A stretch of 51,540 nt of DNA from a virus. Of the stretch, positions 1 to 51,540 are shown one piece after another; the first letter of the stretch is position 1, and each line of letters begins with the position of its first letter. Below the pieces are notes generated by a model. That model saw only the letters and a list, made by a program, of their open reading frames with translations, was not told the origin of the DNA and did not search any database. The DNA lies in the IMG/VR virus record IMGVR_UViG_3300009405_000321, positions 1-51,540 of that record, one strand, 5' to 3'. A program made the position numbers and the translations under genes.

Positions 1-36
1 GATCAAAAAGAACCCGAAAGCATGGTGGGTGGCTAA
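1..36 (+). CDS. 3' end of an upstream gene (partial)
   Basis: An open frame enters from the left edge and ends in DQKEPESMVGG followed by TAA. The last A of that stop is the A of the next gene's ATG (TAATG), the tight coupling used repeatedly in this operon, so it is probably the tail of a real gene. Only eleven residues are visible and no function can be given. Confidence 0.4.
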   Translation, partial: DQKEPESMVGG

Positions 37-476
37 TGGCTAATGGCGCTGAAACGGCGGCAGGATATTCCCGATATCTGGCAGACTGGGGTTGGATGGG
101 ATTATTCATTCTGGCCTGTGGCGTCATTGTTATTATAGTAGTGTGGTTGATCAGATATGAGCGCCCCAAACTGGCTAAGCAATTTGAAGATCGGGATGCC
201 GCTGAAAAGGAACGTCTTGAATCGGAGAAAAAAGAATTAAAGGATCTTGCGACTGATTATACGGAGCTTGTCAGGAGCTATGAAATCAAGACTGGAATTG
301 TTGCTGCAAGGCTTGTGGATGTCTATCAACAATTTGAAGGTCATACGATTGCGGCCCAAAGGGTCATTGATCAGATTGCGCAGGGGCAATACAAAATCGT
401 GATCGAGGATGAAATCCTTAAAGCCAGAGATAAGAAGGATAAGACGGTTACAAAAATATTTGATGATCCAAAATGA
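36..476 (+). CDS. single-span membrane protein, candidate holin or lysis accessory
   Basis: A protein of 146 residues with one strongly hydrophobic segment at about residues 20-40 (GLFILACGVIVIIVVWLI) followed by a charged, heptad-like stretch (about 45-85) and a soluble C-terminus. Short N-terminus, single span and basic flank (RYERPK) suggest an inner-membrane protein with its C-terminus in the cytoplasm. It lies directly upstream of the endolysin (6-nt gap), which is the usual place for a holin or other lysis partner. No family signature is recognised, so the lysis role rests on position and topology. Confidence 0.6.
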   Translation: MANGAETAAGYSRYLADWGWMGLFILACGVIVIIVVWLIRYERPKLAKQFEDRDAAEKERLESEKKELKDLATDYTELVRSYEIKTGIVAARLVDVYQQFEGHTIAAQRVIDQIAQGQYKIVIEDEILKARDKKDKTVTKIFDDPK

Positions 477-482
477 AATGCG

Positions 483-1121
483 ATGTTTGTAAAAAAGATA
501 CTCATATTGTTCATATTGATGATTCTCATCGGAAGTGTTGTCCCGGATGCTATCTCAAAAGGGACGATGAATCATCCAAAAATAATAACAAAGGAATTGA
601 TCATGGCCGATTACGAAAAAGCAATAAGGATCGTACTAAAACATGAGGGCGGATATACCGAGGATCATGCCGGGGCTACAAATTTTGGAGTGACTTTGAG
701 ATCCCTGGATATCGATATCGATCTCGATGGCGATATCGATGCTGACGACATCCGAGCAATGGACATCGATGATGCGATTGCCTTTTATAAACGTCGGTGG
801 TGGGATCAATACGGATATCAGCGGATCAGCGATGACGATGTCGCGACTAAAGTCTTTGATCTGGCAATCAATATGGGAGCCAGGCAAGCCGCTAAGCTTG
901 TGCAAAGAGCATTACGTGCTTGTGGTAAGAAGGATATCAAAGACGATGGAGTCCTCGGACCGATATCTTATCAGGCAATTGAGTCGATTCCATCCGATAG
1001 GCTTGTTGCCTGTATTCGATCTGAGGCGGCAGGATTTTATCGGAGATTGGTAGTCAATAAACCAAAATATAAGAAGTTTTTGGAAGGCTGGTTGAATAGG
1101 GCTTACAACGGAGAAGCTTAA
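483..1121 (+). CDS. endolysin, GH108-type muramidase with N-terminal export segment
   Basis: Probably cleaves peptidoglycan at lysis. The core KHEGGY...TNFGVT (about residues 53-71) matches the glycoside hydrolase family 108 entry motif, with E55 as the likely catalytic acid. RRWW...DVATKVFDLAINMG and a C-terminal peptidoglycan-binding_3-like half complete the fold. Residues 1-25 are a basic-then-hydrophobic segment resembling a signal or signal-arrest-release anchor. An acidic stretch at 76-89 fits an EF-hand loop (D78, D80, D82, G83, I85, D89). The ATG at 483 has a poor ribosome site; an in-frame ATG at 603 has a good one and matches where family members usually begin, so two forms are possible. 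Confidence 0.87.
   Translation: MFVKKILILFILMILIGSVVPDAISKGTMNHPKIITKELIMADYEKAIRIVLKHEGGYTEDHAGATNFGVTLRSLDIDIDLDGDIDADDIRAMDIDDAIAFYKRRWWDQYGYQRISDDDVATKVFDLAINMGARQAAKLVQRALRACGKKDIKDDGVLGPISYQAIESIPSDRLVACIRSEAAGFYRRLVVNKPKYKKFLEGWLNRAYNGEA
590..605 (+). promoter_or_regulatory. internal ribosome binding site and alternative endolysin start
   Basis: AAAGGA at 590-595 sits seven bases before an in-frame ATG at 603. Starting here gives MADYEKAIRIVLKHEGG, the usual GH108 beginning, without the hydrophobic extension. The upstream start at 483 has no comparable Shine-Dalgarno match. Either the long form is made by coupling to the previous gene, or both forms are made. Confidence 0.5.
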
Positions 1122-1122
1122 T

Positions 1123-2733
1123 ATGGGGCTGATTCAATGGATCAAGGATTCTTGGAGTGGCGGTAAAAAGGATAGTCGAACGGCATCCATAATTACAACG
1201 CCTGGATCTGGCGGGGTGATCTGGACTCCCCGAGGATATGATAATTTTGCGAGGGAGACATATCTTAAAAATGTAACCGCGTTTAGATCGATCAGTGAGA
1301 TCGCCATGGCTACGGCATCTGTCCCGTGGAGTGTCTTTGAGCATTTACCGAGCGGCGGGCGGGCAATTGTCCCAGATGATCCGATGAATGATGTCTTAAA
1401 GCGGCCGAATCCGAATGAGTCGCTGACAGCGATCATTCTCAAAGCGACGGCATATCTTGTTATGTCGGGAAATAGTTTTTTAGAAAGGATCAAACCGGAT
1501 ACAGGTCCGAATAAGGATGTGATCAAAGAACTCTATGCCCTGCGTCCTGATCGATTTAAACAAAAAGTCAATCCGACATCGGGGCAATTGGAAAAATATG
1601 TTTATACTGTTCAGGGAAGATCTACTGAATGGGATGTCGATCCCATAACTCAGCAGGCAGATGTTCTTCATCTGAAATCCTTTCATCCTCTCGATGATTG
1701 GTGGGGAGCGGCTCCGACCGAGTCCACTGCAAGGGAAATCGATACGAGTAATTCGGCGACCCAGTGGAATAAGGCGCTCCTTGATAATCAGGGGAGACCA
1801 GGGATGATATTCACTTTGATCGGGGCTGTCGGAGAAGAGGCCTTTGATCAATTGGAAGAGCGGATGCAACAGCGGACAGGGGCGGAGCATGTAGGAAAAG
1901 ATCTGATTATAACCGGCGAGCGTGGCACTAAGGCGGAGCCGTATGGATGGTCGCCCACCGACATGGATTTCTCCGAGGGCGATTTAAGATTGATGCGTAA
2001 GATCGCCATGGGTTATGGAGTTCCCCCGATGCTTTTGGGAATTCCTGGGGAGGCGACCTTTGCTAATTATAAAGAGGCGCGGGAAGCCTTTTATGAAACG
2101 ATCATCTTTTTTTATTTGAATTATATTCGAGGAGAATTAAACAATTGGGTATATGACAAGGATAGTAAGTTATTTCTTGATTACATTCTGGATGACATCC
2201 CAGCGCTTGCTGCCAAAAGAAATCTGCTTTGGAAACGATCGCAGGAAAGCGAGTTTCTGACAATCAATGAGAAGCGGGAGATAGTCGGCTTTGATCAGGT
2301 AGATGGCGGGGATGTCATCCTTGTACAATCAAGCATGATTCCGTTAGGAGCCGGATCTGATATCGATGATCAGATTGACGAGGAAGAAGAGGAGGACGAG
2401 GAAAAGCTGATACAGGATCTGATCGATCAGGGATATGAGGAGGACGAGATCGATCAGATACTTGGTTATTTTGATCCGGAAGAAAAGGGAGTTGATCCGA
2501 CCGATTTGAAACCATTTCCAAATGAGTTTTCTTGTCGATTAAATTCGCCGGAGAAATACGATAAGTTTGCGCGCGTTAATTGTTTTCAGCGGTCTGGTAA
2601 AAAATGCATTGATTATATCTTTGGAATCAAAGGGACTAAGTCTGAAGTTCAGGCATTGCGATATAAGAAAAAGATTTGGAGCAAATCAGCGGCAAAAACT
2701 CATTGCAAAGATCATGGAGGATCTTTTGAATAG
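1123..2733 (+). CDS. portal protein, HK97 family, with extra C-terminal domain
   Basis: Forms the dodecameric DNA-entry ring at one capsid vertex. Typical Phage_portal landmarks are visible: ELYALRPDRFK, VLHLKSFHPLDDWWGAAPTE, ALLDNQGRPGMIF, and a GYGVPPMLLGIPGEATFANY stretch. At 536 residues it is longer than the usual 400-450. After about residue 405 comes a very acidic linker (DEEEEEDEE) and then a C-terminal module beginning near FPNEFSCRLNSPEKY, a small domain also seen as an appendage on other phage head proteins. Good ribosome site (GGAGAAGC) upstream. It precedes the MuF-type gene and prohead protease, the usual head-gene order. Confidence 0.93.
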   Translation: MGLIQWIKDSWSGGKKDSRTASIITTPGSGGVIWTPRGYDNFARETYLKNVTAFRSISEIAMATASVPWSVFEHLPSGGRAIVPDDPMNDVLKRPNPNESLTAIILKATAYLVMSGNSFLERIKPDTGPNKDVIKELYALRPDRFKQKVNPTSGQLEKYVYTVQGRSTEWDVDPITQQADVLHLKSFHPLDDWWGAAPTESTAREIDTSNSATQWNKALLDNQGRPGMIFTLIGAVGEEAFDQLEERMQQRTGAEHVGKDLIITGERGTKAEPYGWSPTDMDFSEGDLRLMRKIAMGYGVPPMLLGIPGEATFANYKEAREAFYETIIFFYLNYIRGELNNWVYDKDSKLFLDYILDDIPALAAKRNLLWKRSQESEFLTINEKREIVGFDQVDGGDVILVQSSMIPLGAGSDIDDQIDEEEEEDEEKLIQDLIDQGYEEDEIDQILGYFDPEEKGVDPTDLKPFPNEFSCRLNSPEKYDKFARVNCFQRSGKKCIDYIFGIKGTKSEVQALRYKKKIWSKSAAKTHCKDHGGSFE

Positions 2734-2764
2734 AAGTCGAAAATGCGTTTGAGGCGGCGAGTGG

Positions 2765-4291
2765 ATGATCAACATTACCAACACAAGGGCAAAGCGATTA
2801 TGGCAACAGGAGTTTGAAAGACAAATGGTTGTTTTGGAAAATATCTTTGCCAGAGAACTGAGACCGGTCCTTGGTCGACAATATATGAATGCGGCAACTC
2901 TTGTTCAGCAAGGGGTGCTCGATGCGGTGGATCATTCTGTCGATCTGGAGAGGGCTCGCTTAGCGAAGATATTTGGGCGACATTATAAACGGGTAGCCAC
3001 TACGTTTGGAAATAAGACTTATTCGATTATGGAGGATGTCAAGAGCCTTGTCGCCTATGAATCCAAGGGTCCGAAAGATGAGTTTTGGAAGTCCATAAAT
3101 GCATGGACTTCATCCCAGACTGCGCAAAAGGTCAGGCGCGTCCAAAAGACGACTAAAGAGAATATCGCCAGGGTGATTCAAAAAGGGATGGGCGAAGGGG
3201 AGGATCATCGGGGCATCGCCAAAAGAGTCAGGAAACAGAGCAAGGCGGTCAATCCCCATAGGGCCAGGACGATTGCCTTGACGGAAACTCATTCTGCCGC
3301 GGTTAAAAGCATGGATACTGCGATTGCCAGCACTCGGATTGAAATGGAAAGGGAATGGGTATCCGCAAAAGATGATCGGACAAGATCCAGAGCGAGAAAG
3401 GATAAATTTGAACATTATCTAAAGTTTCCTGCGGGACCCGATGGAGAGAAGACATCTCAAGATGGTCAATTCATCAAGACAGGACAGGCACTTTCATTCC
3501 CTGGCGATCCTAAAGGATCTGCGGGAAATGTTGTGCGCTGCCGTTGCGTGTTGCTCTACCATACGGTCAAGCGAACAGATAAATTAAAGCCACATGTTCC
3601 GACAATCGATTTAACAGATCCATCCGAATGGATTCAGGTTAAGAATCTCAAAGATGGACAAAAGCAAATGAAACAGCGATTTAAAATACATAAAACAACT
3701 TTTAAGGGATATAGAAAAGAAAAAAGTTCGATTGATGGAATGAACAAGATCGGCCGGCATATTGCGGATACTGTCAAGCGTAATCCTGGATTTGGAGAGA
3801 TAATAAGAAAATCTCGAAAACTGGATTCTCTTACGATTTTTAATGAGAAAAATTTGGAAAGACTGGCGGGCAAACCGATGGGCGCATGGGGAAGATATTG
3901 GGGAGGGGTTGCTCAGCCTGGGCGAATTGAGTTGGCGGGCCACCATCATAGCGTTAGTTTGCTTTCATCTCGGGCGACAGGCAATAGTCTTTTGGGGGGT
4001 CACTCAACTTCATCTGCGTTTAATGATCCGTTAGTATCATTAATGCATGAGTTAGCTCATCATTATAGAACGTCCGGGAAGCCAATATCAAGAAAAGCCT
4101 GGGATGTTTTTTTTAATAAGAAAGGGGCTTCCTGGTTTCGAAAAAATGTGACTAAATATTCTGGGACAAGTTCTTCGGAGGCCTTTTCTGAGGTTATGGC
4201 TTCTTTATTATCTCCGAATTATGGACAACCTGGAAATCGACTTCCAAAGGAACTCGAAAGATTATTAGTTGATAAACTAAAAGGAAAATAA
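2765..4291 (+). CDS. MuF-type head protein fused to a C-terminal HExxH metallopeptidase-like domain
   Basis: The N-terminal 270 residues are a phage Mu gpF-like minor head protein, with the conserved block TIALTETHSAA...EWVSAKDDRTR and a GNVVRCRCVLLY ending. After a linker, residues about 330-508 form a separate domain. It contains HELAHHY at 428-434, an HExxH zinc-binding motif, and downstream glutamates E472 and E476 in SSSEAFSEVMASLL that could be the third ligand (zincin pattern). MuF proteins with enzymatic C-terminal domains are known as polymorphic phage-borne toxins; the peptidase role is inferred from the motif alone. It lies between portal and protease, so it is probably packaged in the head. 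Confidence 0.85.
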   Translation: MINITNTRAKRLWQQEFERQMVVLENIFARELRPVLGRQYMNAATLVQQGVLDAVDHSVDLERARLAKIFGRHYKRVATTFGNKTYSIMEDVKSLVAYESKGPKDEFWKSINAWTSSQTAQKVRRVQKTTKENIARVIQKGMGEGEDHRGIAKRVRKQSKAVNPHRARTIALTETHSAAVKSMDTAIASTRIEMEREWVSAKDDRTRSRARKDKFEHYLKFPAGPDGEKTSQDGQFIKTGQALSFPGDPKGSAGNVVRCRCVLLYHTVKRTDKLKPHVPTIDLTDPSEWIQVKNLKDGQKQMKQRFKIHKTTFKGYRKEKSSIDGMNKIGRHIADTVKRNPGFGEIIRKSRKLDSLTIFNEKNLERLAGKPMGAWGRYWGGVAQPGRIELAGHHHSVSLLSSRATGNSLLGGHSTSSAFNDPLVSLMHELAHHYRTSGKPISRKAWDVFFNKKGASWFRKNVTKYSGTSSSEAFSEVMASLLSPNYGQPGNRLPKELERLLVDKLKGK

Positions 4292-4292
4292 A

Positions 4293-4493
4293 ATGCTCGC
4301 AGAACCCGGATGTTTTCAGAGAAAATGCAAGCACTATATCGGGATATCCCAACCCGATGGAACCGAATTATCAGAGCGAAATGTTTGCAAGGCGTTTCCC
4401 GAAATGATCCCTGACGAAATTGCTTATGGGGACAATCTCCATTTAAAGCCTTTGTCGGATCAGGGTAATGATATCGTTTTTGAAAAAGAATAA
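4293..4493 (+). CDS. small cysteine-containing head-module protein
   Basis: A protein of 66 residues with C7, C12 and C32 and the signature CKHY...NVCKAFPEMIPDEIAYGDNLH. Small proteins of this type recur in phage and prophage genomes; their role is not known to me. Strong AAAAGGAA ribosome site, one base after the MuF gene. The cysteines and the conserved histidines could bind a metal, but that is only a guess. Confidence 0.75.
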   Translation: MLAEPGCFQRKCKHYIGISQPDGTELSERNVCKAFPEMIPDEIAYGDNLHLKPLSDQGNDIVFEKE

Positions 4494-4513
4494 ATAGGAA
4501 GGAGGATAGGATC

Positions 4514-5263
4514 ATGGCAATAAAAGAACCGTATTTGGATATTCCATTTGAGGTCAAGGCCGAGGATATCAAAAAGGATGGAACATTCAAGGGCTGGGGA
4601 TCGCTATTTAATCGCTCCCCGGATGCTCATCGAGACCTTGTCAGCCGAGGGGCTTTTACCGAGACCTTGGCAAAGGGCGGTCGCAATCGTACGGGGGTTG
4701 CCATGCTCTGGCAACATCGATCTGATAAGATCCCAGGCGTCTGGAAATCGCTGATGGAGAATAAAAAGGGATTGGCGGCTGAGGGGAAATTGGCTCTTGC
4801 GACTCAATTGGGAAATGATGTTTATGAGATCATGAAACTGGGCGCAGAGCTGGGGACTTTTAAACTGGGATTATCAATCGGATATGACGCCCTTGAATTT
4901 GAGGTGGATAAAAAGAAAAAGATTCGTGATCTGAAAAAGGTCGATCTGTGGGAGCTGAGCATTGTCACTTTTCCGGCAAAACTTGGAGCCACAGTCACGA
5001 CCGTGAAACAGATAAAGGGAGCAAAGACCGAGCGAGAACTGGAGAGGATTCTACGGGAGGTGGAAGGTCTATCAGAATGCTCGGCAAAGCTCCTTGTCAA
5101 GATGTGCAAGCCATCCCTGCGGGAGGCTGGGAGGGACGATGCGCTGTTACATGATGATGTGTTATCCGGCATATTGGATGGGCTCAAGGAGACCAATCAG
5201 GATCTTGAGGCCTTTCAAAAGAATAATCAGATAGCATCATCGATCAAAGGTATTTTAACTTAA
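4514..5263 (+). CDS. prohead maturation protease (HK97-like serine protease)
   Basis: Cleaves the scaffold/delta domain during capsid maturation. The sequence has the caudoviral prohead protease pattern: a start GTFKGWGSLFNRSPDAHRD, then catalytic-type histidine H68 in MLWQH and serine S121 in LGLSIGY, followed by DLWELSIVTFPA. Length 249 fits, with a C-terminal tail of helices (residues about 170-249) that may be a scaffold-like extension. Strong GGAAGGAGG site before the ATG. It lies directly upstream of the capsid gene. Confidence 0.93.
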   Translation: MAIKEPYLDIPFEVKAEDIKKDGTFKGWGSLFNRSPDAHRDLVSRGAFTETLAKGGRNRTGVAMLWQHRSDKIPGVWKSLMENKKGLAAEGKLALATQLGNDVYEIMKLGAELGTFKLGLSIGYDALEFEVDKKKKIRDLKKVDLWELSIVTFPAKLGATVTTVKQIKGAKTERELERILREVEGLSECSAKLLVKMCKPSLREAGRDDALLHDDVLSGILDGLKETNQDLEAFQKNNQIASSIKGILT

Positions 5264-5292
5264 CTTGGATTATTAAAAAGGAGGTTGTAATC

Positions 5293-6720
5293 ATGGCAGA
5301 TGAAAATACCCAGACTCCCGAGCCTAAAGTTGTAAAGCAGGTTAAGGAAGAGATCGCCGCATTTGGCGAAAATATCAAAGGCAATTACGATGAGCTTCGC
5401 AAAGCCCATGAGGCATTGAAGCTGGTGGTCGATCAGACCGAAGGGAAATTTGATACCCTGGTCGAAGGTAAGATCGTCAAGCTGGGCGAAGACATCACAA
5501 CGCGGCAGGCTGATCTGGATGCCAAAATGGCGATCAGGGCTGAAGAGGAAAAGAAGCTCACCGAGCGGATGGACTCGATCGAGGTCGCCCTGAAAAGGAC
5601 CCCGAATGCTGTCAGCGTAAAGCAGATCGAGGAAGCGGCAAAGATGGAGTCCGAGGCGGCGATGTTTGCGATCAATGCCGCAGTCGTATCCGGTCAAAAG
5701 CAGGTCACTTGGGAACATGCCAAAAAGCTGACCGAGTCTTTTAATATCGATGAGTATAAAGCCTATACATCGGCGTTCACTGATTTTCTGCGGACAAATT
5801 CCAATACGTGGAATTCCAGGGCCGATCAGATCAAGGCCCTTTCGATCGGGATCGATCCCGATGGCGGATATACCGTTACCCCCGTTATGAGCAATCGGAT
5901 TGTTACCCGATTATTTGAAGCCGATCCGATCCGTCAGCTGGCATCTGTTGAAACCATTTCCACGGATGCTATCGAATGGCTGGTTGATTATGGCGAAGCT
6001 GGCTGGGGCTGGGAGGCCGAGACCGTTGCCGGGGATGAGACCGATACTCCTCAGCTCTTCAAAAAGAGAATCCCCGTCCATATCATGTATGCCAAGCCAC
6101 GCGCGAGTCAGAGTCTTTTGGAAGACTCGGCGATCAATATCGAAAATTGGCTGGCCGATAAAGTCTCCAATCGTTTTATGAGAGGAGAGGGCGCCGCATT
6201 TGTTGGGGGTGACGGAGTTGGAAAACCCAGGGGTTTCTTGACCTATGATGGTTACGATACTGCTGGAACAGATCAGTGGGGCCGGATTGAGCAACAGAAT
6301 ATGGGAGCTGCTGCCGCAGTGACAGCGGATGGATTCATCGATGTCATGTATCGATTGATCGAGCAGTATCTGCAACGAGCGTCCTGGCTGATGAATCGAT
6401 TGACTGTTGCGGCAACAATGCAACTCAAAGATGGCCAGGGAAATTATATCTGGAAGCCCGGCCTGACGGAAGAGCGCAACAGCACGATCCTTGGCTTGGA
6501 TGTCAGGATGTCTACCACGATGCCGGTAGTTGCGGCAGGGGCTCTGTCTGTGGCAATCGCAGATTGGACAGAGGCCTATATGGTAGTTGATCGTTTGGGG
6601 ATCACGATTCAGAGAGATCCTTTCACCCAAAAACCCATGATCGAGTTTTATACTCGTAAACGGGTCGGCGGGGATGTCATTAATTTCCAGGCGATCAAAA
6701 TTGGCGTGATTGCGGCATAA
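5293..6720 (+). CDS. major capsid protein, HK97 fold
   Basis: A Phage_capsid-type protein of 475 residues. Residues 1-120 are charged and coiled-coil-like (the delta/scaffold domain expected to be removed by the preceding protease). The mature part begins about 140 and holds family landmarks: ALSIGIDPDGGYTVTP, a WEAET segment, the E-loop-like region, LTVAATMQLKDGQGNYIW and a C-terminal VVDRLGITIQRDPF...INFQAIKIG. Strong AAAAAGGAGG ribosome site. Highly confident from order and motifs. Confidence 0.95.
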   Translation: MADENTQTPEPKVVKQVKEEIAAFGENIKGNYDELRKAHEALKLVVDQTEGKFDTLVEGKIVKLGEDITTRQADLDAKMAIRAEEEKKLTERMDSIEVALKRTPNAVSVKQIEEAAKMESEAAMFAINAAVVSGQKQVTWEHAKKLTESFNIDEYKAYTSAFTDFLRTNSNTWNSRADQIKALSIGIDPDGGYTVTPVMSNRIVTRLFEADPIRQLASVETISTDAIEWLVDYGEAGWGWEAETVAGDETDTPQLFKKRIPVHIMYAKPRASQSLLEDSAINIENWLADKVSNRFMRGEGAAFVGGDGVGKPRGFLTYDGYDTAGTDQWGRIEQQNMGAAAAVTADGFIDVMYRLIEQYLQRASWLMNRLTVAATMQLKDGQGNYIWKPGLTEERNSTILGLDVRMSTTMPVVAAGALSVAIADWTEAYMVVDRLGITIQRDPFTQKPMIEFYTRKRVGGDVINFQAIKIGVIAA

Positions 6721-6788
6721 GAGATCCGATTGGATCGAAAATGATCGCTTAATAAAAACCAAATATCCTATTAAAAGGAGGAATAGTT

Positions 6789-7397
6789 ATGGCAAGTGTA
6801 AGAGATGGATATTCAAACAAACGATTTTTCGAGGTGCTTGCGCCGCAGTCTTATAGCACAGGCTCGGTGACTGGAGCGACAGTCGACAGGCAGGGGTATG
6901 AAACCCTGACCTTTGTTGTCAATATGGGAGAGATTTCGGGGGTTGCATCTGCATTGGTTTCCGTTGATTCTTGCGGCTGGGTCAGGATGCAACATGGCAC
7001 CAGTAATGCGGCAGGGACTGTGGTTTGGTCGAATTGTTCTGCCGAGCAGATCCTTGTTGATCTCAGACTGGGAGATAGCGATACTGTCCTCGGGTCTGCC
7101 GACGGATCTGATACCGATGGCTGGGGAAGCGCTTCCATGGGGGTTTTGGCAGTCAGCAATGCCGGCTCCGGTATTAACAATGGCACTTTTCTCTGCCTTG
7201 GTGGAGTCAGCGCGGATCACCAGAGTTATTGGGAATCGAAATGTCATCCTGCCGGATATGTCGGAGATCATCGCTGGGTCCGCTTGGTATTATCTGTAAG
7301 CGATAATGGGGATGCCAGTGCCCTTGGTATTTGCGCAATCGCGATCCTTGAGAAAGCGGCAGATTGGCCGGTTAATACTGTCCGGCTCACTGGATAA
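6789..7397 (+). CDS. putative capsid-associated (decoration-like) protein
   Basis: A protein of 202 residues placed immediately after the capsid gene and preceded by a strong AAAAGGAGG site. It is rich in glycine, serine and beta-branched residues, with YETLTFVVNMG near residue 38 and HRWVRLVLSVS near 160, a pattern I associate with small virion proteins encoded next to the capsid gene. No catalytic motif. The decoration role is inferred from position and composition. Confidence 0.7.
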   Translation: MASVRDGYSNKRFFEVLAPQSYSTGSVTGATVDRQGYETLTFVVNMGEISGVASALVSVDSCGWVRMQHGTSNAAGTVVWSNCSAEQILVDLRLGDSDTVLGSADGSDTDGWGSASMGVLAVSNAGSGINNGTFLCLGGVSADHQSYWESKCHPAGYVGDHRWVRLVLSVSDNGDASALGICAIAILEKAADWPVNTVRLTG

Positions 7398-7428
7398 TTG
7401 ATCCGCAGTTTGATCAGGATATAAATGC

Positions 7429-7465
7429 TTAAGCCGTCAGGGGAAATCAACCCCTGACGGCTTAA
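7429..7465 (+). promoter_or_regulatory. perfect 15-bp RNA hairpin abutting a ribosome binding site
   Basis: TTAAGCCGTCAGGGG (7429-7443) pairs perfectly with CCCCTGACGGCTTAA (7451-7465) around the 7-nt loop AAATCAA. AGGAGG begins immediately after the stem (7466) and the next gene starts at 7481. There is no U-tract on either strand, so it does not look like an intrinsic terminator; control of translation, mRNA processing or stability of the following gene pair is more likely. Confidence 0.85.
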
Positions 7466-7480
7466 AGGAGGAAATGCATT

Positions 7481-8083
7481 ATGGCACAGGACGAAACTTA
7501 TAACACAACTACATATCATGAGCGGGGCGGGGATCGATATGTTGCCGGAAGCGGTGGAGCATTTGCCGTGGAATCCATTGGCTCATTGGCCGTTTACTCC
7601 GGTGCGCAGATGACCGTCGAGAGCGGAACAAATCTGGAATTGGCCGGGGCCGATCTGGCCGGTCTTGATATGCGAAAGTTACTTATCAGCGAATGGGGTG
7701 GCCCGGAGCTTATTGAAACGGGTGGAGTACTGGCGACTGAATCCGTTCTCCCTGTTTCAAATCTACCAGCGAATGTCAGGATCGTAACGATCCTCGCCGC
7801 TGTATCGGCTTCAAAGGCATCTTTCTGGCTGACATCTGTTTCCGCCGGTCGAGAGGTCTTGCTCCGATTGGTCGGGGATGTATCGGGAACCTTTACCGCT
7901 GACAATACATCATGCGCTATCATCACATCGGGATGTATCATTCTGGGCTCTCTGGGCGGTGCTATTGCCAGTTTTACGATGCACACATCTGCGGCCAGTG
8001 ATTGCGGAGTCTTGTTGAGAGCCGTCCTTGATAATACCTGGGCAATTGTTGCTGAGTATGGCAACAATTTGGTCGAGTCATAA
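7481..8083 (+). CDS. putative head fibre/decoration protein, copy 1 of a tandem pair
   Basis: A protein of 200 residues with an N-terminal repetitive beta pattern (GGAFAVESIGSLAVYSGAQM, then TVESGTNLELAG) of the kind found in phage head-fibre and decoration proteins, followed by a globular part ending SAASDCGVLLRAVLDNTWAI. It is clearly homologous along its whole length to the next gene. Strong AAAGGAGG site just after the hairpin. Function is inferred from repeats and from lying in the capsid neighbourhood. Confidence 0.72.
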   Translation: MAQDETYNTTTYHERGGDRYVAGSGGAFAVESIGSLAVYSGAQMTVESGTNLELAGADLAGLDMRKLLISEWGGPELIETGGVLATESVLPVSNLPANVRIVTILAAVSASKASFWLTSVSAGREVLLRLVGDVSGTFTADNTSCAIITSGCIILGSLGGAIASFTMHTSAASDCGVLLRAVLDNTWAIVAEYGNNLVES

Positions 8084-8100
8084 AAAGGAGGTGTTGTATC

Positions 8101-8697
8101 ATGGTAGCCGATGACACTTATTTTACAAAAACATATAAGGAGCGTGAAGGGAATCGATATGTCGCTAATAGCGGTGGAACTTTTGCCGTTGAATCTGGCG
8201 GATCGACAGCCGTTTATTCTGGCGCTCAAGTGACCGTCGAGAGCGGCGCTAACTTTGAGGTAGCTGGCGGGGATATCGCCGGAGCGGATCTGCGCAGAGT
8301 ACTGATCTACGATCAATTGCAGGACAGTCAAGTTCCTGCCGCTTTGGGGACGGCTCTTGCGGTGAGCAATTTACCAGCGGATGCGGGCACTTTTGTTATC
8401 TATGGTTCGGCCACTCTTGTTAGCTCATCCTTTTGGATGACCTCGGTATCTGCCGGACGCGTGGTGACTTTATGTCTGTTTGGCGATTCGACTGGTACCT
8501 TGACAAACAATAAAACCCAAGTGGATGTTTCCACCTCGGGATGCATTATGCTGGGATCGATTGGCGGATTTATCAGTCGATTTGAAATGAATACCTCTGC
8601 GGCCAGTGATTGCATGATCACTTTGATGGCGGTCCTTGATAACACATGGGCGATCATCGATGAGCGTGGTGATATCGACGAAAGAGTAAATGCGTAA
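8101..8697 (+). CDS. putative head fibre/decoration protein, copy 2 of a tandem pair
   Basis: A protein of 198 residues paralogous to the preceding gene. Shared blocks are GGTFAVESGG, VYSGAQVTVESGANFEVAG, SFWMTSVSAGR, TSGCIMLGS and TSAASDC...AVLDNTWAI. The middle (residues about 65-90) diverges most. An 18-nt spacer with AAAAAGGAGG links it to copy 1. The pair looks like an old local duplication whose members may form hetero-oligomers or specialised; that is inference. Confidence 0.72.
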   Translation: MVADDTYFTKTYKEREGNRYVANSGGTFAVESGGSTAVYSGAQVTVESGANFEVAGGDIAGADLRRVLIYDQLQDSQVPAALGTALAVSNLPADAGTFVIYGSATLVSSSFWMTSVSAGRVVTLCLFGDSTGTLTNNKTQVDVSTSGCIMLGSIGGFISRFEMNTSAASDCMITLMAVLDNTWAIIDERGDIDERVNA

Positions 8698-8736
8698 ATG
8701 ATCGGATAAATTAAACTGCCAAAAAGGAGGGTCAAA

Positions 8737-9189
8737 ATGGCGGCTATTAAAATGCGGGTGACAGTTCCCGGTTCCATGGACGGATTGACATCCAAGAAAT
8801 TTGTTGCTGACAAAATATATGAGATCAATGATATCGATATGAATCAGCGCTTGGCAAAGATGTTTCTCAAGTCCAATCTGGCAGTTCGGGTTGTTCCTGA
8901 TCCATCTGAATCGCTCACTCCACCGGAACCGCTTGGTGGAGTATTAGAGGCGCCTGAGAAAAAGGATGATGAAGATCTTGATATCGATTTGGATGATGAA
9001 TCCGATGAGACTGAGGATGCGGACTCGGGGGAAACTGTTTTAAGAGTCTATCAGTTGGCCGATGAATTGGGAAAGGGATCGAAAGATATTATTGAGATAG
9101 CAAAGACGCTCGATATCCAAGTGACTGCTCCGTCCTCGGGACTAACGGCGACTCAAGTGGATAAAATCAGGAAATCGCTTAGCGAATAA
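8737..9189 (+). CDS. small head-module protein with an IF2_N-like C-terminal domain
   Basis: The 150 residues split in three. Residues 1-55 are a small phage domain (KMRVTVPGSMDGL...YEINDIDMNQRLAKMFL). Residues about 58-97 are an acidic linker rich in D and E. Residues about 100-150 (RVYQLADELGKGSKDIIEIA, then KTLDIQV...GLTATQVDKI) match the N-terminal domain of translation initiation factor IF-2 (IF2_N: VyelAkelg, k..eiie.lk.lgi.v...s.L). It sits between the fibre-like pair and the connector. Why a virion-module protein carries this small helical domain is not known to me. Confidence 0.75.
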   Translation: MAAIKMRVTVPGSMDGLTSKKFVADKIYEINDIDMNQRLAKMFLKSNLAVRVVPDPSESLTPPEPLGGVLEAPEKKDDEDLDIDLDDESDETEDADSGETVLRVYQLADELGKGSKDIIEIAKTLDIQVTAPSSGLTATQVDKIRKSLSE

Positions 9190-9206
9190 TCTTTGGAGAT
9201 CTTGAC

Positions 9207-9875
9207 ATGGAATATTATCCATATACAGATCAGGGGCTTAGCTCCAGGCTTGCCCAAAAGACCGGGAGCCTTATTGCAAAGACGCTCCCGAGTTCTGGCG
9301 GCCGATCCTGGCAGGTGACTACCGAGCCATCGATTGAGCCCGTGACAGTAGCGGAGTTAAAAACTTTTGCCAGGATCATTACGGATGCGGAGGATACCTT
9401 GCTTGAAGGATTTATCAAAGCGGCGAGAAAATCCACCGAGGAGTATTTAGGTCGAGCCCTAATTCAGCAGACAATAAGAATGCTCATGGATTATTGGCCA
9501 AGTATAAGGATCAAGCTCCCTCATCCTCCGTTGATTTCTGTCGATAAGGTTTTTACTTTGGATGAGGATGGTATCGAAACCATATACAGTTCTGATAATT
9601 ATTATATCATGACAGAGGCAACTCCAGGGAAGTTGATTTTGAAAAGATCCGTTACTCCTCCCATTAACACGGATCGGGATTTTGGCGGCTTTGGAATCGA
9701 GTTTAAAGCTGGGTATGGGACGGCATCGACGGACGTTCCGACCCCGATAATCGAGGGGGTCAAGTTATGGGCGGCGTCATTGTCGGCAGGGAGAACTTTG
9801 GGAAAGGAACCTCCCCCGGACGCGAAAAAGATGCTTGATCTTGTTGGTCGAACATCAAGGGTGATGATTCGATGA
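9207..9875 (+). CDS. head-tail connector, phage gp6 / phiE125 gp8-like
   Basis: A protein of 222 residues with the connector pattern EPVTVAELKTFARI...EDTLLEGFIKAARKSTEEYLGRAL (helical bundle), then a beta region RIKLPHPPLISVDKV and GIEFKAGYG..., ending in a helix VKLWAASLSAGR. This is the first adaptor ring under the portal in HK97-like heads. GGAG ribosome site. Position directly before a head-tail adaptor agrees. Confidence 0.88.
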   Translation: MEYYPYTDQGLSSRLAQKTGSLIAKTLPSSGGRSWQVTTEPSIEPVTVAELKTFARIITDAEDTLLEGFIKAARKSTEEYLGRALIQQTIRMLMDYWPSIRIKLPHPPLISVDKVFTLDEDGIETIYSSDNYYIMTEATPGKLILKRSVTPPINTDRDFGGFGIEFKAGYGTASTDVPTPIIEGVKLWAASLSAGRTLGKEPPPDAKKMLDLVGRTSRVMIR

Positions 9876-9885
9876 GGCGGTTTAT

Positions 9886-10380
9886 ATGACTTGGCTTACG
9901 CCCAGACTCAATGAGAGAGTCCAGATTCTTATACCAAATCAAAGACCCAATGAGGATGGCGGGTTCGATTTTGGATTTGGAAGACCCTTTGCGGAGGCTT
10001 TCGCATCTGGGGAGTTTGATCAATTGGCTCCGGTCATGACTGTTTGGATGTCACTCAAGCCGGTCGGATCAAAAGGATCGGGATCGAAATATGTCCGAGG
10101 AGAACAGGTCAATGAGAATGTGACTCATGTCCTTGAAGTGATGGCTATTGAGGTTGCGTCTTTGGGACGGGAATTTAGTCTTGCGTTTTCAAGCGCCTTT
10201 AAATTTATGCCGAATCTGGTCGGATTGAAATCGACATATTATCTTTTTGTCGAGGAGGAATCATCTGTTAAAGGACGGCTCTTTCGTATCCATGAAGTAA
10301 CGGATCATAAAGAGGAGCGGGAGTTTTTAATCATACTCGCCGAAGAGATTGAGGAGCGAGGCGTGGGACATCCGGTATAA
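9886..10380 (+). CDS. head-tail joining protein (SPP1 gp16-like)
   Basis: A protein of 164 residues beginning LTPRLNERVQILIPNQRPNEDGG, the usual opening of head-tail joining proteins, with VWMSLKPV...THVLEVMAIE and a C-terminal RLFRIHEVTDHKEEREFLIILAEEI. An inserted patch (SLAFSSAFKFMPNLVGL) is unusual. It follows the connector and precedes a gp10-like gene, the standard neck order. Confidence 0.83.
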   Translation: MTWLTPRLNERVQILIPNQRPNEDGGFDFGFGRPFAEAFASGEFDQLAPVMTVWMSLKPVGSKGSGSKYVRGEQVNENVTHVLEVMAIEVASLGREFSLAFSSAFKFMPNLVGLKSTYYLFVEEESSVKGRLFRIHEVTDHKEEREFLIILAEEIEERGVGHPV

Positions 10381-10381
10381 T

Positions 10382-10858
10382 ATGGAACTTAAATCAGAAG
10401 AGCTTAAAAAGTTTAATCGCAGTCTTAGTCAGATCAATCGACGATTGAGAGAGGCGATGTTGCGAGTGCCGGCCGGAATTACCCAACGCCTTGTTATCGG
10501 GGCAAATGATATTCGCAACACGATTATCGAATCGATGATGCGCGAAAAGAAATCCGGAAAACTTTATCGGCGGGGATCAAGATTGCATCAAGCATCGGCT
10601 CCAGGAGAACCGCCCGCAACTGATTCTGGGGATATGGTAAAATCAGTTATTTTTGATGTCCGATCAATGGAGGTTGAGGTTGGTTCGATAATAACCAATC
10701 CTCCATATCCGCGGATGCTTGAGGAAGGTACGTCAGAGATGGGGCCAAGACCTTGGCTCTGGCCAGCAATTGAAGAGCATGGTGATGATATTATAAAAGA
10801 TGTTGGAATAGAGGCCTCTGATATTATCGCAGATGCAGTAAAGGGATCATTGAAATGA
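10382..10858 (+). CDS. neck/tail-completion protein, HK97 gp10-like
   Basis: I start this gene at ATG 10382, one base after the previous stop, rather than at an in-frame ATG inside the previous gene. The 158-residue product has HQASAPGEPPATDSGDMVKS and PYPRMLEEGTSEMGPRPWLW, the hallmark of the HK97 gp10 family. Its stop overlaps the next ATG (ATGA). Translation is probably coupled to the upstream gene because no strong ribosome site is seen. Confidence 0.88.
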   Translation: MELKSEELKKFNRSLSQINRRLREAMLRVPAGITQRLVIGANDIRNTIIESMMREKKSGKLYRRGSRLHQASAPGEPPATDSGDMVKSVIFDVRSMEVEVGSIITNPPYPRMLEEGTSEMGPRPWLWPAIEEHGDDIIKDVGIEASDIIADAVKGSLK

Positions 10859-11499
10859 AGATAGGTCCAATAGCATTAAAGTTAAGGTTAGCCGAGACTC
10901 GCTTTGGGAATCTTGTCGGCGGGGCGGCCGAATTGGCATTTGCATTAAGAGGGACTTTGCAAAAGGAGATGGCCTTTGTCGTCCAATTGGCGGAGACTGT
11001 AAATCCAAATCAGTATGATAGTGGGATTAATCAAAAGATCAGCGAGCGATTTGGAGTTATTGTCGCTCTGGATAATGGGACGTCTGATCGGGACAAGACA
11101 GGATTGACCGCCTATGATTCTTTATTTGAGATTCGGGCGGAGTTGTTTAAAGCGTTACTCGGATGGCAGATCCCCGAAACAGAGGATCTTGTTTCTTATG
11201 GTGGGGGTCGTATCCTTGGAATTGATCGGGCGCGTTTTTGGTATCAATTTGAATTTGTGACCGGTACCAGGATCAACGATGAGGATGGTGTTGATTCTGG
11301 AGTGGAGGATCTTGTAGATTTTGATACCATATATGCTCAATGGGTTTTATCACCAAGCGCAAATTTGCCGGTGACCGGAGTGCCAGTCGAGGCATTTGAA
11401 TTGGACATGGAATCGATTGTTGACTTCACATCCAATCCCGATGTTGATGGCTCCTTTGGGTTCGGCTTTGGATTAGGATTCGATACATATAAACCTTGA
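10855..11499 (+). CDS. tail terminator-like protein (Mu gp37 type)
   Basis: A protein of 214 residues starting at an ATGA overlap. IALKLRLAETRFGNLVGGAAELAFAL followed by AFVVQLAE and a long conserved core resembles the tail terminator (gp37-like) proteins of Mu-like phages. The C-terminus is phenylalanine/glycine rich (GSFGFGFGLGF). Its place between the gp10-like protein and the DUF2635/sheath genes matches the Mu-type order. Confidence 0.78.
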   Translation: MKIGPIALKLRLAETRFGNLVGGAAELAFALRGTLQKEMAFVVQLAETVNPNQYDSGINQKISERFGVIVALDNGTSDRDKTGLTAYDSLFEIRAELFKALLGWQIPETEDLVSYGGGRILGIDRARFWYQFEFVTGTRINDEDGVDSGVEDLVDFDTIYAQWVLSPSANLPVTGVPVEAFELDMESIVDFTSNPDVDGSFGFGFGLGFDTYKP

Positions 11500-11517
11500 T
11501 AAAAAAGGAGAAAGGAT

Positions 11518-11727
11518 ATGAAGGGAGACACCGCATTTTTGGTACCGCTGAAAGGCCTTCTTATTCGTGATCCGATGTCGTATGAGCCTTTGCCCGCAAA
11601 GGGGATGCTAAAGCCGATGAGGGGAAAGGAAGGTCGATATTGGAGAAGGCGTATCAGAGATGGATCTGTCAGCGTCGGCAAACCCGCTAAATCCGCTAAG
11701 CGCGTGAGTGCGGAAAGAGCAAAATAA
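11518..11727 (+). CDS. DUF2635-like small basic protein (Mu gp38 position)
   Basis: A protein of 69 residues with AFLVPLKGLLIRDPMSYEPLPAKG...YWRRRIRDGSV, the pattern of DUF2635 proteins that lie just upstream of the Mu-type sheath gene. The C-terminus is lysine/arginine rich. AAAAAGGAGAAA ribosome site. Function unknown in the family. Confidence 0.8.
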   Translation: MKGDTAFLVPLKGLLIRDPMSYEPLPAKGMLKPMRGKEGRYWRRRIRDGSVSVGKPAKSAKRVSAERAK

Positions 11728-11748
11728 ACAGCAAAGGAGGAATGAGTT

Positions 11749-13266
11749 ATGGCAATTACATTTAACAATATTCCCACAACAGTGCGGACTCCTGGGGGGT
11801 ATGTCGAGATCGATAATTCCAGGGCTCTTCAGGGATTACTTCAAAATCCGCACAAGGTTCTGATTATTGGTCAGAAGCTGGTGACTGGCACTGCTCCGTA
11901 TGATACCCTCATGACGATTTCAAGGGATAATCTCGCAGACGGATTTTTTGGCACCGGTTCGCCATTGGCTCGGATGTGCAATGCTTTTAAGGAGAATAAT
12001 GCCAACACCGAGATGCACGCCATGTGCATCGGATCGGGGGTTGCTGGCAACGCGGCATCGGGCGAGCTTGATATTTCGGGGATGCTGGTCGCTGATGCGG
12101 TGTCTAATGATCACACTTGGTATTTGATGATCAATGGATATGAATTGCAGGTTCCTATTTATAGCAATGACTCCGGTCAGAAGATCGCAAGCAAATTGGT
12201 TTCCATGATTGAGAGCACATCCGCATTGCCTGTTGGTGCTACTCAAACAGCCGCCACCAGTTTGGGATTGGTCGGCGTCAGTGCTGTGATGTCTGGGACT
12301 CTGGGTAATTATATCAACATCCGCGAAAATTATTATGATTATCAGACAATTCCGAGTTGCTTTTCTGGATTGCCCTTGACATCTCATGGGGTCAGTCTAT
12401 TGACGGGTGGGACGACAGATCCGAGCCTCGATGATGTATGGGCGGTGATTGATAATGAGCAGTATCATTATATCATCCAGCCTTTCATTGATGCGGCTAA
12501 TCTGACATCACTCGAGGATGAACTGGATGATCGATTTTTACCTCTTGAGGATCTTCAGGGGCATGGATTTACATCCGTGCGGGGAACCCAAGCCAGTTGT
12601 ACGACCCTTGGTAATAGTCGGAATAATCAGCATAATACGATTCTCGGGGTTAATGATTCTCCAATCTGCCCTGAAGAGTGGGGGGCGGCTCTGGGCGCTG
12701 TTGCTTCATGGAATCTGAATATTGATCCGGCGAGACCCCTTCATTTTTTGGAGCTACAAGGGATATTGCCTCCGCCTGTCGATGGTAGATTCACCAGGGC
12801 CGAAAGGGACACCCTTTTGTATGATGGGATTGCGACATACATCGTGGACTCGGGGGGTAACACTCTGATTGAGCGATGCGTCACGACCTATCAAGAAAAT
12901 GCGCTTGGTATCCCTGATCCCAGTTATCTGGATGTCCAGACGCTTGCGACATTGAGCGAGATCCGGTTTCAATACAAGGCTCGGATGATAAGCCGATTTA
13001 TTATTCCCAGATTCAAATTGGCAGATGATACATTTCCGGTACAGCCCGGATCGAAAGTGGCGAGACCAAAAGATGTCAGGCAGGAAACCATTGCCCTTTT
13101 CTCCCTATTGAGAGACAAGGGATTGATCGAGAATCTTGAAGAGTTTATTGACAATCTGGTGGTTGAGAGAAATATCGCAGATCCAAATCGGGTGGACGTT
13201 CTGTTGCCGCCTGATCTGATTAATCAGTTCAGGATTCTGGCGGCACAGATCCAGTTCATTTTGTAA
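11749..13266 (+). CDS. contractile tail sheath protein (Mu gpL-like)
   Basis: A protein of 505 residues opening ITFNNIPTTVRTPGGYVEID, typical of Mu-like sheaths, with KVLIIGQKL and LLTGGTTDPSLDDVW-type beta blocks and a C-terminal VVERNIADPNRVDVLLPPDL handshake-like region. It defines the phage as having a contractile tail. Strong CAAAGGAGG site. Confidence 0.93.
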   Translation: MAITFNNIPTTVRTPGGYVEIDNSRALQGLLQNPHKVLIIGQKLVTGTAPYDTLMTISRDNLADGFFGTGSPLARMCNAFKENNANTEMHAMCIGSGVAGNAASGELDISGMLVADAVSNDHTWYLMINGYELQVPIYSNDSGQKIASKLVSMIESTSALPVGATQTAATSLGLVGVSAVMSGTLGNYINIRENYYDYQTIPSCFSGLPLTSHGVSLLTGGTTDPSLDDVWAVIDNEQYHYIIQPFIDAANLTSLEDELDDRFLPLEDLQGHGFTSVRGTQASCTTLGNSRNNQHNTILGVNDSPICPEEWGAALGAVASWNLNIDPARPLHFLELQGILPPPVDGRFTRAERDTLLYDGIATYIVDSGGNTLIERCVTTYQENALGIPDPSYLDVQTLATLSEIRFQYKARMISRFIIPRFKLADDTFPVQPGSKVARPKDVRQETIALFSLLRDKGLIENLEEFIDNLVVERNIADPNRVDVLLPPDLINQFRILAAQIQFIL

Positions 13267-13321
13267 TCGGAATCTGAATTTAAATAATTTATCAAAGACA
13301 GAATTCGGCAACTTATTAGGA

Positions 13322-13364
13322 GGCCCACTGTCCGCGAGGATCTTTCGCAGGCACTGGGTCTTTT
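13322..13364 (+). terminator. imperfect hairpin with U-run between sheath and tube genes
   Basis: GGCCCACTGTCCGCG (13322-13336) can pair with CGCAGGCACTGGGTC (13346-13360) with two mismatches and two G-U pairs, followed by TTTT (13361-13364). It lies in the 122-nt gap after the sheath stop and before the ribosome site of the tube gene. Read as RNA it is a weak intrinsic terminator or attenuator, which could set sheath/tube ratios; a processing hairpin is the alternative. Confidence 0.45.
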
Positions 13365-13388
13365 AATTGATAAAAGGAGGAATGCGTT

Positions 13389-13781
13389 ATGGCAAGGATT
13401 ACAGGAAGAGTTGAGGTTCTGGTAAATGGGGAGACCCTTTTAAACAAAGCCGGTGCTGTTGCCAGCGGCATCGGGATTTCAGGGGCTCCGAATTTTGAAT
13501 TGGAATCCGTAATGGGTGATACCGGTATTCATGGATACAAGGAGAATCCGATTGTCGCCAAATTGGAGGTCACCGTCACAGATCGGGATGATGTTTCCTT
13601 GAGCGATATCGCATCGATCAGGGAGAATGGAACTGTGATTTTTCGCTCGGCCGGAGGCGGTAAGGTTTACACCATGGAAGGCGCAACCTGCCTGCGGAAT
13701 TTTTCTGTGACGGGTGGAGAGGGGGAAACCCCCTTGGTCTTTGAAGGTCCTTATTGGACTGAGACCACCAGTGCATCTTAA
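13389..13781 (+). CDS. tail tube protein (Mu gpM-like)
   Basis: A protein of 130 residues beginning ITGRVEVLVNGETLLNKAGA with a compact all-beta pattern (NFELESVMGDTGIHGYKENP, VTVTDRDDVSL) and C-terminal EGPYWTE. This is the Mu-like tail tube family. It follows the sheath and precedes the frameshifted assembly chaperone, as expected. AAAAGGAGG site. Confidence 0.9.
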   Translation: MARITGRVEVLVNGETLLNKAGAVASGIGISGAPNFELESVMGDTGIHGYKENPIVAKLEVTVTDRDDVSLSDIASIRENGTVIFRSAGGGKVYTMEGATCLRNFSVTGGEGETPLVFEGPYWTETTSAS

Positions 13782-13805
13782 AATTAAGAAAGGGTATAAT
13801 TTCAA

Positions 13806-14120
13806 ATGAGAGATGAAAAAACGATGGATCAAATTGTAAAATTGGAACATTCAATCCCGATCCCCAAAGAAGGAGGCGGGACCGTCAATGTATCCGAATT
13901 GAGATTTGGTCGATTAAAAGCGAAGCATTTAAGATCGCTTCCCGAGAACTTTATGGAAAGGGGTGGCAATCTTGAGCCGCAGGATGTGATCCCATTGATT
14001 GCCAGTCTTGCTGACATTCCGGTGGATTCTGCCGATGAGATTGATATCGATGATCTGTTAAAAGTTGCCGCGAAGCTTGAATCTTTTTTCGGGGCATCCC
14101 TCAAGACTGGAAAGAAGTAG
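13806..14120 (+). CDS. tail assembly chaperone, short form (Mu gp41-like)
   Basis: A protein of 104 residues with LEHSIPIPKEGGGTVNVSELRFGRL and a helical C-terminal half, as in phage tail assembly chaperones that sit between tube and tape measure. The zero frame stops at TAG 14118-14120, after the slippery sequence. The next entry describes the longer product. Confidence 0.85.
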   Translation: MRDEKTMDQIVKLEHSIPIPKEGGGTVNVSELRFGRLKAKHLRSLPENFMERGGNLEPQDVIPLIASLADIPVDSADEIDIDDLLKVAAKLESFFGASLKTGKK

Positions 14121-14239
14121 TCTGGGGGGTAGCGTATATTTTTAAGATCCCTCCATCAGAGATCTGGGAAATGGAAGTGGGAGATCTATTATTTTGGTTT
14201 GCGGGGATCGAAAAAGTTAAATCATGGATGGAGCGTTAA
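13806..14239 (+). CDS. tail assembly chaperone, -1 frameshift fusion product
   Basis: At 14084-14090 the codons TCT TTT TTC contain the canonical slippery heptamer T TTT TTC. A -1 shift joins residue 95 to an open frame that has no start of its own: RGIPQDWKEVV..., then IPPSEIWEMEVGDLLFWFAG, ending at TAA 14237-14239. The fusion would be 144 residues and ends one base before the tape-measure ATG. Paired short/long chaperones made by programmed frameshift are a conserved feature of tailed phages, including the Mu gp41/gp42 pair. Confidence 0.88.
14084..14090 (+). promoter_or_regulatory. -1 ribosomal frameshift slippery site
   Basis: T TTT TTC in phase with the chaperone codons (X XXY YYZ pattern). 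Both P- and A-site tRNAs can re-pair one base back as TTT TTT. A G-rich stretch (CGGGGC) follows directly. No clear downstream pseudoknot was identified by eye. Confidence 0.85.
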
Positions 14240-15985
14240 ATGGCGCAGACATTTGATCTTTCTGTTATATTCAGGGTTCTTGATAAGGCCTCCGGACCGG
14301 TCAAAAAGATTGGCAATTCTTTAAAGGGATTGGTCAAGCCGCTCAATGATGTCAATCAGTCTTTCAAAAAATTGGGAAAGACCGTCCAGGGCGCCGGCAA
14401 GAAGATGAAGGACGCCGGCAAAAATATGTCATTAAAAATGACATTACCCCTTGCGGGATTTGGCGCATTGGCGATCAGGACGGCGACGACCTTTCAAGCA
14501 TCTATGAATATGGTCGGAGCGGTTACAAAGGCAACGGGATCGGAATTTAAAACTCTTGAGAAGCTGGCTAAGGATCTGGGAGCGACTACTCAATTCAGTG
14601 CATCACAAGCCGCAGAGGCGATGGTCTTTTTAGGATTGGCGGGCCAAAAGACAGGGGAGATTATTGGATCAATGCCCAAAGTTCTTGAGCTTGCCGCATC
14701 CGCTCAATTGGACTTGGCATCGGCCGCAAATATTGTAACAGGAGTTATGGCCGGATTTCAATTGCAGACCGAGGATCTTACAAGAGTAAATGATGTTTTG
14801 GTAAATGCTTTTACTGGAGCCAAAGTCGATCTCCTTCAAATGGGAGAAGCATTTAGAAAGGTCGGTCCGATGGCCAAGAAGTCTGGATTGGATCTTGAAA
14901 CTACCGCCGCAATTTTTGGTAAATTGGGAGAGGTCAATATTGCAGGGACTGAAGCTGGTACCGGATTAAAAAGAGTTCTCGTGAGCCTGCAAAATCCATC
15001 CAGGCAAGCCGCAAAAGCGATGGCAGAGTTAGGGGTCAAGGTCTTTAAGATGAAAGATGGAAAACCCGTCTTGCGGGATATCCTCGATATTGTGGATGAG
15101 TTTGAGAAATCCGGCGCTGGCGTTGAAGAGCTGTCTACGATTCTGGGACAGTTTGGCGGGCCGATCATGATCGGATTACTTTCAAAGGGAAAAGTCAATT
15201 TAAGAAAATTCCGAGAGGAGCTAAAAGAGACGGGATCAGCAGTGCGAATTTCCGAAGCCCAGATGAAGGGGTTACCCGGAGCGATGAAGCTCCTTGCATC
15301 GGCATTTGAGGCCTTTCAATTGGCTCTTATCGGGACTGCGGTTACCCTTGATAAGATTATCAGGGGCATTGCCGGACTTTTTCAATGGCTATCGGAAGTC
15401 AATCCGACCATTTTAAAAATAGGAGTAGGCATCGCTATTTTGGTGGCAGCCATCGGACCTTTGGTTATAGGGCTTGGATTTGTGGCATCTGGGATCGGGG
15501 CGATAATGGCTCTTGGCGCTCCGGTGGTTGCGACCATTGCCGCTATATCCGCCGCTATGGTTGGACTGGGATCATTGGCCGCATCGGTATGGGCAAACTG
15601 GGAACCATTTAGACAATTGGCTCTTGATATCGGGGAGGCATGGATGACGGCTTTTGGCATGATGATTGATATGGCCAAAGGACCATTGAGGGTTTTGGGA
15701 AAGGTCTTTTCATTTCTTGATCGATCCAAAGCAGAAAAGGATCTGGCCACGGTAGCAGATCCCCTTGCGGATCGGGCAAAGGATTTTATCCTTGATAAAG
15801 AAAGGGCGCTTGGTTTGGGAGATTCCGTCAGGGGAGCCGCAGGAGCCGACGGACTTTCCAAATCCGAAACAAATGTAAAAATCGAATTATCTTCGGCCGA
15901 GGGGACATCCGCAAAAGTCACGGATGTGAAGCAAGCTGGGGATAAACCAAATATGCCGACAATTGCATATCAAGGAGCGATCTAA
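14240..15985 (+). CDS. tail tape measure protein
   Basis: A protein of 581 residues with the TP901-type tape-measure core: TFQASMNMVGAVTKATGSEF, LAKDLGATTQFSASQAAEAM, GTEAGTGLKRVLVSLQNPS and LPGAMKLLASAFEAFQLALIG. Hydrophobic segments follow at about residues 390-450. It sets tail length and is probably ejected with DNA. The size implies a short contractile tail. Its ATG overlaps the frameshift product's stop region. Confidence 0.92.
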   Translation: MAQTFDLSVIFRVLDKASGPVKKIGNSLKGLVKPLNDVNQSFKKLGKTVQGAGKKMKDAGKNMSLKMTLPLAGFGALAIRTATTFQASMNMVGAVTKATGSEFKTLEKLAKDLGATTQFSASQAAEAMVFLGLAGQKTGEIIGSMPKVLELAASAQLDLASAANIVTGVMAGFQLQTEDLTRVNDVLVNAFTGAKVDLLQMGEAFRKVGPMAKKSGLDLETTAAIFGKLGEVNIAGTEAGTGLKRVLVSLQNPSRQAAKAMAELGVKVFKMKDGKPVLRDILDIVDEFEKSGAGVEELSTILGQFGGPIMIGLLSKGKVNLRKFREELKETGSAVRISEAQMKGLPGAMKLLASAFEAFQLALIGTAVTLDKIIRGIAGLFQWLSEVNPTILKIGVGIAILVAAIGPLVIGLGFVASGIGAIMALGAPVVATIAAISAAMVGLGSLAASVWANWEPFRQLALDIGEAWMTAFGMMIDMAKGPLRVLGKVFSFLDRSKAEKDLATVADPLADRAKDFILDKERALGLGDSVRGAAGADGLSKSETNVKIELSSAEGTSAKVTDVKQAGDKPNMPTIAYQGAI

Positions 15986-15987
15986 TA

Positions 15988-17565
15988 ATGGCACTGGGTG
16001 ATTTTACAGATATAGACATTCCTGAAAATGCGGCATCCCCGCCTCCGCCTGTCCCTCCCCCGAACTGGAAGGATCGATTGACTTGGGCGGACGCATCCAA
16101 TAAATTGAGAAAGAAGGCATCGTTTAGGGGAGCGACTTTCTTTGTCAGGGGAACTGGATATAGCGTCGGGCGACGAAATGTTGTTCATCAATATCCTGAT
16201 AGAGATGAGCCATTCGTCGAGGACATGGGACTTGATGCCGAGGATTTTAGGATCGAGGGATATGTGATCCAAAATCTTGATAACAATTATGATTATTTTA
16301 CCGAGCGGGACGCCCTGATTAAAGCATTAAAAGAATTTGGTCCTGGGACTTTGATTCATCCTTTTTATGGGACATTGATCGTCAGCCTTATCGGAAAAGC
16401 CAGCATTGATGAATCATTTCATGGCGGCGGGATGGCTCGATTTCGCATGTCCTTTGTCCGAGCGGAGAAGACAAAGGCCCCTTATCCAAAGCCAATTCTT
16501 GATCATGTAAAAGCGGTTGATGATGCGGTTGAGGATTCTCTGGATTCTGGAGTCGATGGATTTGGTGCAATATATGATGGAGAGGATGTTGCGGGATTTT
16601 CGGCTGAATCCGCATTGGCTGCGGTTGGCGAGCTTAATACTATGATGAGATCCGCCATCTCTGCTATTCAGGGAGCAGGCCCCGCCCAGATATCCAAAGC
16701 GCTGACTGCATTATCCGAGCAATATTCCGCTATAAATTTGACGACTATTGCAGATACCTGTGGATTGGCAAATGATCTCATCGGTATGTCGAATGGTCTT
16801 TTAAGTCTTTTTGGTCAATATGGAGAGATAGTCGTTAGCCAATTATTTGGTGCTTGTAGTAGCGCTGTGCGAGGGATCTCATCCGGCCCGATGTCTGGGG
16901 CTCAAGTTGATTGGCCGTCTACGGATGGATTTGAGGGGAGCACGATGTCTGATCCTGCGGTCGTTGCGGAGGATTATGGAAAGACGGTGACGAGATCCTC
17001 GTTGGCTATGGCTCGATATGGGGAAGATTTGGGAAATGATGATCCGAGCCCTTATGGCGGGGAATTGGAATCCATCACTATAAGTACCTCATCCAGAGCG
17101 AGGGAGGCGGCAAATCAGGTTGCAATGGTCAATATGGCTCGATTGACTGCGATAACGACCGCTTGCAAATCCGCTATTCGGATCGAATTTACAAGCCATG
17201 ATTCCGTGATTGAAATAATGGAAGAATTGATCGAAGCCATTGACGCCCAATTACTTAAATTAGGAAATGATGCGGCAAATGAAGATTTTGCGACTTATAA
17301 TATCACGGTGGCTGATCCAAATAATTACCAAGCGCTCCAATCCCTGCGGCCGGTAATTGTTGAATCCATGTTGGGGATCGGGGCGCCTCTTGCGGATATC
17401 GTAGAGTATAAGGTTCCGCCTGCGACGATGCCGGCATTGATCTTGGCTTATGATCGATATGAGGATCTCGATCGGGAAAAAGAAATCATAACAAGAAACA
17501 GACCGCTGATCAAGCATCCTGGATTTATGCCGGGCGGACAGACGGTTGAGATATTAAGCGAATGA
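15988..17565 (+). CDS. tail/DNA circularisation protein (Mu gpN-like)
   Basis: A protein of 525 residues. The N-terminal 150 residues carry the DNA_circ_N pattern: WKDRLTWADASNKL, RKKASFRGATFFV, GRRNVVHQYPDRDEPFVEDMG and GYVIQNLDNNYDYF. In Mu this is gpN, needed for tail assembly; the DNA circularisation name is historical. The remainder is mainly helical. Its last four bases overlap the next gene's start (ATGA). Confidence 0.87.
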   Translation: MALGDFTDIDIPENAASPPPPVPPPNWKDRLTWADASNKLRKKASFRGATFFVRGTGYSVGRRNVVHQYPDRDEPFVEDMGLDAEDFRIEGYVIQNLDNNYDYFTERDALIKALKEFGPGTLIHPFYGTLIVSLIGKASIDESFHGGGMARFRMSFVRAEKTKAPYPKPILDHVKAVDDAVEDSLDSGVDGFGAIYDGEDVAGFSAESALAAVGELNTMMRSAISAIQGAGPAQISKALTALSEQYSAINLTTIADTCGLANDLIGMSNGLLSLFGQYGEIVVSQLFGACSSAVRGISSGPMSGAQVDWPSTDGFEGSTMSDPAVVAEDYGKTVTRSSLAMARYGEDLGNDDPSPYGGELESITISTSSRAREAANQVAMVNMARLTAITTACKSAIRIEFTSHDSVIEIMEELIEAIDAQLLKLGNDAANEDFATYNITVADPNNYQALQSLRPVIVESMLGIGAPLADIVEYKVPPATMPALILAYDRYEDLDREKEIITRNRPLIKHPGFMPGGQTVEILSE

Positions 17566-18644
17566 GCAAGATAGTTTTAAAAGTTAATGGTCTTGAATTT
17601 GGTGGCTGGACAAATATCTCGATTGAGAAGTCCTTGTCCAGTATGGCCGGATCTTTTGGATTGGCAGCGACAGATATTTTTCCGGGCAATGCGCAAAAAT
17701 GGGGCTTGGCGATAGGGGATGAATGTTCTGTCGAGATTGCAGACCAAAAGATCATCACCGGATATATCGAGGATATCCCGATCAGCTATGATGCGAGCGG
17801 TCACAATATCCAGATTGGCGGACGGGATAAAACCGGTGATTTGGTTGATTGCCCTTTTGTCGAGACCCCAAATGAATGGAAGGAAAAAGCGGTCGAAGAA
17901 ATAATCAAGGCGCTTTGTGATCCCTTTGATATTTCGGTCAACACTGATGATTCTGTTACTGATCAAGCGACTTTCAAAATGCCGGAGTTTAAAGCCAATG
18001 AAGGGGATGCGGTTTTCGATCTGATCTTAAAATTATGTCAGATGAAAGCTATTCTCCCTGTTAGCTATGGTGATGGAGCATTGACATTGACGAGGGCTGG
18101 GGGTCGCTTTACCAATGATCCCCTTGAAAAAGGAGTCAATATATTATCAGGGAGTATTGATCAATCCAATAAGGAGCGTTTTCAGACTTATATTGTAAAG
18201 GGTCAAGGTTCGATGACGGATCAAAAGGAAGTGGCGGATGCGGCGCATCCAGTGGGCGAGCAGACAGATGATGTGATTTTAAGATATCGACCGATCGTCA
18301 TTTTTACAGAGACCCCTTGCGATGCGGCAAGATGCCTTGATCGGGCAAGATGGGAAGCGACCAAGCGAGCAGGCGCATCCAGAAAATTGCAATATAAAGT
18401 GCAGGGCTGGACTCAATCGAATGGGATCATATGGCCTTTAAATTCTCTTGTCAAAGTCAAGGACGATTTTTTACAGATTGATGGAACCCTGCTGATATCA
18501 TCAATCAATTATACAAAGGACAATGAGTCTGGGACAACGACCACGATGACGCTGGTCGATCCTGATACCTATGCGCTTTTAGAGGAACCGATTAAAAAGA
18601 TCAAGTCCGGGGTTGATTGGAAAACCAAATTAACGGTGCAATAA
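17562..18644 (+). CDS. baseplate hub protein (Mu gpP / gp44-like)
   Basis: A protein of 360 residues with LKVNGLEFGGWTNISIEKSL, GDECSVEIADQKIITGYIED and HNIQIGGRDKTGDLVDCP, the gpP/late-control-D type hub fold (T4 gp27-like). Starts by ATGA overlap; its stop TAA shares its last A with the next ATG. Forms the platform for the spike and tube. Confidence 0.88.
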   Translation: MSKIVLKVNGLEFGGWTNISIEKSLSSMAGSFGLAATDIFPGNAQKWGLAIGDECSVEIADQKIITGYIEDIPISYDASGHNIQIGGRDKTGDLVDCPFVETPNEWKEKAVEEIIKALCDPFDISVNTDDSVTDQATFKMPEFKANEGDAVFDLILKLCQMKAILPVSYGDGALTLTRAGGRFTNDPLEKGVNILSGSIDQSNKERFQTYIVKGQGSMTDQKEVADAAHPVGEQTDDVILRYRPIVIFTETPCDAARCLDRARWEATKRAGASRKLQYKVQGWTQSNGIIWPLNSLVKVKDDFLQIDGTLLISSINYTKDNESGTTTTMTLVDPDTYALLEEPIKKIKSGVDWKTKLTVQ

Positions 18645-19297
18645 TGGATTTCAAAAGCTTTAAAAGATTGATCGCTCCAATACAAAAAAAGATATTTTTG
18701 CTGCTTGGTCGGGCAATCCTCACATATGTTAATAATGCCGAGAAGACCCAAAAGATCCAGATCATCGCTTTGCAGGGAGAGACCATATCAGATATGGAGC
18801 GCTTTCAAGAATATGGATTTGAGACATACCCATTGGAGGACGCCGAGGTTGCGGCTGTATTTATAAATGGCAATCGAGATCAGGGAATCGCGATCTGTGT
18901 TCATGATCGGGAATATCGGCCGACTGATTTAGTTGCTGGCGAGGTCGCAATCTATACGGATGAGGATTTATCCCCAGGTGATTTTCGCATCCATTTAAAG
19001 AGAGGCCGGATCTTTGATATCAAAGGGGATCAGATTATAGAGGTGCTGGATACAAGCAAGACCGTCACCACTCCATCTGAAACCCATGTTAATGTGACTG
19101 GGCATATTATTAACTCCCCGCAAGTAGCGTTGGGAGGTCCAAATTTTGCGGCATTGAGAGCAATGGTCGATGAACGATTCATCGCCTTATTTAATGCGCA
19201 TGTTCATGCAAATGGTGGTGGGATTGGTAATTCCGGAGCGCCAACCGTCGCAATGACCCCTGCCGGCCATGCAACATCCAAAGTAAAGGGAGAATGA
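18644..19297 (+). CDS. baseplate spike / assembly protein (Mu gp45-like)
   Basis: I start at ATG 18644 (TAATG overlap with the hub stop) rather than an upstream in-frame ATG within the hub gene, giving 217 residues. It has GETISDMERFQEYGFETYP and AVFINGNRDQGIAICVHDREYRP typical of Mu Gp45, then a beta-repeat and a C-terminal HVHANGGG. The HxH resembles the metal-binding tip motif described for P2-type spikes; its role here is inferred. Confidence 0.87.
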   Translation: MDFKSFKRLIAPIQKKIFLLLGRAILTYVNNAEKTQKIQIIALQGETISDMERFQEYGFETYPLEDAEVAAVFINGNRDQGIAICVHDREYRPTDLVAGEVAIYTDEDLSPGDFRIHLKRGRIFDIKGDQIIEVLDTSKTVTTPSETHVNVTGHIINSPQVALGGPNFAALRAMVDERFIALFNAHVHANGGGIGNSGAPTVAMTPAGHATSKVKGE

Positions 19298-19785
19298 TGT
19301 CTAATGATATTCGAATAGCATGGGATACGACATTGATGGAAGGCGATTTTAACTTTCTCGTAGATTCGCAGGATCTGGAATCGGATGAAGGACTTGAGAC
19401 GGCTGTGATCATTAGTTTGTTTTCAGATCGAAGAGCAAGGGCGGATGATATTTTGCCAGATCCGAATAGTCAAAATCGACGGGGTTGGTGGGGTGATCTG
19501 ATATCCCCAGATGTTGAAGGGGATCAGATCGGTTCCCGATTATGGTTATTAAATCGGGAGAAAACTCTTGAAAGCGTTTTGGTAAAGGCAAAGGAGTATG
19601 CGGAGGAGGCATTGCAATGGCTAATAGACGACGGGGTCGCTGCGGAGGTTGTCGTGGTGGCCGAGCGAGAAAAAATAGTGGGAAGCGATCGTCTGGGGAT
19701 CTCCATAAAAATTCGCCGCGTAGACGGAAACGCAGAAGCATTTAATTTTGGGGCGCAATGGACGGCTCAAGCGCTAAGGGGATAA
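19294..19785 (+). CDS. baseplate protein (Mu gp46-like)
   Basis: A protein of 163 residues with LESDEGLETAVIISLFSDRRARADDIL and RRGWWGDLISPDVEGDQIGSRLWLL, the Phage_GP46 signature. It is the Mu counterpart of the T4 gp25-type wedge protein. ATGA overlap with the spike gene. Confidence 0.9.
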   Translation: MMSNDIRIAWDTTLMEGDFNFLVDSQDLESDEGLETAVIISLFSDRRARADDILPDPNSQNRRGWWGDLISPDVEGDQIGSRLWLLNREKTLESVLVKAKEYAEEALQWLIDDGVAAEVVVVAEREKIVGSDRLGISIKIRRVDGNAEAFNFGAQWTAQALRG

Positions 19786-19788
19786 CAA

Positions 19789-20883
19789 ATGCCATTTACT
19801 CGAAATACATTACAGGAAATCGTTGATCGGATCATATCCGATTTTCAGACTCGGATAACCGGAGCGACATCTTTATTAAGGAGGTCAACGCTTAGCGTTA
19901 TCGCAAGGATCATTGGTGGCGCAGTTCATCTATTATATGAATATTTGGATTATCAGGCAAGGCAGTTATTTGTTTCGATAGCAGATGAGGCAGGGCTCGA
20001 ATCCCATTCATCTGAATATGGGATTGCCCGAAAAGCGGCCGTTGTGGCGATTGGATCAGGGCAAGCCACTGGGGCAAATGGCACTCCAATTCCTGCGGGT
20101 AGTGAATTGGTCTCATCCGATGATCAGATATATACGACTGATGAAGAGGTTATAGTTGCTGGGGGCATCGCCACTTTGGATTTTACGGCATCTGTTGCCG
20201 GTGCGGATGGGAACGACGATGCGGGGATTTCTTTAACCTTTTCCAGTCCGATTGCGGGGATTGATACTACTATCACTGTGGATGCCGATGGTATTTCCGG
20301 AGGATCGGATGAAGAGGCGGATTCCGCATTGAGGGAAAGGGTCTTAGCCCGAAAAAGACAGCCCCCGCATGGCGGTGCGGATTTTGATTATGAGGCATGG
20401 GCGCTGGAGGTTTCAGGAGTTACCCGATCTTGGTCTCAGCCGCTATATCAAGGACTTGGGACAATCGGAATCGCATTTGTCAGGGATGGCGATGATAGTA
20501 TTATACCAAATTCTACACAGCGGGATCTTGTCCGAGCCTATATTGTTGAGCATGAAGATCCGGCCACCGGCAAGACCGTTGGATGTCCAGTTACAGCGGA
20601 ACCTGGATTATTTATGATCGAACTAAATCTTTTATCGATTAATTTTACCATTGCCATTTCCCCAAATACAACGGCTGTGCAGGACGCGGTTGAAAATAAT
20701 CTGGCAGATTTGATTTTAAGAGATGGCGGACCCGAGGAAACGATATATCTTTCAAAGATCAGCGAAGCCATTAGCCTTGCGACAGCGGAAGTAACTCATC
20801 GATTGGATACCCCTGTGGCGGATGTAACCGCCGCGGTTGATGAGGTTCATGTATTGGGAACCATAACATTTAGTGATTATTAA
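19789..20883 (+). CDS. baseplate J-like protein (Mu gp47-like)
   Basis: A protein of 364 residues. Opening FTRNTLQEIVDRIISDFQTR, then ARKAAVVAIGSGQATGANG, GGSDEEADSALRERVLARKR and PPHGGADFDYEAWALEVSGV, the Baseplate_J family core. Connects the hub to the fibres. Position between gp46-like and gp48-like genes agrees. Confidence 0.92.
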   Translation: MPFTRNTLQEIVDRIISDFQTRITGATSLLRRSTLSVIARIIGGAVHLLYEYLDYQARQLFVSIADEAGLESHSSEYGIARKAAVVAIGSGQATGANGTPIPAGSELVSSDDQIYTTDEEVIVAGGIATLDFTASVAGADGNDDAGISLTFSSPIAGIDTTITVDADGISGGSDEEADSALRERVLARKRQPPHGGADFDYEAWALEVSGVTRSWSQPLYQGLGTIGIAFVRDGDDSIIPNSTQRDLVRAYIVEHEDPATGKTVGCPVTAEPGLFMIELNLLSINFTIAISPNTTAVQDAVENNLADLILRDGGPEETIYLSKISEAISLATAEVTHRLDTPVADVTAAVDEVHVLGTITFSDY

Positions 20884-20892
20884 AGGGGAATC

Positions 20893-21657
20893 ATGAGGTG
20901 GACAGCGACGAATTATTTACGATTATTGCAATCCCTTTTACCAGGGGGGGCGGCATGGAATCGGGATGAAGATTCGACCTTGACAGAATTTTTATTAGGG
21001 GTGGCTGAGGAGCTTGCTCGGGTGGATGGGAGATCTGCGGATCTGGCGCAGGAAAGGGATACCCGCTATACATCCGAGTTGCTGGAAGATCATGAAAGCG
21101 ATCTGGGATTGCCGGATGAATGCTCCGAGGAAGGACAAACGATTCCTGAAAGGAGATCCTCGGTCCATACCCGATTGATTAGTTTAGGCGGACAAAATCC
21201 GGCATATTTTATTGAACTCGCGGCCACTTTGGGATGGACAATCACCATCACAGAATATACCCCATTTTGGTGCGGTGTCCATGGTGCAGGTGATCCTTGT
21301 GGTGATCAAAAAAATATATTCTATTGGAAAGTCACTATCACATATGGTAGTGGGGATGTCATTTATTTCATGGCTGGTAGTGGAGCCGCTGGTGATCCCC
21401 TTTCATATATCCCTGGTACTGATCCGTTGATATGTATTTTAAGAAAATATAAGCCGGGGCATACTATATTGACATTTGATTTTGATGGTCCCGCATTTGC
21501 TCAGGCGTTTAGTTCCGCTTTTGATTCATTATTGTCGGATCAAACAAGCCATTTGCAGGGGGCTTTTAATAAGTCATTTGGTCTTGGATTTGATGTCAAT
21601 TATGGCGGGGATTTCGATCCCGACGCTTTCGATGTTAATTTTCATAAACCTGGATAA
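20893..21657 (+). CDS. baseplate/tail protein (Mu gp48-like, DUF2313)
   Basis: A protein of 254 residues with YLRLLQSLLPGGAAWNRDEDS, LADLRE-like ARVDGRSADLAQERD and LPDECS...RRSSVHTRLISLGGQNPAYF, the gp48/YmfQ pattern. The C-terminal 60 residues are phenylalanine-rich (SFGLGFDVN, DAFDVNF). Completes the Mu-type baseplate set. Confidence 0.87.
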   Translation: MRWTATNYLRLLQSLLPGGAAWNRDEDSTLTEFLLGVAEELARVDGRSADLAQERDTRYTSELLEDHESDLGLPDECSEEGQTIPERRSSVHTRLISLGGQNPAYFIELAATLGWTITITEYTPFWCGVHGAGDPCGDQKNIFYWKVTITYGSGDVIYFMAGSGAAGDPLSYIPGTDPLICILRKYKPGHTILTFDFDGPAFAQAFSSAFDSLLSDQTSHLQGAFNKSFGLGFDVNYGGDFDPDAFDVNFHKPG

Positions 21658-21688
21658 TGAGTAAATCAAACAAAGGAGGATTTGAGAA

Positions 21689-22300
21689 ATGGCTGACACA
21701 CAAAGAACAAGAGCCCAGATACTTGCCTTGTTGGCAGATAATGTGACGGGGAATATTTCGGCTCAGGACGCAAGAGATGTTATCGTGACGATCATGGAAG
21801 ATCCCGAATTTTCTTATGCTGGGGACTTTTTCAATGGCCCGGTTGTTTTGGGGATCACGACCGACAAGACGACAAGGGGATTTCATCTTTACTCTCAGAC
21901 GATGCATAGTGATCATAGCGCATCTTTTGGGATGCCCCTCGCTTACAATCAGGTTTCGGGGAACTGGTGGCCTGCAGATCTTTCCAGATCAGAGGCAAAT
22001 CCGGCAAGGGGAATCCCTGCGGATAGCTATGCGTCAGGTGCGGTTGATGTCAAGATTCTGATTCAGGGCCTGATTTATGATAGTGGATTGTCCCGATTGA
22101 GCGGATTTATCGGCAAGCCGGTTTATCTGCAATCCGGTGCGCTTTCCACATCCGCCAGCATTGACGCCGAGGTCGGGACGAGCGATAGTCGCACCGGTGG
22201 GATCATAGGATATGTTGTCGGATCGGGTACGGTGACATATCCGTCGATTTATAAATGGCGCTTTGATGGAACTGCCGCTTGGGCAATCACCGGCGTATAA
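21689..22300 (+). CDS. putative tail fibre-module protein
   Basis: A protein of 203 residues not assigned to a named family. The N-terminus TRAQILALLADNVTGNISAQ, then DARDVIVTI is a common opening of phage tail and fibre proteins. The C-terminus (KPVYLQSGALS, GGIIGYVVGSG, KWRFDGTAAWAI) looks like a beta-rich virion domain. Placed between baseplate and collar-domain fibre; strong AAAGGAGG site. Confidence 0.72.
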   Translation: MADTQRTRAQILALLADNVTGNISAQDARDVIVTIMEDPEFSYAGDFFNGPVVLGITTDKTTRGFHLYSQTMHSDHSASFGMPLAYNQVSGNWWPADLSRSEANPARGIPADSYASGAVDVKILIQGLIYDSGLSRLSGFIGKPVYLQSGALSTSASIDAEVGTSDSRTGGIIGYVVGSGTVTYPSIYKWRFDGTAAWAITGV

Positions 22301-22312
22301 AGGAGGAATATC

Positions 22313-23014
22313 ATGCATAAAACAGAAGGAGCAAACAATGCCAGCAATCTGTTTCAGGATGGCCCTCCAGGGACGACCCTCACCGCCAATTGGCTAAATG
22401 CCGTCCAAAACGAGTTGAGAAATGCCATTGAGGGCGCTGGATTGACATTGAAGACCGCCTCTACTGAGACCGGCGATCAGTTGGCGTCAGCCCTTGATCT
22501 GCTTATCGCTCAAGGCGCTGTTCCAGCTGGAACAGTTATATCATACCCTGCCGCCACCCCTCCATCGGGTTATCTTGAATGCGATGGGTCTTCTTTGTTG
22601 AGGGCAACTTATGCCGATCTGTTTGCTGTCATTGGCGTTACCTATGGCAATGTTGACGGCACCCATTTCAATTTGCCTGATTATCGTGGGCGATTTATGC
22701 GAGGCCAGGATAACGGCGCAGGCCGAGATCCAGATGCTGGGGCCAGAGCAAACAGAGGCGACGGCACGGCAGGCGATAATGTGGGTACGACACAAGATCA
22801 TGAGTTTGAGAGTCATAATCATTATCCGAGAGGTCAAACTGGAGCCGCCAATAGCACGACTCCGAATATAACCAGAGTGTGGGCGGTGGGCGCTGCGAAC
22901 TATTTATTGAATGTTGCGGCCAATGTTGATATGGGTCCATCCGGCTCAACAACGGTTGGTGGAAGTGAGGATAGGCCAATCAACATCAATGTGGTGTATT
23001 GCATAAAATATTAA
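22313..23014 (+). CDS. tail fibre protein with phage tail collar domain
   Basis: A protein of 233 residues. Residues 70-145 hold the Collar domain pattern: VISYPAATPPSGYLECDGSS, YADLFAVIGVTYG, FNLPDYRGRFMRGQDNGAGRDPDAG. The C-terminus (DRPININVVYCIKY) is the usual closing strand. N-terminal EGANNASNLFQDGPPGTTLT attaches to the baseplate region in related fibres. It is short for a receptor-binding fibre. Confidence 0.9.
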   Translation: MHKTEGANNASNLFQDGPPGTTLTANWLNAVQNELRNAIEGAGLTLKTASTETGDQLASALDLLIAQGAVPAGTVISYPAATPPSGYLECDGSSLLRATYADLFAVIGVTYGNVDGTHFNLPDYRGRFMRGQDNGAGRDPDAGARANRGDGTAGDNVGTTQDHEFESHNHYPRGQTGAANSTTPNITRVWAVGAANYLLNVAANVDMGPSGSTTVGGSEDRPININVVYCIKY

Positions 23015-23026
23015 AGGAGAGGGCTT

Positions 23027-23569
23027 ATGAATATTTATGATTATGATCCAGATACAGGGGAATACCTTGGGTCACGGGTTGCACAATTAGACCCTTTGGT
23101 GACCAAGGAAAAAGGAGAAGCTGTTTTTCTTGTTCCGGCAAACGCTACCATCATAGCGCCTCCCTCTTTTAAAAAAAATCAGATGGCGGTGTTTGATGGA
23201 GAGTCCTGGGAGATAGTTCCTGACTTCAGAAAGTTTGAATGCTACGACCCTATTACTCAGGAAACAATTGAACTTGCATTAGGTGAGTCCCCTCCCGTTG
23301 GTTTTCCAACCACTCGCCCCGAGCCATATACTTTCAAGGTCGATGAGTGGGACAACAAAAATCAAAAATGGGTGGAAGGTCTGACTGATATTGAGTTGTG
23401 CCAGCTTAGTAGGCGAGAGATATATGATCCAAAAGGTGATCAATTGGACAACATCACCAAGGCTTTTAAATATATGAAGGCCAATGGTGTGGATATCGGG
23501 CCAGACGGTGATGCTCAGGTGGCTATGTCTGATAAGGTTAAATCTGATTTCCCATTGCCATCGAGTTAG
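23027..23569 (+). CDS. tail fibre assembly-like protein
   Basis: A protein of 180 residues beginning NIYDYDPDTGEYLGSRVAQLDPL and containing DWE-like VDEWDNKNQKWVEGLTDIEL, resembling tail fibre assembly chaperones that follow a fibre gene. Its TAG overlaps the stop codon of the oppositely oriented Maf-like gene, so the two transcription units meet here with no spacer. Confidence 0.75.
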   Translation: MNIYDYDPDTGEYLGSRVAQLDPLVTKEKGEAVFLVPANATIIAPPSFKKNQMAVFDGESWEIVPDFRKFECYDPITQETIELALGESPPVGFPTTRPEPYTFKVDEWDNKNQKWVEGLTDIELCQLSRREIYDPKGDQLDNITKAFKYMKANGVDIGPDGDAQVAMSDKVKSDFPLPSS

Positions 23570-26487
23570 CAATCTGAATGGGTAATATTTTTTAATGCGA
23601 CTTGAGAAGGCTCGTGATCAGGTTTGATCTCCCTCGCTTTTTTACGAGCTAAGTCAGCTTGACGGGGCTTTCCCGCCGCTTTTAGAGCAAGGCCATATCT
23701 AAGCCATGCGTCAAAGTCTGCGGGATACTTGTCGAGATATCCCTGATATGTGATACATGCCTCATCGGGCAAATTGCTTTGCATATAGATATCCCCGATC
23801 TTTGATAAGAAATGGTCGAACTCGTCGGTGATTGCCATGACCTCCCCGACAATTTTGAGTCCATCCTGGACATCCATGGTTTTGTTGATCAGCATCACTT
23901 GAGCCATTTCAAATTTGAATCTTAAGTTATCGGGATAATCGGCAACCAATTTTTTATAGACGGACACGGATTCATCCAGATATCTCGAATGATGCAAAGC
24001 CGATGCGAGCCCCCAGCATGCCTCCATATTGTCGGGGATCAATTTAACCGCTTTTCTCAATAGCGCCAGGGCCCCCTTAAAATCCTTTTCTTTTAATCCC
24101 AGTTCCCGACTCCGTTCAATCAGATCATTGCATTTGATCAATTTGACCATTTCATCATGATGTTTATCCTCGGACTCTTTGGCCTTTTCGATGTCCGTAT
24201 TTCTCATTTCAAGGGCTTTGATATGAATATCCCTGATCACCATACGTACGTCTTGATCAAGTGCATCGTAATTCGAATGGTGCATTTTCTTCTGCGCATC
24301 CAATAAAGGATGCGCCCAATTGCCCTTTTCAAAATAGTCCTCGGCATCGTCCAGATCCACCTTGTAATCATCGCCGATCACCAGTAGATCGTTATTTTTG
24401 GTCTCGTCATACTCTTTGAGTAAATCAAGGGTTTTATTATAGGATTTGTGCAATGATTCGGAGGCTTCCTGCGCGGCGTTGAGGATTAGGTTATTTCGAT
24501 TCATTCTGATCATCGCTGTTTCAAAATCCTTTAAAAATGCTTTAATCGTCTGATCGGCTTTAAGATCCCGATCATATATCGCCCGACTCGCCCCATATAT
24601 AGCAACATTGACAAGGGGGTTTTGAATCGATTGCTGATGCGCTATTTCAGAGTGATGAAAGTTTTTGACGGATAAGACGATGATGTGTCGGACAGGGGAT
24701 TTTTTGGGGAGCGCCTTTAAAAGCTTGTCGTAAAATGAATAATTGAGAGCCGTTGTATTAGCGCTACTATCCTCTCTGGCCTCGGCAAGACATCGATCAA
24801 AAAGCCTTTCTCTTTTCTTGGGAAGGAGCTTTTTATATTTGGATCGGGACATCAAGGTCTTCATTCCATGATTGACCGCTTTTGCGATCCGGCAATTTTT
24901 GATTATCACATCGAGTCGATCAATATCATCCTGTAAAAGCGGGATCACCTTTGAGATCAACTCATCGCCATCTTCGGCCATGGTCAATAACGATTTAAGA
25001 TGGTTCTTATCAATCGGATCTTGACAATATTTTTTGATCACCTGCTTGAGCGACATCAATTTGGTTCCCTTGATCCGAGCCCCGCCTTCTGTCGCATTTA
25101 TAATGAGATTACCCTTGATCGATTGATGCCGTTCCACCATGCTTTCAAAGACGGTTAAAAAGGACGCCAGTCCCATATTGGTTGTCACTTCCCCGCCATA
25201 ATATCCGGGGATATTATGAGCGTAACCCATGGTGACCATTTCATCGCTATGCAATCGGCATCTTTGATCATTGACCTTCCACAGGATTTGCCCATTTTCT
25301 CCGACAAGGATTTCTCCCATTGCATCTGCCTGCGCTATATGGGAGGTCGCGCCGAGAGATAGATCTTGACCGACAAATGTGATCGGATTGCATCCGAGTA
25401 ATTGAGCAACTCCTAAACATAAATGAGCGACAGACCCTCCCGCTTCGATATGCCCCTTGTCGGTCAAGATCCCCGTTGCCATGTGCTCAAATCCTGGCAC
25501 CGGAGTTGCTGCAATAAATTTTGGTCCCTGCCAAGCCTTGAGCAAGGGGGCATATGCCCGATTGATTGTGATCAATGGAACATCGCTATCCATGAGCCCT
25601 TCAAAATGCCCCATATTGATGTCTCCGAAGTCCACGGTACATATGAAGTCAGGGCGGATGTCATATGCCAGTAAAACGCGCAATGCTTGGCCGACAGCGA
25701 CGATTATGACCCGATCTTTGAGGTCGATAAGATGGTGAATGTTTTTTGCGAGCGATGGGCCGGTGCTGACAAGGATCGCCGGTTTGCCCTTAAAGATATT
25801 TGTCAGCTCAGCGACTCCCCGATGCCGGATGACATAGGGTAGGCAAGCGATATCATTGTCTGCGATTATGGCTCCGGCATCCCCAGCCACTGTTCCCGTA
25901 TTACATAGGATCTGATTCAGGACTTCGGATGTCAATGTTATTATATTGGCATACTCCTCCCGCCGAAATTGTGTATATTTATTGATGGTCAAATGCCAAT
26001 CGGATATAACTCGAGCCCCGCTTAATGTTTGTAGTGCTCCGATGATCGTATCATTATCCGCCGGGACCATCATCAATCGACCATCTGCTATATATTTTGA
26101 GAAATCAAATTGATGAAAGGCGAGCCTGATCATATGGGCGACCGGTTCGATGACTAATAATCGATGCCCCTTTTCCATGCTCTTGAGCAGAGATTCCGTC
26201 AGATATCCCAACCCCATGCCGACAAGGATGCTGATACTTTCCTTATACAATTTTTTCATCTTCTTTAGATCCTTGACATAAGCATTTGCCAGCTTACCAG
26301 GATCATCCATATCGTAGACCGGATTGATCTCCCCTCCGGATTTGACCAAAAGATTGTTTCCTTTGCGGCTTTTGATCGGCTGTATCCATTTTACATCTGG
26401 CGCTTTCTCAATCCATTTAACATGCGGCTTATTTATGGATCGAAGGGCTTTCATATTTTTGTTAAAGATCTTACTTGATTTTGACAT
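23566..26487 (-). CDS. DUF115/Maf-type glycosyltransferase with C-terminal TPRs
   Basis: Probably transfers a CMP-activated nonulosonic sugar to a protein. Residues about 235-290 hold the DUF115 core (PAILVSTGPSLAKN, VIIVAVGQALRVLLAYDIRP, DFICTVDFGD) known from motility-associated factor (Maf) flagellin glycosyltransferases. Residues about 60-215 fit the Maf N-terminal part, and residues about 780-970 are TPR-like (LALLRKAVKLIPDNMEACWG, DESVSVYKKLVADYPDN). Length 973 is longer than usual Maf (about 600-700). It is the last gene of the sugar operon, starting inside the previous small gene. The acceptor is unknown; host flagellin or a phage surface protein are the obvious options. Confidence 0.85.
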   Translation of the reverse strand: MSKSSKIFNKNMKALRSINKPHVKWIEKAPDVKWIQPIKSRKGNNLLVKSGGEINPVYDMDDPGKLANAYVKDLKKMKKLYKESISILVGMGLGYLTESLLKSMEKGHRLLVIEPVAHMIRLAFHQFDFSKYIADGRLMMVPADNDTIIGALQTLSGARVISDWHLTINKYTQFRREEYANIITLTSEVLNQILCNTGTVAGDAGAIIADNDIACLPYVIRHRGVAELTNIFKGKPAILVSTGPSLAKNIHHLIDLKDRVIIVAVGQALRVLLAYDIRPDFICTVDFGDINMGHFEGLMDSDVPLITINRAYAPLLKAWQGPKFIAATPVPGFEHMATGILTDKGHIEAGGSVAHLCLGVAQLLGCNPITFVGQDLSLGATSHIAQADAMGEILVGENGQILWKVNDQRCRLHSDEMVTMGYAHNIPGYYGGEVTTNMGLASFLTVFESMVERHQSIKGNLIINATEGGARIKGTKLMSLKQVIKKYCQDPIDKNHLKSLLTMAEDGDELISKVIPLLQDDIDRLDVIIKNCRIAKAVNHGMKTLMSRSKYKKLLPKKRERLFDRCLAEAREDSSANTTALNYSFYDKLLKALPKKSPVRHIIVLSVKNFHHSEIAHQQSIQNPLVNVAIYGASRAIYDRDLKADQTIKAFLKDFETAMIRMNRNNLILNAAQEASESLHKSYNKTLDLLKEYDETKNNDLLVIGDDYKVDLDDAEDYFEKGNWAHPLLDAQKKMHHSNYDALDQDVRMVIRDIHIKALEMRNTDIEKAKESEDKHHDEMVKLIKCNDLIERSRELGLKEKDFKGALALLRKAVKLIPDNMEACWGLASALHHSRYLDESVSVYKKLVADYPDNLRFKFEMAQVMLINKTMDVQDGLKIVGEVMAITDEFDHFLSKIGDIYMQSNLPDEACITYQGYLDKYPADFDAWLRYGLALKAAGKPRQADLARKKAREIKPDHEPSQVALKNITHSDC

Positions 26488-26641
26488 TATGTTTCTCCCG
26501 ATGCCTTTTGATTTGAGATCCCTTATATAGCACGATCACGGTTTCTTTATTCTGCTTGATATCTTTATTCTGCTTGATAATCGGGAGCCCTGATATTTTC
26601 TTTCCTCCGATCTCGCAGGAGCAAGTTTTATCCTTTGTCAT
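26471..26641 (-). CDS. 56-residue protein between acetyltransferase-side genes and Maf gene
   Basis: An ATG-started frame of 56 residues (MTKDKTCSCEIGGKKISGLP onward, ending HNVKIK) overlaps the preceding small gene by 14 bases and the Maf gene by 17, exactly the pattern of its neighbours, which argues that it is real. It is lysine-rich, has a CSC motif and contains a duplicated IKQNKD/IKQNKE. Function not recognised. Confidence 0.55.
   Translation of the reverse strand: MTKDKTCSCEIGGKKISGLPIIKQNKDIKQNKETVIVLYKGSQIKRHREKHNVKIK
26544..26579 (+). repeat. perfect 18-bp tandem duplication
   Basis: TCTTTATTCTGCTTGATA occurs twice back to back (26544-26561 and 26562-26579). In the minus-strand small gene it duplicates six codons (IKQNKD, IKQNKE) without breaking the frame, which suggests replication slippage in a translated gene. 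Confidence 0.9.
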
Positions 26642-26816
26642 CGATCATCTCCTTACATAATTTAGTTATTGCCTGATCGCATTCTACAATATCCGCCATG
26701 ATCCCCTTTGCTCTGTCTGGGGCAATCTCAAAAGCCAGCTCAAGGAGCCGCATCCAGTTTTTATTATTGCGGGATCTGATATCGGATATCTCTTTTAAGA
26801 TCTTACCGTGGTTCAC
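26628..26816 (-). CDS. 62-residue helical protein of the sugar operon
   Basis: Starts with GTG at 26816 (AAGGAT ribosome site, 14-base overlap with the acetyltransferase) and encodes NHGKILKEISDIRSRNNKNW, then MRLLELAFEIAPDRAKGIM and DQAITKLCKEM. Small all-helical proteins with a NNxxWMxLLxLA core are, as I recall, found in nonulosonic-acid biosynthesis loci, but I could not verify this and know no function. Confidence 0.7.
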   Translation of the reverse strand: MNHGKILKEISDIRSRNNKNWMRLLELAFEIAPDRAKGIMADIVECDQAITKLCKEMIDDKG

Positions 26817-27426
26817 GCATTATCCTTTTTAAAACTCCCTCCCATTCAAAATCGAGGATTCCATATGCGACGACATCTTCATATTTACCATTGAGAAAAG
26901 TACCATTTCTAAATCGGCCCTCCTCGATCATCCCGAGCTTTCTGGCGATGCCTTTCATCCCCTCATTGGTATCGGCTGTCCCCGTCCAGATCCGATGCAG
27001 ATTTAATTTTTTGAATCCATGATCGTAGATCAATGCCGCCGCCTCGGTTCCATATCCCTTACCCCAGTATTCTTTTTCTCCGAATACGCAGGCAAACTCG
27101 GCGCTCCTATTGATCCAATTGATTGACTGCAGGGTTACATTGCCGATATGGATATCTCCCATTCCATCGCGGCAATAGCCGGTCTGGCAATCATCTTTCT
27201 TGAGGAGAGAATCCCTCGGGATCATCACCGCCCACACAATATTTGGTCCCGATTCCAATTGCTCAAAGAATTGCTTCATGGCTGTTTTTGTATAGGGAAA
27301 GAGCCCATGCGAGTTGTGCTTGGTCACTTCCTGATCATGAAACCATGATCGATAATTGCCGGCAAGATCTTGCTCATTTAAAGGACGGACATAAAATCGG
27401 TCTGTTTGGTACATTCGATCAACCAT
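26803..27426 (-). CDS. GNAT-family N-acetyltransferase (PseH/LegH-like role)
   Basis: A protein of 207 residues of the RimJ/RimL type: FYVRPLNEQDLAGNYRSWFH, GNVTLQSINWINRSAEFACV, YWGKGYGTEAAALIYDHGF (acetyl-CoA loop, GxGxxTEA-like) and LNLHRIWTGT. In this context it would acetylate the 4-amino group of the sugar made by the dehydratase and aminotransferase. The ATG at 27426 has a good AAAGGAG site and overlaps the dehydratase stop. Substrate is inferred from neighbours. Confidence 0.85.
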   Translation of the reverse strand: MVDRMYQTDRFYVRPLNEQDLAGNYRSWFHDQEVTKHNSHGLFPYTKTAMKQFFEQLESGPNIVWAVMIPRDSLLKKDDCQTGYCRDGMGDIHIGNVTLQSINWINRSAEFACVFGEKEYWGKGYGTEAAALIYDHGFKKLNLHRIWTGTADTNEGMKGIARKLGMIEEGRFRNGTFLNGKYEDVVAYGILDFEWEGVLKRIMREPR

Positions 27427-28369
27427 CGATCATCTCCTTTATCTTTTGGGGTGATATTTGCCAAGCGGTGGTATCGCTCCGATACTCATGAAATTTATAT
27501 GGGGTATCTGGATGGATGATATATCCGCTTATTTCGGGATTAAAGGCGCAGGTCTCCGCCTCCTCTTTTGTGATCAAGATCTCATGGATCTTTTCTCCAG
27601 GACGGATTCCGATATCGACGACTTCCGCATCTGGGGTTACCGCATTGATAATATCGATGATGCCGGCGCTTGGCATTTTTGGGATAAAGAGTTCCCCGCC
27701 AATCATTCGATCGATTGCCCCGATGATAAAATTTGCGACGGTCGGGAGAGTGATCCAGAATCTTGTCATCCGCTTATCCGTGACGGTAACCTTTCCCGTC
27801 TTTTGATATTGCTCCTTGAATAAGGGGACGACCGATCCTCGGCTCCCCAAAACATTTCCATATCTACAGCAGGAGAAGAGCGGGGATCTTCCGCCCGAGT
27901 AGACATTGCCCTGGATGAATAATTTCTCGGCGCATAATTTGGTCGCCCCGTAGAGATTGATCGGATAAACCGCTTTGTCTGTGGATATGGCCATGACCTT
28001 TTTGATATCATTTTCAAGGGCGGCATATAAGACATTTTGCGCCCCGATCACATTGGTCTGGATTGCTTCAAGGGGATTATCCTCGCAGGCTGGCACCTGT
28101 TTTAATGCCGCCGCATGGATGATTATATCGACCCCTTTGGTCGCCAACTCGACTCTTTTGCGATCCCTGATATCCCCGACAAGAAATGATACGGGTGCCC
28201 GATCATCGATTTCCTTTTTCATTTCCCATTGCTTCAGCTCGTCCCTTGAGAATATCCTGATCCCTTTGGGAACCCAATTATGAGAAGCGGCGAGAAATGT
28301 ATTGGTCAGCGTCCTTCCCAAAGATCCGGTGCCGCCCGTGATCAAGATCTCTTTATTCGCCCAGTTCAT
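27419..28369 (-). CDS. PseB-like UDP-GlcNAc 4,6-dehydratase
   Basis: A protein of 316 residues of the extended SDR family. The NAD(P)-binding TGGTGSLG lies at about residues 11-18, and the active-site region reads STDKAVYPINLYGATK (YxxxK, about 128-143), as in inverting and retaining UDP-GlcNAc 4,6-dehydratases (PseB, LegB, FlaA1). It would make the 4-keto-6-deoxy sugar that starts pseudaminic- or legionaminic-type pathways. The sequence does not let me tell C5-inverting from retaining. Strong AAAAAGGAGGG site; starts inside the preceding small gene. Confidence 0.9.
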   Translation of the reverse strand: MNWANKEILITGGTGSLGRTLTNTFLAASHNWVPKGIRIFSRDELKQWEMKKEIDDRAPVSFLVGDIRDRKRVELATKGVDIIIHAAALKQVPACEDNPLEAIQTNVIGAQNVLYAALENDIKKVMAISTDKAVYPINLYGATKLCAEKLFIQGNVYSGGRSPLFSCCRYGNVLGSRGSVVPLFKEQYQKTGKVTVTDKRMTRFWITLPTVANFIIGAIDRMIGGELFIPKMPSAGIIDIINAVTPDAEVVDIGIRPGEKIHEILITKEEAETCAFNPEISGYIIHPDTPYKFHEYRSDTTAWQISPQKIKEMIDG

Positions 28370-28553
28370 TTACCCTCCTTTTTAGATATACCGTGGTCGA
28401 TTGATATCCGCCCTCGGGGCAATGGATATGATGTTCTTTCATACTTATGACTTCCCATCCATCCGCCCCCAGCTCATTCAATTTTTCGATGAGCCCATGC
28501 GATATGCTTTCTCGTTTATATTGCCATTCTACCGAGCACATCAGGCGCTCCAT
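28353..28553 (-). CDS. DUF4177-like small protein
   Basis: A protein of 66 residues: WQYKRE...LIEKLNELGADGWEVISMKE...TTVYLKRR. The LNELGxDGWEVIS core with a C-terminal KRR is the DUF4177 pattern. Overlaps the sialidase-like gene by 13 bases and the dehydratase by 17. It is commonly found as a stand-alone small domain of unknown function. Confidence 0.78.
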   Translation of the reverse strand: MERLMCSVEWQYKRESISHGLIEKLNELGADGWEVISMKEHHIHCPEGGYQSTTVYLKRRVNELGE

Positions 28554-29644
28554 TTAGTGATTGCGATTTGGGTAACCCTATCCTTCGGGGTGACATAATA
28601 AGCCGTCAGGATCGAATCATCTTTCAATTGGATTGAAACCGGATATCCGATATCATTGCCAGGGCAGATATTAATCTTGCGATGCCAAGGACGCGCCTTT
28701 TTATGGAGCGAACTGAGATAGCCGCCGTCATCCCTTAGTATCCGAGGGATTCCCCATGTCCGGCCCCCGTCCTTTGATGTCATCGCCCGAATTCCCATCT
28801 TCTTGAATCGATATCCGAATGAGCATAATAATCGCCCATCCGTCAGCTCTAATAAGTGGGAAGGGCCCCCGATCACATTTCGGATTTCATTTATATAGAC
28901 CTGATTCTTTTTTTCTATATCCGCATCAATATAGCTTATCTGGGCTTCCGTTGGATAAGACCAAGTCAATCCCTGATCATCCGACCATGACTCCATCAAT
29001 GCCGGATGATTATCGGAGCGGATATGCGCAAGGATGGCATCGTCATGACCCCTTGCAAATGCCATCTCATTTCCATCGATGCTATCCGGAAACATATTCC
29101 ATAATTTAAAGTTATCCCCGCCGTCAGCAGATCGCCAGACAAAGCACCGGCTAAAATCATATTCCTTCAGGATCGCATATGCTGGGATCAAGATCAAAGA
29201 TCCCGATTGAAAGATCCTGGGAAAGGTCACAATGATATCGACATCGGGGAGGGTATATATCCGATGATAAAACGATTTCCAATCGTTTTTTGAGAGCCTT
29301 TGAAATAGTGACCGGCTCTTTCTCATCTTCATCTTTTTGCTTTTATGGGGAGCGGCCATGAATCCAAAAGATCCGGTCATCAAATCGACATCATTTATAG
29401 AGGCCGTAAATCTGTCGGATACTTCTCTTGAGGATAGGCAGGGCCAATCGGAGTGATCATAGTCCTGATAGTTTTCCCATGACTCCCCGTCATCGCGGGA
29501 TATCATTTCCGCCCAAGAATATAAACCGCAATGATCAGGGACGGGAGCGACAAAAAATCCGATTATGATATCATCGCCCTTTTGTCGCAATAATGGAAAA
29601 CTGGCATATGTATCGGGTCGATGAAATATGGTTTTATGCTTCAT
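28541..29644 (-). CDS. sialidase-like BNR/Asp-box beta-propeller protein
   Basis: A protein of 367 residues with four Asp-box repeats (SxDxGxxW type): SRDDGESW 49-56, SADGGDNF 172-179, SDDQGLTW 221-228 and SKDGGRTW 290-297, spaced as in six-bladed sialidases. No signal peptide, so it acts inside the cell or in the virion. In a nonulosonic-acid operon it could remove or trim the sugar. Catalytic residues (Arg triad, Tyr, Asp) were not assigned. Starts 11 bases before the synthase stop. Confidence 0.82.
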   Translation of the reverse strand: MKHKTIFHRPDTYASFPLLRQKGDDIIIGFFVAPVPDHCGLYSWAEMISRDDGESWENYQDYDHSDWPCLSSREVSDRFTASINDVDLMTGSFGFMAAPHKSKKMKMRKSRSLFQRLSKNDWKSFYHRIYTLPDVDIIVTFPRIFQSGSLILIPAYAILKEYDFSRCFVWRSADGGDNFKLWNMFPDSIDGNEMAFARGHDDAILAHIRSDNHPALMESWSDDQGLTWSYPTEAQISYIDADIEKKNQVYINEIRNVIGGPSHLLELTDGRLLCSFGYRFKKMGIRAMTSKDGGRTWGIPRILRDDGGYLSSLHKKARPWHRKINICPGNDIGYPVSIQLKDDSILTAYYVTPKDRVTQIAITKWSA

Positions 29645-30494
29645 TTAATAATTCCCTTCTAAACTCCTGCATCGGACGCAATCCATCGCAGGGGGAGGTT
29701 CTCCATTTTTTGGCTTCGATTTCATTGGTCTCATCGGATGATATTGCCGCCATACCGATCCCGACATCATGGATCACCGGAGCGATCTGACTGGGTTTCC
29801 AGCAATGCCCGATTTTGGATTCAAATCCCTCGCCGTCCTCAAGATCAAAATGGAATTCAATATATCGGGCGCCAATCTCAATCGCCTTGTGGATCACCCC
29901 AGGCTCAACGGTATGATCGCTCCATCCAGTGCCGGGCCATCCTTCGATTGAGTTTGAAAATATCATCGCCAGATCTTTCATGGCTTTTAAATTGCAGTCC
30001 TCGACGCGCGCCGGATAATTTGAATTGCAATGGAAGACGCATTTGGGCAAGTTCTCTGATCTGACATAAATCTCATTCATCATAGTATGGAGCGCATCAT
30101 GATCAAGCATCCCCGCAGATAGCATCCATGGTAAGCCGGTATCAATCATCTTGTGGATAAGTGGCGTCCACAAGGTCTCATATGATCCGATCTTTAAATA
30201 GTCCACATATGGAGTCAGAATATCGACGGCTTTTAGATCAAAGGGGGTGCACCCGAATTTGAGTGATAGACCATGGGTGGTGTCCCTGATATTAGACAAA
30301 AAATGCTCGGGCAATTCGCATTTTTTAAATGCTTCGATGTTAGCCTTAAACTCCGGCGCATATAATTGATTAGCCCTAAACAATTGAAATTTGACTCCCC
30401 AGCATCCGACCCTTTTAGCGGCTTCGATGAGTCGCATCGTACGGGTATGGGATTGATTGTGATTCGATCCTATCTCGGCAATGAATCTGATCAT
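29634..30494 (-). CDS. NeuB/PseI/LegI-like nonulosonic acid synthase
   Basis: A protein of 286 residues with AEIGSNHNQS near the N-terminus, GVKFQLF, LKFGCTPFDLKAVDIL, DYLKIGSYE and LSAGM, GWSDHT and YIEFHFDL, the TIM-barrel signature of sialic acid synthase family enzymes that condense phosphoenolpyruvate with a six-carbon amino sugar. It lacks the C-terminal SAF (antifreeze-like) domain of full-length NeuB/PseI (about 340-350 residues), which is unusual. GGAGGG ribosome site; ATGA-type overlap with the previous gene. Confidence 0.9.
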   Translation of the reverse strand: MIRFIAEIGSNHNQSHTRTMRLIEAAKRVGCWGVKFQLFRANQLYAPEFKANIEAFKKCELPEHFLSNIRDTTHGLSLKFGCTPFDLKAVDILTPYVDYLKIGSYETLWTPLIHKMIDTGLPWMLSAGMLDHDALHTMMNEIYVRSENLPKCVFHCNSNYPARVEDCNLKAMKDLAMIFSNSIEGWPGTGWSDHTVEPGVIHKAIEIGARYIEFHFDLEDGEGFESKIGHCWKPSQIAPVIHDVGIGMAAISSDETNEIEAKKWRTSPCDGLRPMQEFRRELLNEA

Positions 30495-30700
30495 GATATT
30501 ACCCTCCCTTTAATATGAGGTCTGATATTAAATTTAAAGCGCCTGATTATCTTTTTAGCAATATGATCGGGGACAAGATATCCTCCGTCTTGCCATCCAT
30601 CCCACATTAGTCGTCTTGGCTTTTTGATGATCAGGATCTTTGGAATCATAAAAGCCAACGGCGCCCAAGTGATAAATTTTATAAAGCCCCGTCGATTCAT
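30491..30700 (-). CDS. 69-residue protein with Tat-like N-terminus
   Basis: Begins MNRRGFIKFITWAPLAFMIP, a twin-arginine motif (RRGFIK) followed by a hydrophobic stretch, then a basic tail with DGWQDGGYLVPDHI. Both ends overlap neighbours by four bases (ATGA), strong support for a real gene. Short phage proteins with Tat-like starts occur elsewhere, but their role is unclear. Its presence suggests a membrane-linked step in the sugar pathway. Confidence 0.72.
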   Translation of the reverse strand: MNRRGFIKFITWAPLAFMIPKILIIKKPRRLMWDGWQDGGYLVPDHIAKKIIRRFKFNIRPHIKGRVIS

Positions 30701-32070
30701 ATCAGCTCTTTTCGATTCTCCCAGACTTTTTCAAATGCCTTGGCTACATCCATGCAATCTTCAGGGGTGGAGTTTGGCGCATGATATAAGGTCAAAAATA
30801 ATTTGTTTTCCCAGAGATCTTCGCACACCGGACATGATCCCTTTTGATAATTATTGTATTCGCCCTTGATCTTTTTCGGGGACATATTAAAAGGGTACTC
30901 TCCGCATCCCTCATATAATTTCCGATTCTGAAAGATCGGAAATAAATAGACCGGCTTGATATATCCGCATCCGATCTGGACATCCTCAGACTCCCGATGG
31001 ATGCGGGGCGGCAATTCCGCCTTGACCGCATTGATAAAATCATTGCGATGAAGACCATCTGCCTGATCCTGATCCCATTGAAAAGAGCAGACATAATATG
31101 AATGAGTGCAATTTGGCCTTGTCGGAGAAAAGGTGATCGGTGGGATCTCACCCAGATAATGACTCAATGGCTGGACATTGTTTTTTCGATCATGGAGCAG
31201 ATCATCAAATTTCTTTAGTTGCTCGCTGACGATGACGGCTTGCAACTCTGTCATCCGCATATTGAATCCGAGCATATTATATCGGGGAGGGATAATCAAT
31301 CCGCCATCGGCATGTTTATTATATATCATATCATTGATGACGGCCTCGGCATGATTCATGATCAATCGGCATCGCAGGGCGAGATCATCATTATCTGTGA
31401 CGATCATTCCTCCCTCTCCGCAGGTGATGTGCTTCCCATAATTAAATGAGTAGACTCCGATGTCCCCGAGTGTCCCTGCGGCAAGGGTCTCATTTCTGTC
31501 GGGGGTATCCTTGCCGTATAAATGAGAGCCGATAGCTTGAGCGGCATCCTCGATCACCATGAGCCCATGCTTTTTAGCGATCTTATTGATCTCCCATGAA
31601 TAGGGCTGACCAAAGATGCTGACGGCGATAATCGCTTTTGTTTCAGGGGTGATCTTTTCCTCAATCGATTTTGGATCAAGGCAATAATAGTCCGGCTCGA
31701 TATCCGCAAAGATCGGAATCGCATCCCAGACTAAAGGCGCTGTGGCCGAGCAGGTCATGGAGTAGGGAGTCACAATCACTTCATCATATGGGCCAAGGCC
31801 GATTGCTCCGCAGGCGATCTGCAATCCGCTCGTTGCAGAGTTGCAGGGGATCGCATGCTTGACATTAAATTTTTCCTGCCATTGTTTCTCAAGCGCTTGG
31901 ATAGCCGGACCTCCCCAGAATTCTTTTCCCCAGTTGGCTCGATATCCTGACAGGCGTCCGCCATTCATGATATCCATCACCGCCTTGATCTCTTTTTCAT
32001 CAATTGTATTCTGTGATGGGAAGAATTCTGTCCTTATTGGATCTCCCCCGTGGATCGCTAATTTACTCAT
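30697..32070 (-). CDS. DegT/DnrJ/EryC1/StrS-family sugar aminotransferase
   Basis: A PLP enzyme of 457 residues: CNSATSGLQIACGAIGLGPY, DEVIVTPYSMTCSA, VIEDAAQAIGS, and SFNYGKHITCGEGG carrying the PLP lysine. It would add an amino group at C4 of the 4-keto sugar. The opening KLAIHGGDPIR and closing SCPVCEDLW...LYHAP resemble the longer StsC-like subgroup rather than the about 380-residue PseC, so exact substrate is open. AAAAGGAAAA site; a terminator lies just upstream. Confidence 0.88.
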   Translation of the reverse strand: MSKLAIHGGDPIRTEFFPSQNTIDEKEIKAVMDIMNGGRLSGYRANWGKEFWGGPAIQALEKQWQEKFNVKHAIPCNSATSGLQIACGAIGLGPYDEVIVTPYSMTCSATAPLVWDAIPIFADIEPDYYCLDPKSIEEKITPETKAIIAVSIFGQPYSWEINKIAKKHGLMVIEDAAQAIGSHLYGKDTPDRNETLAAGTLGDIGVYSFNYGKHITCGEGGMIVTDNDDLALRCRLIMNHAEAVINDMIYNKHADGGLIIPPRYNMLGFNMRMTELQAVIVSEQLKKFDDLLHDRKNNVQPLSHYLGEIPPITFSPTRPNCTHSYYVCSFQWDQDQADGLHRNDFINAVKAELPPRIHRESEDVQIGCGYIKPVYLFPIFQNRKLYEGCGEYPFNMSPKKIKGEYNNYQKGSCPVCEDLWENKLFLTLYHAPNSTPEDCMDVAKAFEKVWENRKELI

Positions 32071-32088
32071 TTATTTTTCCTTTTATTT

Positions 32089-32143
32089 AAAAAATGGATG
32101 GGCGGTTTTTAGCTCCGATAATTGTATTCCAAACCGCCCATCC
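32089..32143 (-). terminator. strong intrinsic terminator before the aminotransferase gene
   Basis: On the minus strand GGATGGGCGGTTT (32143-32131) and AAACCGCCCATCC (32108-32096) form a perfect 13-bp stem with a 22-nt loop, followed by six U (complement of 32089-32094). It would end transcripts coming from the oxidoreductase. The aminotransferase starts 19 bases further on, so either it has its own promoter or this is a regulated attenuator. Confidence 0.75.
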
Positions 32144-32261
32144 CTTTCATGGAGGTACATCCCCGGATCTTCAATCCATTTTACGTCCCGAAAAGATCAG
32201 GGACCGACTCGGAACACATCGGCGATGAGTAAAATCGGGACAACCCGTACGGGAAATCTGA

Positions 32262-33245
32262 TTAACTCTCGTCCAATATTTTATGAATCTTAATCGCATC
32301 TTCCGCCGTGCAGATCAAGGATTCTTGATCATCGAGAAAATTGACCGCATTGGATATCAGATTATACATTGCCAGATTTAATTGAGTCTCTGTTCGGATC
32401 ACACTGGTCAATTTATAATCCAGGGATTTATGTCCCCACTCATTTGCTTCGTTGATCGGATACCGCTCCAGAAAAAGACCATTATCGATAAATCGAAATC
32501 GGCCCTCCTCGGCAGTGATATCAATTTCAAAGATCCCATATGCCCGACCGTCGCAGGGCTGGAAGATAACTGACGAACATTTTTCAAATGAAGAGACGAC
32601 TTCAAGGGTCATATCCTCTTCGTTCCGATCTGCAAATCCCAAGCCACACCCGACATTCCAATCAAGACACTTTCCAAAAAACCAATTCATCAAATCGATG
32701 GCATGGCATCCCTCATGCTTTAGCCCCCGAGTATAGAGCACCCTGGCATTAAAGATCTTGCCGAGCGCATCCTTGTCCAGTAAAACTTTAAACTCATTAT
32801 ATCCTCGGGTATATCGCCTGGGATAATTGACCATGATCGGAATTTTATATCTGCCGGCTAATTCAACCATGGTATTCGCCTGTATGAGATTTCCCCCGAA
32901 TGGTTTTTCGACAATTATTAATCTGGGATGAATGTTACCTGAAAAAATGTTTCCGATAATATTAATATGCTGATTCGTAGGGACGGCAATGATGATAATT
33001 TCCGGTCGCTCGGGATCTATCTCGTGCATTTGACCAAGGGATGTGAAAGCCCTTTTGGCCTGCCACTTGGTTTTTGCTTTGACCAATTGATCCTTGTCGG
33101 GATCGATGACAGCAAATAATTCTGTCTTGATATGCCTATCTACGGCATTGGCATGGGTCAGGATGTTTTCAGATCCGGGGCCGTCAATCTCATCCGGTTT
33201 TAATGCCCCGATTGATCCGCATCCTACGATTGCTACTTTGTACAT
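32262..33245 (-). CDS. Gfo/Idh/MocA-family oxidoreductase
   Basis: A protein of 327 residues: N-terminal Rossmann motif VAIVGCGSIGALKP, IIIIAVPTNQHI, and VEKPFGGN (the EKP signature of the family), then an alpha/beta C-terminal domain. Uses NAD(P) to oxidise or reduce a sugar. Similar enzymes are found in nonulosonic-acid and other surface-sugar loci, sometimes paired with a SpsF-type transferase, as here. Excellent AAAGGAGG site. Exact reaction unknown. Confidence 0.87.
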   Translation of the reverse strand: MYKVAIVGCGSIGALKPDEIDGPGSENILTHANAVDRHIKTELFAVIDPDKDQLVKAKTKWQAKRAFTSLGQMHEIDPERPEIIIIAVPTNQHINIIGNIFSGNIHPRLIIVEKPFGGNLIQANTMVELAGRYKIPIMVNYPRRYTRGYNEFKVLLDKDALGKIFNARVLYTRGLKHEGCHAIDLMNWFFGKCLDWNVGCGLGFADRNEEDMTLEVVSSFEKCSSVIFQPCDGRAYGIFEIDITAEEGRFRFIDNGLFLERYPINEANEWGHKSLDYKLTSVIRTETQLNLAMYNLISNAVNFLDDQESLICTAEDAIKIHKILDES

Positions 33246-33388
33246 TTTTTATCCTCCTTTATTTAAATTTGGTATTGCGGACGGGTGATATGATCGCCCT
33301 CTGGTGGGGTGACCCAGTGGCTTATCTATCATCCCTGATCCAAATGAAGGGATTTATCGATCATTTGGAATTTCCCCGCCCGCAAACT

Positions 33389-34159
33389 TTATCCTTCCTC
33401 CGGCGTCTTGCGCCTTACATCTTTATTGGTTATTAACTCTGGATTCTCTTTTAATAATTTGACTACATCCTCGACCCGAAATAATGGATCATCGCCGAAC
33501 TCCATGAATAAGGCCTTTAGCATATAATAGTCTTCCTGCGTATCAAGCGTCAACCCCAGCTCCGGCCAATGCATCTCTGATGGAGCTGACCAATTCCCTG
33601 CAATAAAAACATCTGGATATTGAGCGATATTCCAACCACAATGTTGCTTTGGATTATATAATTTTTTGCATTTTTTCAATATTTCAGTTGGATAGACTTG
33701 AATATCTAATCCGTCGGGCCAGGATCTTTTTATAATATCATTTGAAACATAATCCCATTTTTGAGAATCTAAATAATTTATTAAATAATCAATATGTCTC
33801 GGATCTACCATCGGGCAATCGGCAGTAATATCGACAATGATATCTGCCCCGATCCCTTCGGCCGCGGCGAGTACTCTGCCGATCACATCGTCTTCATCCC
33901 CATGATATTGAAAGCATGATGGCTGATTGATATATAGCCCGATCCTATCCACGACATGGCAAAATTGGAATATCGGAGCATTTGCCGGATGAGATGTTGT
34001 AGCAATCACGACCTGATCCACTAATTCTGCTGAGATGACTCTTTTAACCATCCACCACAAGACAGGCATCTCGGCGAGGGGTAATAATACTTTTGCCGGC
34101 AATCTTCCTGATCTCATTCTTGCCTGAATCACCGCTACGACTTTAGATTTTGATTTCAT
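33389..34159 (-). CDS. SpsF/acylneuraminate-type cytidylyltransferase
   Basis: A protein of 256 residues: VVAVIQARMRSGRLPAKVLL (nucleotide-binding start), VDQVVIATTSHPAN, GDEDDVIGRVLAAAE, DITADCPMVDP and a C-terminal NLTLD-like GLTLDTQEDY. It belongs to the SpsF/CMP-sugar synthetase family and would activate the sugar as CMP-nonulosonate. I use ATG 34159; a TTG six bases upstream is possible. Its start overlaps the end of an HNH-endonuclease remnant, so it may have been joined to the upstream gene before that insertion. Confidence 0.87.
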   Translation of the reverse strand: MKSKSKVVAVIQARMRSGRLPAKVLLPLAEMPVLWWMVKRVISAELVDQVVIATTSHPANAPIFQFCHVVDRIGLYINQPSCFQYHGDEDDVIGRVLAAAEGIGADIIVDITADCPMVDPRHIDYLINYLDSQKWDYVSNDIIKRSWPDGLDIQVYPTEILKKCKKLYNPKQHCGWNIAQYPDVFIAGNWSAPSEMHWPELGLTLDTQEDYYMLKALFMEFGDDPLFRVEDVVKLLKENPELITNKDVRRKTPEEG

Positions 34160-34488
34160 TTTCAATCCAGTGTTTATTATTGACGATATTAAATATTTGA
34201 GGTTGGCTTATATTAAATTTGTAGCCCAGCGCCTTTTGTGAGATTAGCCCCGTTTTATACTCTTTTCTTATTTGCCGAATCTGATCCCTTGTTAATTTGG
34301 CCCCTCCGTTCCGTGCTCCTCGATTTATAGTTCCATGAGCTACTTTTCTTTTTTCATTATCAATATGAGATTCCCATATTAAATTTGATAGTCGATCATT
34401 TCGATTGTCACCATCCAAATGAGAAGCTTCCATGCCTTCTGGACATGATCCGATAAAAGCTTCTAAAACTAATCGGGATGGATTTTTA
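34143..34488 (-). pseudogene. truncated HNH homing-endonuclease-like gene
   Basis: The frame is open from directly after the SbcC C-half stop and reads PSRLVLEAFIGSCPEGMEAS, then HLDGDNRNDRLSNLIW, GTINRGARNGGAKL and a C-terminal HTH (QKALGYKFNISQPQIFNI). These are the second half of an HNH endonuclease with its DNA-binding tail. The N-terminal NUMOD4/HNH first half is missing; the first ATG (34433) comes after the motif has begun. Probably an inactive remnant or a DNA-binding leftover. Confidence 0.8.
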
Positions 34489-35127
34489 TTATATCTTTAT
34501 CTCATTGGTCATTGACTCCTCCAATGTTCCGACAGATGACACTCCATTTTTGATTGATGTCTCAAATACCCGATCCGCTCCTTCGATAAGATCAGGACTA
34601 TGGCTGACCATAAGGATCTGGATCTTGAGCCGCTCCGATATCTCCTTGAGCATCATACTCGCTTTGTAATGGAGGTCTCTGCTGAGAAAACGGAATGGCT
34701 CATCAAAAAATAGAAAGGGCCGTGTCCGCGGCTGTCTGATTGACCACATCGCAAATCTTAATGAGATGGATGCGACATCCACTGCCCCGCCCCCGACCGA
34801 TCTCATGGGATGAAAAAATTGATCCCCTTTTTTAAATAAGACATCGCACTCCGGCTTTTTTCTGCGCTCCACAAACTCGACATGCAACTCATATGGATCA
34901 GGAAAAATACCGGCAAGGGATAGGGTGACTAATTCAGAAATATGATATTCCAATTGTCGTTGAGTCTGGAGTGCGACCTCCCGAATTATCTTTTCTGCCA
35001 TCTCAGAAAATCGCAGATTTTTTCTTGCCTCGACGGCTCGGGATTTTGCATTTTTTAGATCCTCTTTTTTGGATTTTCTGACTCCTTTTTTCTCATCCAA
35101 AAGGCTCTTTAATTTGTGAATATTCAT
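34489..35127 (-). CDS. SbcC/Rad50-like ATPase, C-terminal half
   Basis: A protein of 212 residues: N-terminal coiled coil (about 1-60), ABC signature-like GGGAVDVAS 112-120, Walker B FLFFDEP 138-144 and H-loop VSHS about 174-177. It lacks Walker A, which is carried by a separate gene at 37158-38372. The two proteins would have to assemble to make one ATPase head. AAAAAGGG ribosome site. Acts in DNA end processing with the Mre11-like nuclease between them. Confidence 0.87.
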   Translation of the reverse strand: MNIHKLKSLLDEKKGVRKSKKEDLKNAKSRAVEARKNLRFSEMAEKIIREVALQTQRQLEYHISELVTLSLAGIFPDPYELHVEFVERRKKPECDVLFKKGDQFFHPMRSVGGGAVDVASISLRFAMWSIRQPRTRPFLFFDEPFRFLSRDLHYKASMMLKEISERLKIQILMVSHSPDLIEGADRVFETSIKNGVSSVGTLEESMTNEIKI

Positions 35128-35173
35128 GATCCCTTTTTATCGACTATTAAATCAATTAGTTATAAGACCGCGG

Positions 35174-35237
35174 TTTTAAAAATGTCCGATTAGCGGTGAT
35201 TAGACCGAGTTATGAGCGATTAGCGGACATTTTAAAA
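35174..35237 (-). repeat. inverted and phased direct repeats in a non-coding gap
   Basis: TTTTAAAAATGTCCG (35174-35188) and CGGACATTTTAAAA (35224-35237) are inverted arms, and CGATTAGCGG occurs twice inside (35187-35196, 35217-35226). GATTAG appears at 35188, 35198 and 35218, in about 10-bp phase. The 258-nt gap between two minus-strand genes holds no other clear gene. The layout suits a protein-binding site (operator or origin iterons). Confidence 0.7.
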
Positions 35238-35287
35238 TCCCCGCAAACCCACGATATCAGTGCGTTTACTCAACCGCGGGTCCAGCG

Positions 35288-35315
35288 CCTCTATATCTTG
35301 CGATCGCGGCACCCG
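35288..35315 (-). promoter_or_regulatory. altered copy of the phage promoter-like motif
   Basis: On the minus strand CGGGTG is followed 14 bases later by TATAGAGG, and the 15 bases CGCAAGATATAGAGG are identical to the site at 38.7 kb, but with seven extra bases between the two blocks and no TAAGTTAA box at the expected place. It lies about 160 bases upstream of the SbcC C-half gene. Perhaps a degraded or differently regulated promoter. Confidence 0.4.
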
Positions 35316-35385
35316 TCCATAATGAATGTCGGACGAAAAGATCGGGCTGTTAATGAGACGCATAGATATCGTAAATAAGCCGTTT

Positions 35386-35649
35386 TTATTGCTCCCAGTC
35401 ATATGACCCTTGTAAATCCGAAAATGCGCTGTTAAATGATTTTTCTCTGACACCAAGATCTTGATCCATTTTTTTTAATTTTTCGTCGGCTTTTTGGATG
35501 GAGTCAACCTTAAATTGATCTGTCATCTGACCCGTGACAGTATCGATTTTTCCTTCCAATTTTGACTCCTCGATTTTGGCATTTTCGATCTGATTTTTCA
35601 TCGAGAGCAATTGCTCTCGGGCATCGGTCTGGATATTGGACTCACTCAT
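35386..35649 (-). CDS. small coiled-coil protein in the SbcCD region
   Basis: I start at ATG 35649 (MSESNIQ), which overlaps the nuclease stop by eight bases, rather than at an ATG inside that gene. The 87 residues are almost entirely helical and charged (SMKNQIENAKIEESKLEGKI, KADEKLKKMDQDLG). It may be a partner or spacer coil for the split SbcC. No family recognised. Confidence 0.72.
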   Translation of the reverse strand: MSESNIQTDAREQLLSMKNQIENAKIEESKLEGKIDTVTGQMTDQFKVDSIQKADEKLKKMDQDLGVREKSFNSAFSDLQGSYDWEQ

Positions 35650-36598
35650 TTTTTTCTTCTCCTTCGACAGATTCCCAGACCCTTTCGGATACTTCTCGAC
35701 GAGTCCGATTTGCCGCAAAATGATTTTTTAAATTATCCTTGTAAAGATGTCCGATTTCATAATCCCGATCAAGCGATGTGACAAAAGCGCTCATTCTGGA
35801 GTCCTGGTTTTCCTTTTTTTCAATATGATCCCTGCTGACGACTCCGCTCTCAATCGGGAGAAAAACCGGCTCGACTTTATTCTGTTTAGCATCCCAAAGA
35901 TAGACGCGAGGACGGTGATCTATTTGATCTGCCCTGATCCGCATCATCGATCCAGGATTGACAAGGAGCCGATTTTCATGCTCGACCACAAAGGGCTGAT
36001 GATTATCGCCGGATAATATCAAATCGTACTCGGGATATTTTTTCAGGAGCTGATGTCCCTTTGGAGCATCCTGCCCCGGCCATAATTTTTTATCTTCGAT
36101 GACCATCTGATGGGTCATGGCGATTTTTCTCGGCATCAATTTTTTATTAGGCAAAGCAACTTTATGGATCTTTTCTCCATATGGAAATGCATCTATCTGA
36201 AAACTATCCATGATTATGTCGGATGCCAAATCATGCGGGCCGAGCAATGTAATTACTTCCGCCGCCGCTAAAACTCCGATCCCAGACTTTTCCCATAAAC
36301 TAAGGCGATGGTTTGGTAGATCATGTTGACCGGGGATTGCGATAATGTTGTGACCATAAAATTTTCCGATGATCCATTCCAGGAGCCAGTTTTTCCATTG
36401 TGGCTTATCTCCAATATCCCCAGCAATTAAAATTGGACATTCATATCTTTTGGATAGATCAAGAATTTTATCCAGTTTTTTTTCTTTCGCATCAAAAAAA
36501 CTATCCATTCGACATTCTGGGATGGTTGATCCGATATGAGGATCTGCCATTAATATCGCATCAACTTTTTTAATTCTCGTTCTTTTAAATTTAGTCAT
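35642..36598 (-). CDS. Mre11/SbcD-like metallophosphoesterase nuclease
   Basis: A protein of 318 residues with calcineurin-type motifs: DPH 19-21 (ILMADPHIG), GD 60-61 (IAGDIGD), GQHD 90-93 (usual GNHD, here Gln for Asn), MTHQM and SGDNHQPF (usual GHxH replaced by GDNH). The substitutions at two metal-ligand motifs are notable. It lies between the two SbcC halves and overlaps a small coiled-coil gene. Expected to process DNA ends during recombination-dependent replication. Confidence 0.85.
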   Translation of the reverse strand: MTKFKRTRIKKVDAILMADPHIGSTIPECRMDSFFDAKEKKLDKILDLSKRYECPILIAGDIGDKPQWKNWLLEWIIGKFYGHNIIAIPGQHDLPNHRLSLWEKSGIGVLAAAEVITLLGPHDLASDIIMDSFQIDAFPYGEKIHKVALPNKKLMPRKIAMTHQMVIEDKKLWPGQDAPKGHQLLKKYPEYDLILSGDNHQPFVVEHENRLLVNPGSMMRIRADQIDHRPRVYLWDAKQNKVEPVFLPIESGVVSRDHIEKKENQDSRMSAFVTSLDRDYEIGHLYKDNLKNHFAANRTRREVSERVWESVEGEEKNE

Positions 36599-36919
36599 AT
36601 TTATAGCTATGTTTTTCGGTCATTAATTTTTGATAAAGATCAACCCAATATTCTTTTGGTATATTCACATTGCCCCTTGCTCTATTATTACAGCTTTTGC
36701 AGGGCGCTTACGGCCGGTCATGATAATCGCATGCCCTGGTCGCTTCTGACCATAATAGGGATGGTTTTTGCCTACCTTGGCTTCGGATTGAATTTTACGG
36801 GCCTCTGGGGTTTTCATATTATGCCCATTAATAAATTTATTCCATTTTTTATTTTGCTTGTTCTTTTCAACCCGCTCCATGCATCCGCATTTACAAAATG
36901 GAAAAGTAGTCCTTTTCAT
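36591..36919 (-). pseudogene. NUMOD3-type fragment followed by zinc-finger tail in another frame
   Basis: The first frame (36919-36665, 84 residues) has CKCGCMERVEKNKQNKKWNKF and NHPYYGQKRPGHAIIMTGRK, a NUMOD3-like DNA-binding module of homing endonucleases. In the -1 frame, after a stop at 36708-36710, PCKSCNNRARGNVNIPKEYW runs to TAA 36591 and overlaps the nuclease start, but has no start codon. Together they look like a broken or rearranged gene, or an endonuclease fragment inserted into a zinc-finger gene. Confidence 0.6.
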
Positions 36920-37168
36920 TTATCCAAACTCCAAACCCTTAAAATAAAAACAGGATGAGCAGACCGATCCTTCAGAAACATTGACATCTTCATCCCCTCG
37001 GGTCACAGGGCATCCGTCAAAATCGAGTTTGTGCGATTCATAGTAATGGCATTGTTCTGGGGTCTCGATGGATATTTGATATCCATGAGTGGATGATCGA
37101 CAGGGCTCGCACATCCCATCTAATCCGTCCCGATCCCTTTTAATGCATACGACGCAGTTAGTGCTCAC
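36920..37168 (-). CDS. small cysteine-rich zinc-ribbon-like protein
   Basis: I start at GTG 37168, which has AAGGAG eight bases upstream and overlaps the SbcC N-half stop; the longer in-frame ATG lies inside that gene without support. The 82 residues carry CVVC, MCEPC, QCHYY, GCPV and CSSC, eight or nine cysteines in pairs, a likely multi-zinc protein. Function unknown. Confidence 0.72.
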   Translation of the reverse strand: MSTNCVVCIKRDRDGLDGMCEPCRSSTHGYQISIETPEQCHYYESHKLDFDGCPVTRGDEDVNVSEGSVCSSCFYFKGLEFG

Positions 37169-38372
37169 AGTCACAGCTCCTTTCGCATAATGGGCAAGTA
37201 TCTGGCATTCGCGCATCGAAACTATTCTCCAATTCTTTTCGCTCCATCCGAATTGAGTCCAGATCAAATTGCATCTGGCTGATCTCGGATCGAAAACTTT
37301 TTAGTTTATTGATATTAATTTTGAGGGCGTTGATCTCCCCCGATTGAGTAAAAAGATCATTGATCATGTCTTCATGCTGGATCAGTTCCCGAGTTTGATC
37401 AAGGATTATCTCATCTCTCCTGACCTCATTGGTCAGCGCCCATAATTTGTTAAAGTCTTTTCTGATTTCATCGATATCAATCAATTGAGAGAAAAGATCA
37501 TCGACCTGATTTTCATGTTGAGATATTTTTCCGATCTTATCCAGTTCCGATTGCATCCTTTCAAGACCACTGATCATCCCTGCCAATTGATTCCATATTG
37601 ATTGCGCCTTCTCAATTTCTGATAGCTCAAATAAAAGATCCTCGCAGGGCATATGATATTTAGTGATCTTTTGATATTGCGCCCTAAATTTCTCAAGGTC
37701 GACCAAATCTTTAATCAAGACCGACAATGAGATCCACTCCCTTTTGAGCCTTTCGATCTGATTCTTCTCCGTCAGTAATTTGGATAACTCGGCATCCGCC
37801 TCATCGATCCATTTAAGAGAATCCAGATCGATTGTCAATTGATCGATATCATTATTTGCCACATCCTGCTCTGTTGATTCTATTCTGATCCTTTTGCGGA
37901 TATTGGTCGTCGCCGATTCGATCACGTTTAGATTGACCGTATTGTTTAGATATCGGGCGACCTCTGGGGGAGATTGCCCGATCAGAAAAGGTCCGTCCAT
38001 CTGAAATTGAAAATTGACTCCTGATATATTCAGGATCTCTTTGATCTGATCAGGGACGCTTTGTTTAAATGCCTTAAACTCGACTTCCTTTCCATCGGCA
38101 TCTGTTAAGGTATAAAGGTTTTGGTCCCCTTCGCGATATCGCCCGATCAGGTATCCCTCGGTCAGATCGACAAGGCCGGATGTCCTGCCGCCCCAGTGGG
38201 AGCACATTCCTGCCCCCGATGGTTTATTATTAAAGACCCAGTCAAGCAATCTGGATGTGATCCCTGTCTTTCCCGAATCCGATGGGCCGATAACGACATT
38301 GACCCCTGGATGCAGATCAAGGATTGTTTCCTTATGGGATTGAAAATTGAATCCCTGAATCGAATCGATCAT
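37158..38372 (-). CDS. SbcC/Rad50-like ATPase, N-terminal half ending in a zinc hook
   Basis: A protein of 404 residues: QGFNFQSHKETILDLHPGVNVVIGP leads into Walker A GPSDSGKT 29-36, then Q-loop region and long coiled coil (about 150-385), ending with CPLC 393-396, the zinc-hook motif. The protein stops eight residues after the hook, so the returning coil and Walker B are on the separate gene at 34489-35127. This is a natural split of Rad50/SbcC at the hook apex. Confidence 0.9.
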   Translation of the reverse strand: MIDSIQGFNFQSHKETILDLHPGVNVVIGPSDSGKTGITSRLLDWVFNNKPSGAGMCSHWGGRTSGLVDLTEGYLIGRYREGDQNLYTLTDADGKEVEFKAFKQSVPDQIKEILNISGVNFQFQMDGPFLIGQSPPEVARYLNNTVNLNVIESATTNIRKRIRIESTEQDVANNDIDQLTIDLDSLKWIDEADAELSKLLTEKNQIERLKREWISLSVLIKDLVDLEKFRAQYQKITKYHMPCEDLLFELSEIEKAQSIWNQLAGMISGLERMQSELDKIGKISQHENQVDDLFSQLIDIDEIRKDFNKLWALTNEVRRDEIILDQTRELIQHEDMINDLFTQSGEINALKININKLKSFRSEISQMQFDLDSIRMERKELENSFDARMPDTCPLCERSCDCEH

Positions 38373-38683
38373 TTAGATTTGTCCTTTTTGCTATCATGAC
38401 AAAATAGAATCGGTACGCCATTGGTTGCCAGATTGGAGAAAAGAGTCAATATGGTCATATCTTTTAACTCGATCCAGGGCCAGCCACTGCCCCCGCACTC
38501 ATCAATCGAAAGGATCAGGGAGTCGTGCATTTCAATCGTGCTCTGGATTACCCTTTTGACATTACCGGTATTCTCTTTATTATACAAAGCCAATATTGAC
38601 GATTCCACTTGACTCGGGTCAAATCCTTCGCGATGAAGAGTGATCGCCTTATCCATTATATTCGTCCTCATTTCATCATTCAT
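38369..38683 (-). CDS. hypothetical protein of the SbcC operon
   Basis: A protein of 104 residues with no recognised domain: REGFDPSQVESSILALYNKE, ILSIDECGGSGWPWIELKDM, VPILFCHDSKK. It overlaps the SbcC N-half by four bases and has a clear AGAGGAT ribosome site, so it is real and co-translated. It is the first gene after the promoter-like motif at 38.7 kb. Confidence 0.72.
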   Translation of the reverse strand: MNDEMRTNIMDKAITLHREGFDPSQVESSILALYNKENTGNVKRVIQSTIEMHDSLILSIDECGGSGWPWIELKDMTILTLFSNLATNGVPILFCHDSKKDKSK

Positions 38684-38694
38684 ATCAAATATCC

Positions 38695-38726
38695 TCTATA
38701 TCTTGCGCACCCGAGACTTTAACTTA
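38695..38726 (-). promoter_or_regulatory. candidate phage promoter, copy A
   Basis: On the minus strand TAAGTTAA, five bases, CGGGTG, seven bases, TATAGA. Boxes and both spacings match the site at 43989-44020. The TATA box is 12 bases from the next start codon and overlaps its ribosome site, so if it is a -10 box the leader is only a few bases; a regulator-binding role is an alternative. Confidence 0.5.
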
Positions 38727-38783
38727 GTATCGTCACCATGTCACGATCGTCCAATATGGTGGCATCTGGGACGCCTGTGAAAA

Positions 38784-39344
38784 TCATATGAATTGCCGTC
38801 TACACCAGTCAGCGATGAGCAAAGCATCCGCCCGCCCATCCTTTTTGCCGCCCCTCGGGCCATATATCTCGGCTTTTGGAAACATTCTGGATGCCGCTGC
38901 CATTGCCGGCTTTTTATCCTGCGCTTTGGCCAAGACTCCCTTTTGCCATGTTTTAGGATGAGGTAAACCAAAAGGGATTTGGAATGCCGCCAAGACCCCT
39001 CTCCAGATCCCGAAATTTGTCCCGAATTTAAATTGACTGCGGGGGCTCGGTCCTCCGCCGAATTTACCTTTTGTTATGGTTGCTTGACCTGGGACGGCCT
39101 GCGCTTTTTCGAGCGCCGCTTTGATATCCGCATCGTAATCTCGAACTAATTTTCTTATGATGTCTGCGGCGCCAATCTCATCACCAGGCCAATCCTTGAG
39201 CAAGAGGACATTTTGCTTTTGATCGATTGCGGCTATTGCTCCGCTGACCCCTGGGTCAATCCCGATATATAAATGTATATCGGGATGATCGACCTTTATA
39301 ATATCCTCGGGTTTTGCTTTTGTTGTCCGCTCAAATAATCTCAT
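38784..39344 (-). CDS. RuvC-like Holliday junction resolvase
   Basis: A protein of 186 residues with an RNase H fold: IGIDPGVSGAIAAID (D30), AALEKAQAVPGQ (E79) and KKDGRADALLIADW (D169, D173), the four acidic residues of RuvC. GKFGGGPSPRS and FGLPHPKTWQKGV are typical of phage and bacterial relatives. It would resolve recombination intermediates made by the UvsX-like recombinase. A gap of 100 nt with the promoter-like motif follows downstream. Confidence 0.9.
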   Translation of the reverse strand: MRLFERTTKAKPEDIIKVDHPDIHLYIGIDPGVSGAIAAIDQKQNVLLLKDWPGDEIGAADIIRKLVRDYDADIKAALEKAQAVPGQATITKGKFGGGPSPRSQFKFGTNFGIWRGVLAAFQIPFGLPHPKTWQKGVLAKAQDKKPAMAAASRMFPKAEIYGPRGGKKDGRADALLIADWCRRQFI

Positions 39345-39357
39345 TTTTTACTCAGCT

Positions 39358-39711
39358 TTATCTTGTTGGATCTGGATATACGCATCGCCCTTGTTCCATA
39401 TAACGGTCAGGGCCTTCCCAGTATTTTGGATATCTATCGATCTGCCCTTTTAAATCGACCGGCTTTTTATTTAAGATCCGATGCAAGGTGTCAAGAATGA
39501 TCCCCGACATATCATCGACGTGATGGATGCCGATAGAATTAAAGAATTGATGCAGGGCGGATGTCTGATCCCAGAGTTGCCAATCATTTCTTATTTGTCG
39601 TCCGAGGGCATGATGATAATTTATCGGATCACCATTAGCGAATTCATCGACCCCTTCATAAATTAATAATATTTGCACCGCTTCCACAAGATCTTTTGGT
39701 TTTGATTTCAT
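39358..39711 (-). CDS. conserved phage protein (DUF6794-like)
   Basis: I start at ATG 39711, an ATGA overlap with the upstream gene, giving 117 residues. ALGRQIRNDWQLWDQTSALHQFF, GIHHVDDMSGIILDTLHRIL and YWEGPDRY match a widespread small phage family that I believe is DUF6794. No function is known to me. Confidence 0.75.
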   Translation of the reverse strand: MKSKPKDLVEAVQILLIYEGVDEFANGDPINYHHALGRQIRNDWQLWDQTSALHQFFNSIGIHHVDDMSGIILDTLHRILNKKPVDLKGQIDRYPKYWEGPDRYMEQGRCVYPDPTR

Positions 39712-39992
39712 ATTGTCGCCTCGAATATATGCCATACTTCACTGAGTTTATCATCAAAGCATGTCCCGATATATTTCAATCCAAAATCATCAAAGGGATC
39801 TCCAGTACCATAAATTATAAAAGATCTTTTGGTCTGGGATTTTGTCAAGATGGATGCGATTGGAACCATCGCCCATAAAACGGGTCTCTCGCCCTGCCAT
39901 CTTATCGTCAAAATTTCGGCATGCTCATGAATTGCAATCTGCTGATTTGTAAATATCATTTGGAGTGGGTATTTAAATATTTTTACGTTCAT
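39708..39992 (-). CDS. conserved small phage protein (DUF7352-like)
   Basis: ATG 39992 shares its A with the stop of the nucleotidyltransferase-fold gene (TGATG), giving 94 residues: IFKYPLQMIFTNQQIAI, PVLWAMVPI, IIYGTGDPFD, YIGTCFDD, VWHIFEATI. This is a compact beta protein family common in phages. The name is recalled, not checked. Function unknown. Confidence 0.78.
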   Translation of the reverse strand: MNVKIFKYPLQMIFTNQQIAIHEHAEILTIRWQGERPVLWAMVPIASILTKSQTKRSFIIYGTGDPFDDFGLKYIGTCFDDKLSEVWHIFEATI

Positions 39993-40774
39993 CAATCAAT
40001 CCTCATCAATCTTTCCATTTCATCGATCTGTTCTCGGGTCAATCCCTCACCCTTATCCGCCTCGGTCAAGAAATGAAGGATCTTTTCCCGATATTCCTCT
40101 GTCCGATCCTGCCAGTCCAAAAAGAGCCGACAGCATTGCATCGGCGGGAGCCAATATCCCTTGCGGGAGTACTTCATGCATCGCAGGGTGGATGATATCG
40201 GGCAATGGATGTTTTTGATCCGCAGGATCTTCTTCTCTTCGTCATGGAGAAAATCGGCATCGACCATGGCAAGATCTGGGGCAACCAATCCTGCACGGAC
40301 GATTGTGAAATCAAAATTCTCAAGGATCTCTTTCATCGTGCCGGTAGCAACGATCGCCCCATCGATCACCGGCTTGATCAATTGGACTTGAGGAGTTCCA
40401 AAGAATTGATTTTTCCGATCATCGATCTTTTTAAATGATATGCAGATCTCGTTTTCAAATTTGATCTCAAGTTTCTCGTTTTCAAACATTCCCTTTGCCA
40501 GATCAAAAAAGTCCTGATCCCTGAAATATAAATCGATGTCACCGGCAGGGGCGGGGTTCATATGAGGAGGGGCCATCCACCGGACATAGCCGCCACAGAT
40601 GATACAGTCATCGCGAACAATATAAGGTTCAAGCATAAACCATAAATGTTGGATTTCGGTAAATCCCCTGCGGATCGGAACCTCCTCAAATCCGATCCTT
40701 GAGATATATTTCGGCTTGATCTTTTCCTTTGGATCTGTCGGTTCTTCTTCTGGATTATTAAATATTTCGGTCAT
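39992..40774 (-). CDS. nucleotidyltransferase-fold protein
   Basis: A protein of 260 residues. CIICGGYVRWM (GG of the Pol-beta fold) and GDIDLYFRDQDFFD (DxD metal site) define a polymerase-beta superfamily nucleotidyltransferase, as in tRNA CCA-adding and minimal nucleotidyltransferases. The C-terminus (YSRKGYWLPPMQCCRLFLDW) is helical. It may modify RNA, DNA or protein; with a tRNA-like gene in the same strand a tRNA-directed role is imaginable but unproven. It has an upstream gap of 11 bases to the recombinase gene. Confidence 0.75.
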   Translation of the reverse strand: MTEIFNNPEEEPTDPKEKIKPKYISRIGFEEVPIRRGFTEIQHLWFMLEPYIVRDDCIICGGYVRWMAPPHMNPAPAGDIDLYFRDQDFFDLAKGMFENEKLEIKFENEICISFKKIDDRKNQFFGTPQVQLIKPVIDGAIVATGTMKEILENFDFTIVRAGLVAPDLAMVDADFLHDEEKKILRIKNIHCPISSTLRCMKYSRKGYWLPPMQCCRLFLDWQDRTEEYREKILHFLTEADKGEGLTREQIDEMERLMRID

Positions 40775-40785
40775 TTTTACCCCCC

Positions 40786-41943
40786 TTATTCATATTTGCT
40801 CCGCCAATCCAATCGGGCCGCATCTTCCCTTATATTCCAGCACTCATGAACCATGTCATATAAGGGCTTGACTAAATCATGATCGGATCGAATCGTATCT
40901 TTTATATGGGATTTCATTCCTGTGATTCCCAGTTCCTCAATCACAAAAGTATTTGGTTTTTTCTTTCCCTTACCATCGACATCGTTCGGCCAATGCTTTC
41001 GTGTGATTAAAAAGTCGACGCAGGAGCCGATATCATCCACCCCGTAGTCATTATAGACATCAAAATTGACATCTCTGATCTTGCCGGTCAATTTGTTTTT
41101 TCTGACCTCGGCATTGACCTTTGATCCGATCTTTAATCCCTCCTCGGTAATGTTGCCGGTCTTATTTAACCATATCCGATGAGTAGAATAGAACTCCGGG
41201 GCATATCCTCCCGAGGTACCCGTTTTCGGGCCAAATGTCGCCCCGATCTTTGCGCGAATCTGCTGGACGATGATCAGGGTCGAATTGAGAACTTTCAGTT
41301 CCTTTTTGATCATCCGCAAGACCTTACCGCCGATCTTTGCCTTCTCGGTATGATATGATCCAGCAATCTCTGCCGCCGCTTTATCCGATTTCGCCTTTGC
41401 GAGTAATCTGCGATACTCCTTTTCCAATTCCTCATCGGTCGTCAATGCATCAAAGGAATCCAGGACATAGATGAATGGTTTTTTTCTTTTGACGATGCGG
41501 AGGATATTATTTTGTAGATCCTGAATCGTATCCGATGGATTTGGCCCTTCCCATGTACCATCCGGTGGCAAGATCCTTTGGGCGGTCGATGGACCAAAAA
41601 GATATTCCATATCAAATTCAAGAGCCTCCTCGACATCATCATAATAGAAATCGTATTCATCAAATCGCTTTTGTCGATTTGCTTCAGCAAAAGTGGTCAG
41701 TTTAAGGATAGTCTTGCCGGATGCCGATGCTCCTGGCAAAGTCACGATTTTACCAAGACCATAAGCGCCATGAGCATTATCCGAACAGGCGCAATTAAGC
41801 ATGGCGGAACCGGATGGAATAAGCATCGATATATCGATCTTTCTCGGCTCGATCTTTCGACCCGCGGATTTTTCAACTTGCTCAGATAATGGGCTTCTGG
41901 TAGGACGTTCTCTTCTGGCTGGACGCTCCCTTGTCCTTTTCAT
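40786..41943 (-). CDS. RecA/UvsX-like recombinase
   Basis: A protein of 385 residues: SAMLNCACSDN...YGLGKIVTLPGASASGKT with Walker A 71-78, Walker B PFIYVLDSFDAL about 156-167, then TLIIVQQIRAKIG and GGYAPEFYSTHRI. This is the UvsX/RecA-type core. N-terminus is arginine rich. It overlaps the HTH gene by four bases (ATGA). Works with the gp32-like SSB and possibly the gene at 43443 in strand exchange. Confidence 0.88.
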   Translation of the reverse strand: MKRTRERPARRERPTRSPLSEQVEKSAGRKIEPRKIDISMLIPSGSAMLNCACSDNAHGAYGLGKIVTLPGASASGKTILKLTTFAEANRQKRFDEYDFYYDDVEEALEFDMEYLFGPSTAQRILPPDGTWEGPNPSDTIQDLQNNILRIVKRKKPFIYVLDSFDALTTDEELEKEYRRLLAKAKSDKAAAEIAGSYHTEKAKIGGKVLRMIKKELKVLNSTLIIVQQIRAKIGATFGPKTGTSGGYAPEFYSTHRIWLNKTGNITEEGLKIGSKVNAEVRKNKLTGKIRDVNFDVYNDYGVDDIGSCVDFLITRKHWPNDVDGKGKKKPNTFVIEELGITGMKSHIKDTIRSDHDLVKPLYDMVHECWNIREDAARLDWRSKYE

Positions 41944-42155
41944 GAGCCCTCCCCTTTCTTTTCAAGTTCTCCACGTAAAAAAGCAAGGAGCCGAGCCTCA
42001 TTGATAAACCATCGCCCACCGATTTTTCTCCCCAGACTATATTGATCAATCCACCGGATCAAAGCCCAGTGGCTAATTTTCCCGAATCCCTCATCGCTAA
42101 TCATCTTTTTCGCCTCGGGAGTACGGAGCCATTTAACTTTCGGAGTCGTTGTCAT
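41940..42155 (-). CDS. small HTH DNA-binding protein (excisionase/MerR-like)
   Basis: A protein of 71 residues: TPEAKKMISDEGFGKISHWA, LIRWIDQYSLGRKIGGRWFI, NEARLLAFLRGELEKKG. Pattern of the winged helix_17/excisionase-type HTH (turn then Gly-Gly-Arg-Trp wing). Good AAGGAT ribosome site. Could regulate the recombination operon or act in recombination. Confidence 0.78.
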   Translation of the reverse strand: MTTTPKVKWLRTPEAKKMISDEGFGKISHWALIRWIDQYSLGRKIGGRWFINEARLLAFLRGELEKKGEGS

Positions 42156-42167
42156 TTTTATCCTTTT

Positions 42168-43319
42168 TTATCGGGAGCGAGTTCTTTCCCTTGCCGGACG
42201 ATCGGCAGAGGCCGTAGTCGTGCGAGTCCGAGTCCTTTCAGGGGCGGGCTCATCGGCAGGAGTCTCTGGCCCTTTCTCCAATTCATCAGCCTCTTTAAGA
42301 CATGCTGCATATGCATCTTCAGGGCAAGTCTGGCATTCGGCCTCTTTGGTACAGGCTACTCCAAATTCATGACCTTCGGGACACTTTTTATCCTCCCATG
42401 GCTTTTTATCTGTCTCATCTGGAGAGGGTCTGGATCGATCAGGACGATCTCCCCTGTCACGACTCGGACGCTCCCTTTCCCTTGATCCGGTATCTGATCC
42501 GGCATCAGCCGCACCACGGGTCTCATCTGGAGTGTCATATCCTTCGAGTTCATGATGCGCGGCGGCGACATCTTCATATGTTGGGATAATGACCAACATA
42601 TCAAAACTGAGTGTGTCATTTACGATATTTTCATCATAGGGCTTTCGGTCCAAAAAGTTAAATGCCTGCGCTTCGATAAAAGTGTTTTTGCCAAGAGCTT
42701 TTTCCTTGCCCCGAAACTCGATGGATTTACCATCTTCGATATCGGAGAAGGCGACATATCCCTCGTCACTCAACTCAGCATCCTCCAGCATATGCTTTTC
42801 AAATAGATGATAACTGACATCCTCCCATTGCTGGATATCTTTTTCCGGCTCGTCGTAATCATATATGTTGTAATAACAACGCCAGGACGGATTGAGCGCC
42901 TTGATAATTTTATCATCCGGCTCTTTTTTATCGTATTCGGCGGATAGATCCTCGCAGACCGGACACTTCCGGCCAAAAGCCAATCGGAGGCATAAGAAGA
43001 CATCGTTGTTCTCGCCGATATTGCGATGCACCGGCAATTCTAATTTGTAATCCCACATATCGACATCAAGATTTGTAGGTAATCCCGAAAATGTTCGTAG
43101 ATCCTTATACCATGACTGGGTGATCACAAAGGGGAGAAGATCAATTAGATTTGTCGGCTTGCCTGATTTGACCTCCCAGCTATTCATCATTTTACCTTCC
43201 GGAAGCCGGTCAAGGCTCAAAACTGATTTTTTACCAAGGCCCTTTTTATCCCTTGTCTGAACTGCCTGTCCCGTCCTTTTCCGGAGCGCCGCTTTTCTTT
43301 CTGCCGCTGTTTTTGCCAT
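42168..43319 (-). CDS. gp32-like single-stranded DNA-binding protein
   Basis: A protein of 383 residues. LPFVITQSWYKD, HRNIGENNDVFLCLRLAFG, RKCPVCEDLSAEYDK and WRCYYNIYD form the phage gp32-like core with a zinc-binding CPVC. The C-terminus is very polar and arginine/proline rich with a second cysteine cluster (CPEGHEFGVACTKEAECQTC), and ends in RTRTRTTTASADRPARER rather than the usual acidic tail. AAAGGAG site. Confidence 0.87.
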   Translation of the reverse strand: MAKTAAERKAALRKRTGQAVQTRDKKGLGKKSVLSLDRLPEGKMMNSWEVKSGKPTNLIDLLPFVITQSWYKDLRTFSGLPTNLDVDMWDYKLELPVHRNIGENNDVFLCLRLAFGRKCPVCEDLSAEYDKKEPDDKIIKALNPSWRCYYNIYDYDEPEKDIQQWEDVSYHLFEKHMLEDAELSDEGYVAFSDIEDGKSIEFRGKEKALGKNTFIEAQAFNFLDRKPYDENIVNDTLSFDMLVIIPTYEDVAAAHHELEGYDTPDETRGAADAGSDTGSRERERPSRDRGDRPDRSRPSPDETDKKPWEDKKCPEGHEFGVACTKEAECQTCPEDAYAACLKEADELEKGPETPADEPAPERTRTRTTTASADRPARERTRSR

Positions 43320-43446
43320 CGAATTTCTCCTTTATTTCAAAGTAAGTTTTAAAAATGATTTTGAAAATCCATCGGATCAAAAGAGATCCGAGGATCAGTA
43401 TTGCAAGTACGCCACATATAGCATTTAGAATCTCTAAAGGATTCAT
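43246..43446 (-). CDS. small single-span membrane protein
   Basis: A protein of 66 residues with a hydrophobic segment at about 8-34 (ILNAICGVLAILILGSLLI) and a basic soluble tail. It starts by ATGA overlap with the upstream gene and its end overlaps the SSB start by 74 bases. Predicted inner-membrane protein; function unknown. Confidence 0.65.
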   Translation of the reverse strand: MNPLEILNAICGVLAILILGSLLIRWIFKIIFKTYFEIKEKFDGKNSGRKKSGAPEKDGTGSSDKG

Positions 43447-43964
43447 TTTGATCGCGTTCGAGTCCTTGATCTGGGTTGAGTAGCGGCCCTTACCTTTTCA
43501 CTCGTCTCGCTCCTTTTCATATCCACCAGGCGCTTACCTCCCTTTATGACTTTGGGATCTCTGGGGGCGGAGAACCAATCCTGTAGAATCAATTTGACAA
43601 GATTCTCCAGGGCTTGCCGCCTATGGGTAAATGCAAAGACGGCATTGCGAGCCATTGAATGATCGTACTCGGCATCGATCATTATCTCCTTTGCGCTGAG
43701 ATGATCGGGATGTTCCCGATAATGCCCTTCGACTTGTTGCTGGGTCGCTTTTGGCTCTTTTTTCTTATAATTCCTGATCAATCGGGAACGAGTCACCTTG
43801 ACATGCTCGTGGGCCTTTTTGGCAATCCGTTCCAGATCGCTGGCCATGTTGGAGTACTTGGCAAATAGCATCGGATGCTTTAACCACTCCTCATCCAGCT
43901 CATCGGGATCGATTGCGAGATCGTTTTCAAAGTCTATATGATCCCATTTAAATTCATCCAACAT
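43443..43964 (-). CDS. hypothetical recombination-operon protein, candidate UvsY-like mediator
   Basis: A protein of 173 residues: EFKWDHIDFENDLAIDPDEL, LKHPMLFAKYSNMASDLERI, RLIRNYKKKE, ending RTRTRSK like the SSB tail. It is the first gene of the SSB-recombinase operon. The short N-terminal acidic motif plus helical body and operon position recall UvsY-like mediators, but similarity is weak. AAAGGAGG site, with a promoter-like motif 25 bases upstream. Confidence 0.6.
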   Translation of the reverse strand: MLDEFKWDHIDFENDLAIDPDELDEEWLKHPMLFAKYSNMASDLERIAKKAHEHVKVTRSRLIRNYKKKEPKATQQQVEGHYREHPDHLSAKEIMIDAEYDHSMARNAVFAFTHRRQALENLVKLILQDWFSAPRDPKVIKGGKRLVDMKRSETSEKVRAATQPRSRTRTRSK

Positions 43965-43988
43965 AATGATTTTTCCTCCTTTTAATTT

Positions 43989-44020
43989 ATTATAAACCGG
44001 ACACCCGTATTATTAACTTA
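43989..44020 (-). promoter_or_regulatory. candidate phage promoter, copy B
   Basis: On the minus strand TAAGTTAA, five bases, CGGGTG, seven bases, TATAAT, the same boxes and spacings as copy A. TATAAT is a perfect -10; TTAATA sits 16 bases upstream as a weak -35. A start about 43982 gives an 18-nt leader that begins at the AAAGGAGG ribosome site of the gene at 43443. It lies between that gene and the tRNA-like RNA. Confidence 0.65.
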
Positions 44021-44022
44021 TA

Positions 44023-44214
44023 TGGTGGGGCTGGTGGGATTCGAACCCACAACTATTGAATCATACACCCTCGGATGCTCCTTTATTTAAGGTAGCTTAA
44101 GCCGGATCAGAGATGGAAAAATAACCATTTGAGCGGCTTGAGGTAGCATCATCAATAGGCGCTATTAACGCTGACACAGATTATCTGTCGACTTTACCCT
44201 TTGTCCACAACCCC
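44023..44214 (-). ncRNA. 192-nt tRNA-like (tmRNA-like) RNA
   Basis: Minus strand: 5' GGGGTTG (44214-44208) pairs over 7 bp with CAGCCCC, followed by A and an encoded CCA (44023-44025). A canonical T-arm (GTGGG TTCGAAT CCCAC, 44034-44050) and D-arm-like GAC AAAGGGTAAA GTC are present. Between them lie over 100 nt with a hairpin near GACAGATAATCTGTGTC and long-range helices CTATTGA/TCAATAG and GATGCTACC/GGAGCATC. This is not a normal tRNA. It recalls tmRNA, but the acceptor has G3-C70, not the G3-U70 needed for alanine charging, and no convincing tag was found. It begins two bases after the clamp-loader stop. An attachment-site role for the tRNA-like 3' end is an alternative. Confidence 0.6.
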
Positions 44215-44215
44215 T

Positions 44216-45169
44216 TTATATCGGATCAACCACCTCCAGACAGGCAAATGCAATCGCGCCTTTTCCTTGATAGAAAAAGGGCTCTTTAAAGCATTCAAAT
44301 ATTAATCTTGCATTGTCCCGATCCCCTTTTCGATTCTTTGGATTTAACACGATTGATGCAACATAGTTGATTACCGCATACCTGATCTTCTCGGGCTCTG
44401 CATCAATTCCCTTGATTATCTCTTGAATCACGTCCCAGGACTTTCCATAAACAAGCGCGCGGCAAAGATCGATCACCTGGGCTTCTTGAGTTTTAAATTC
44501 CTGAATGGCTCTGGATATCTGATCGGGATTGAGATCAATAATCTGATCCAATAGGACAAGAGCCTCTCGGGGACATCCCTCGACGGCTTTGGCCATGGAG
44601 GATAGATCATCATTTGAAATATCCTCAATTCCTTCGGCCTTTGCTGTGTGCCATATCAGATCAACAATCTGATTATCTGATAAAGATTTAACTTCGAACT
44701 TTGAGCATCGATTGCGGATGGTCTTGATAATCTTTTCAGGCTCGGTCGTGCAAAGGATAAAGTAAACATGGGATGGCGTATCCTCCAATGCTTTGAGCAT
44801 GGCGTTTTGGAAATCCTTTGTTGTTTGATGGGCTTCATCAATGATCCAGACCCGGGATTCCGCCATCCATGGTTTGAAATTCATATTTTCAAGGATTTCC
44901 CGCGCGGTATCAATTCCCCGATTGTTTCCCGCGTTGATTTCCACAAAATCAGAGTTGATCGCTCCATCGATCTTTTCAGGGCATCCCAAATGTCCGGCAA
45001 TGATCCTTGCAAGAGTCGTCTTTCCACATCCGCTTGGGCCATGGAATAAAATCGCATGGGGATAGTCTGCTTCCCTTTTGACAAATATGGAGGTCAGGGA
45101 ATCGATCAGGGATTCATTCCCGATAAATGAACCGAAGTCCGGGGGCCTATAATCTAAATGGAGGGGCAT
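44216..45169 (-). CDS. clamp loader (DnaX/RFC-like AAA+ ATPase)
   Basis: A protein of 317 residues: YRPPDFGSFIGNESLIDSL, Walker A GPSGCGKT 44-51, Walker B VWIIDEAH 107-114, and TIRNRCSKFEVKSL (arginine-finger region). This is the gamma/tau or RFC-small type subunit that loads a sliding clamp. It partners the PolIII-type polymerase at the right of the window. No clamp gene is in the window. AAGGAG site; stop is followed at once by the tRNA-like RNA. Confidence 0.9.
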   Translation of the reverse strand: MPLHLDYRPPDFGSFIGNESLIDSLTSIFVKREADYPHAILFHGPSGCGKTTLARIIAGHLGCPEKIDGAINSDFVEINAGNNRGIDTAREILENMNFKPWMAESRVWIIDEAHQTTKDFQNAMLKALEDTPSHVYFILCTTEPEKIIKTIRNRCSKFEVKSLSDNQIVDLIWHTAKAEGIEDISNDDLSSMAKAVEGCPREALVLLDQIIDLNPDQISRAIQEFKTQEAQVIDLCRALVYGKSWDVIQEIIKGIDAEPEKIRYAVINYVASIVLNPKNRKGDRDNARLIFECFKEPFFYQGKGAIAFACLEVVDPI

Positions 45170-45426
45170 GTTGTTTTCTCCTTTTCTTTTTCTTTACGTT
45201 TTATATCTAAAACCCGTTGCTGGGTTTTTTTGCTTAGCATTTCAAACGCCTTTGTTCCTTTGGGATTATCATACATCAGCGCATATCCCATTATCCGTAT
45301 CTTCTCTTCGTGCGCCATGGCTTTGCTAAATATATAAACCAGACTACCGCCGATACCATTGATTATAATATCATCCACGATGAATATGCAAACATCCCGT
45401 AATAAGTTGATCATTTTTGATTTCAT
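45154..45426 (-). CDS. small protein with hydrophobic N-terminus
   Basis: A protein of 90 residues: RDVCIFIVDDIIINGIGGSLV, YIFSKAMAHEEKIRIMGYAL, then a basic C-terminus (RKEKEKEKTTCPSI). Overlaps the clamp loader by 16 bases and starts at an ATGA overlap. The hydrophobic region may be a membrane segment. Unknown function. Confidence 0.68.
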   Translation of the reverse strand: MKSKMINLLRDVCIFIVDDIIINGIGGSLVYIFSKAMAHEEKIRIMGYALMYDNPKGTKAFEMLSKKTQQRVLDIKRKEKEKEKTTCPSI

Positions 45427-45761
45427 GATAACTCCTTTGTTCTAAATCCGGCTCTATTGAGCCACTCGGCGGCAAGATGCCGATGGCAAAATGCATTGGA
45501 CCTCTCCCAGCATAATAGCACTTTACCATCCAGATCTGCTGCCACTTTAACGGGATCTAATCCCCGATCAAAAAGCAACTTGAAATACGCGGCTCGATAT
45601 TCCTTTTTAGTGATCTTACCGCTTTTATATCCAATCATCAATCGACCGGTCGGCGCTAAGTCATGATATGATTCTCCCTTGAAAAATTTGGGTGTTGTAA
45701 TGGTAATACAGATCGCATTATCCAGATGAGCCGATTTCGCAAAATAAGATGTGTAAATCAT
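45423..45761 (-). CDS. DUF488-like protein
   Basis: I start at ATG 45761 (AAGGAG, ten bases upstream) because the longer frame runs into the previous gene. The 112 residues read IYTSYFAKSAHLDNAICITI, YHDLAPTGRLMIGYKSGKI, LCWERSNAFCHRHLAAEWL, the pattern of DUF488 proteins with conserved cysteine and histidine near the end. Biochemistry of the family is unclear. Confidence 0.82.
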   Translation of the reverse strand: MIYTSYFAKSAHLDNAICITITTPKFFKGESYHDLAPTGRLMIGYKSGKITKKEYRAAYFKLLFDRGLDPVKVAADLDGKVLLCWERSNAFCHRHLAAEWLNRAGFRTKELS

Positions 45762-45762
45762 G

Positions 45763-46005
45763 TTAACTTCTCCTTGGAGAAAAGACAAAAGCGACCTCGG
45801 ATAAAACGCTTTTGGCGGTATCCATTTCAATTCGTCGATGGCAATCCATTTCCGGCGGCATTTGATCCTCATCCATTGGAATGCCTTCTCCACATTTATA
45901 TTCCAGATTCGCGGTCAGCTCTAAATTGACGCATCTCAAATGATCCCCATACCATTCAAATCCATCGCAACAATATTGTGGGTTTCTCGCAATTGGAGTG
46001 ATCAT
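45763..46005 (-). CDS. small cysteine-containing protein
   Basis: ATG 46005 overlaps the previous stop (ATGA). The 80 residues include QYCCDGFEWYGDHLRCVNLE, EYKCGEGIP and MDCHRR. It ends two bases before the DUF488-like start, so it is part of a tight operon. No domain recognised; cysteines suggest metal binding. Confidence 0.62.
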   Translation of the reverse strand: MITPIARNPQYCCDGFEWYGDHLRCVNLELTANLEYKCGEGIPMDEDQMPPEMDCHRRIEMDTAKSVLSEVAFVFSPRRS

Positions 46006-46208
46006 ACTAACCCCTTCTCGACTGCAAACCACATTTTGACCATTGCTTCTCCATTATCCCCGATGTCCGGCCAATCCTCCATGACCGATTTTGGTATCCA
46101 AGTATCTTTTCCATCATAGTCAAATAAGACCGCATCATCTGTTTGATGCTTAGTCGTCACATCAAGGATCGCATATTCGATTCCATCGGTATCTTTAATC
46201 GTTTTCAA
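46002..46208 (-). CDS. small conserved protein with TTG start
   Basis: The only plausible start is TTG 46208, overlapping the nuclease gene's stop (TTGA). The 68 residues read KTIKDTDGIEYAILDVTTKH and DGKDTWIPKSVMEDWPDIG, GEAMVKMWFAVEKGL, a compact pattern seen in small phage proteins. Function unknown. Confidence 0.7.
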   Translation of the reverse strand: MKTIKDTDGIEYAILDVTTKHQTDDAVLFDYDGKDTWIPKSVMEDWPDIGDNGEAMVKMWFAVEKGLV

Positions 46209-47119
46209 AATGGCGCCTCCCCAGTTGTCCAGATATCAGGGACAACATTTCTGATTATCAGCAATGGAAATTGCGGGACCGGCGCATTCTCTATCATCAA
46301 TTCTTTAGGCGATAGCCACCTTTCAATTATGTATTCCCGATGATCAAGATTGATATCAGTCAATGCGGTAACTGGATCGATGATCAAGTGATTTATGAAT
46401 TTGCTCCGCAAGGCCGTCAAACTACCCAGATGATCCGGCCGATGATATTTCTTAAATTGCTCATGCTCCCAAAGATCCGTCACGAGCTTTAAGGGTAGGA
46501 TCAATCCAGCATAAGTACAATTGGCGATCCCATTATACAGATCGATCAAAGAGCCCTTGTATTTATGGATGCCCTGAAATCCATGCCTCCAAATAGCAAA
46601 GCGTGCTTTATACCCTTTGATTTTGGATGCGGTCATATATCCCTTTACTTGATTGTCATAGAGATTTAAATGCGATCTTTGTCGGCACGCCTTGGATTCG
46701 ATCAGATGCTTTCTTTCATCGCATATGATATCCGGCACGACCTCTCGGGGATTGCCATTGGCCCTGGTGCCTATCTCTGCTGGGGACTTTACAATTCGCC
46801 CGCCGAATAGGCATGCGGTCATGGTTTCATAAAAATTTCCCATCTTGATTCCTGATCGGCTTGTGATCTCGACATCGCCTTTGAATAATTTGCCTTGTTG
46901 GGATTGCCAATCCCTCCGGATATTATTTTCAATCGGGATTAACTCCTTTTCATGAAGATGCCTTATGTGACCATATAAAAAAGATTTCCCGGGCTGATTT
47001 CGGGGAACATCCTTTTTCTTGCACCACCAACAATTTTTGACCGTATGCTCAAATTGATGGCGATGTCCCTGATCGCATTTAAATTTGAATGGTGGAGTCT
47101 CGCCTTTTACAAATCCCAT
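46205..47119 (-). CDS. zinc-finger plus PD-(D/E)XK-like nuclease
   Basis: A protein of 304 residues. N-terminal C15..H19..H21..C30-x2-C33 (CDQGHRHQFEHTVKNCWWC) looks like a zinc module. The core GNFYETMTACLFGG (E98), VVPDIICDERKHLIESKA (D130, E141, K143) fits a PD-(D/E)XK endonuclease active site, followed by HLNLYDNQVKGYMTA. It could be a repair, recombination or restriction-type nuclease. AGGAAA ribosome site. Specificity unknown. Confidence 0.72.
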   Translation of the reverse strand: MGFVKGETPPFKFKCDQGHRHQFEHTVKNCWWCKKKDVPRNQPGKSFLYGHIRHLHEKELIPIENNIRRDWQSQQGKLFKGDVEITSRSGIKMGNFYETMTACLFGGRIVKSPAEIGTRANGNPREVVPDIICDERKHLIESKACRQRSHLNLYDNQVKGYMTASKIKGYKARFAIWRHGFQGIHKYKGSLIDLYNGIANCTYAGLILPLKLVTDLWEHEQFKKYHRPDHLGSLTALRSKFINHLIIDPVTALTDINLDHREYIIERWLSPKELMIENAPVPQFPLLIIRNVVPDIWTTGEAPF

Positions 47120-47126
47120 TTATTTC

Positions 47127-47489
47127 CTATCCCCACGATTTAGGCCTGCGAGTCCATCCAGATCTTGAAAACATCAATCTGCGATTCATGATATGCGGGA
47201 GCCATTTGCCGGATAATTGAGCCGAGCAATGCGCATATTGATATCGGGGATTCCAGAAGAATGATCCCTGATCGATCAATATATCCTTGAGCGCCTCGAT
47301 CATTTCGGCGGCAAATCGTTCTGTTTCCCTTACCGCTTTTGCCATCATGCTAAGCGCCTCTGCGAATTGATCTACGACAACGATCGCTTCTCTATAATAT
47401 ACATCGCCGTCAGCCCTTGTGACATTATTGGATGTCACGATATAATGTATCTTTCCATCGGTTCCGGTGCCATCGTTTCTTGCAATCAT
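47127..47489 (-). CDS. hypothetical protein
   Basis: I start at ATG 47489 (GGAGGG eight bases before), giving 120 residues: IARNDGTGTDGKIHYIVTSN and VVVDQFAEALSMMAKAVRET, a beta then helical pattern, with a basic C-terminus. Spaced seven bases from the nuclease gene. No domain recognised. Confidence 0.68.
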   Translation of the reverse strand: MIARNDGTGTDGKIHYIVTSNNVTRADGDVYYREAIVVVDQFAEALSMMAKAVRETERFAAEMIEALKDILIDQGSFFWNPRYQYAHCSAQLSGKWLPHIMNRRLMFSRSGWTRRPKSWG

Positions 47490-47490
47490 T

Positions 47491-47646
47491 TTACCCTCCG
47501 ATAAACAATTTACCCTTGATCTGACCAATGATATTGAACTGCCTTTGGGACAATCTCATTTGATCTCCCCAGCGCCTATACCTGCGCACGGTATCATCGA
47601 TCATTTCCAATTCATATGCCGAAAGAAATTGTCGGCATTGGGTCAC
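47491..47646 (-). CDS. small protein, possibly the C-terminus of a frameshifted gene
   Basis: A frame with clearly protein-like content reads VTQCRQFLSAYELEMIDDTV, then RRYRRWGDQMRLSQRQFNII, ending at TAA one base before the next ATG. GTG 47646 is the only usual start, but the frame stays open upstream (CKEV, LQQIIIV) and is -1 relative to the zinc-ribbon frame before it. It may be a 51-residue gene or the C-terminal part of that upstream gene. Confidence 0.55.
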   Translation of the reverse strand: MTQCRQFLSAYELEMIDDTVRRYRRWGDQMRLSQRQFNIIGQIKGKLFIGG

Positions 47647-47678
47647 CTCTTTGCAGACTATAATTATCTGCTGTAATG

Positions 47679-47888
47679 CTATCGGGGAAATGTCCTGATC
47701 CCCGCCGAGATCACCTTGTCTTTTGGATCATATTCCGAGAAGCTTGATCTTTTGACGGCGGCTTGGACGATCTCTCCGCACCTGGGGCAATCTATCTGAC
47801 GATTACATGCTTGGCATGACCATGCGGATAATCCTTGATAAAAGCCCTCACGTCGCCTGCTTCTATCTGACGGTCGCACATTTTGCAT
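47679..47888 (-). CDS. zinc-ribbon protein (frame B)
   Basis: The second half has two CxxC pairs (WSCQACNRQIDCPRCGEIV), a convincing zinc ribbon, followed by KRSSFSEYDPKDKV. Its first 25 residues are out of register with the better zinc-protein start in the other frame (47792-47893), so the N-terminus is doubtful. Either a real 69-residue gene or the C-terminal half of a gene broken by a frameshift. Confidence 0.5.
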   Translation of the reverse strand: MQNVRPSDRSRRREGFYQGLSAWSCQACNRQIDCPRCGEIVQAAVKRSSFSEYDPKDKVISAGIRTFPR

Positions 47889-47893
47889 TTCAT
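47792..47893 (-). CDS. short zinc-knuckle protein (frame A)
   Basis: ATG 47893 overlaps the previous stop (ATGA) and opens KCKMCDRQIEAGDVRAFIKD, then YPHGHAKH, before stopping after 33 residues. CxxC plus HxH suggests half of a zinc site whose partner CxxC pairs lie in the -1 frame just downstream. Probably the true start of the zinc-ribbon protein. Confidence 0.45.
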   Translation of the reverse strand: MKCKMCDRQIEAGDVRAFIKDYPHGHAKHVIVR

Positions 47894-47997
47894 TTTAGAA
47901 TCCCCTTGAGAAATCCCCAGACCCTTTTGAATATGAATCTGATAATATTGGCCAGATCAACTTTCAGGTTGATCAGCTCCTGTTTGATTATGTCCAT
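47890..47997 (-). CDS. 35-residue amphipathic protein
   Basis: ATG 47997 to TGA, overlapping the next start by four bases (ATGA). It encodes DIIKQELINLKVDLANIIRF, then IFKRVWGFLKGILK, a likely amphipathic helix with a basic aromatic end. It overlaps the C-terminus of the preceding gene by 41 bases. Coupling to both sides argues for translation; the function is unknown. Confidence 0.4.
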   Translation of the reverse strand: MDIIKQELINLKVDLANIIRFIFKRVWGFLKGILK

Positions 47998-48241
47998 GAT
48001 CACGATTCTTACTCCTTTTCCTTTCATTGGTGATCTTGCGACGCGCCCGATAGGTTTTGATCGATTCTCCCGCCTTTCGCTTTTTCGATCCGATCCTTTG
48101 ATTCTTGGGGATCATGGACTTGATCTTGCGGGTGGCTCTGGCCTTTTTAACCCGCTCGTGGACGATCAATTTCCCTTCAGGGGTCAAATCTGGATTGGAC
48201 GCAATTGTCTGTCTAATCAGTTTGGCTCTTTTTTGGCTCAT
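47957..48241 (-). CDS. small basic protein
   Basis: A protein of 94 residues: SQKRAKLIRQTIASNPDLTP, EGKLIVHERVKKARATRKI and a very basic tail (KNQRIGSKKRKAGES). GGAGAAAA ribosome site. Basic composition suggests nucleic-acid binding. Not assigned to a family. Confidence 0.62.
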   Translation of the reverse strand: MSQKRAKLIRQTIASNPDLTPEGKLIVHERVKKARATRKIKSMIPKNQRIGSKKRKAGESIKTYRARRKITNERKRSKNRDHGHNQTGADQPES

Positions 48242-48497
48242 CGAATTTTCTCCGGTTCTTTCTACTGCTTAGGATGGTTAACCCATTAATATGATCGATC
48301 TCATGCTGAACGATCACCGCATCCATATTTTTTAAATCGCATGCCATCGGAGTACCATTTTCATTTATATATTCAATCGAGATAATTCGTTGACGAGTAA
48401 TAGACTTGCGGATATTTGGTACACTGAGACATCCCTCCTCATTAATTCGATCCGCCCGCTTGCATTGTCCCAGCGCACGGGAAGACCAAAGATCCAT
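48213..48497 (-). CDS. peptide deformylase-like protein lacking motif I
   Basis: Residues 19-90 match the C-terminal part of peptide deformylases: motif II EEGCLSVPNI (metal cysteine) and motif III VIVQHEIDHINGL (HExxH metal site), with the connecting ISIEYINENG strand. Motif I (GxGxAAPQ) is absent and not found in the other two frames upstream. The ATG at 48497 lies inside an overlapping gene and the first 18 residues look unnatural. Either a reduced deformylase-like enzyme or a truncated gene. Confidence 0.7.
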   Translation of the reverse strand: MDLWSSRALGQCKRADRINEEGCLSVPNIRKSITRQRIISIEYINENGTPMACDLKNMDAVIVQHEIDHINGLTILSSRKNRRKFDEPKKSQTD

Positions 48498-48769
48498 TCA
48501 AGGGTGATCACCTCATATACATTTTGTTTGCAATCCTGGCAGACTCTTTTAAACTCCGGCTTGATATCCATGGTATAAATCGGAGTCCCCATACCATCTT
48601 TTATTTTTGCAAGAGTGGATCTTATGTCCGGGGCCGCTGACCAATATGCATTTTGACGATCGATCTCCGACCTCTTGTGTTTAAGATTGAGCAACTTATC
48701 GCAAAGCAACTCGGGCTTTATCGCAAATGCGGATTCGATTAGTAACCGTCCTGGCGCGGGCATGTTCAT
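48365..48769 (-). CDS. hypothetical protein overlapping the deformylase-like gene
   Basis: ATG 48769 has AAAGGAGA eight bases upstream and overlaps the previous stop (ATGA), so it is translated. The 134 residues include PELLCDKLLNLKHKRSEIDR and FKRVCQDCKQNVYEVITLEW. The last 44 codons overlap the deformylase-like frame. No domain recognised; the C-terminal part may be unnatural if there is a frameshift. Confidence 0.6.
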   Translation of the reverse strand: MNMPAPGRLLIESAFAIKPELLCDKLLNLKHKRSEIDRQNAYWSAAPDIRSTLAKIKDGMGTPIYTMDIKPEFKRVCQDCKQNVYEVITLEWIFGLPVRWDNASGRIELMRRDVSVYQISASLLLVNELSRLNI

Positions 48770-49394
48770 TCCATCTCCTTTAATTTACCATGATCTTGAA
48801 TTCGTTTGATCATCCATAGGATTTGGTTTTCTGGTGTTCTTAAACGCTTCTTTGCGATCTCTTTTATCTCATCCCAAAGATCGAGATGATTGGAAAAATT
48901 GACCGTGATCTTGAGGGATGTCGGATCTAAGTTTCTGCAATCGATACAAGTCCGGTTATTCTTGTGACGCAGGCTTTTATTAGTATCTATATATTGATGT
49001 TCTTTAGGACAGAGTTTACCCAGATAGTAAAGGGCAGTATCATAGCCCGGCGAAGGTTTTTGGATTTGGGCTTGCGCTTAATCTTTTGTTTTACTAATCG
49101 AAAGGCGACTGCCGCTTGAGTCCTTCCCAGTTCATTCGCCATTTCTTGATTGCTCATTTTATCGATATTATCCCGCAAGAATTGATCATCTTCGCCACTC
49201 CATCTTTTTTGTTTGCCCTTGGAATTCTCCTTATTCTTTTTTTGGATCTGATCACATACTGATTCGCTTTGATCCTGATCGGCATTGATCTCATCAAAAA
49301 GATCTTTCACATCTTCTTTGCTGATATCATCATTATTTTTATCCCTACAAAGAGCGCAAGTCCTTTTCATTATTCGATGGACGCATTGTTCCAT
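48766..49394 (-). CDS. HTH plus zinc-ribbon protein joined by -1 frameshift (candidate)
   Basis: In the zero frame the HTH gene contains TCC AAA AAC at 49064-49056. A -1 shift on C AAA AAC continues into an open frame of 96 residues without a start codon: PSPGYDTALYYLGKLCPKEH, a second zinc pair CIDC, and a helical C-terminus (DEIKEIAKKRLRTPENQILW). The join reads naturally (KNPSPGYDTALYYLGKLC), and the frame ends at an ATGA overlap with the next gene. The full product would be about 209 residues. Programmed shift, mutation or a one-base homopolymer error are all possible. Confidence 0.55.
48987..49394 (-). CDS. Myb/SANT-like HTH protein, zero-frame form
   Basis: Starts at ATG 49394, 16 bases after the polymerase stop, giving 135 residues. 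CVHRIMKRTCALCRD could bind zinc; residues about 70-105 (RWSGEDDQFLRDNIDKMSNQ, EMANELGRTQAAVAFRLVK) form a Myb/SANT-type HTH. After KRKPKSKN the zero frame continues only as a short tail (LRRAMILPFTIW) to TAG 48987. The alternative -1 product is described separately. Confidence 0.68.
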   Translation of the reverse strand: MEQCVHRIMKRTCALCRDKNNDDISKEDVKDLFDEINADQDQSESVCDQIQKKNKENSKGKQKRWSGEDDQFLRDNIDKMSNQEMANELGRTQAAVAFRLVKQKIKRKPKSKNLRRAMILPFTIWVNSVLKNINI

Positions 49395-49410
49395 TTGGAT
49401 TATCGACCTT

Positions 49411-51540
49411 TTAACATAACAACTCAAATTTTTTTGAGAAATTCTCAATCCCTTTTTCAAAATATTTACGATTTGATCCTTTGCGAGCAACAGCCGCAGG
49501 ATGCAAGCACCAGCAGACCCATGCTTCCAGTTTCTCAATCCACTCGGTCGTGCCGGATAGATCGGTGATCCCGCCCTTGCGTCCAGTGAATGCGAGCAAG
49601 GATGTATTTCCGATCCCCAAAATAAGACGGCAATCTAATTGGATCAGCTCTTCTATGAACCATGGCCAGCATGCGTCGATATGTTCCTGCTTTGGGGTCC
49701 TGGTCTTTTTGGGATAGCATTTGCATATGTTTGTGACATGAAATAGTTGTCTGCTCAACCCATGAAAGGCCAGCTCATCCCAGAGCAGTTTACCGGCAAC
49801 CGCATCTTCATAAAATCCCCGACCATATTTATCTTCATCCGGTCCGGGCGCCTCTCCCGATATGATAACATTATACATTCCTGGCGATGGCCGGACAGGA
49901 CGATTGCCTTCGCTGATCAATCCGCATTTGCAACAGTTAATCAAATTGCCATGCCCTGCTCTCGCCCGCCTGATCAATCCCTTTGGAGCGGTTGTTTGAG
50001 AAATATCCAGCGACTTCCACTTATCCGCATCCGATTCTGATATCGAATGACCAAGGATCTTGACAAGATTATAGTATTGAATCTGGGGATTGTTTTCCAC
50101 ATTAAAGTCAAAATGCTCTTTAATGATTTCTTGTTCGGGGATTTTATCCTTGTCAAAGGCATAGATCGCGGATAATACCGCAGTATTCCTATCAGCAGGA
50201 CGTGTAAAAAGGGCAGGGTCATCAAAAAAGCCCTTATTCCGCGCTGTCCGTGATTTGGCCAATTCATCTGCCTGCTTTGGACCGATCCCACTGATTTCTG
50301 CAAAGGGCGCATATAATCGATCATCCTTTGTGAGCCATCGGGTACCATCTGAAATGTCGACTTTTGGAGTGAAGATCTGAAATCCCTTTTCCAATGCGAG
50401 ATTGATGATCGACTGTCGCCATTTTGCTTTGTCTTTGGACTTTTCATCGAACTCTCCATAGGATAATGTGGCGCATATAAATTCCGCCGGATAATAATGT
50501 TTGATGAATGCGGTCTGATAAGCGATCGTCGCATATTGTATTGAATGGGATTTGTTAAAACTGTATTTTGCGTGTTCTTGTAATGTATCCCAGAATTCCT
50601 CGACTTCTTTGACCGAAAGGGTATCTTGTTCTTTGCATCCCTGAATGATCTTTTCCTTAAAAGGCAAAAACTCTTTGGCATCTCTTTTCTTTCCGATGAT
50701 CTTGCGGATCTTGTCGGCATCCGATTCAGAGAGTCCAGCGACTTGACTGATCACCTGCATGATCTGTTCTTGATAGATGATCATGCCAAAGGTCTCTTTC
50801 GTGATCCGCTCATATATCGGATGCTTTTTTGTCCAGCGCTTTCCCTTTCTCCTGGCGAGATACTCCTCGGTCATTCCCGAGTCGGCAGGCCCCGGTCTGA
50901 CGATGGCAAGGATCACTGCGATATCATCAAAGGATTGAATTCCCATTTCTTTGCATAGCTCGGTCGACACCCATGCGGACAATTGAAAGATCCCCGCCGT
51001 GTTCCCATCGGATAGCATCCGGAAGACATTTCGATCATCCATCGGGATATCGTCATAGTGAAATCGCTCGAGCGGGATATTATGGATCAATCGCATTGCC
51101 TCATTTAAAACAGATAGAGTTGCCAATCCCAAAAAATCAAATTTGATCAGACCGACATATTCCGCATCTGACATATCCCAGTTGCAGACAATCTTGCCAG
51201 ATCTTTTTACCAGGACGCATTTGGTACCGGTTGTGAGATCCTGATCAGAGATTATCACAGCCGCCGCATGCTGACCAGCGCCCCTGATCTGACCTTCCAA
51301 CTTTAACATAAGATCGGCTTCATCTGGATATTTTGATTTAAATCTTTTGCCATCTGTCCCGCTAAACACCTCATCAAGGATCTTGACCTTGGTATCTTTT
51401 TGATAAATCCCTTTTGCAAACTCATTGGCTTCCGGAAAAGGGATTTCAAAGATCCTTGCGACATCGCGGACAACGCCCCGCGCATTCATGGACATAGCGG
51501 TCGAGATCCCGCAGACAGAGTTTCGTCCATAAGTATTTAT
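49411..51540 (-). CDS. DNA polymerase III alpha-like protein fused to uracil-DNA glycosylase (5' end outside window)
   Basis: The frame is open to the right edge, so the catalytic N-terminal part is missing. Visible regions read like DnaE: YGRNSVCGIS...GVVRDVARIF, GQHAAAVIISDQDL, IKFDFLGLATLSVLNEA, GIFQLSAW, IVRPGPADSGM, MIIYQEQIMQVIS and HSIQYATIAYQTAFIKHYYP, then a HhH-like ISGIGPKQADELAKS. The last about 180 residues are a family 4/5-type uracil-DNA glycosylase: CKCGL, SGEAPGPDEDKYG (motif 1), NICKCYPKKTRTP, HIDACWPWF and CLHPAAV (motif 2), with four cysteines placed as in iron-sulfur UDGs. It has no beta-binding tail that I could see. Confidence 0.87.
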   Translation of the reverse strand: MNTYGRNSVCGISTAMSMNARGVVRDVARIFEIPFPEANEFAKGIYQKDTKVKILDEVFSGTDGKRFKSKYPDEADLMLKLEGQIRGAGQHAAAVIISDQDLTTGTKCVLVKRSGKIVCNWDMSDAEYVGLIKFDFLGLATLSVLNEAMRLIHNIPLERFHYDDIPMDDRNVFRMLSDGNTAGIFQLSAWVSTELCKEMGIQSFDDIAVILAIVRPGPADSGMTEEYLARRKGKRWTKKHPIYERITKETFGMIIYQEQIMQVISQVAGLSESDADKIRKIIGKKRDAKEFLPFKEKIIQGCKEQDTLSVKEVEEFWDTLQEHAKYSFNKSHSIQYATIAYQTAFIKHYYPAEFICATLSYGEFDEKSKDKAKWRQSIINLALEKGFQIFTPKVDISDGTRWLTKDDRLYAPFAEISGIGPKQADELAKSRTARNKGFFDDPALFTRPADRNTAVLSAIYAFDKDKIPEQEIIKEHFDFNVENNPQIQYYNLVKILGHSISESDADKWKSLDISQTTAPKGLIRRARAGHGNLINCCKCGLISEGNRPVRPSPGMYNVIISGEAPGPDEDKYGRGFYEDAVAGKLLWDELAFHGLSRQLFHVTNICKCYPKKTRTPKQEHIDACWPWFIEELIQLDCRLILGIGNTSLLAFTGRKGGITDLSGTTEWIEKLEAWVCWCLHPAAVARKGSNRKYFEKGIENFSKKFELLC

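Follow-up and report, generated by a model that had tools for sequence, protein, structure and literature searches.

A conserved myovirus cassette for putative nonulosonic-acid-like sugar synthesis and Maf-type transfer

Nonulosonic acids are surface sugars of cells. To our knowledge, the phage involvement described so far, for example through the epaAB genes, is confined to tailoring the nonulosonic sugar made by the host, and among mycobacteriophages with virion glycans we know of none with a nonulosonic acid pathway or a Maf enzyme. Glycans on mycobacteriophage virion proteins are described by Freeman 2023, as cited in PMC12691614. Here we analysed a window of 51,540 nucleotides, the whole stretch taken from an IMG/VR myovirus record of an uncultivated tailed phage, in which a minus-strand operon runs from 34165 to 23566. 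The bacterial flagellin glycosylation islands (pseB-C-H-G-I-F or leg/ptm with maf/pseD) share with it a PseB-like dehydratase, an aminotransferase, a GNAT acetyltransferase, a NeuB-type synthase, a CMP-transferase and Maf. Unlike these islands, the cassette is located in a phage, lacks PseG, has a MocA-linked aminotransferase with an extra MocA, a SAF-less NeuB and a long TPR tail on Maf, and contains no flagellar genes. The Bacillus subtilis sps legionaminic pathway (SpsM, C, D, G, E, F; PMC7439481) likewise has a PseB-superfamily dehydratase acting on UDP-GlcNAc, a GNAT, NeuB/SpsE and an SpsF-type transferase, but SpsG is without phage counterpart, the target of sps is the spore coat and sps has no Maf. 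Phage-borne nonulosonic acid enzymes are also encoded by the Acinetobacter baumannii prophage epaA-epaB (PMC12053666); these are however two genes modifying host-made Pse in the capsule, on a temperate carrier and without synthase, CMP-transferase or protein transferase. Like the phage Maf, Caulobacter FlmG (PMC7591256) combines TPR and glycosyltransferase domains, which in FlmG serve nonulosonic transfer, whereas its fold is GT-B, its domain order differs and it targets flagellins.

Operon layout and gene content

Open reading frame and profile searches recovered every gene named in the initial annotation of this DNA at roughly the coordinates given there (Table 1), but its gene list had missed the sialidase-fold BNR gene between NeuB and PseB. 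It had also described overlaps of 4-17 bases for all genes from the aminotransferase on. The chain holds through the 62-aa ORF (successive overlaps of 4, 4, 11, 13, 17, 8 and 14 bases) and ends there, since a gap of 140 bases (26488-26627) separates this ORF from Maf. Besides the members already named, the chain includes the BNR gene and three previously unnamed ORFs of 66 aa (DUF4177/Sp36-like), 69 aa and 62 aa. Gaps are also present between SpsF and MocA (143 bases) and between MocA and the aminotransferase (191 bases), and promoter and terminator scans gave matches at chance level only. The 66-aa ORF matched NCBIfam Sp36_fam with an E value of 1.5e-6, under the cut-off, and Pfam DUF4177 (E 0.00096). 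For the 62-aa ORF, tblastn matches of 31-56% identity were found in the GNAT-Maf slot of relatives, while for the 69-aa ORF no relative was seen except in record L002. Further metagenome contigs contain sequence identical (100%) to that of this phage.

Table 1. Features of the cassette, with coordinates in the window.
Feature	Coordinates	Strand	Evidence
SpsF-type cytidylyltransferase, CTP_transf_3, 258 aa	33389..34165	(-)	Pfam PF02348 E 4.8e-19, above cut-off
Gfo/Idh/MocA oxidoreductase, 327 aa	32262..33245	(-)	PF01408 E 2.9e-11
DegT/DnrJ-type PLP aminotransferase, 457 aa	30697..32070	(-)	PF01041 E 5.4e-74
69-aa ORF, no function assigned	30491..30700	(-)	ORF scan; 4-base overlap with each neighbour
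NeuB-type nonulosonic acid synthase, 286 aa, TIM barrel	29634..30494	(-)	PF03102 E 2.1e-40
BNR propeller protein, sialidase fold, 367 aa	28541..29644	(-)	PF13088 E 7.3e-11
DUF4177/Sp36-like ORF, 66 aa	28353..28553	(-)	Sp36_fam and DUF4177 profile matches
PseB/CapD-like UDP-GlcNAc 4,6-dehydratase, 316 aa	27419..28369	(-)	TIGR03589 PseB E 3.9e-114
GNAT acetyltransferase, 207 aa	26803..27426	(-)	PF13302 E 3.5e-23
62-aa ORF, no function assigned	26628..26816	(-)	Conserved in most relatives, located between GNAT and Maf
Maf/MptE-like glycosyltransferase, TPR domain at C terminus, 973 aa	23566..26487	(-)	PF01973 E 8.4e-42, TPR families

Enzymes of the putative sugar pathway

Profile searches of each protein support the earlier proposal of a phage-borne operon for synthesis and Maf-type transfer of a nonulosonic acid or a similar sugar. 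The PseB-like protein scored 380.9 bits against TIGR03589 (cut-off 407.75), by far its best-scoring family, and its nearest solved structure is the UDP-GlcNAc C6 dehydratase 2gn4 (E 1.3e-86). The aminotransferase reached 182 bits against the PseC profile, under the cut-off of 423.5. In the tree, the viral aminotransferases are monophyletic (clade support 99) and sister to MocA-linked cellular aminotransferases, and lie outside the PseC clade, that is, outside the cellular aminotransferases sitting by PseB; KdnA (5k8b) and scyllo-inosose aminotransferases are among the near matches in PDB. MocA adjoins a related aminotransferase also in the cellular loci L053 and L109, and is probably a sugar dehydrogenase partnering the aminotransferase. 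The GNAT protein scored 22.8 bits against the PseH profile (cut-off 93.1) and can be placed in the GNAT family only.

The NeuB-type synthase scored 139 bits against PF03102 (cut-off 22.1), so this label of the initial annotation was correct; the protein is however devoid of the SAF domain, as the PF03102 match reaches only to residue 241 and the profile matches include no SAF family. The metal-site His of the GWSDH and ExH motifs is invariant among 12 aligned NeuB-type sequences. The window NeuB falls in a SAF-less clade (support 100) mixing viral and cellular enzymes, and the solved chain 6ncs of 290 aa likewise has no SAF domain. Phage-specific SAF loss was rejected, since cellular SAF-less relatives exist. 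Among the relatives of the phage the NeuB role is filled by three forms, SAF-less, minimal of about 215 aa and full-length with SAF; the role is kept despite this, and therefore the function rather than one gene is selected.

The route from UDP-GlcNAc to CMP-sugar, which had looked complete to the initial annotation, did not hold up. The PseG UDP-sugar hydrolase was found in none of 18 phage records, most of them incomplete (control genomes positive 5/14), and the NeuC/LegG hydrolysing 2-epimerase (Epimerase_2, PF02350) in none of 19 records (controls positive 11/14); the aminotransferase does not group with PseC and the GNAT is far under the PseH cut-off. A canonical complete Pse or Leg route was rejected on the absence of PseG and NeuC from these records and the position of the aminotransferase. 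The best reading is a non-canonical route yielding a CMP-activated sugar resembling a nonulosonic acid, the identity of which we infer.

The Maf protein carries an MptE-like catalytic domain (PF01973, 143 bits, cut-off 34.6). For its AlphaFold2 model (pLDDT 83) the top PDB match in Foldseek was the Magnetospirillum Maf 5mu5 (E 1.3e-15), followed by TPR proteins including OGT.

Conservation among viral contigs

What is new here is that about four dozen divergent IMG/VR contigs carry the cassette as well, mostly in one gene order. Searches of open PMC, which covers a minority of subscription journals and of preprints, turned up no description of a phage cassette of this kind, and INPHARED (50,697 records) gave no match to Maf, MocA or the BNR protein and none at the nucleotide level. 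SpsF, MocA, the aminotransferase, the NeuB-type synthase, GNAT and Maf are each present in all 26 contigs spanning MocA to Maf. PseB is present in 24 of these and absent from two; the starting sugar may thus vary. Gene order is largely kept across relatives at protein identities of 30-65%, with insertions between cassette genes in some of them. The genes flanking the cassette are structural and replication genes, in the window as in dozens of contigs, and Maf adjoins tail fibre genes in convergent orientation in nearly all contigs reaching that far.

A tail-gene search independent of the cassette gave 25 contigs with enough sequence; 24 of them encode Maf, and every one carries cassette genes. 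The same test based on the capsid returned only short contigs besides the phage itself. Three records (L219, L236 and L234) considered as cassette-free relatives were rejected, as Maf and the aminotransferase sit elsewhere in them. A prophage moron for lysogenic conversion is marked by a temperate carrier and sporadic presence; here an integrase was found in 1 of 18 phage records and cassette genes in 25/25 tail-gene contigs. Because of its presence in contigs picked by tail gene and in all 26 spanning contigs, the cassette looks like a core module of one uncultivated myovirus lineage and not a stray moron.

Acceptor of the sugar and alternative explanations

We infer the following order of steps. 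The PseB-like, MocA/aminotransferase and GNAT enzymes would produce an acetylated amino-deoxy sugar, which the NeuB-type enzyme would condense with phosphoenolpyruvate and SpsF would activate with CMP; no gene for removal of the UDP was found, and the host or an unrecognised enzyme would presumably carry out this step. Maf enzymes work in the cytoplasm (PMC4065374) and the TPR domain of FlmG picks the acceptor (PMC7591256). In the cytoplasm of the infected cell, the Maf-like transferase could attach the sugar to a Ser/Thr residue of a protein. Its TPR tail would probably select this acceptor, the likeliest being a virion protein (tail or fibre). On balance we lean towards the operon being a core module that serves to glycosylate a protein with a nonulosonic-acid-like sugar, with a virion protein as its foremost candidate acceptor. 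Since an integrase was so rarely found, the benefit to the phage must mostly fall within one lytic cycle; virion decoration would fit this core, largely integrase-free setting better than masking of a flagellar receptor.

A rather unlikely alternative is that the target of the cassette is flagellin or some other surface protein of the host, leading to receptor loss (superinfection exclusion) or changed motility of infected cells. Homologues of Maf glycosylate flagellin, the nearest Maf of cellular origin (L089) adjoins fliS/flaG-like genes in a flagellar locus, several cellular SAF-less NeuBs (L038-L041) are located in flagellar loci and the closest of such enzymes, from Desulfuromonas/Pelobacter, adjoin flgK, flgL and Maf genes. 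This neighbourhood favours flagellin as the ancestral target. Nevertheless, the cassette is core in a lineage nearly without integrases, modification of the filament late in a lytic cycle would bring the phage little, and no flagellin gene was found in 18 phage records.

Still less probable, the enzymes would finish or alter a pathway of the host, taking its nonulosonic precursor, for example after host PseG, to a variant sugar for the host's capsule or LPS, Maf being incidental. Such use would account for the lack of PseG and of a PseC-clade aminotransferase in the phage records searched, cellular loci for nonulosonic or surface sugars (L053, L109) contain MocA-aminotransferase pairs, and the prophage epaAB converting Pse to 8ePse (PMC12053666) is a precedent; yet Maf, by fold a protein glycosyltransferase, is present in every spanning contig, and the cassette of the window yielded neither Wzx/Wzy nor a membrane transferase. 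Chance gathering of independent auxiliary genes or mis-binned host DNA, to which the insertions could point, was rejected as extremely improbable, since the block is found, largely in one order, across dozens of independent contigs of related phages, at the divergence given above, with flanking phage genes and monophyletic viral aminotransferases, and not as the random set of genes that would have spoken against the initial annotation.

Such a near-universal module would imply that these myoviruses depend on self-made protein glycosylation, and it makes virion glycosylation by nonulosonates directly testable. It also provides NeuB enzymes of minimal size, and its Maf may take non-flagellin proteins.

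The BNR gene occupies the same slot in five relatives besides L002. Its AlphaFold2 model is of moderate confidence (pLDDT 62.6) and shows the six-bladed fold of GH33-like sialidases, with many Foldseek matches to sialidases at E 1e-9 to 1e-10, including the P. aeruginosa pseudaminidase 2w38. When the alignment of six sequences is read for the sialidase catalytic set (Arg triad, Asp, Glu and Tyr), D37, E193, R209, R279 and Y334 are invariant, and all six have Ser15 at the position of the first Arg in the RIP-type site. The protein, restricted to the sub-group of the window, probably acts on the same or a host surface sugar. Tentatively, and with less confidence than for the operon's role in protein glycosylation, a lytic myophage lineage might make its own nonulosonic sugar non-canonically, by a MocA/aminotransferase pair and a SAF-less or 215-aa minimal NeuB and without PseG, and coat its virions through Maf-TPR, with a sialidase-fold partner in some members. 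Such an arrangement of synthesis and cleavage would be reminiscent of animal viruses using sialic acid.

Layout and conservation of the cassette

The window, a 51,540-base IMG/VR virus record, carries a myovirus structural set on the plus strand, and the cassette forms the last part of the minus-strand block, facing the tail fibre genes head-on. One 64-kb contig and contigs from other metagenomes carry the same phage with proteins 100% identical, thus the phage is no assembly accident. We confirmed the operon noticed in the initial annotation; the genes named there stood, but the sialidase-fold protein (BNR) had been overlooked. The order is SpsF-type cytidylyltransferase, MocA-type oxidoreductase, DegT aminotransferase, 69-aa ORF, NeuB-type synthase, BNR, 66-aa ORF, PseB-like dehydratase, GNAT acetyltransferase, 62-aa ORF and Maf. 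Between the aminotransferase and the 62-aa ORF each gene overlaps the next by 4-17 bases; a 140-base gap then separates the 62-aa ORF from Maf. The 69-aa ORF, with a start (MNRRGFIKF) reminiscent of a Tat signal, had no relatives outside the same phage. Most relatives keep the 62-aa protein next to Maf, and in some it has shifted to a place before SpsF; it is a possible small Maf partner.

Positions of features in the window and in comparison loci
Feature	Position	Strand or setting
Portal, prohead protease, major head protein, sheath, tape measure	window 1-23.5 kb	plus
Baseplate hub and wedge, collar fibre, fibre assembly protein	window 1-23.5 kb	plus
DNA polymerase, clamp loader, UvsY, RecA/UvsX-like protein	window from 51.5 kb downward	minus
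Exonuclease, metallophosphoesterase, SMC-like ATPase	window from 51.5 kb downward	minus
69-aa ORF	window 30491-30700	
62-aa protein	window 26628-26816	
Tail gene used as probe	window 21689-22300	
About 215-aa minimal NeuB-like	L131:12231-12887; L119:8923-9567	in or near NeuB slot
About 215-aa minimal NeuB-like	L144:13803-14456; L157:6523-7161	in or near NeuB slot
Extra sugar genes	L006:5361-6729	
Nonulosonic locus	L053:3250-10975	Thermoplasmatales
Flagellar locus	L089:8499-13964	Desulfobacterales

Alignments of NeuB, MocA, Maf and BNR, scanned against IMG/VR, yielded about four dozen distinct relative contigs. All 26 that span MocA to Maf encode SpsF, MocA, aminotransferase, NeuB-type synthase, GNAT and Maf, with PseB in 24 and BNR in five (the counts pool ORF-based HMM hits with tblastn, since a few genes escaped the simple ORF caller), and the SpsF-MocA-aminotransferase-NeuB-PseB-GNAT-Maf order is kept in about 21. 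To avoid circularity, a tail gene picked independently of the cassette served as the probe. Of the contigs retrieved, 25 had baseplate context and extended at least 8.9 kb past it. Maf lay within 10 kb in 22 of these; two more encode Maf and aminotransferase elsewhere in the record, and the last, a 31-kb fragment, carries SpsF and MocA. Therefore, the cassette is core to the virus lineage as sampled, though linkage may inflate the figure as the probe gene is close to the cassette. A capsid-based test returned only short contigs apart from the phage itself. In INPHARED (50,697 records, tblastn) Maf, MocA and BNR had zero matches and NeuB only three, at 25-28% identity. Phage enzymes tailoring host pseudaminic acid (epaAB; PMC12053666) and, according to a title, phage O-acetyltransferases (PMC6586298) have been described; we found no report of a phage synthesis-and-transfer cassette in the open-access literature.

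A predicted non-canonical sugar route

PseG was not found in any of the 18 phage records searched, nor Epimerase_2/NeuC in any of 19; the positive controls were detected. The viral aminotransferases form a single clade (support value 99), whose sisters are MocA-linked enzymes from a Thermoplasmatales archaeon (L053) and from a Flavobacteriaceae MAG (L109); the separate PseB-linked aminotransferase of L053 belongs to another clade. Solved near relatives include KdnA, which aminates an octulosonate, and scyllo-inosose aminotransferases. The window NeuB lacks a SAF domain and falls in a SAF-less clade (support value 100), in which 25 rows are viral and 13 come from cellular genomes: Desulfuromonas/Pelobacter flagellar loci, SAR11, Krumholzibacteria and others. 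One of the cellular rows (L033) is probably a phage fragment. Taken together, the undetected hydrolases, the aminotransferase placement, its solved relatives such as KdnA and the SAF-less NeuB make the route non-canonical. From the MocA linkage and the KdnA and scyllo-inosose relatives, we infer that MocA and the aminotransferase may convert a hydroxyl to an amine, on a sugar or an ulosonic acid. The L053 locus, with two aminotransferases, MocA, PseG-like, SAF-type NeuB and amidotransferase-like genes, is a cellular setting for this pair.

At least five contigs have a roughly 215-aa minimal NeuB in place of the SAF-less form and two use a full-length SAF-type NeuB; that the role persists when the gene is swapped speaks for a necessary synthase step. 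Three minimal proteins tested matched Pfam NeuB down to E 1e-11, and these may be the smallest NeuB forms. Relatives probably differ in the sugar they make. L006 has a weakly xylose-isomerase-like TIM barrel and a second CMP-transferase, L144 and L157 a second SpsF, and possibly related TIM-barrel-like proteins occur among L144, L152 and L157.

The AlphaFold2 model of BNR was moderate (pLDDT 62.6) and matched many solved sialidases, including the P. aeruginosa pseudaminidase. D37, E193, R209, R279 and Y334 seem invariant in an alignment judged by eye; serine occupies the first catalytic arginine position, so sialidase activity is uncertain. Speculatively, the protein could stop self-binding or remove host sugar in one sub-group.

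Maf and its possible target

The Maf model (pLDDT 83) best matched Magnetospirillum Maf (E 1.3e-15) and its C-terminal part resembles TPR proteins, which supports a predicted Maf transferase whose tail would bind protein. FlmG uses a TPR domain to bind flagellins (PMC7591256). Glycosylation by Maf enzymes takes place in the cytoplasm, prior to export (PMC4065374), hence the phage enzyme could modify virion proteins ahead of assembly. The initial annotation had proposed a complete-looking route that masks the host flagellar receptor or decorates the virion; this was partly supported, conservation being stronger, and pathway completeness and target weaker, than stated. Our first choice is virion decoration, given core conservation, an integrase in only one of 18 phage records, the absence of flagellin genes from the phages searched and a location next to the tail fibre genes. 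Flagellin modification comes second, since the nearest cellular Maf (L089) adjoins, by sequence reading, fliS- and flaG-like genes. That locus encodes a BNR-like ORF, NeuB and the 961-aa Maf, the closest cellular one seen to the phage enzyme.

The sole integrase-bearing member (L013/L046, 57,741 bases) is also a contig in the bin of a Desulforudis MAG, which may hint at a host. Maf is divided in L004, L005, L006, L007 and L018: one ORF (about 460 aa) covers the N-terminal glycosyltransferase and, in loci that extend far enough, a separate ORF covers the C-terminal part, some with intervening ORFs, which suggests that the two domains are separable.
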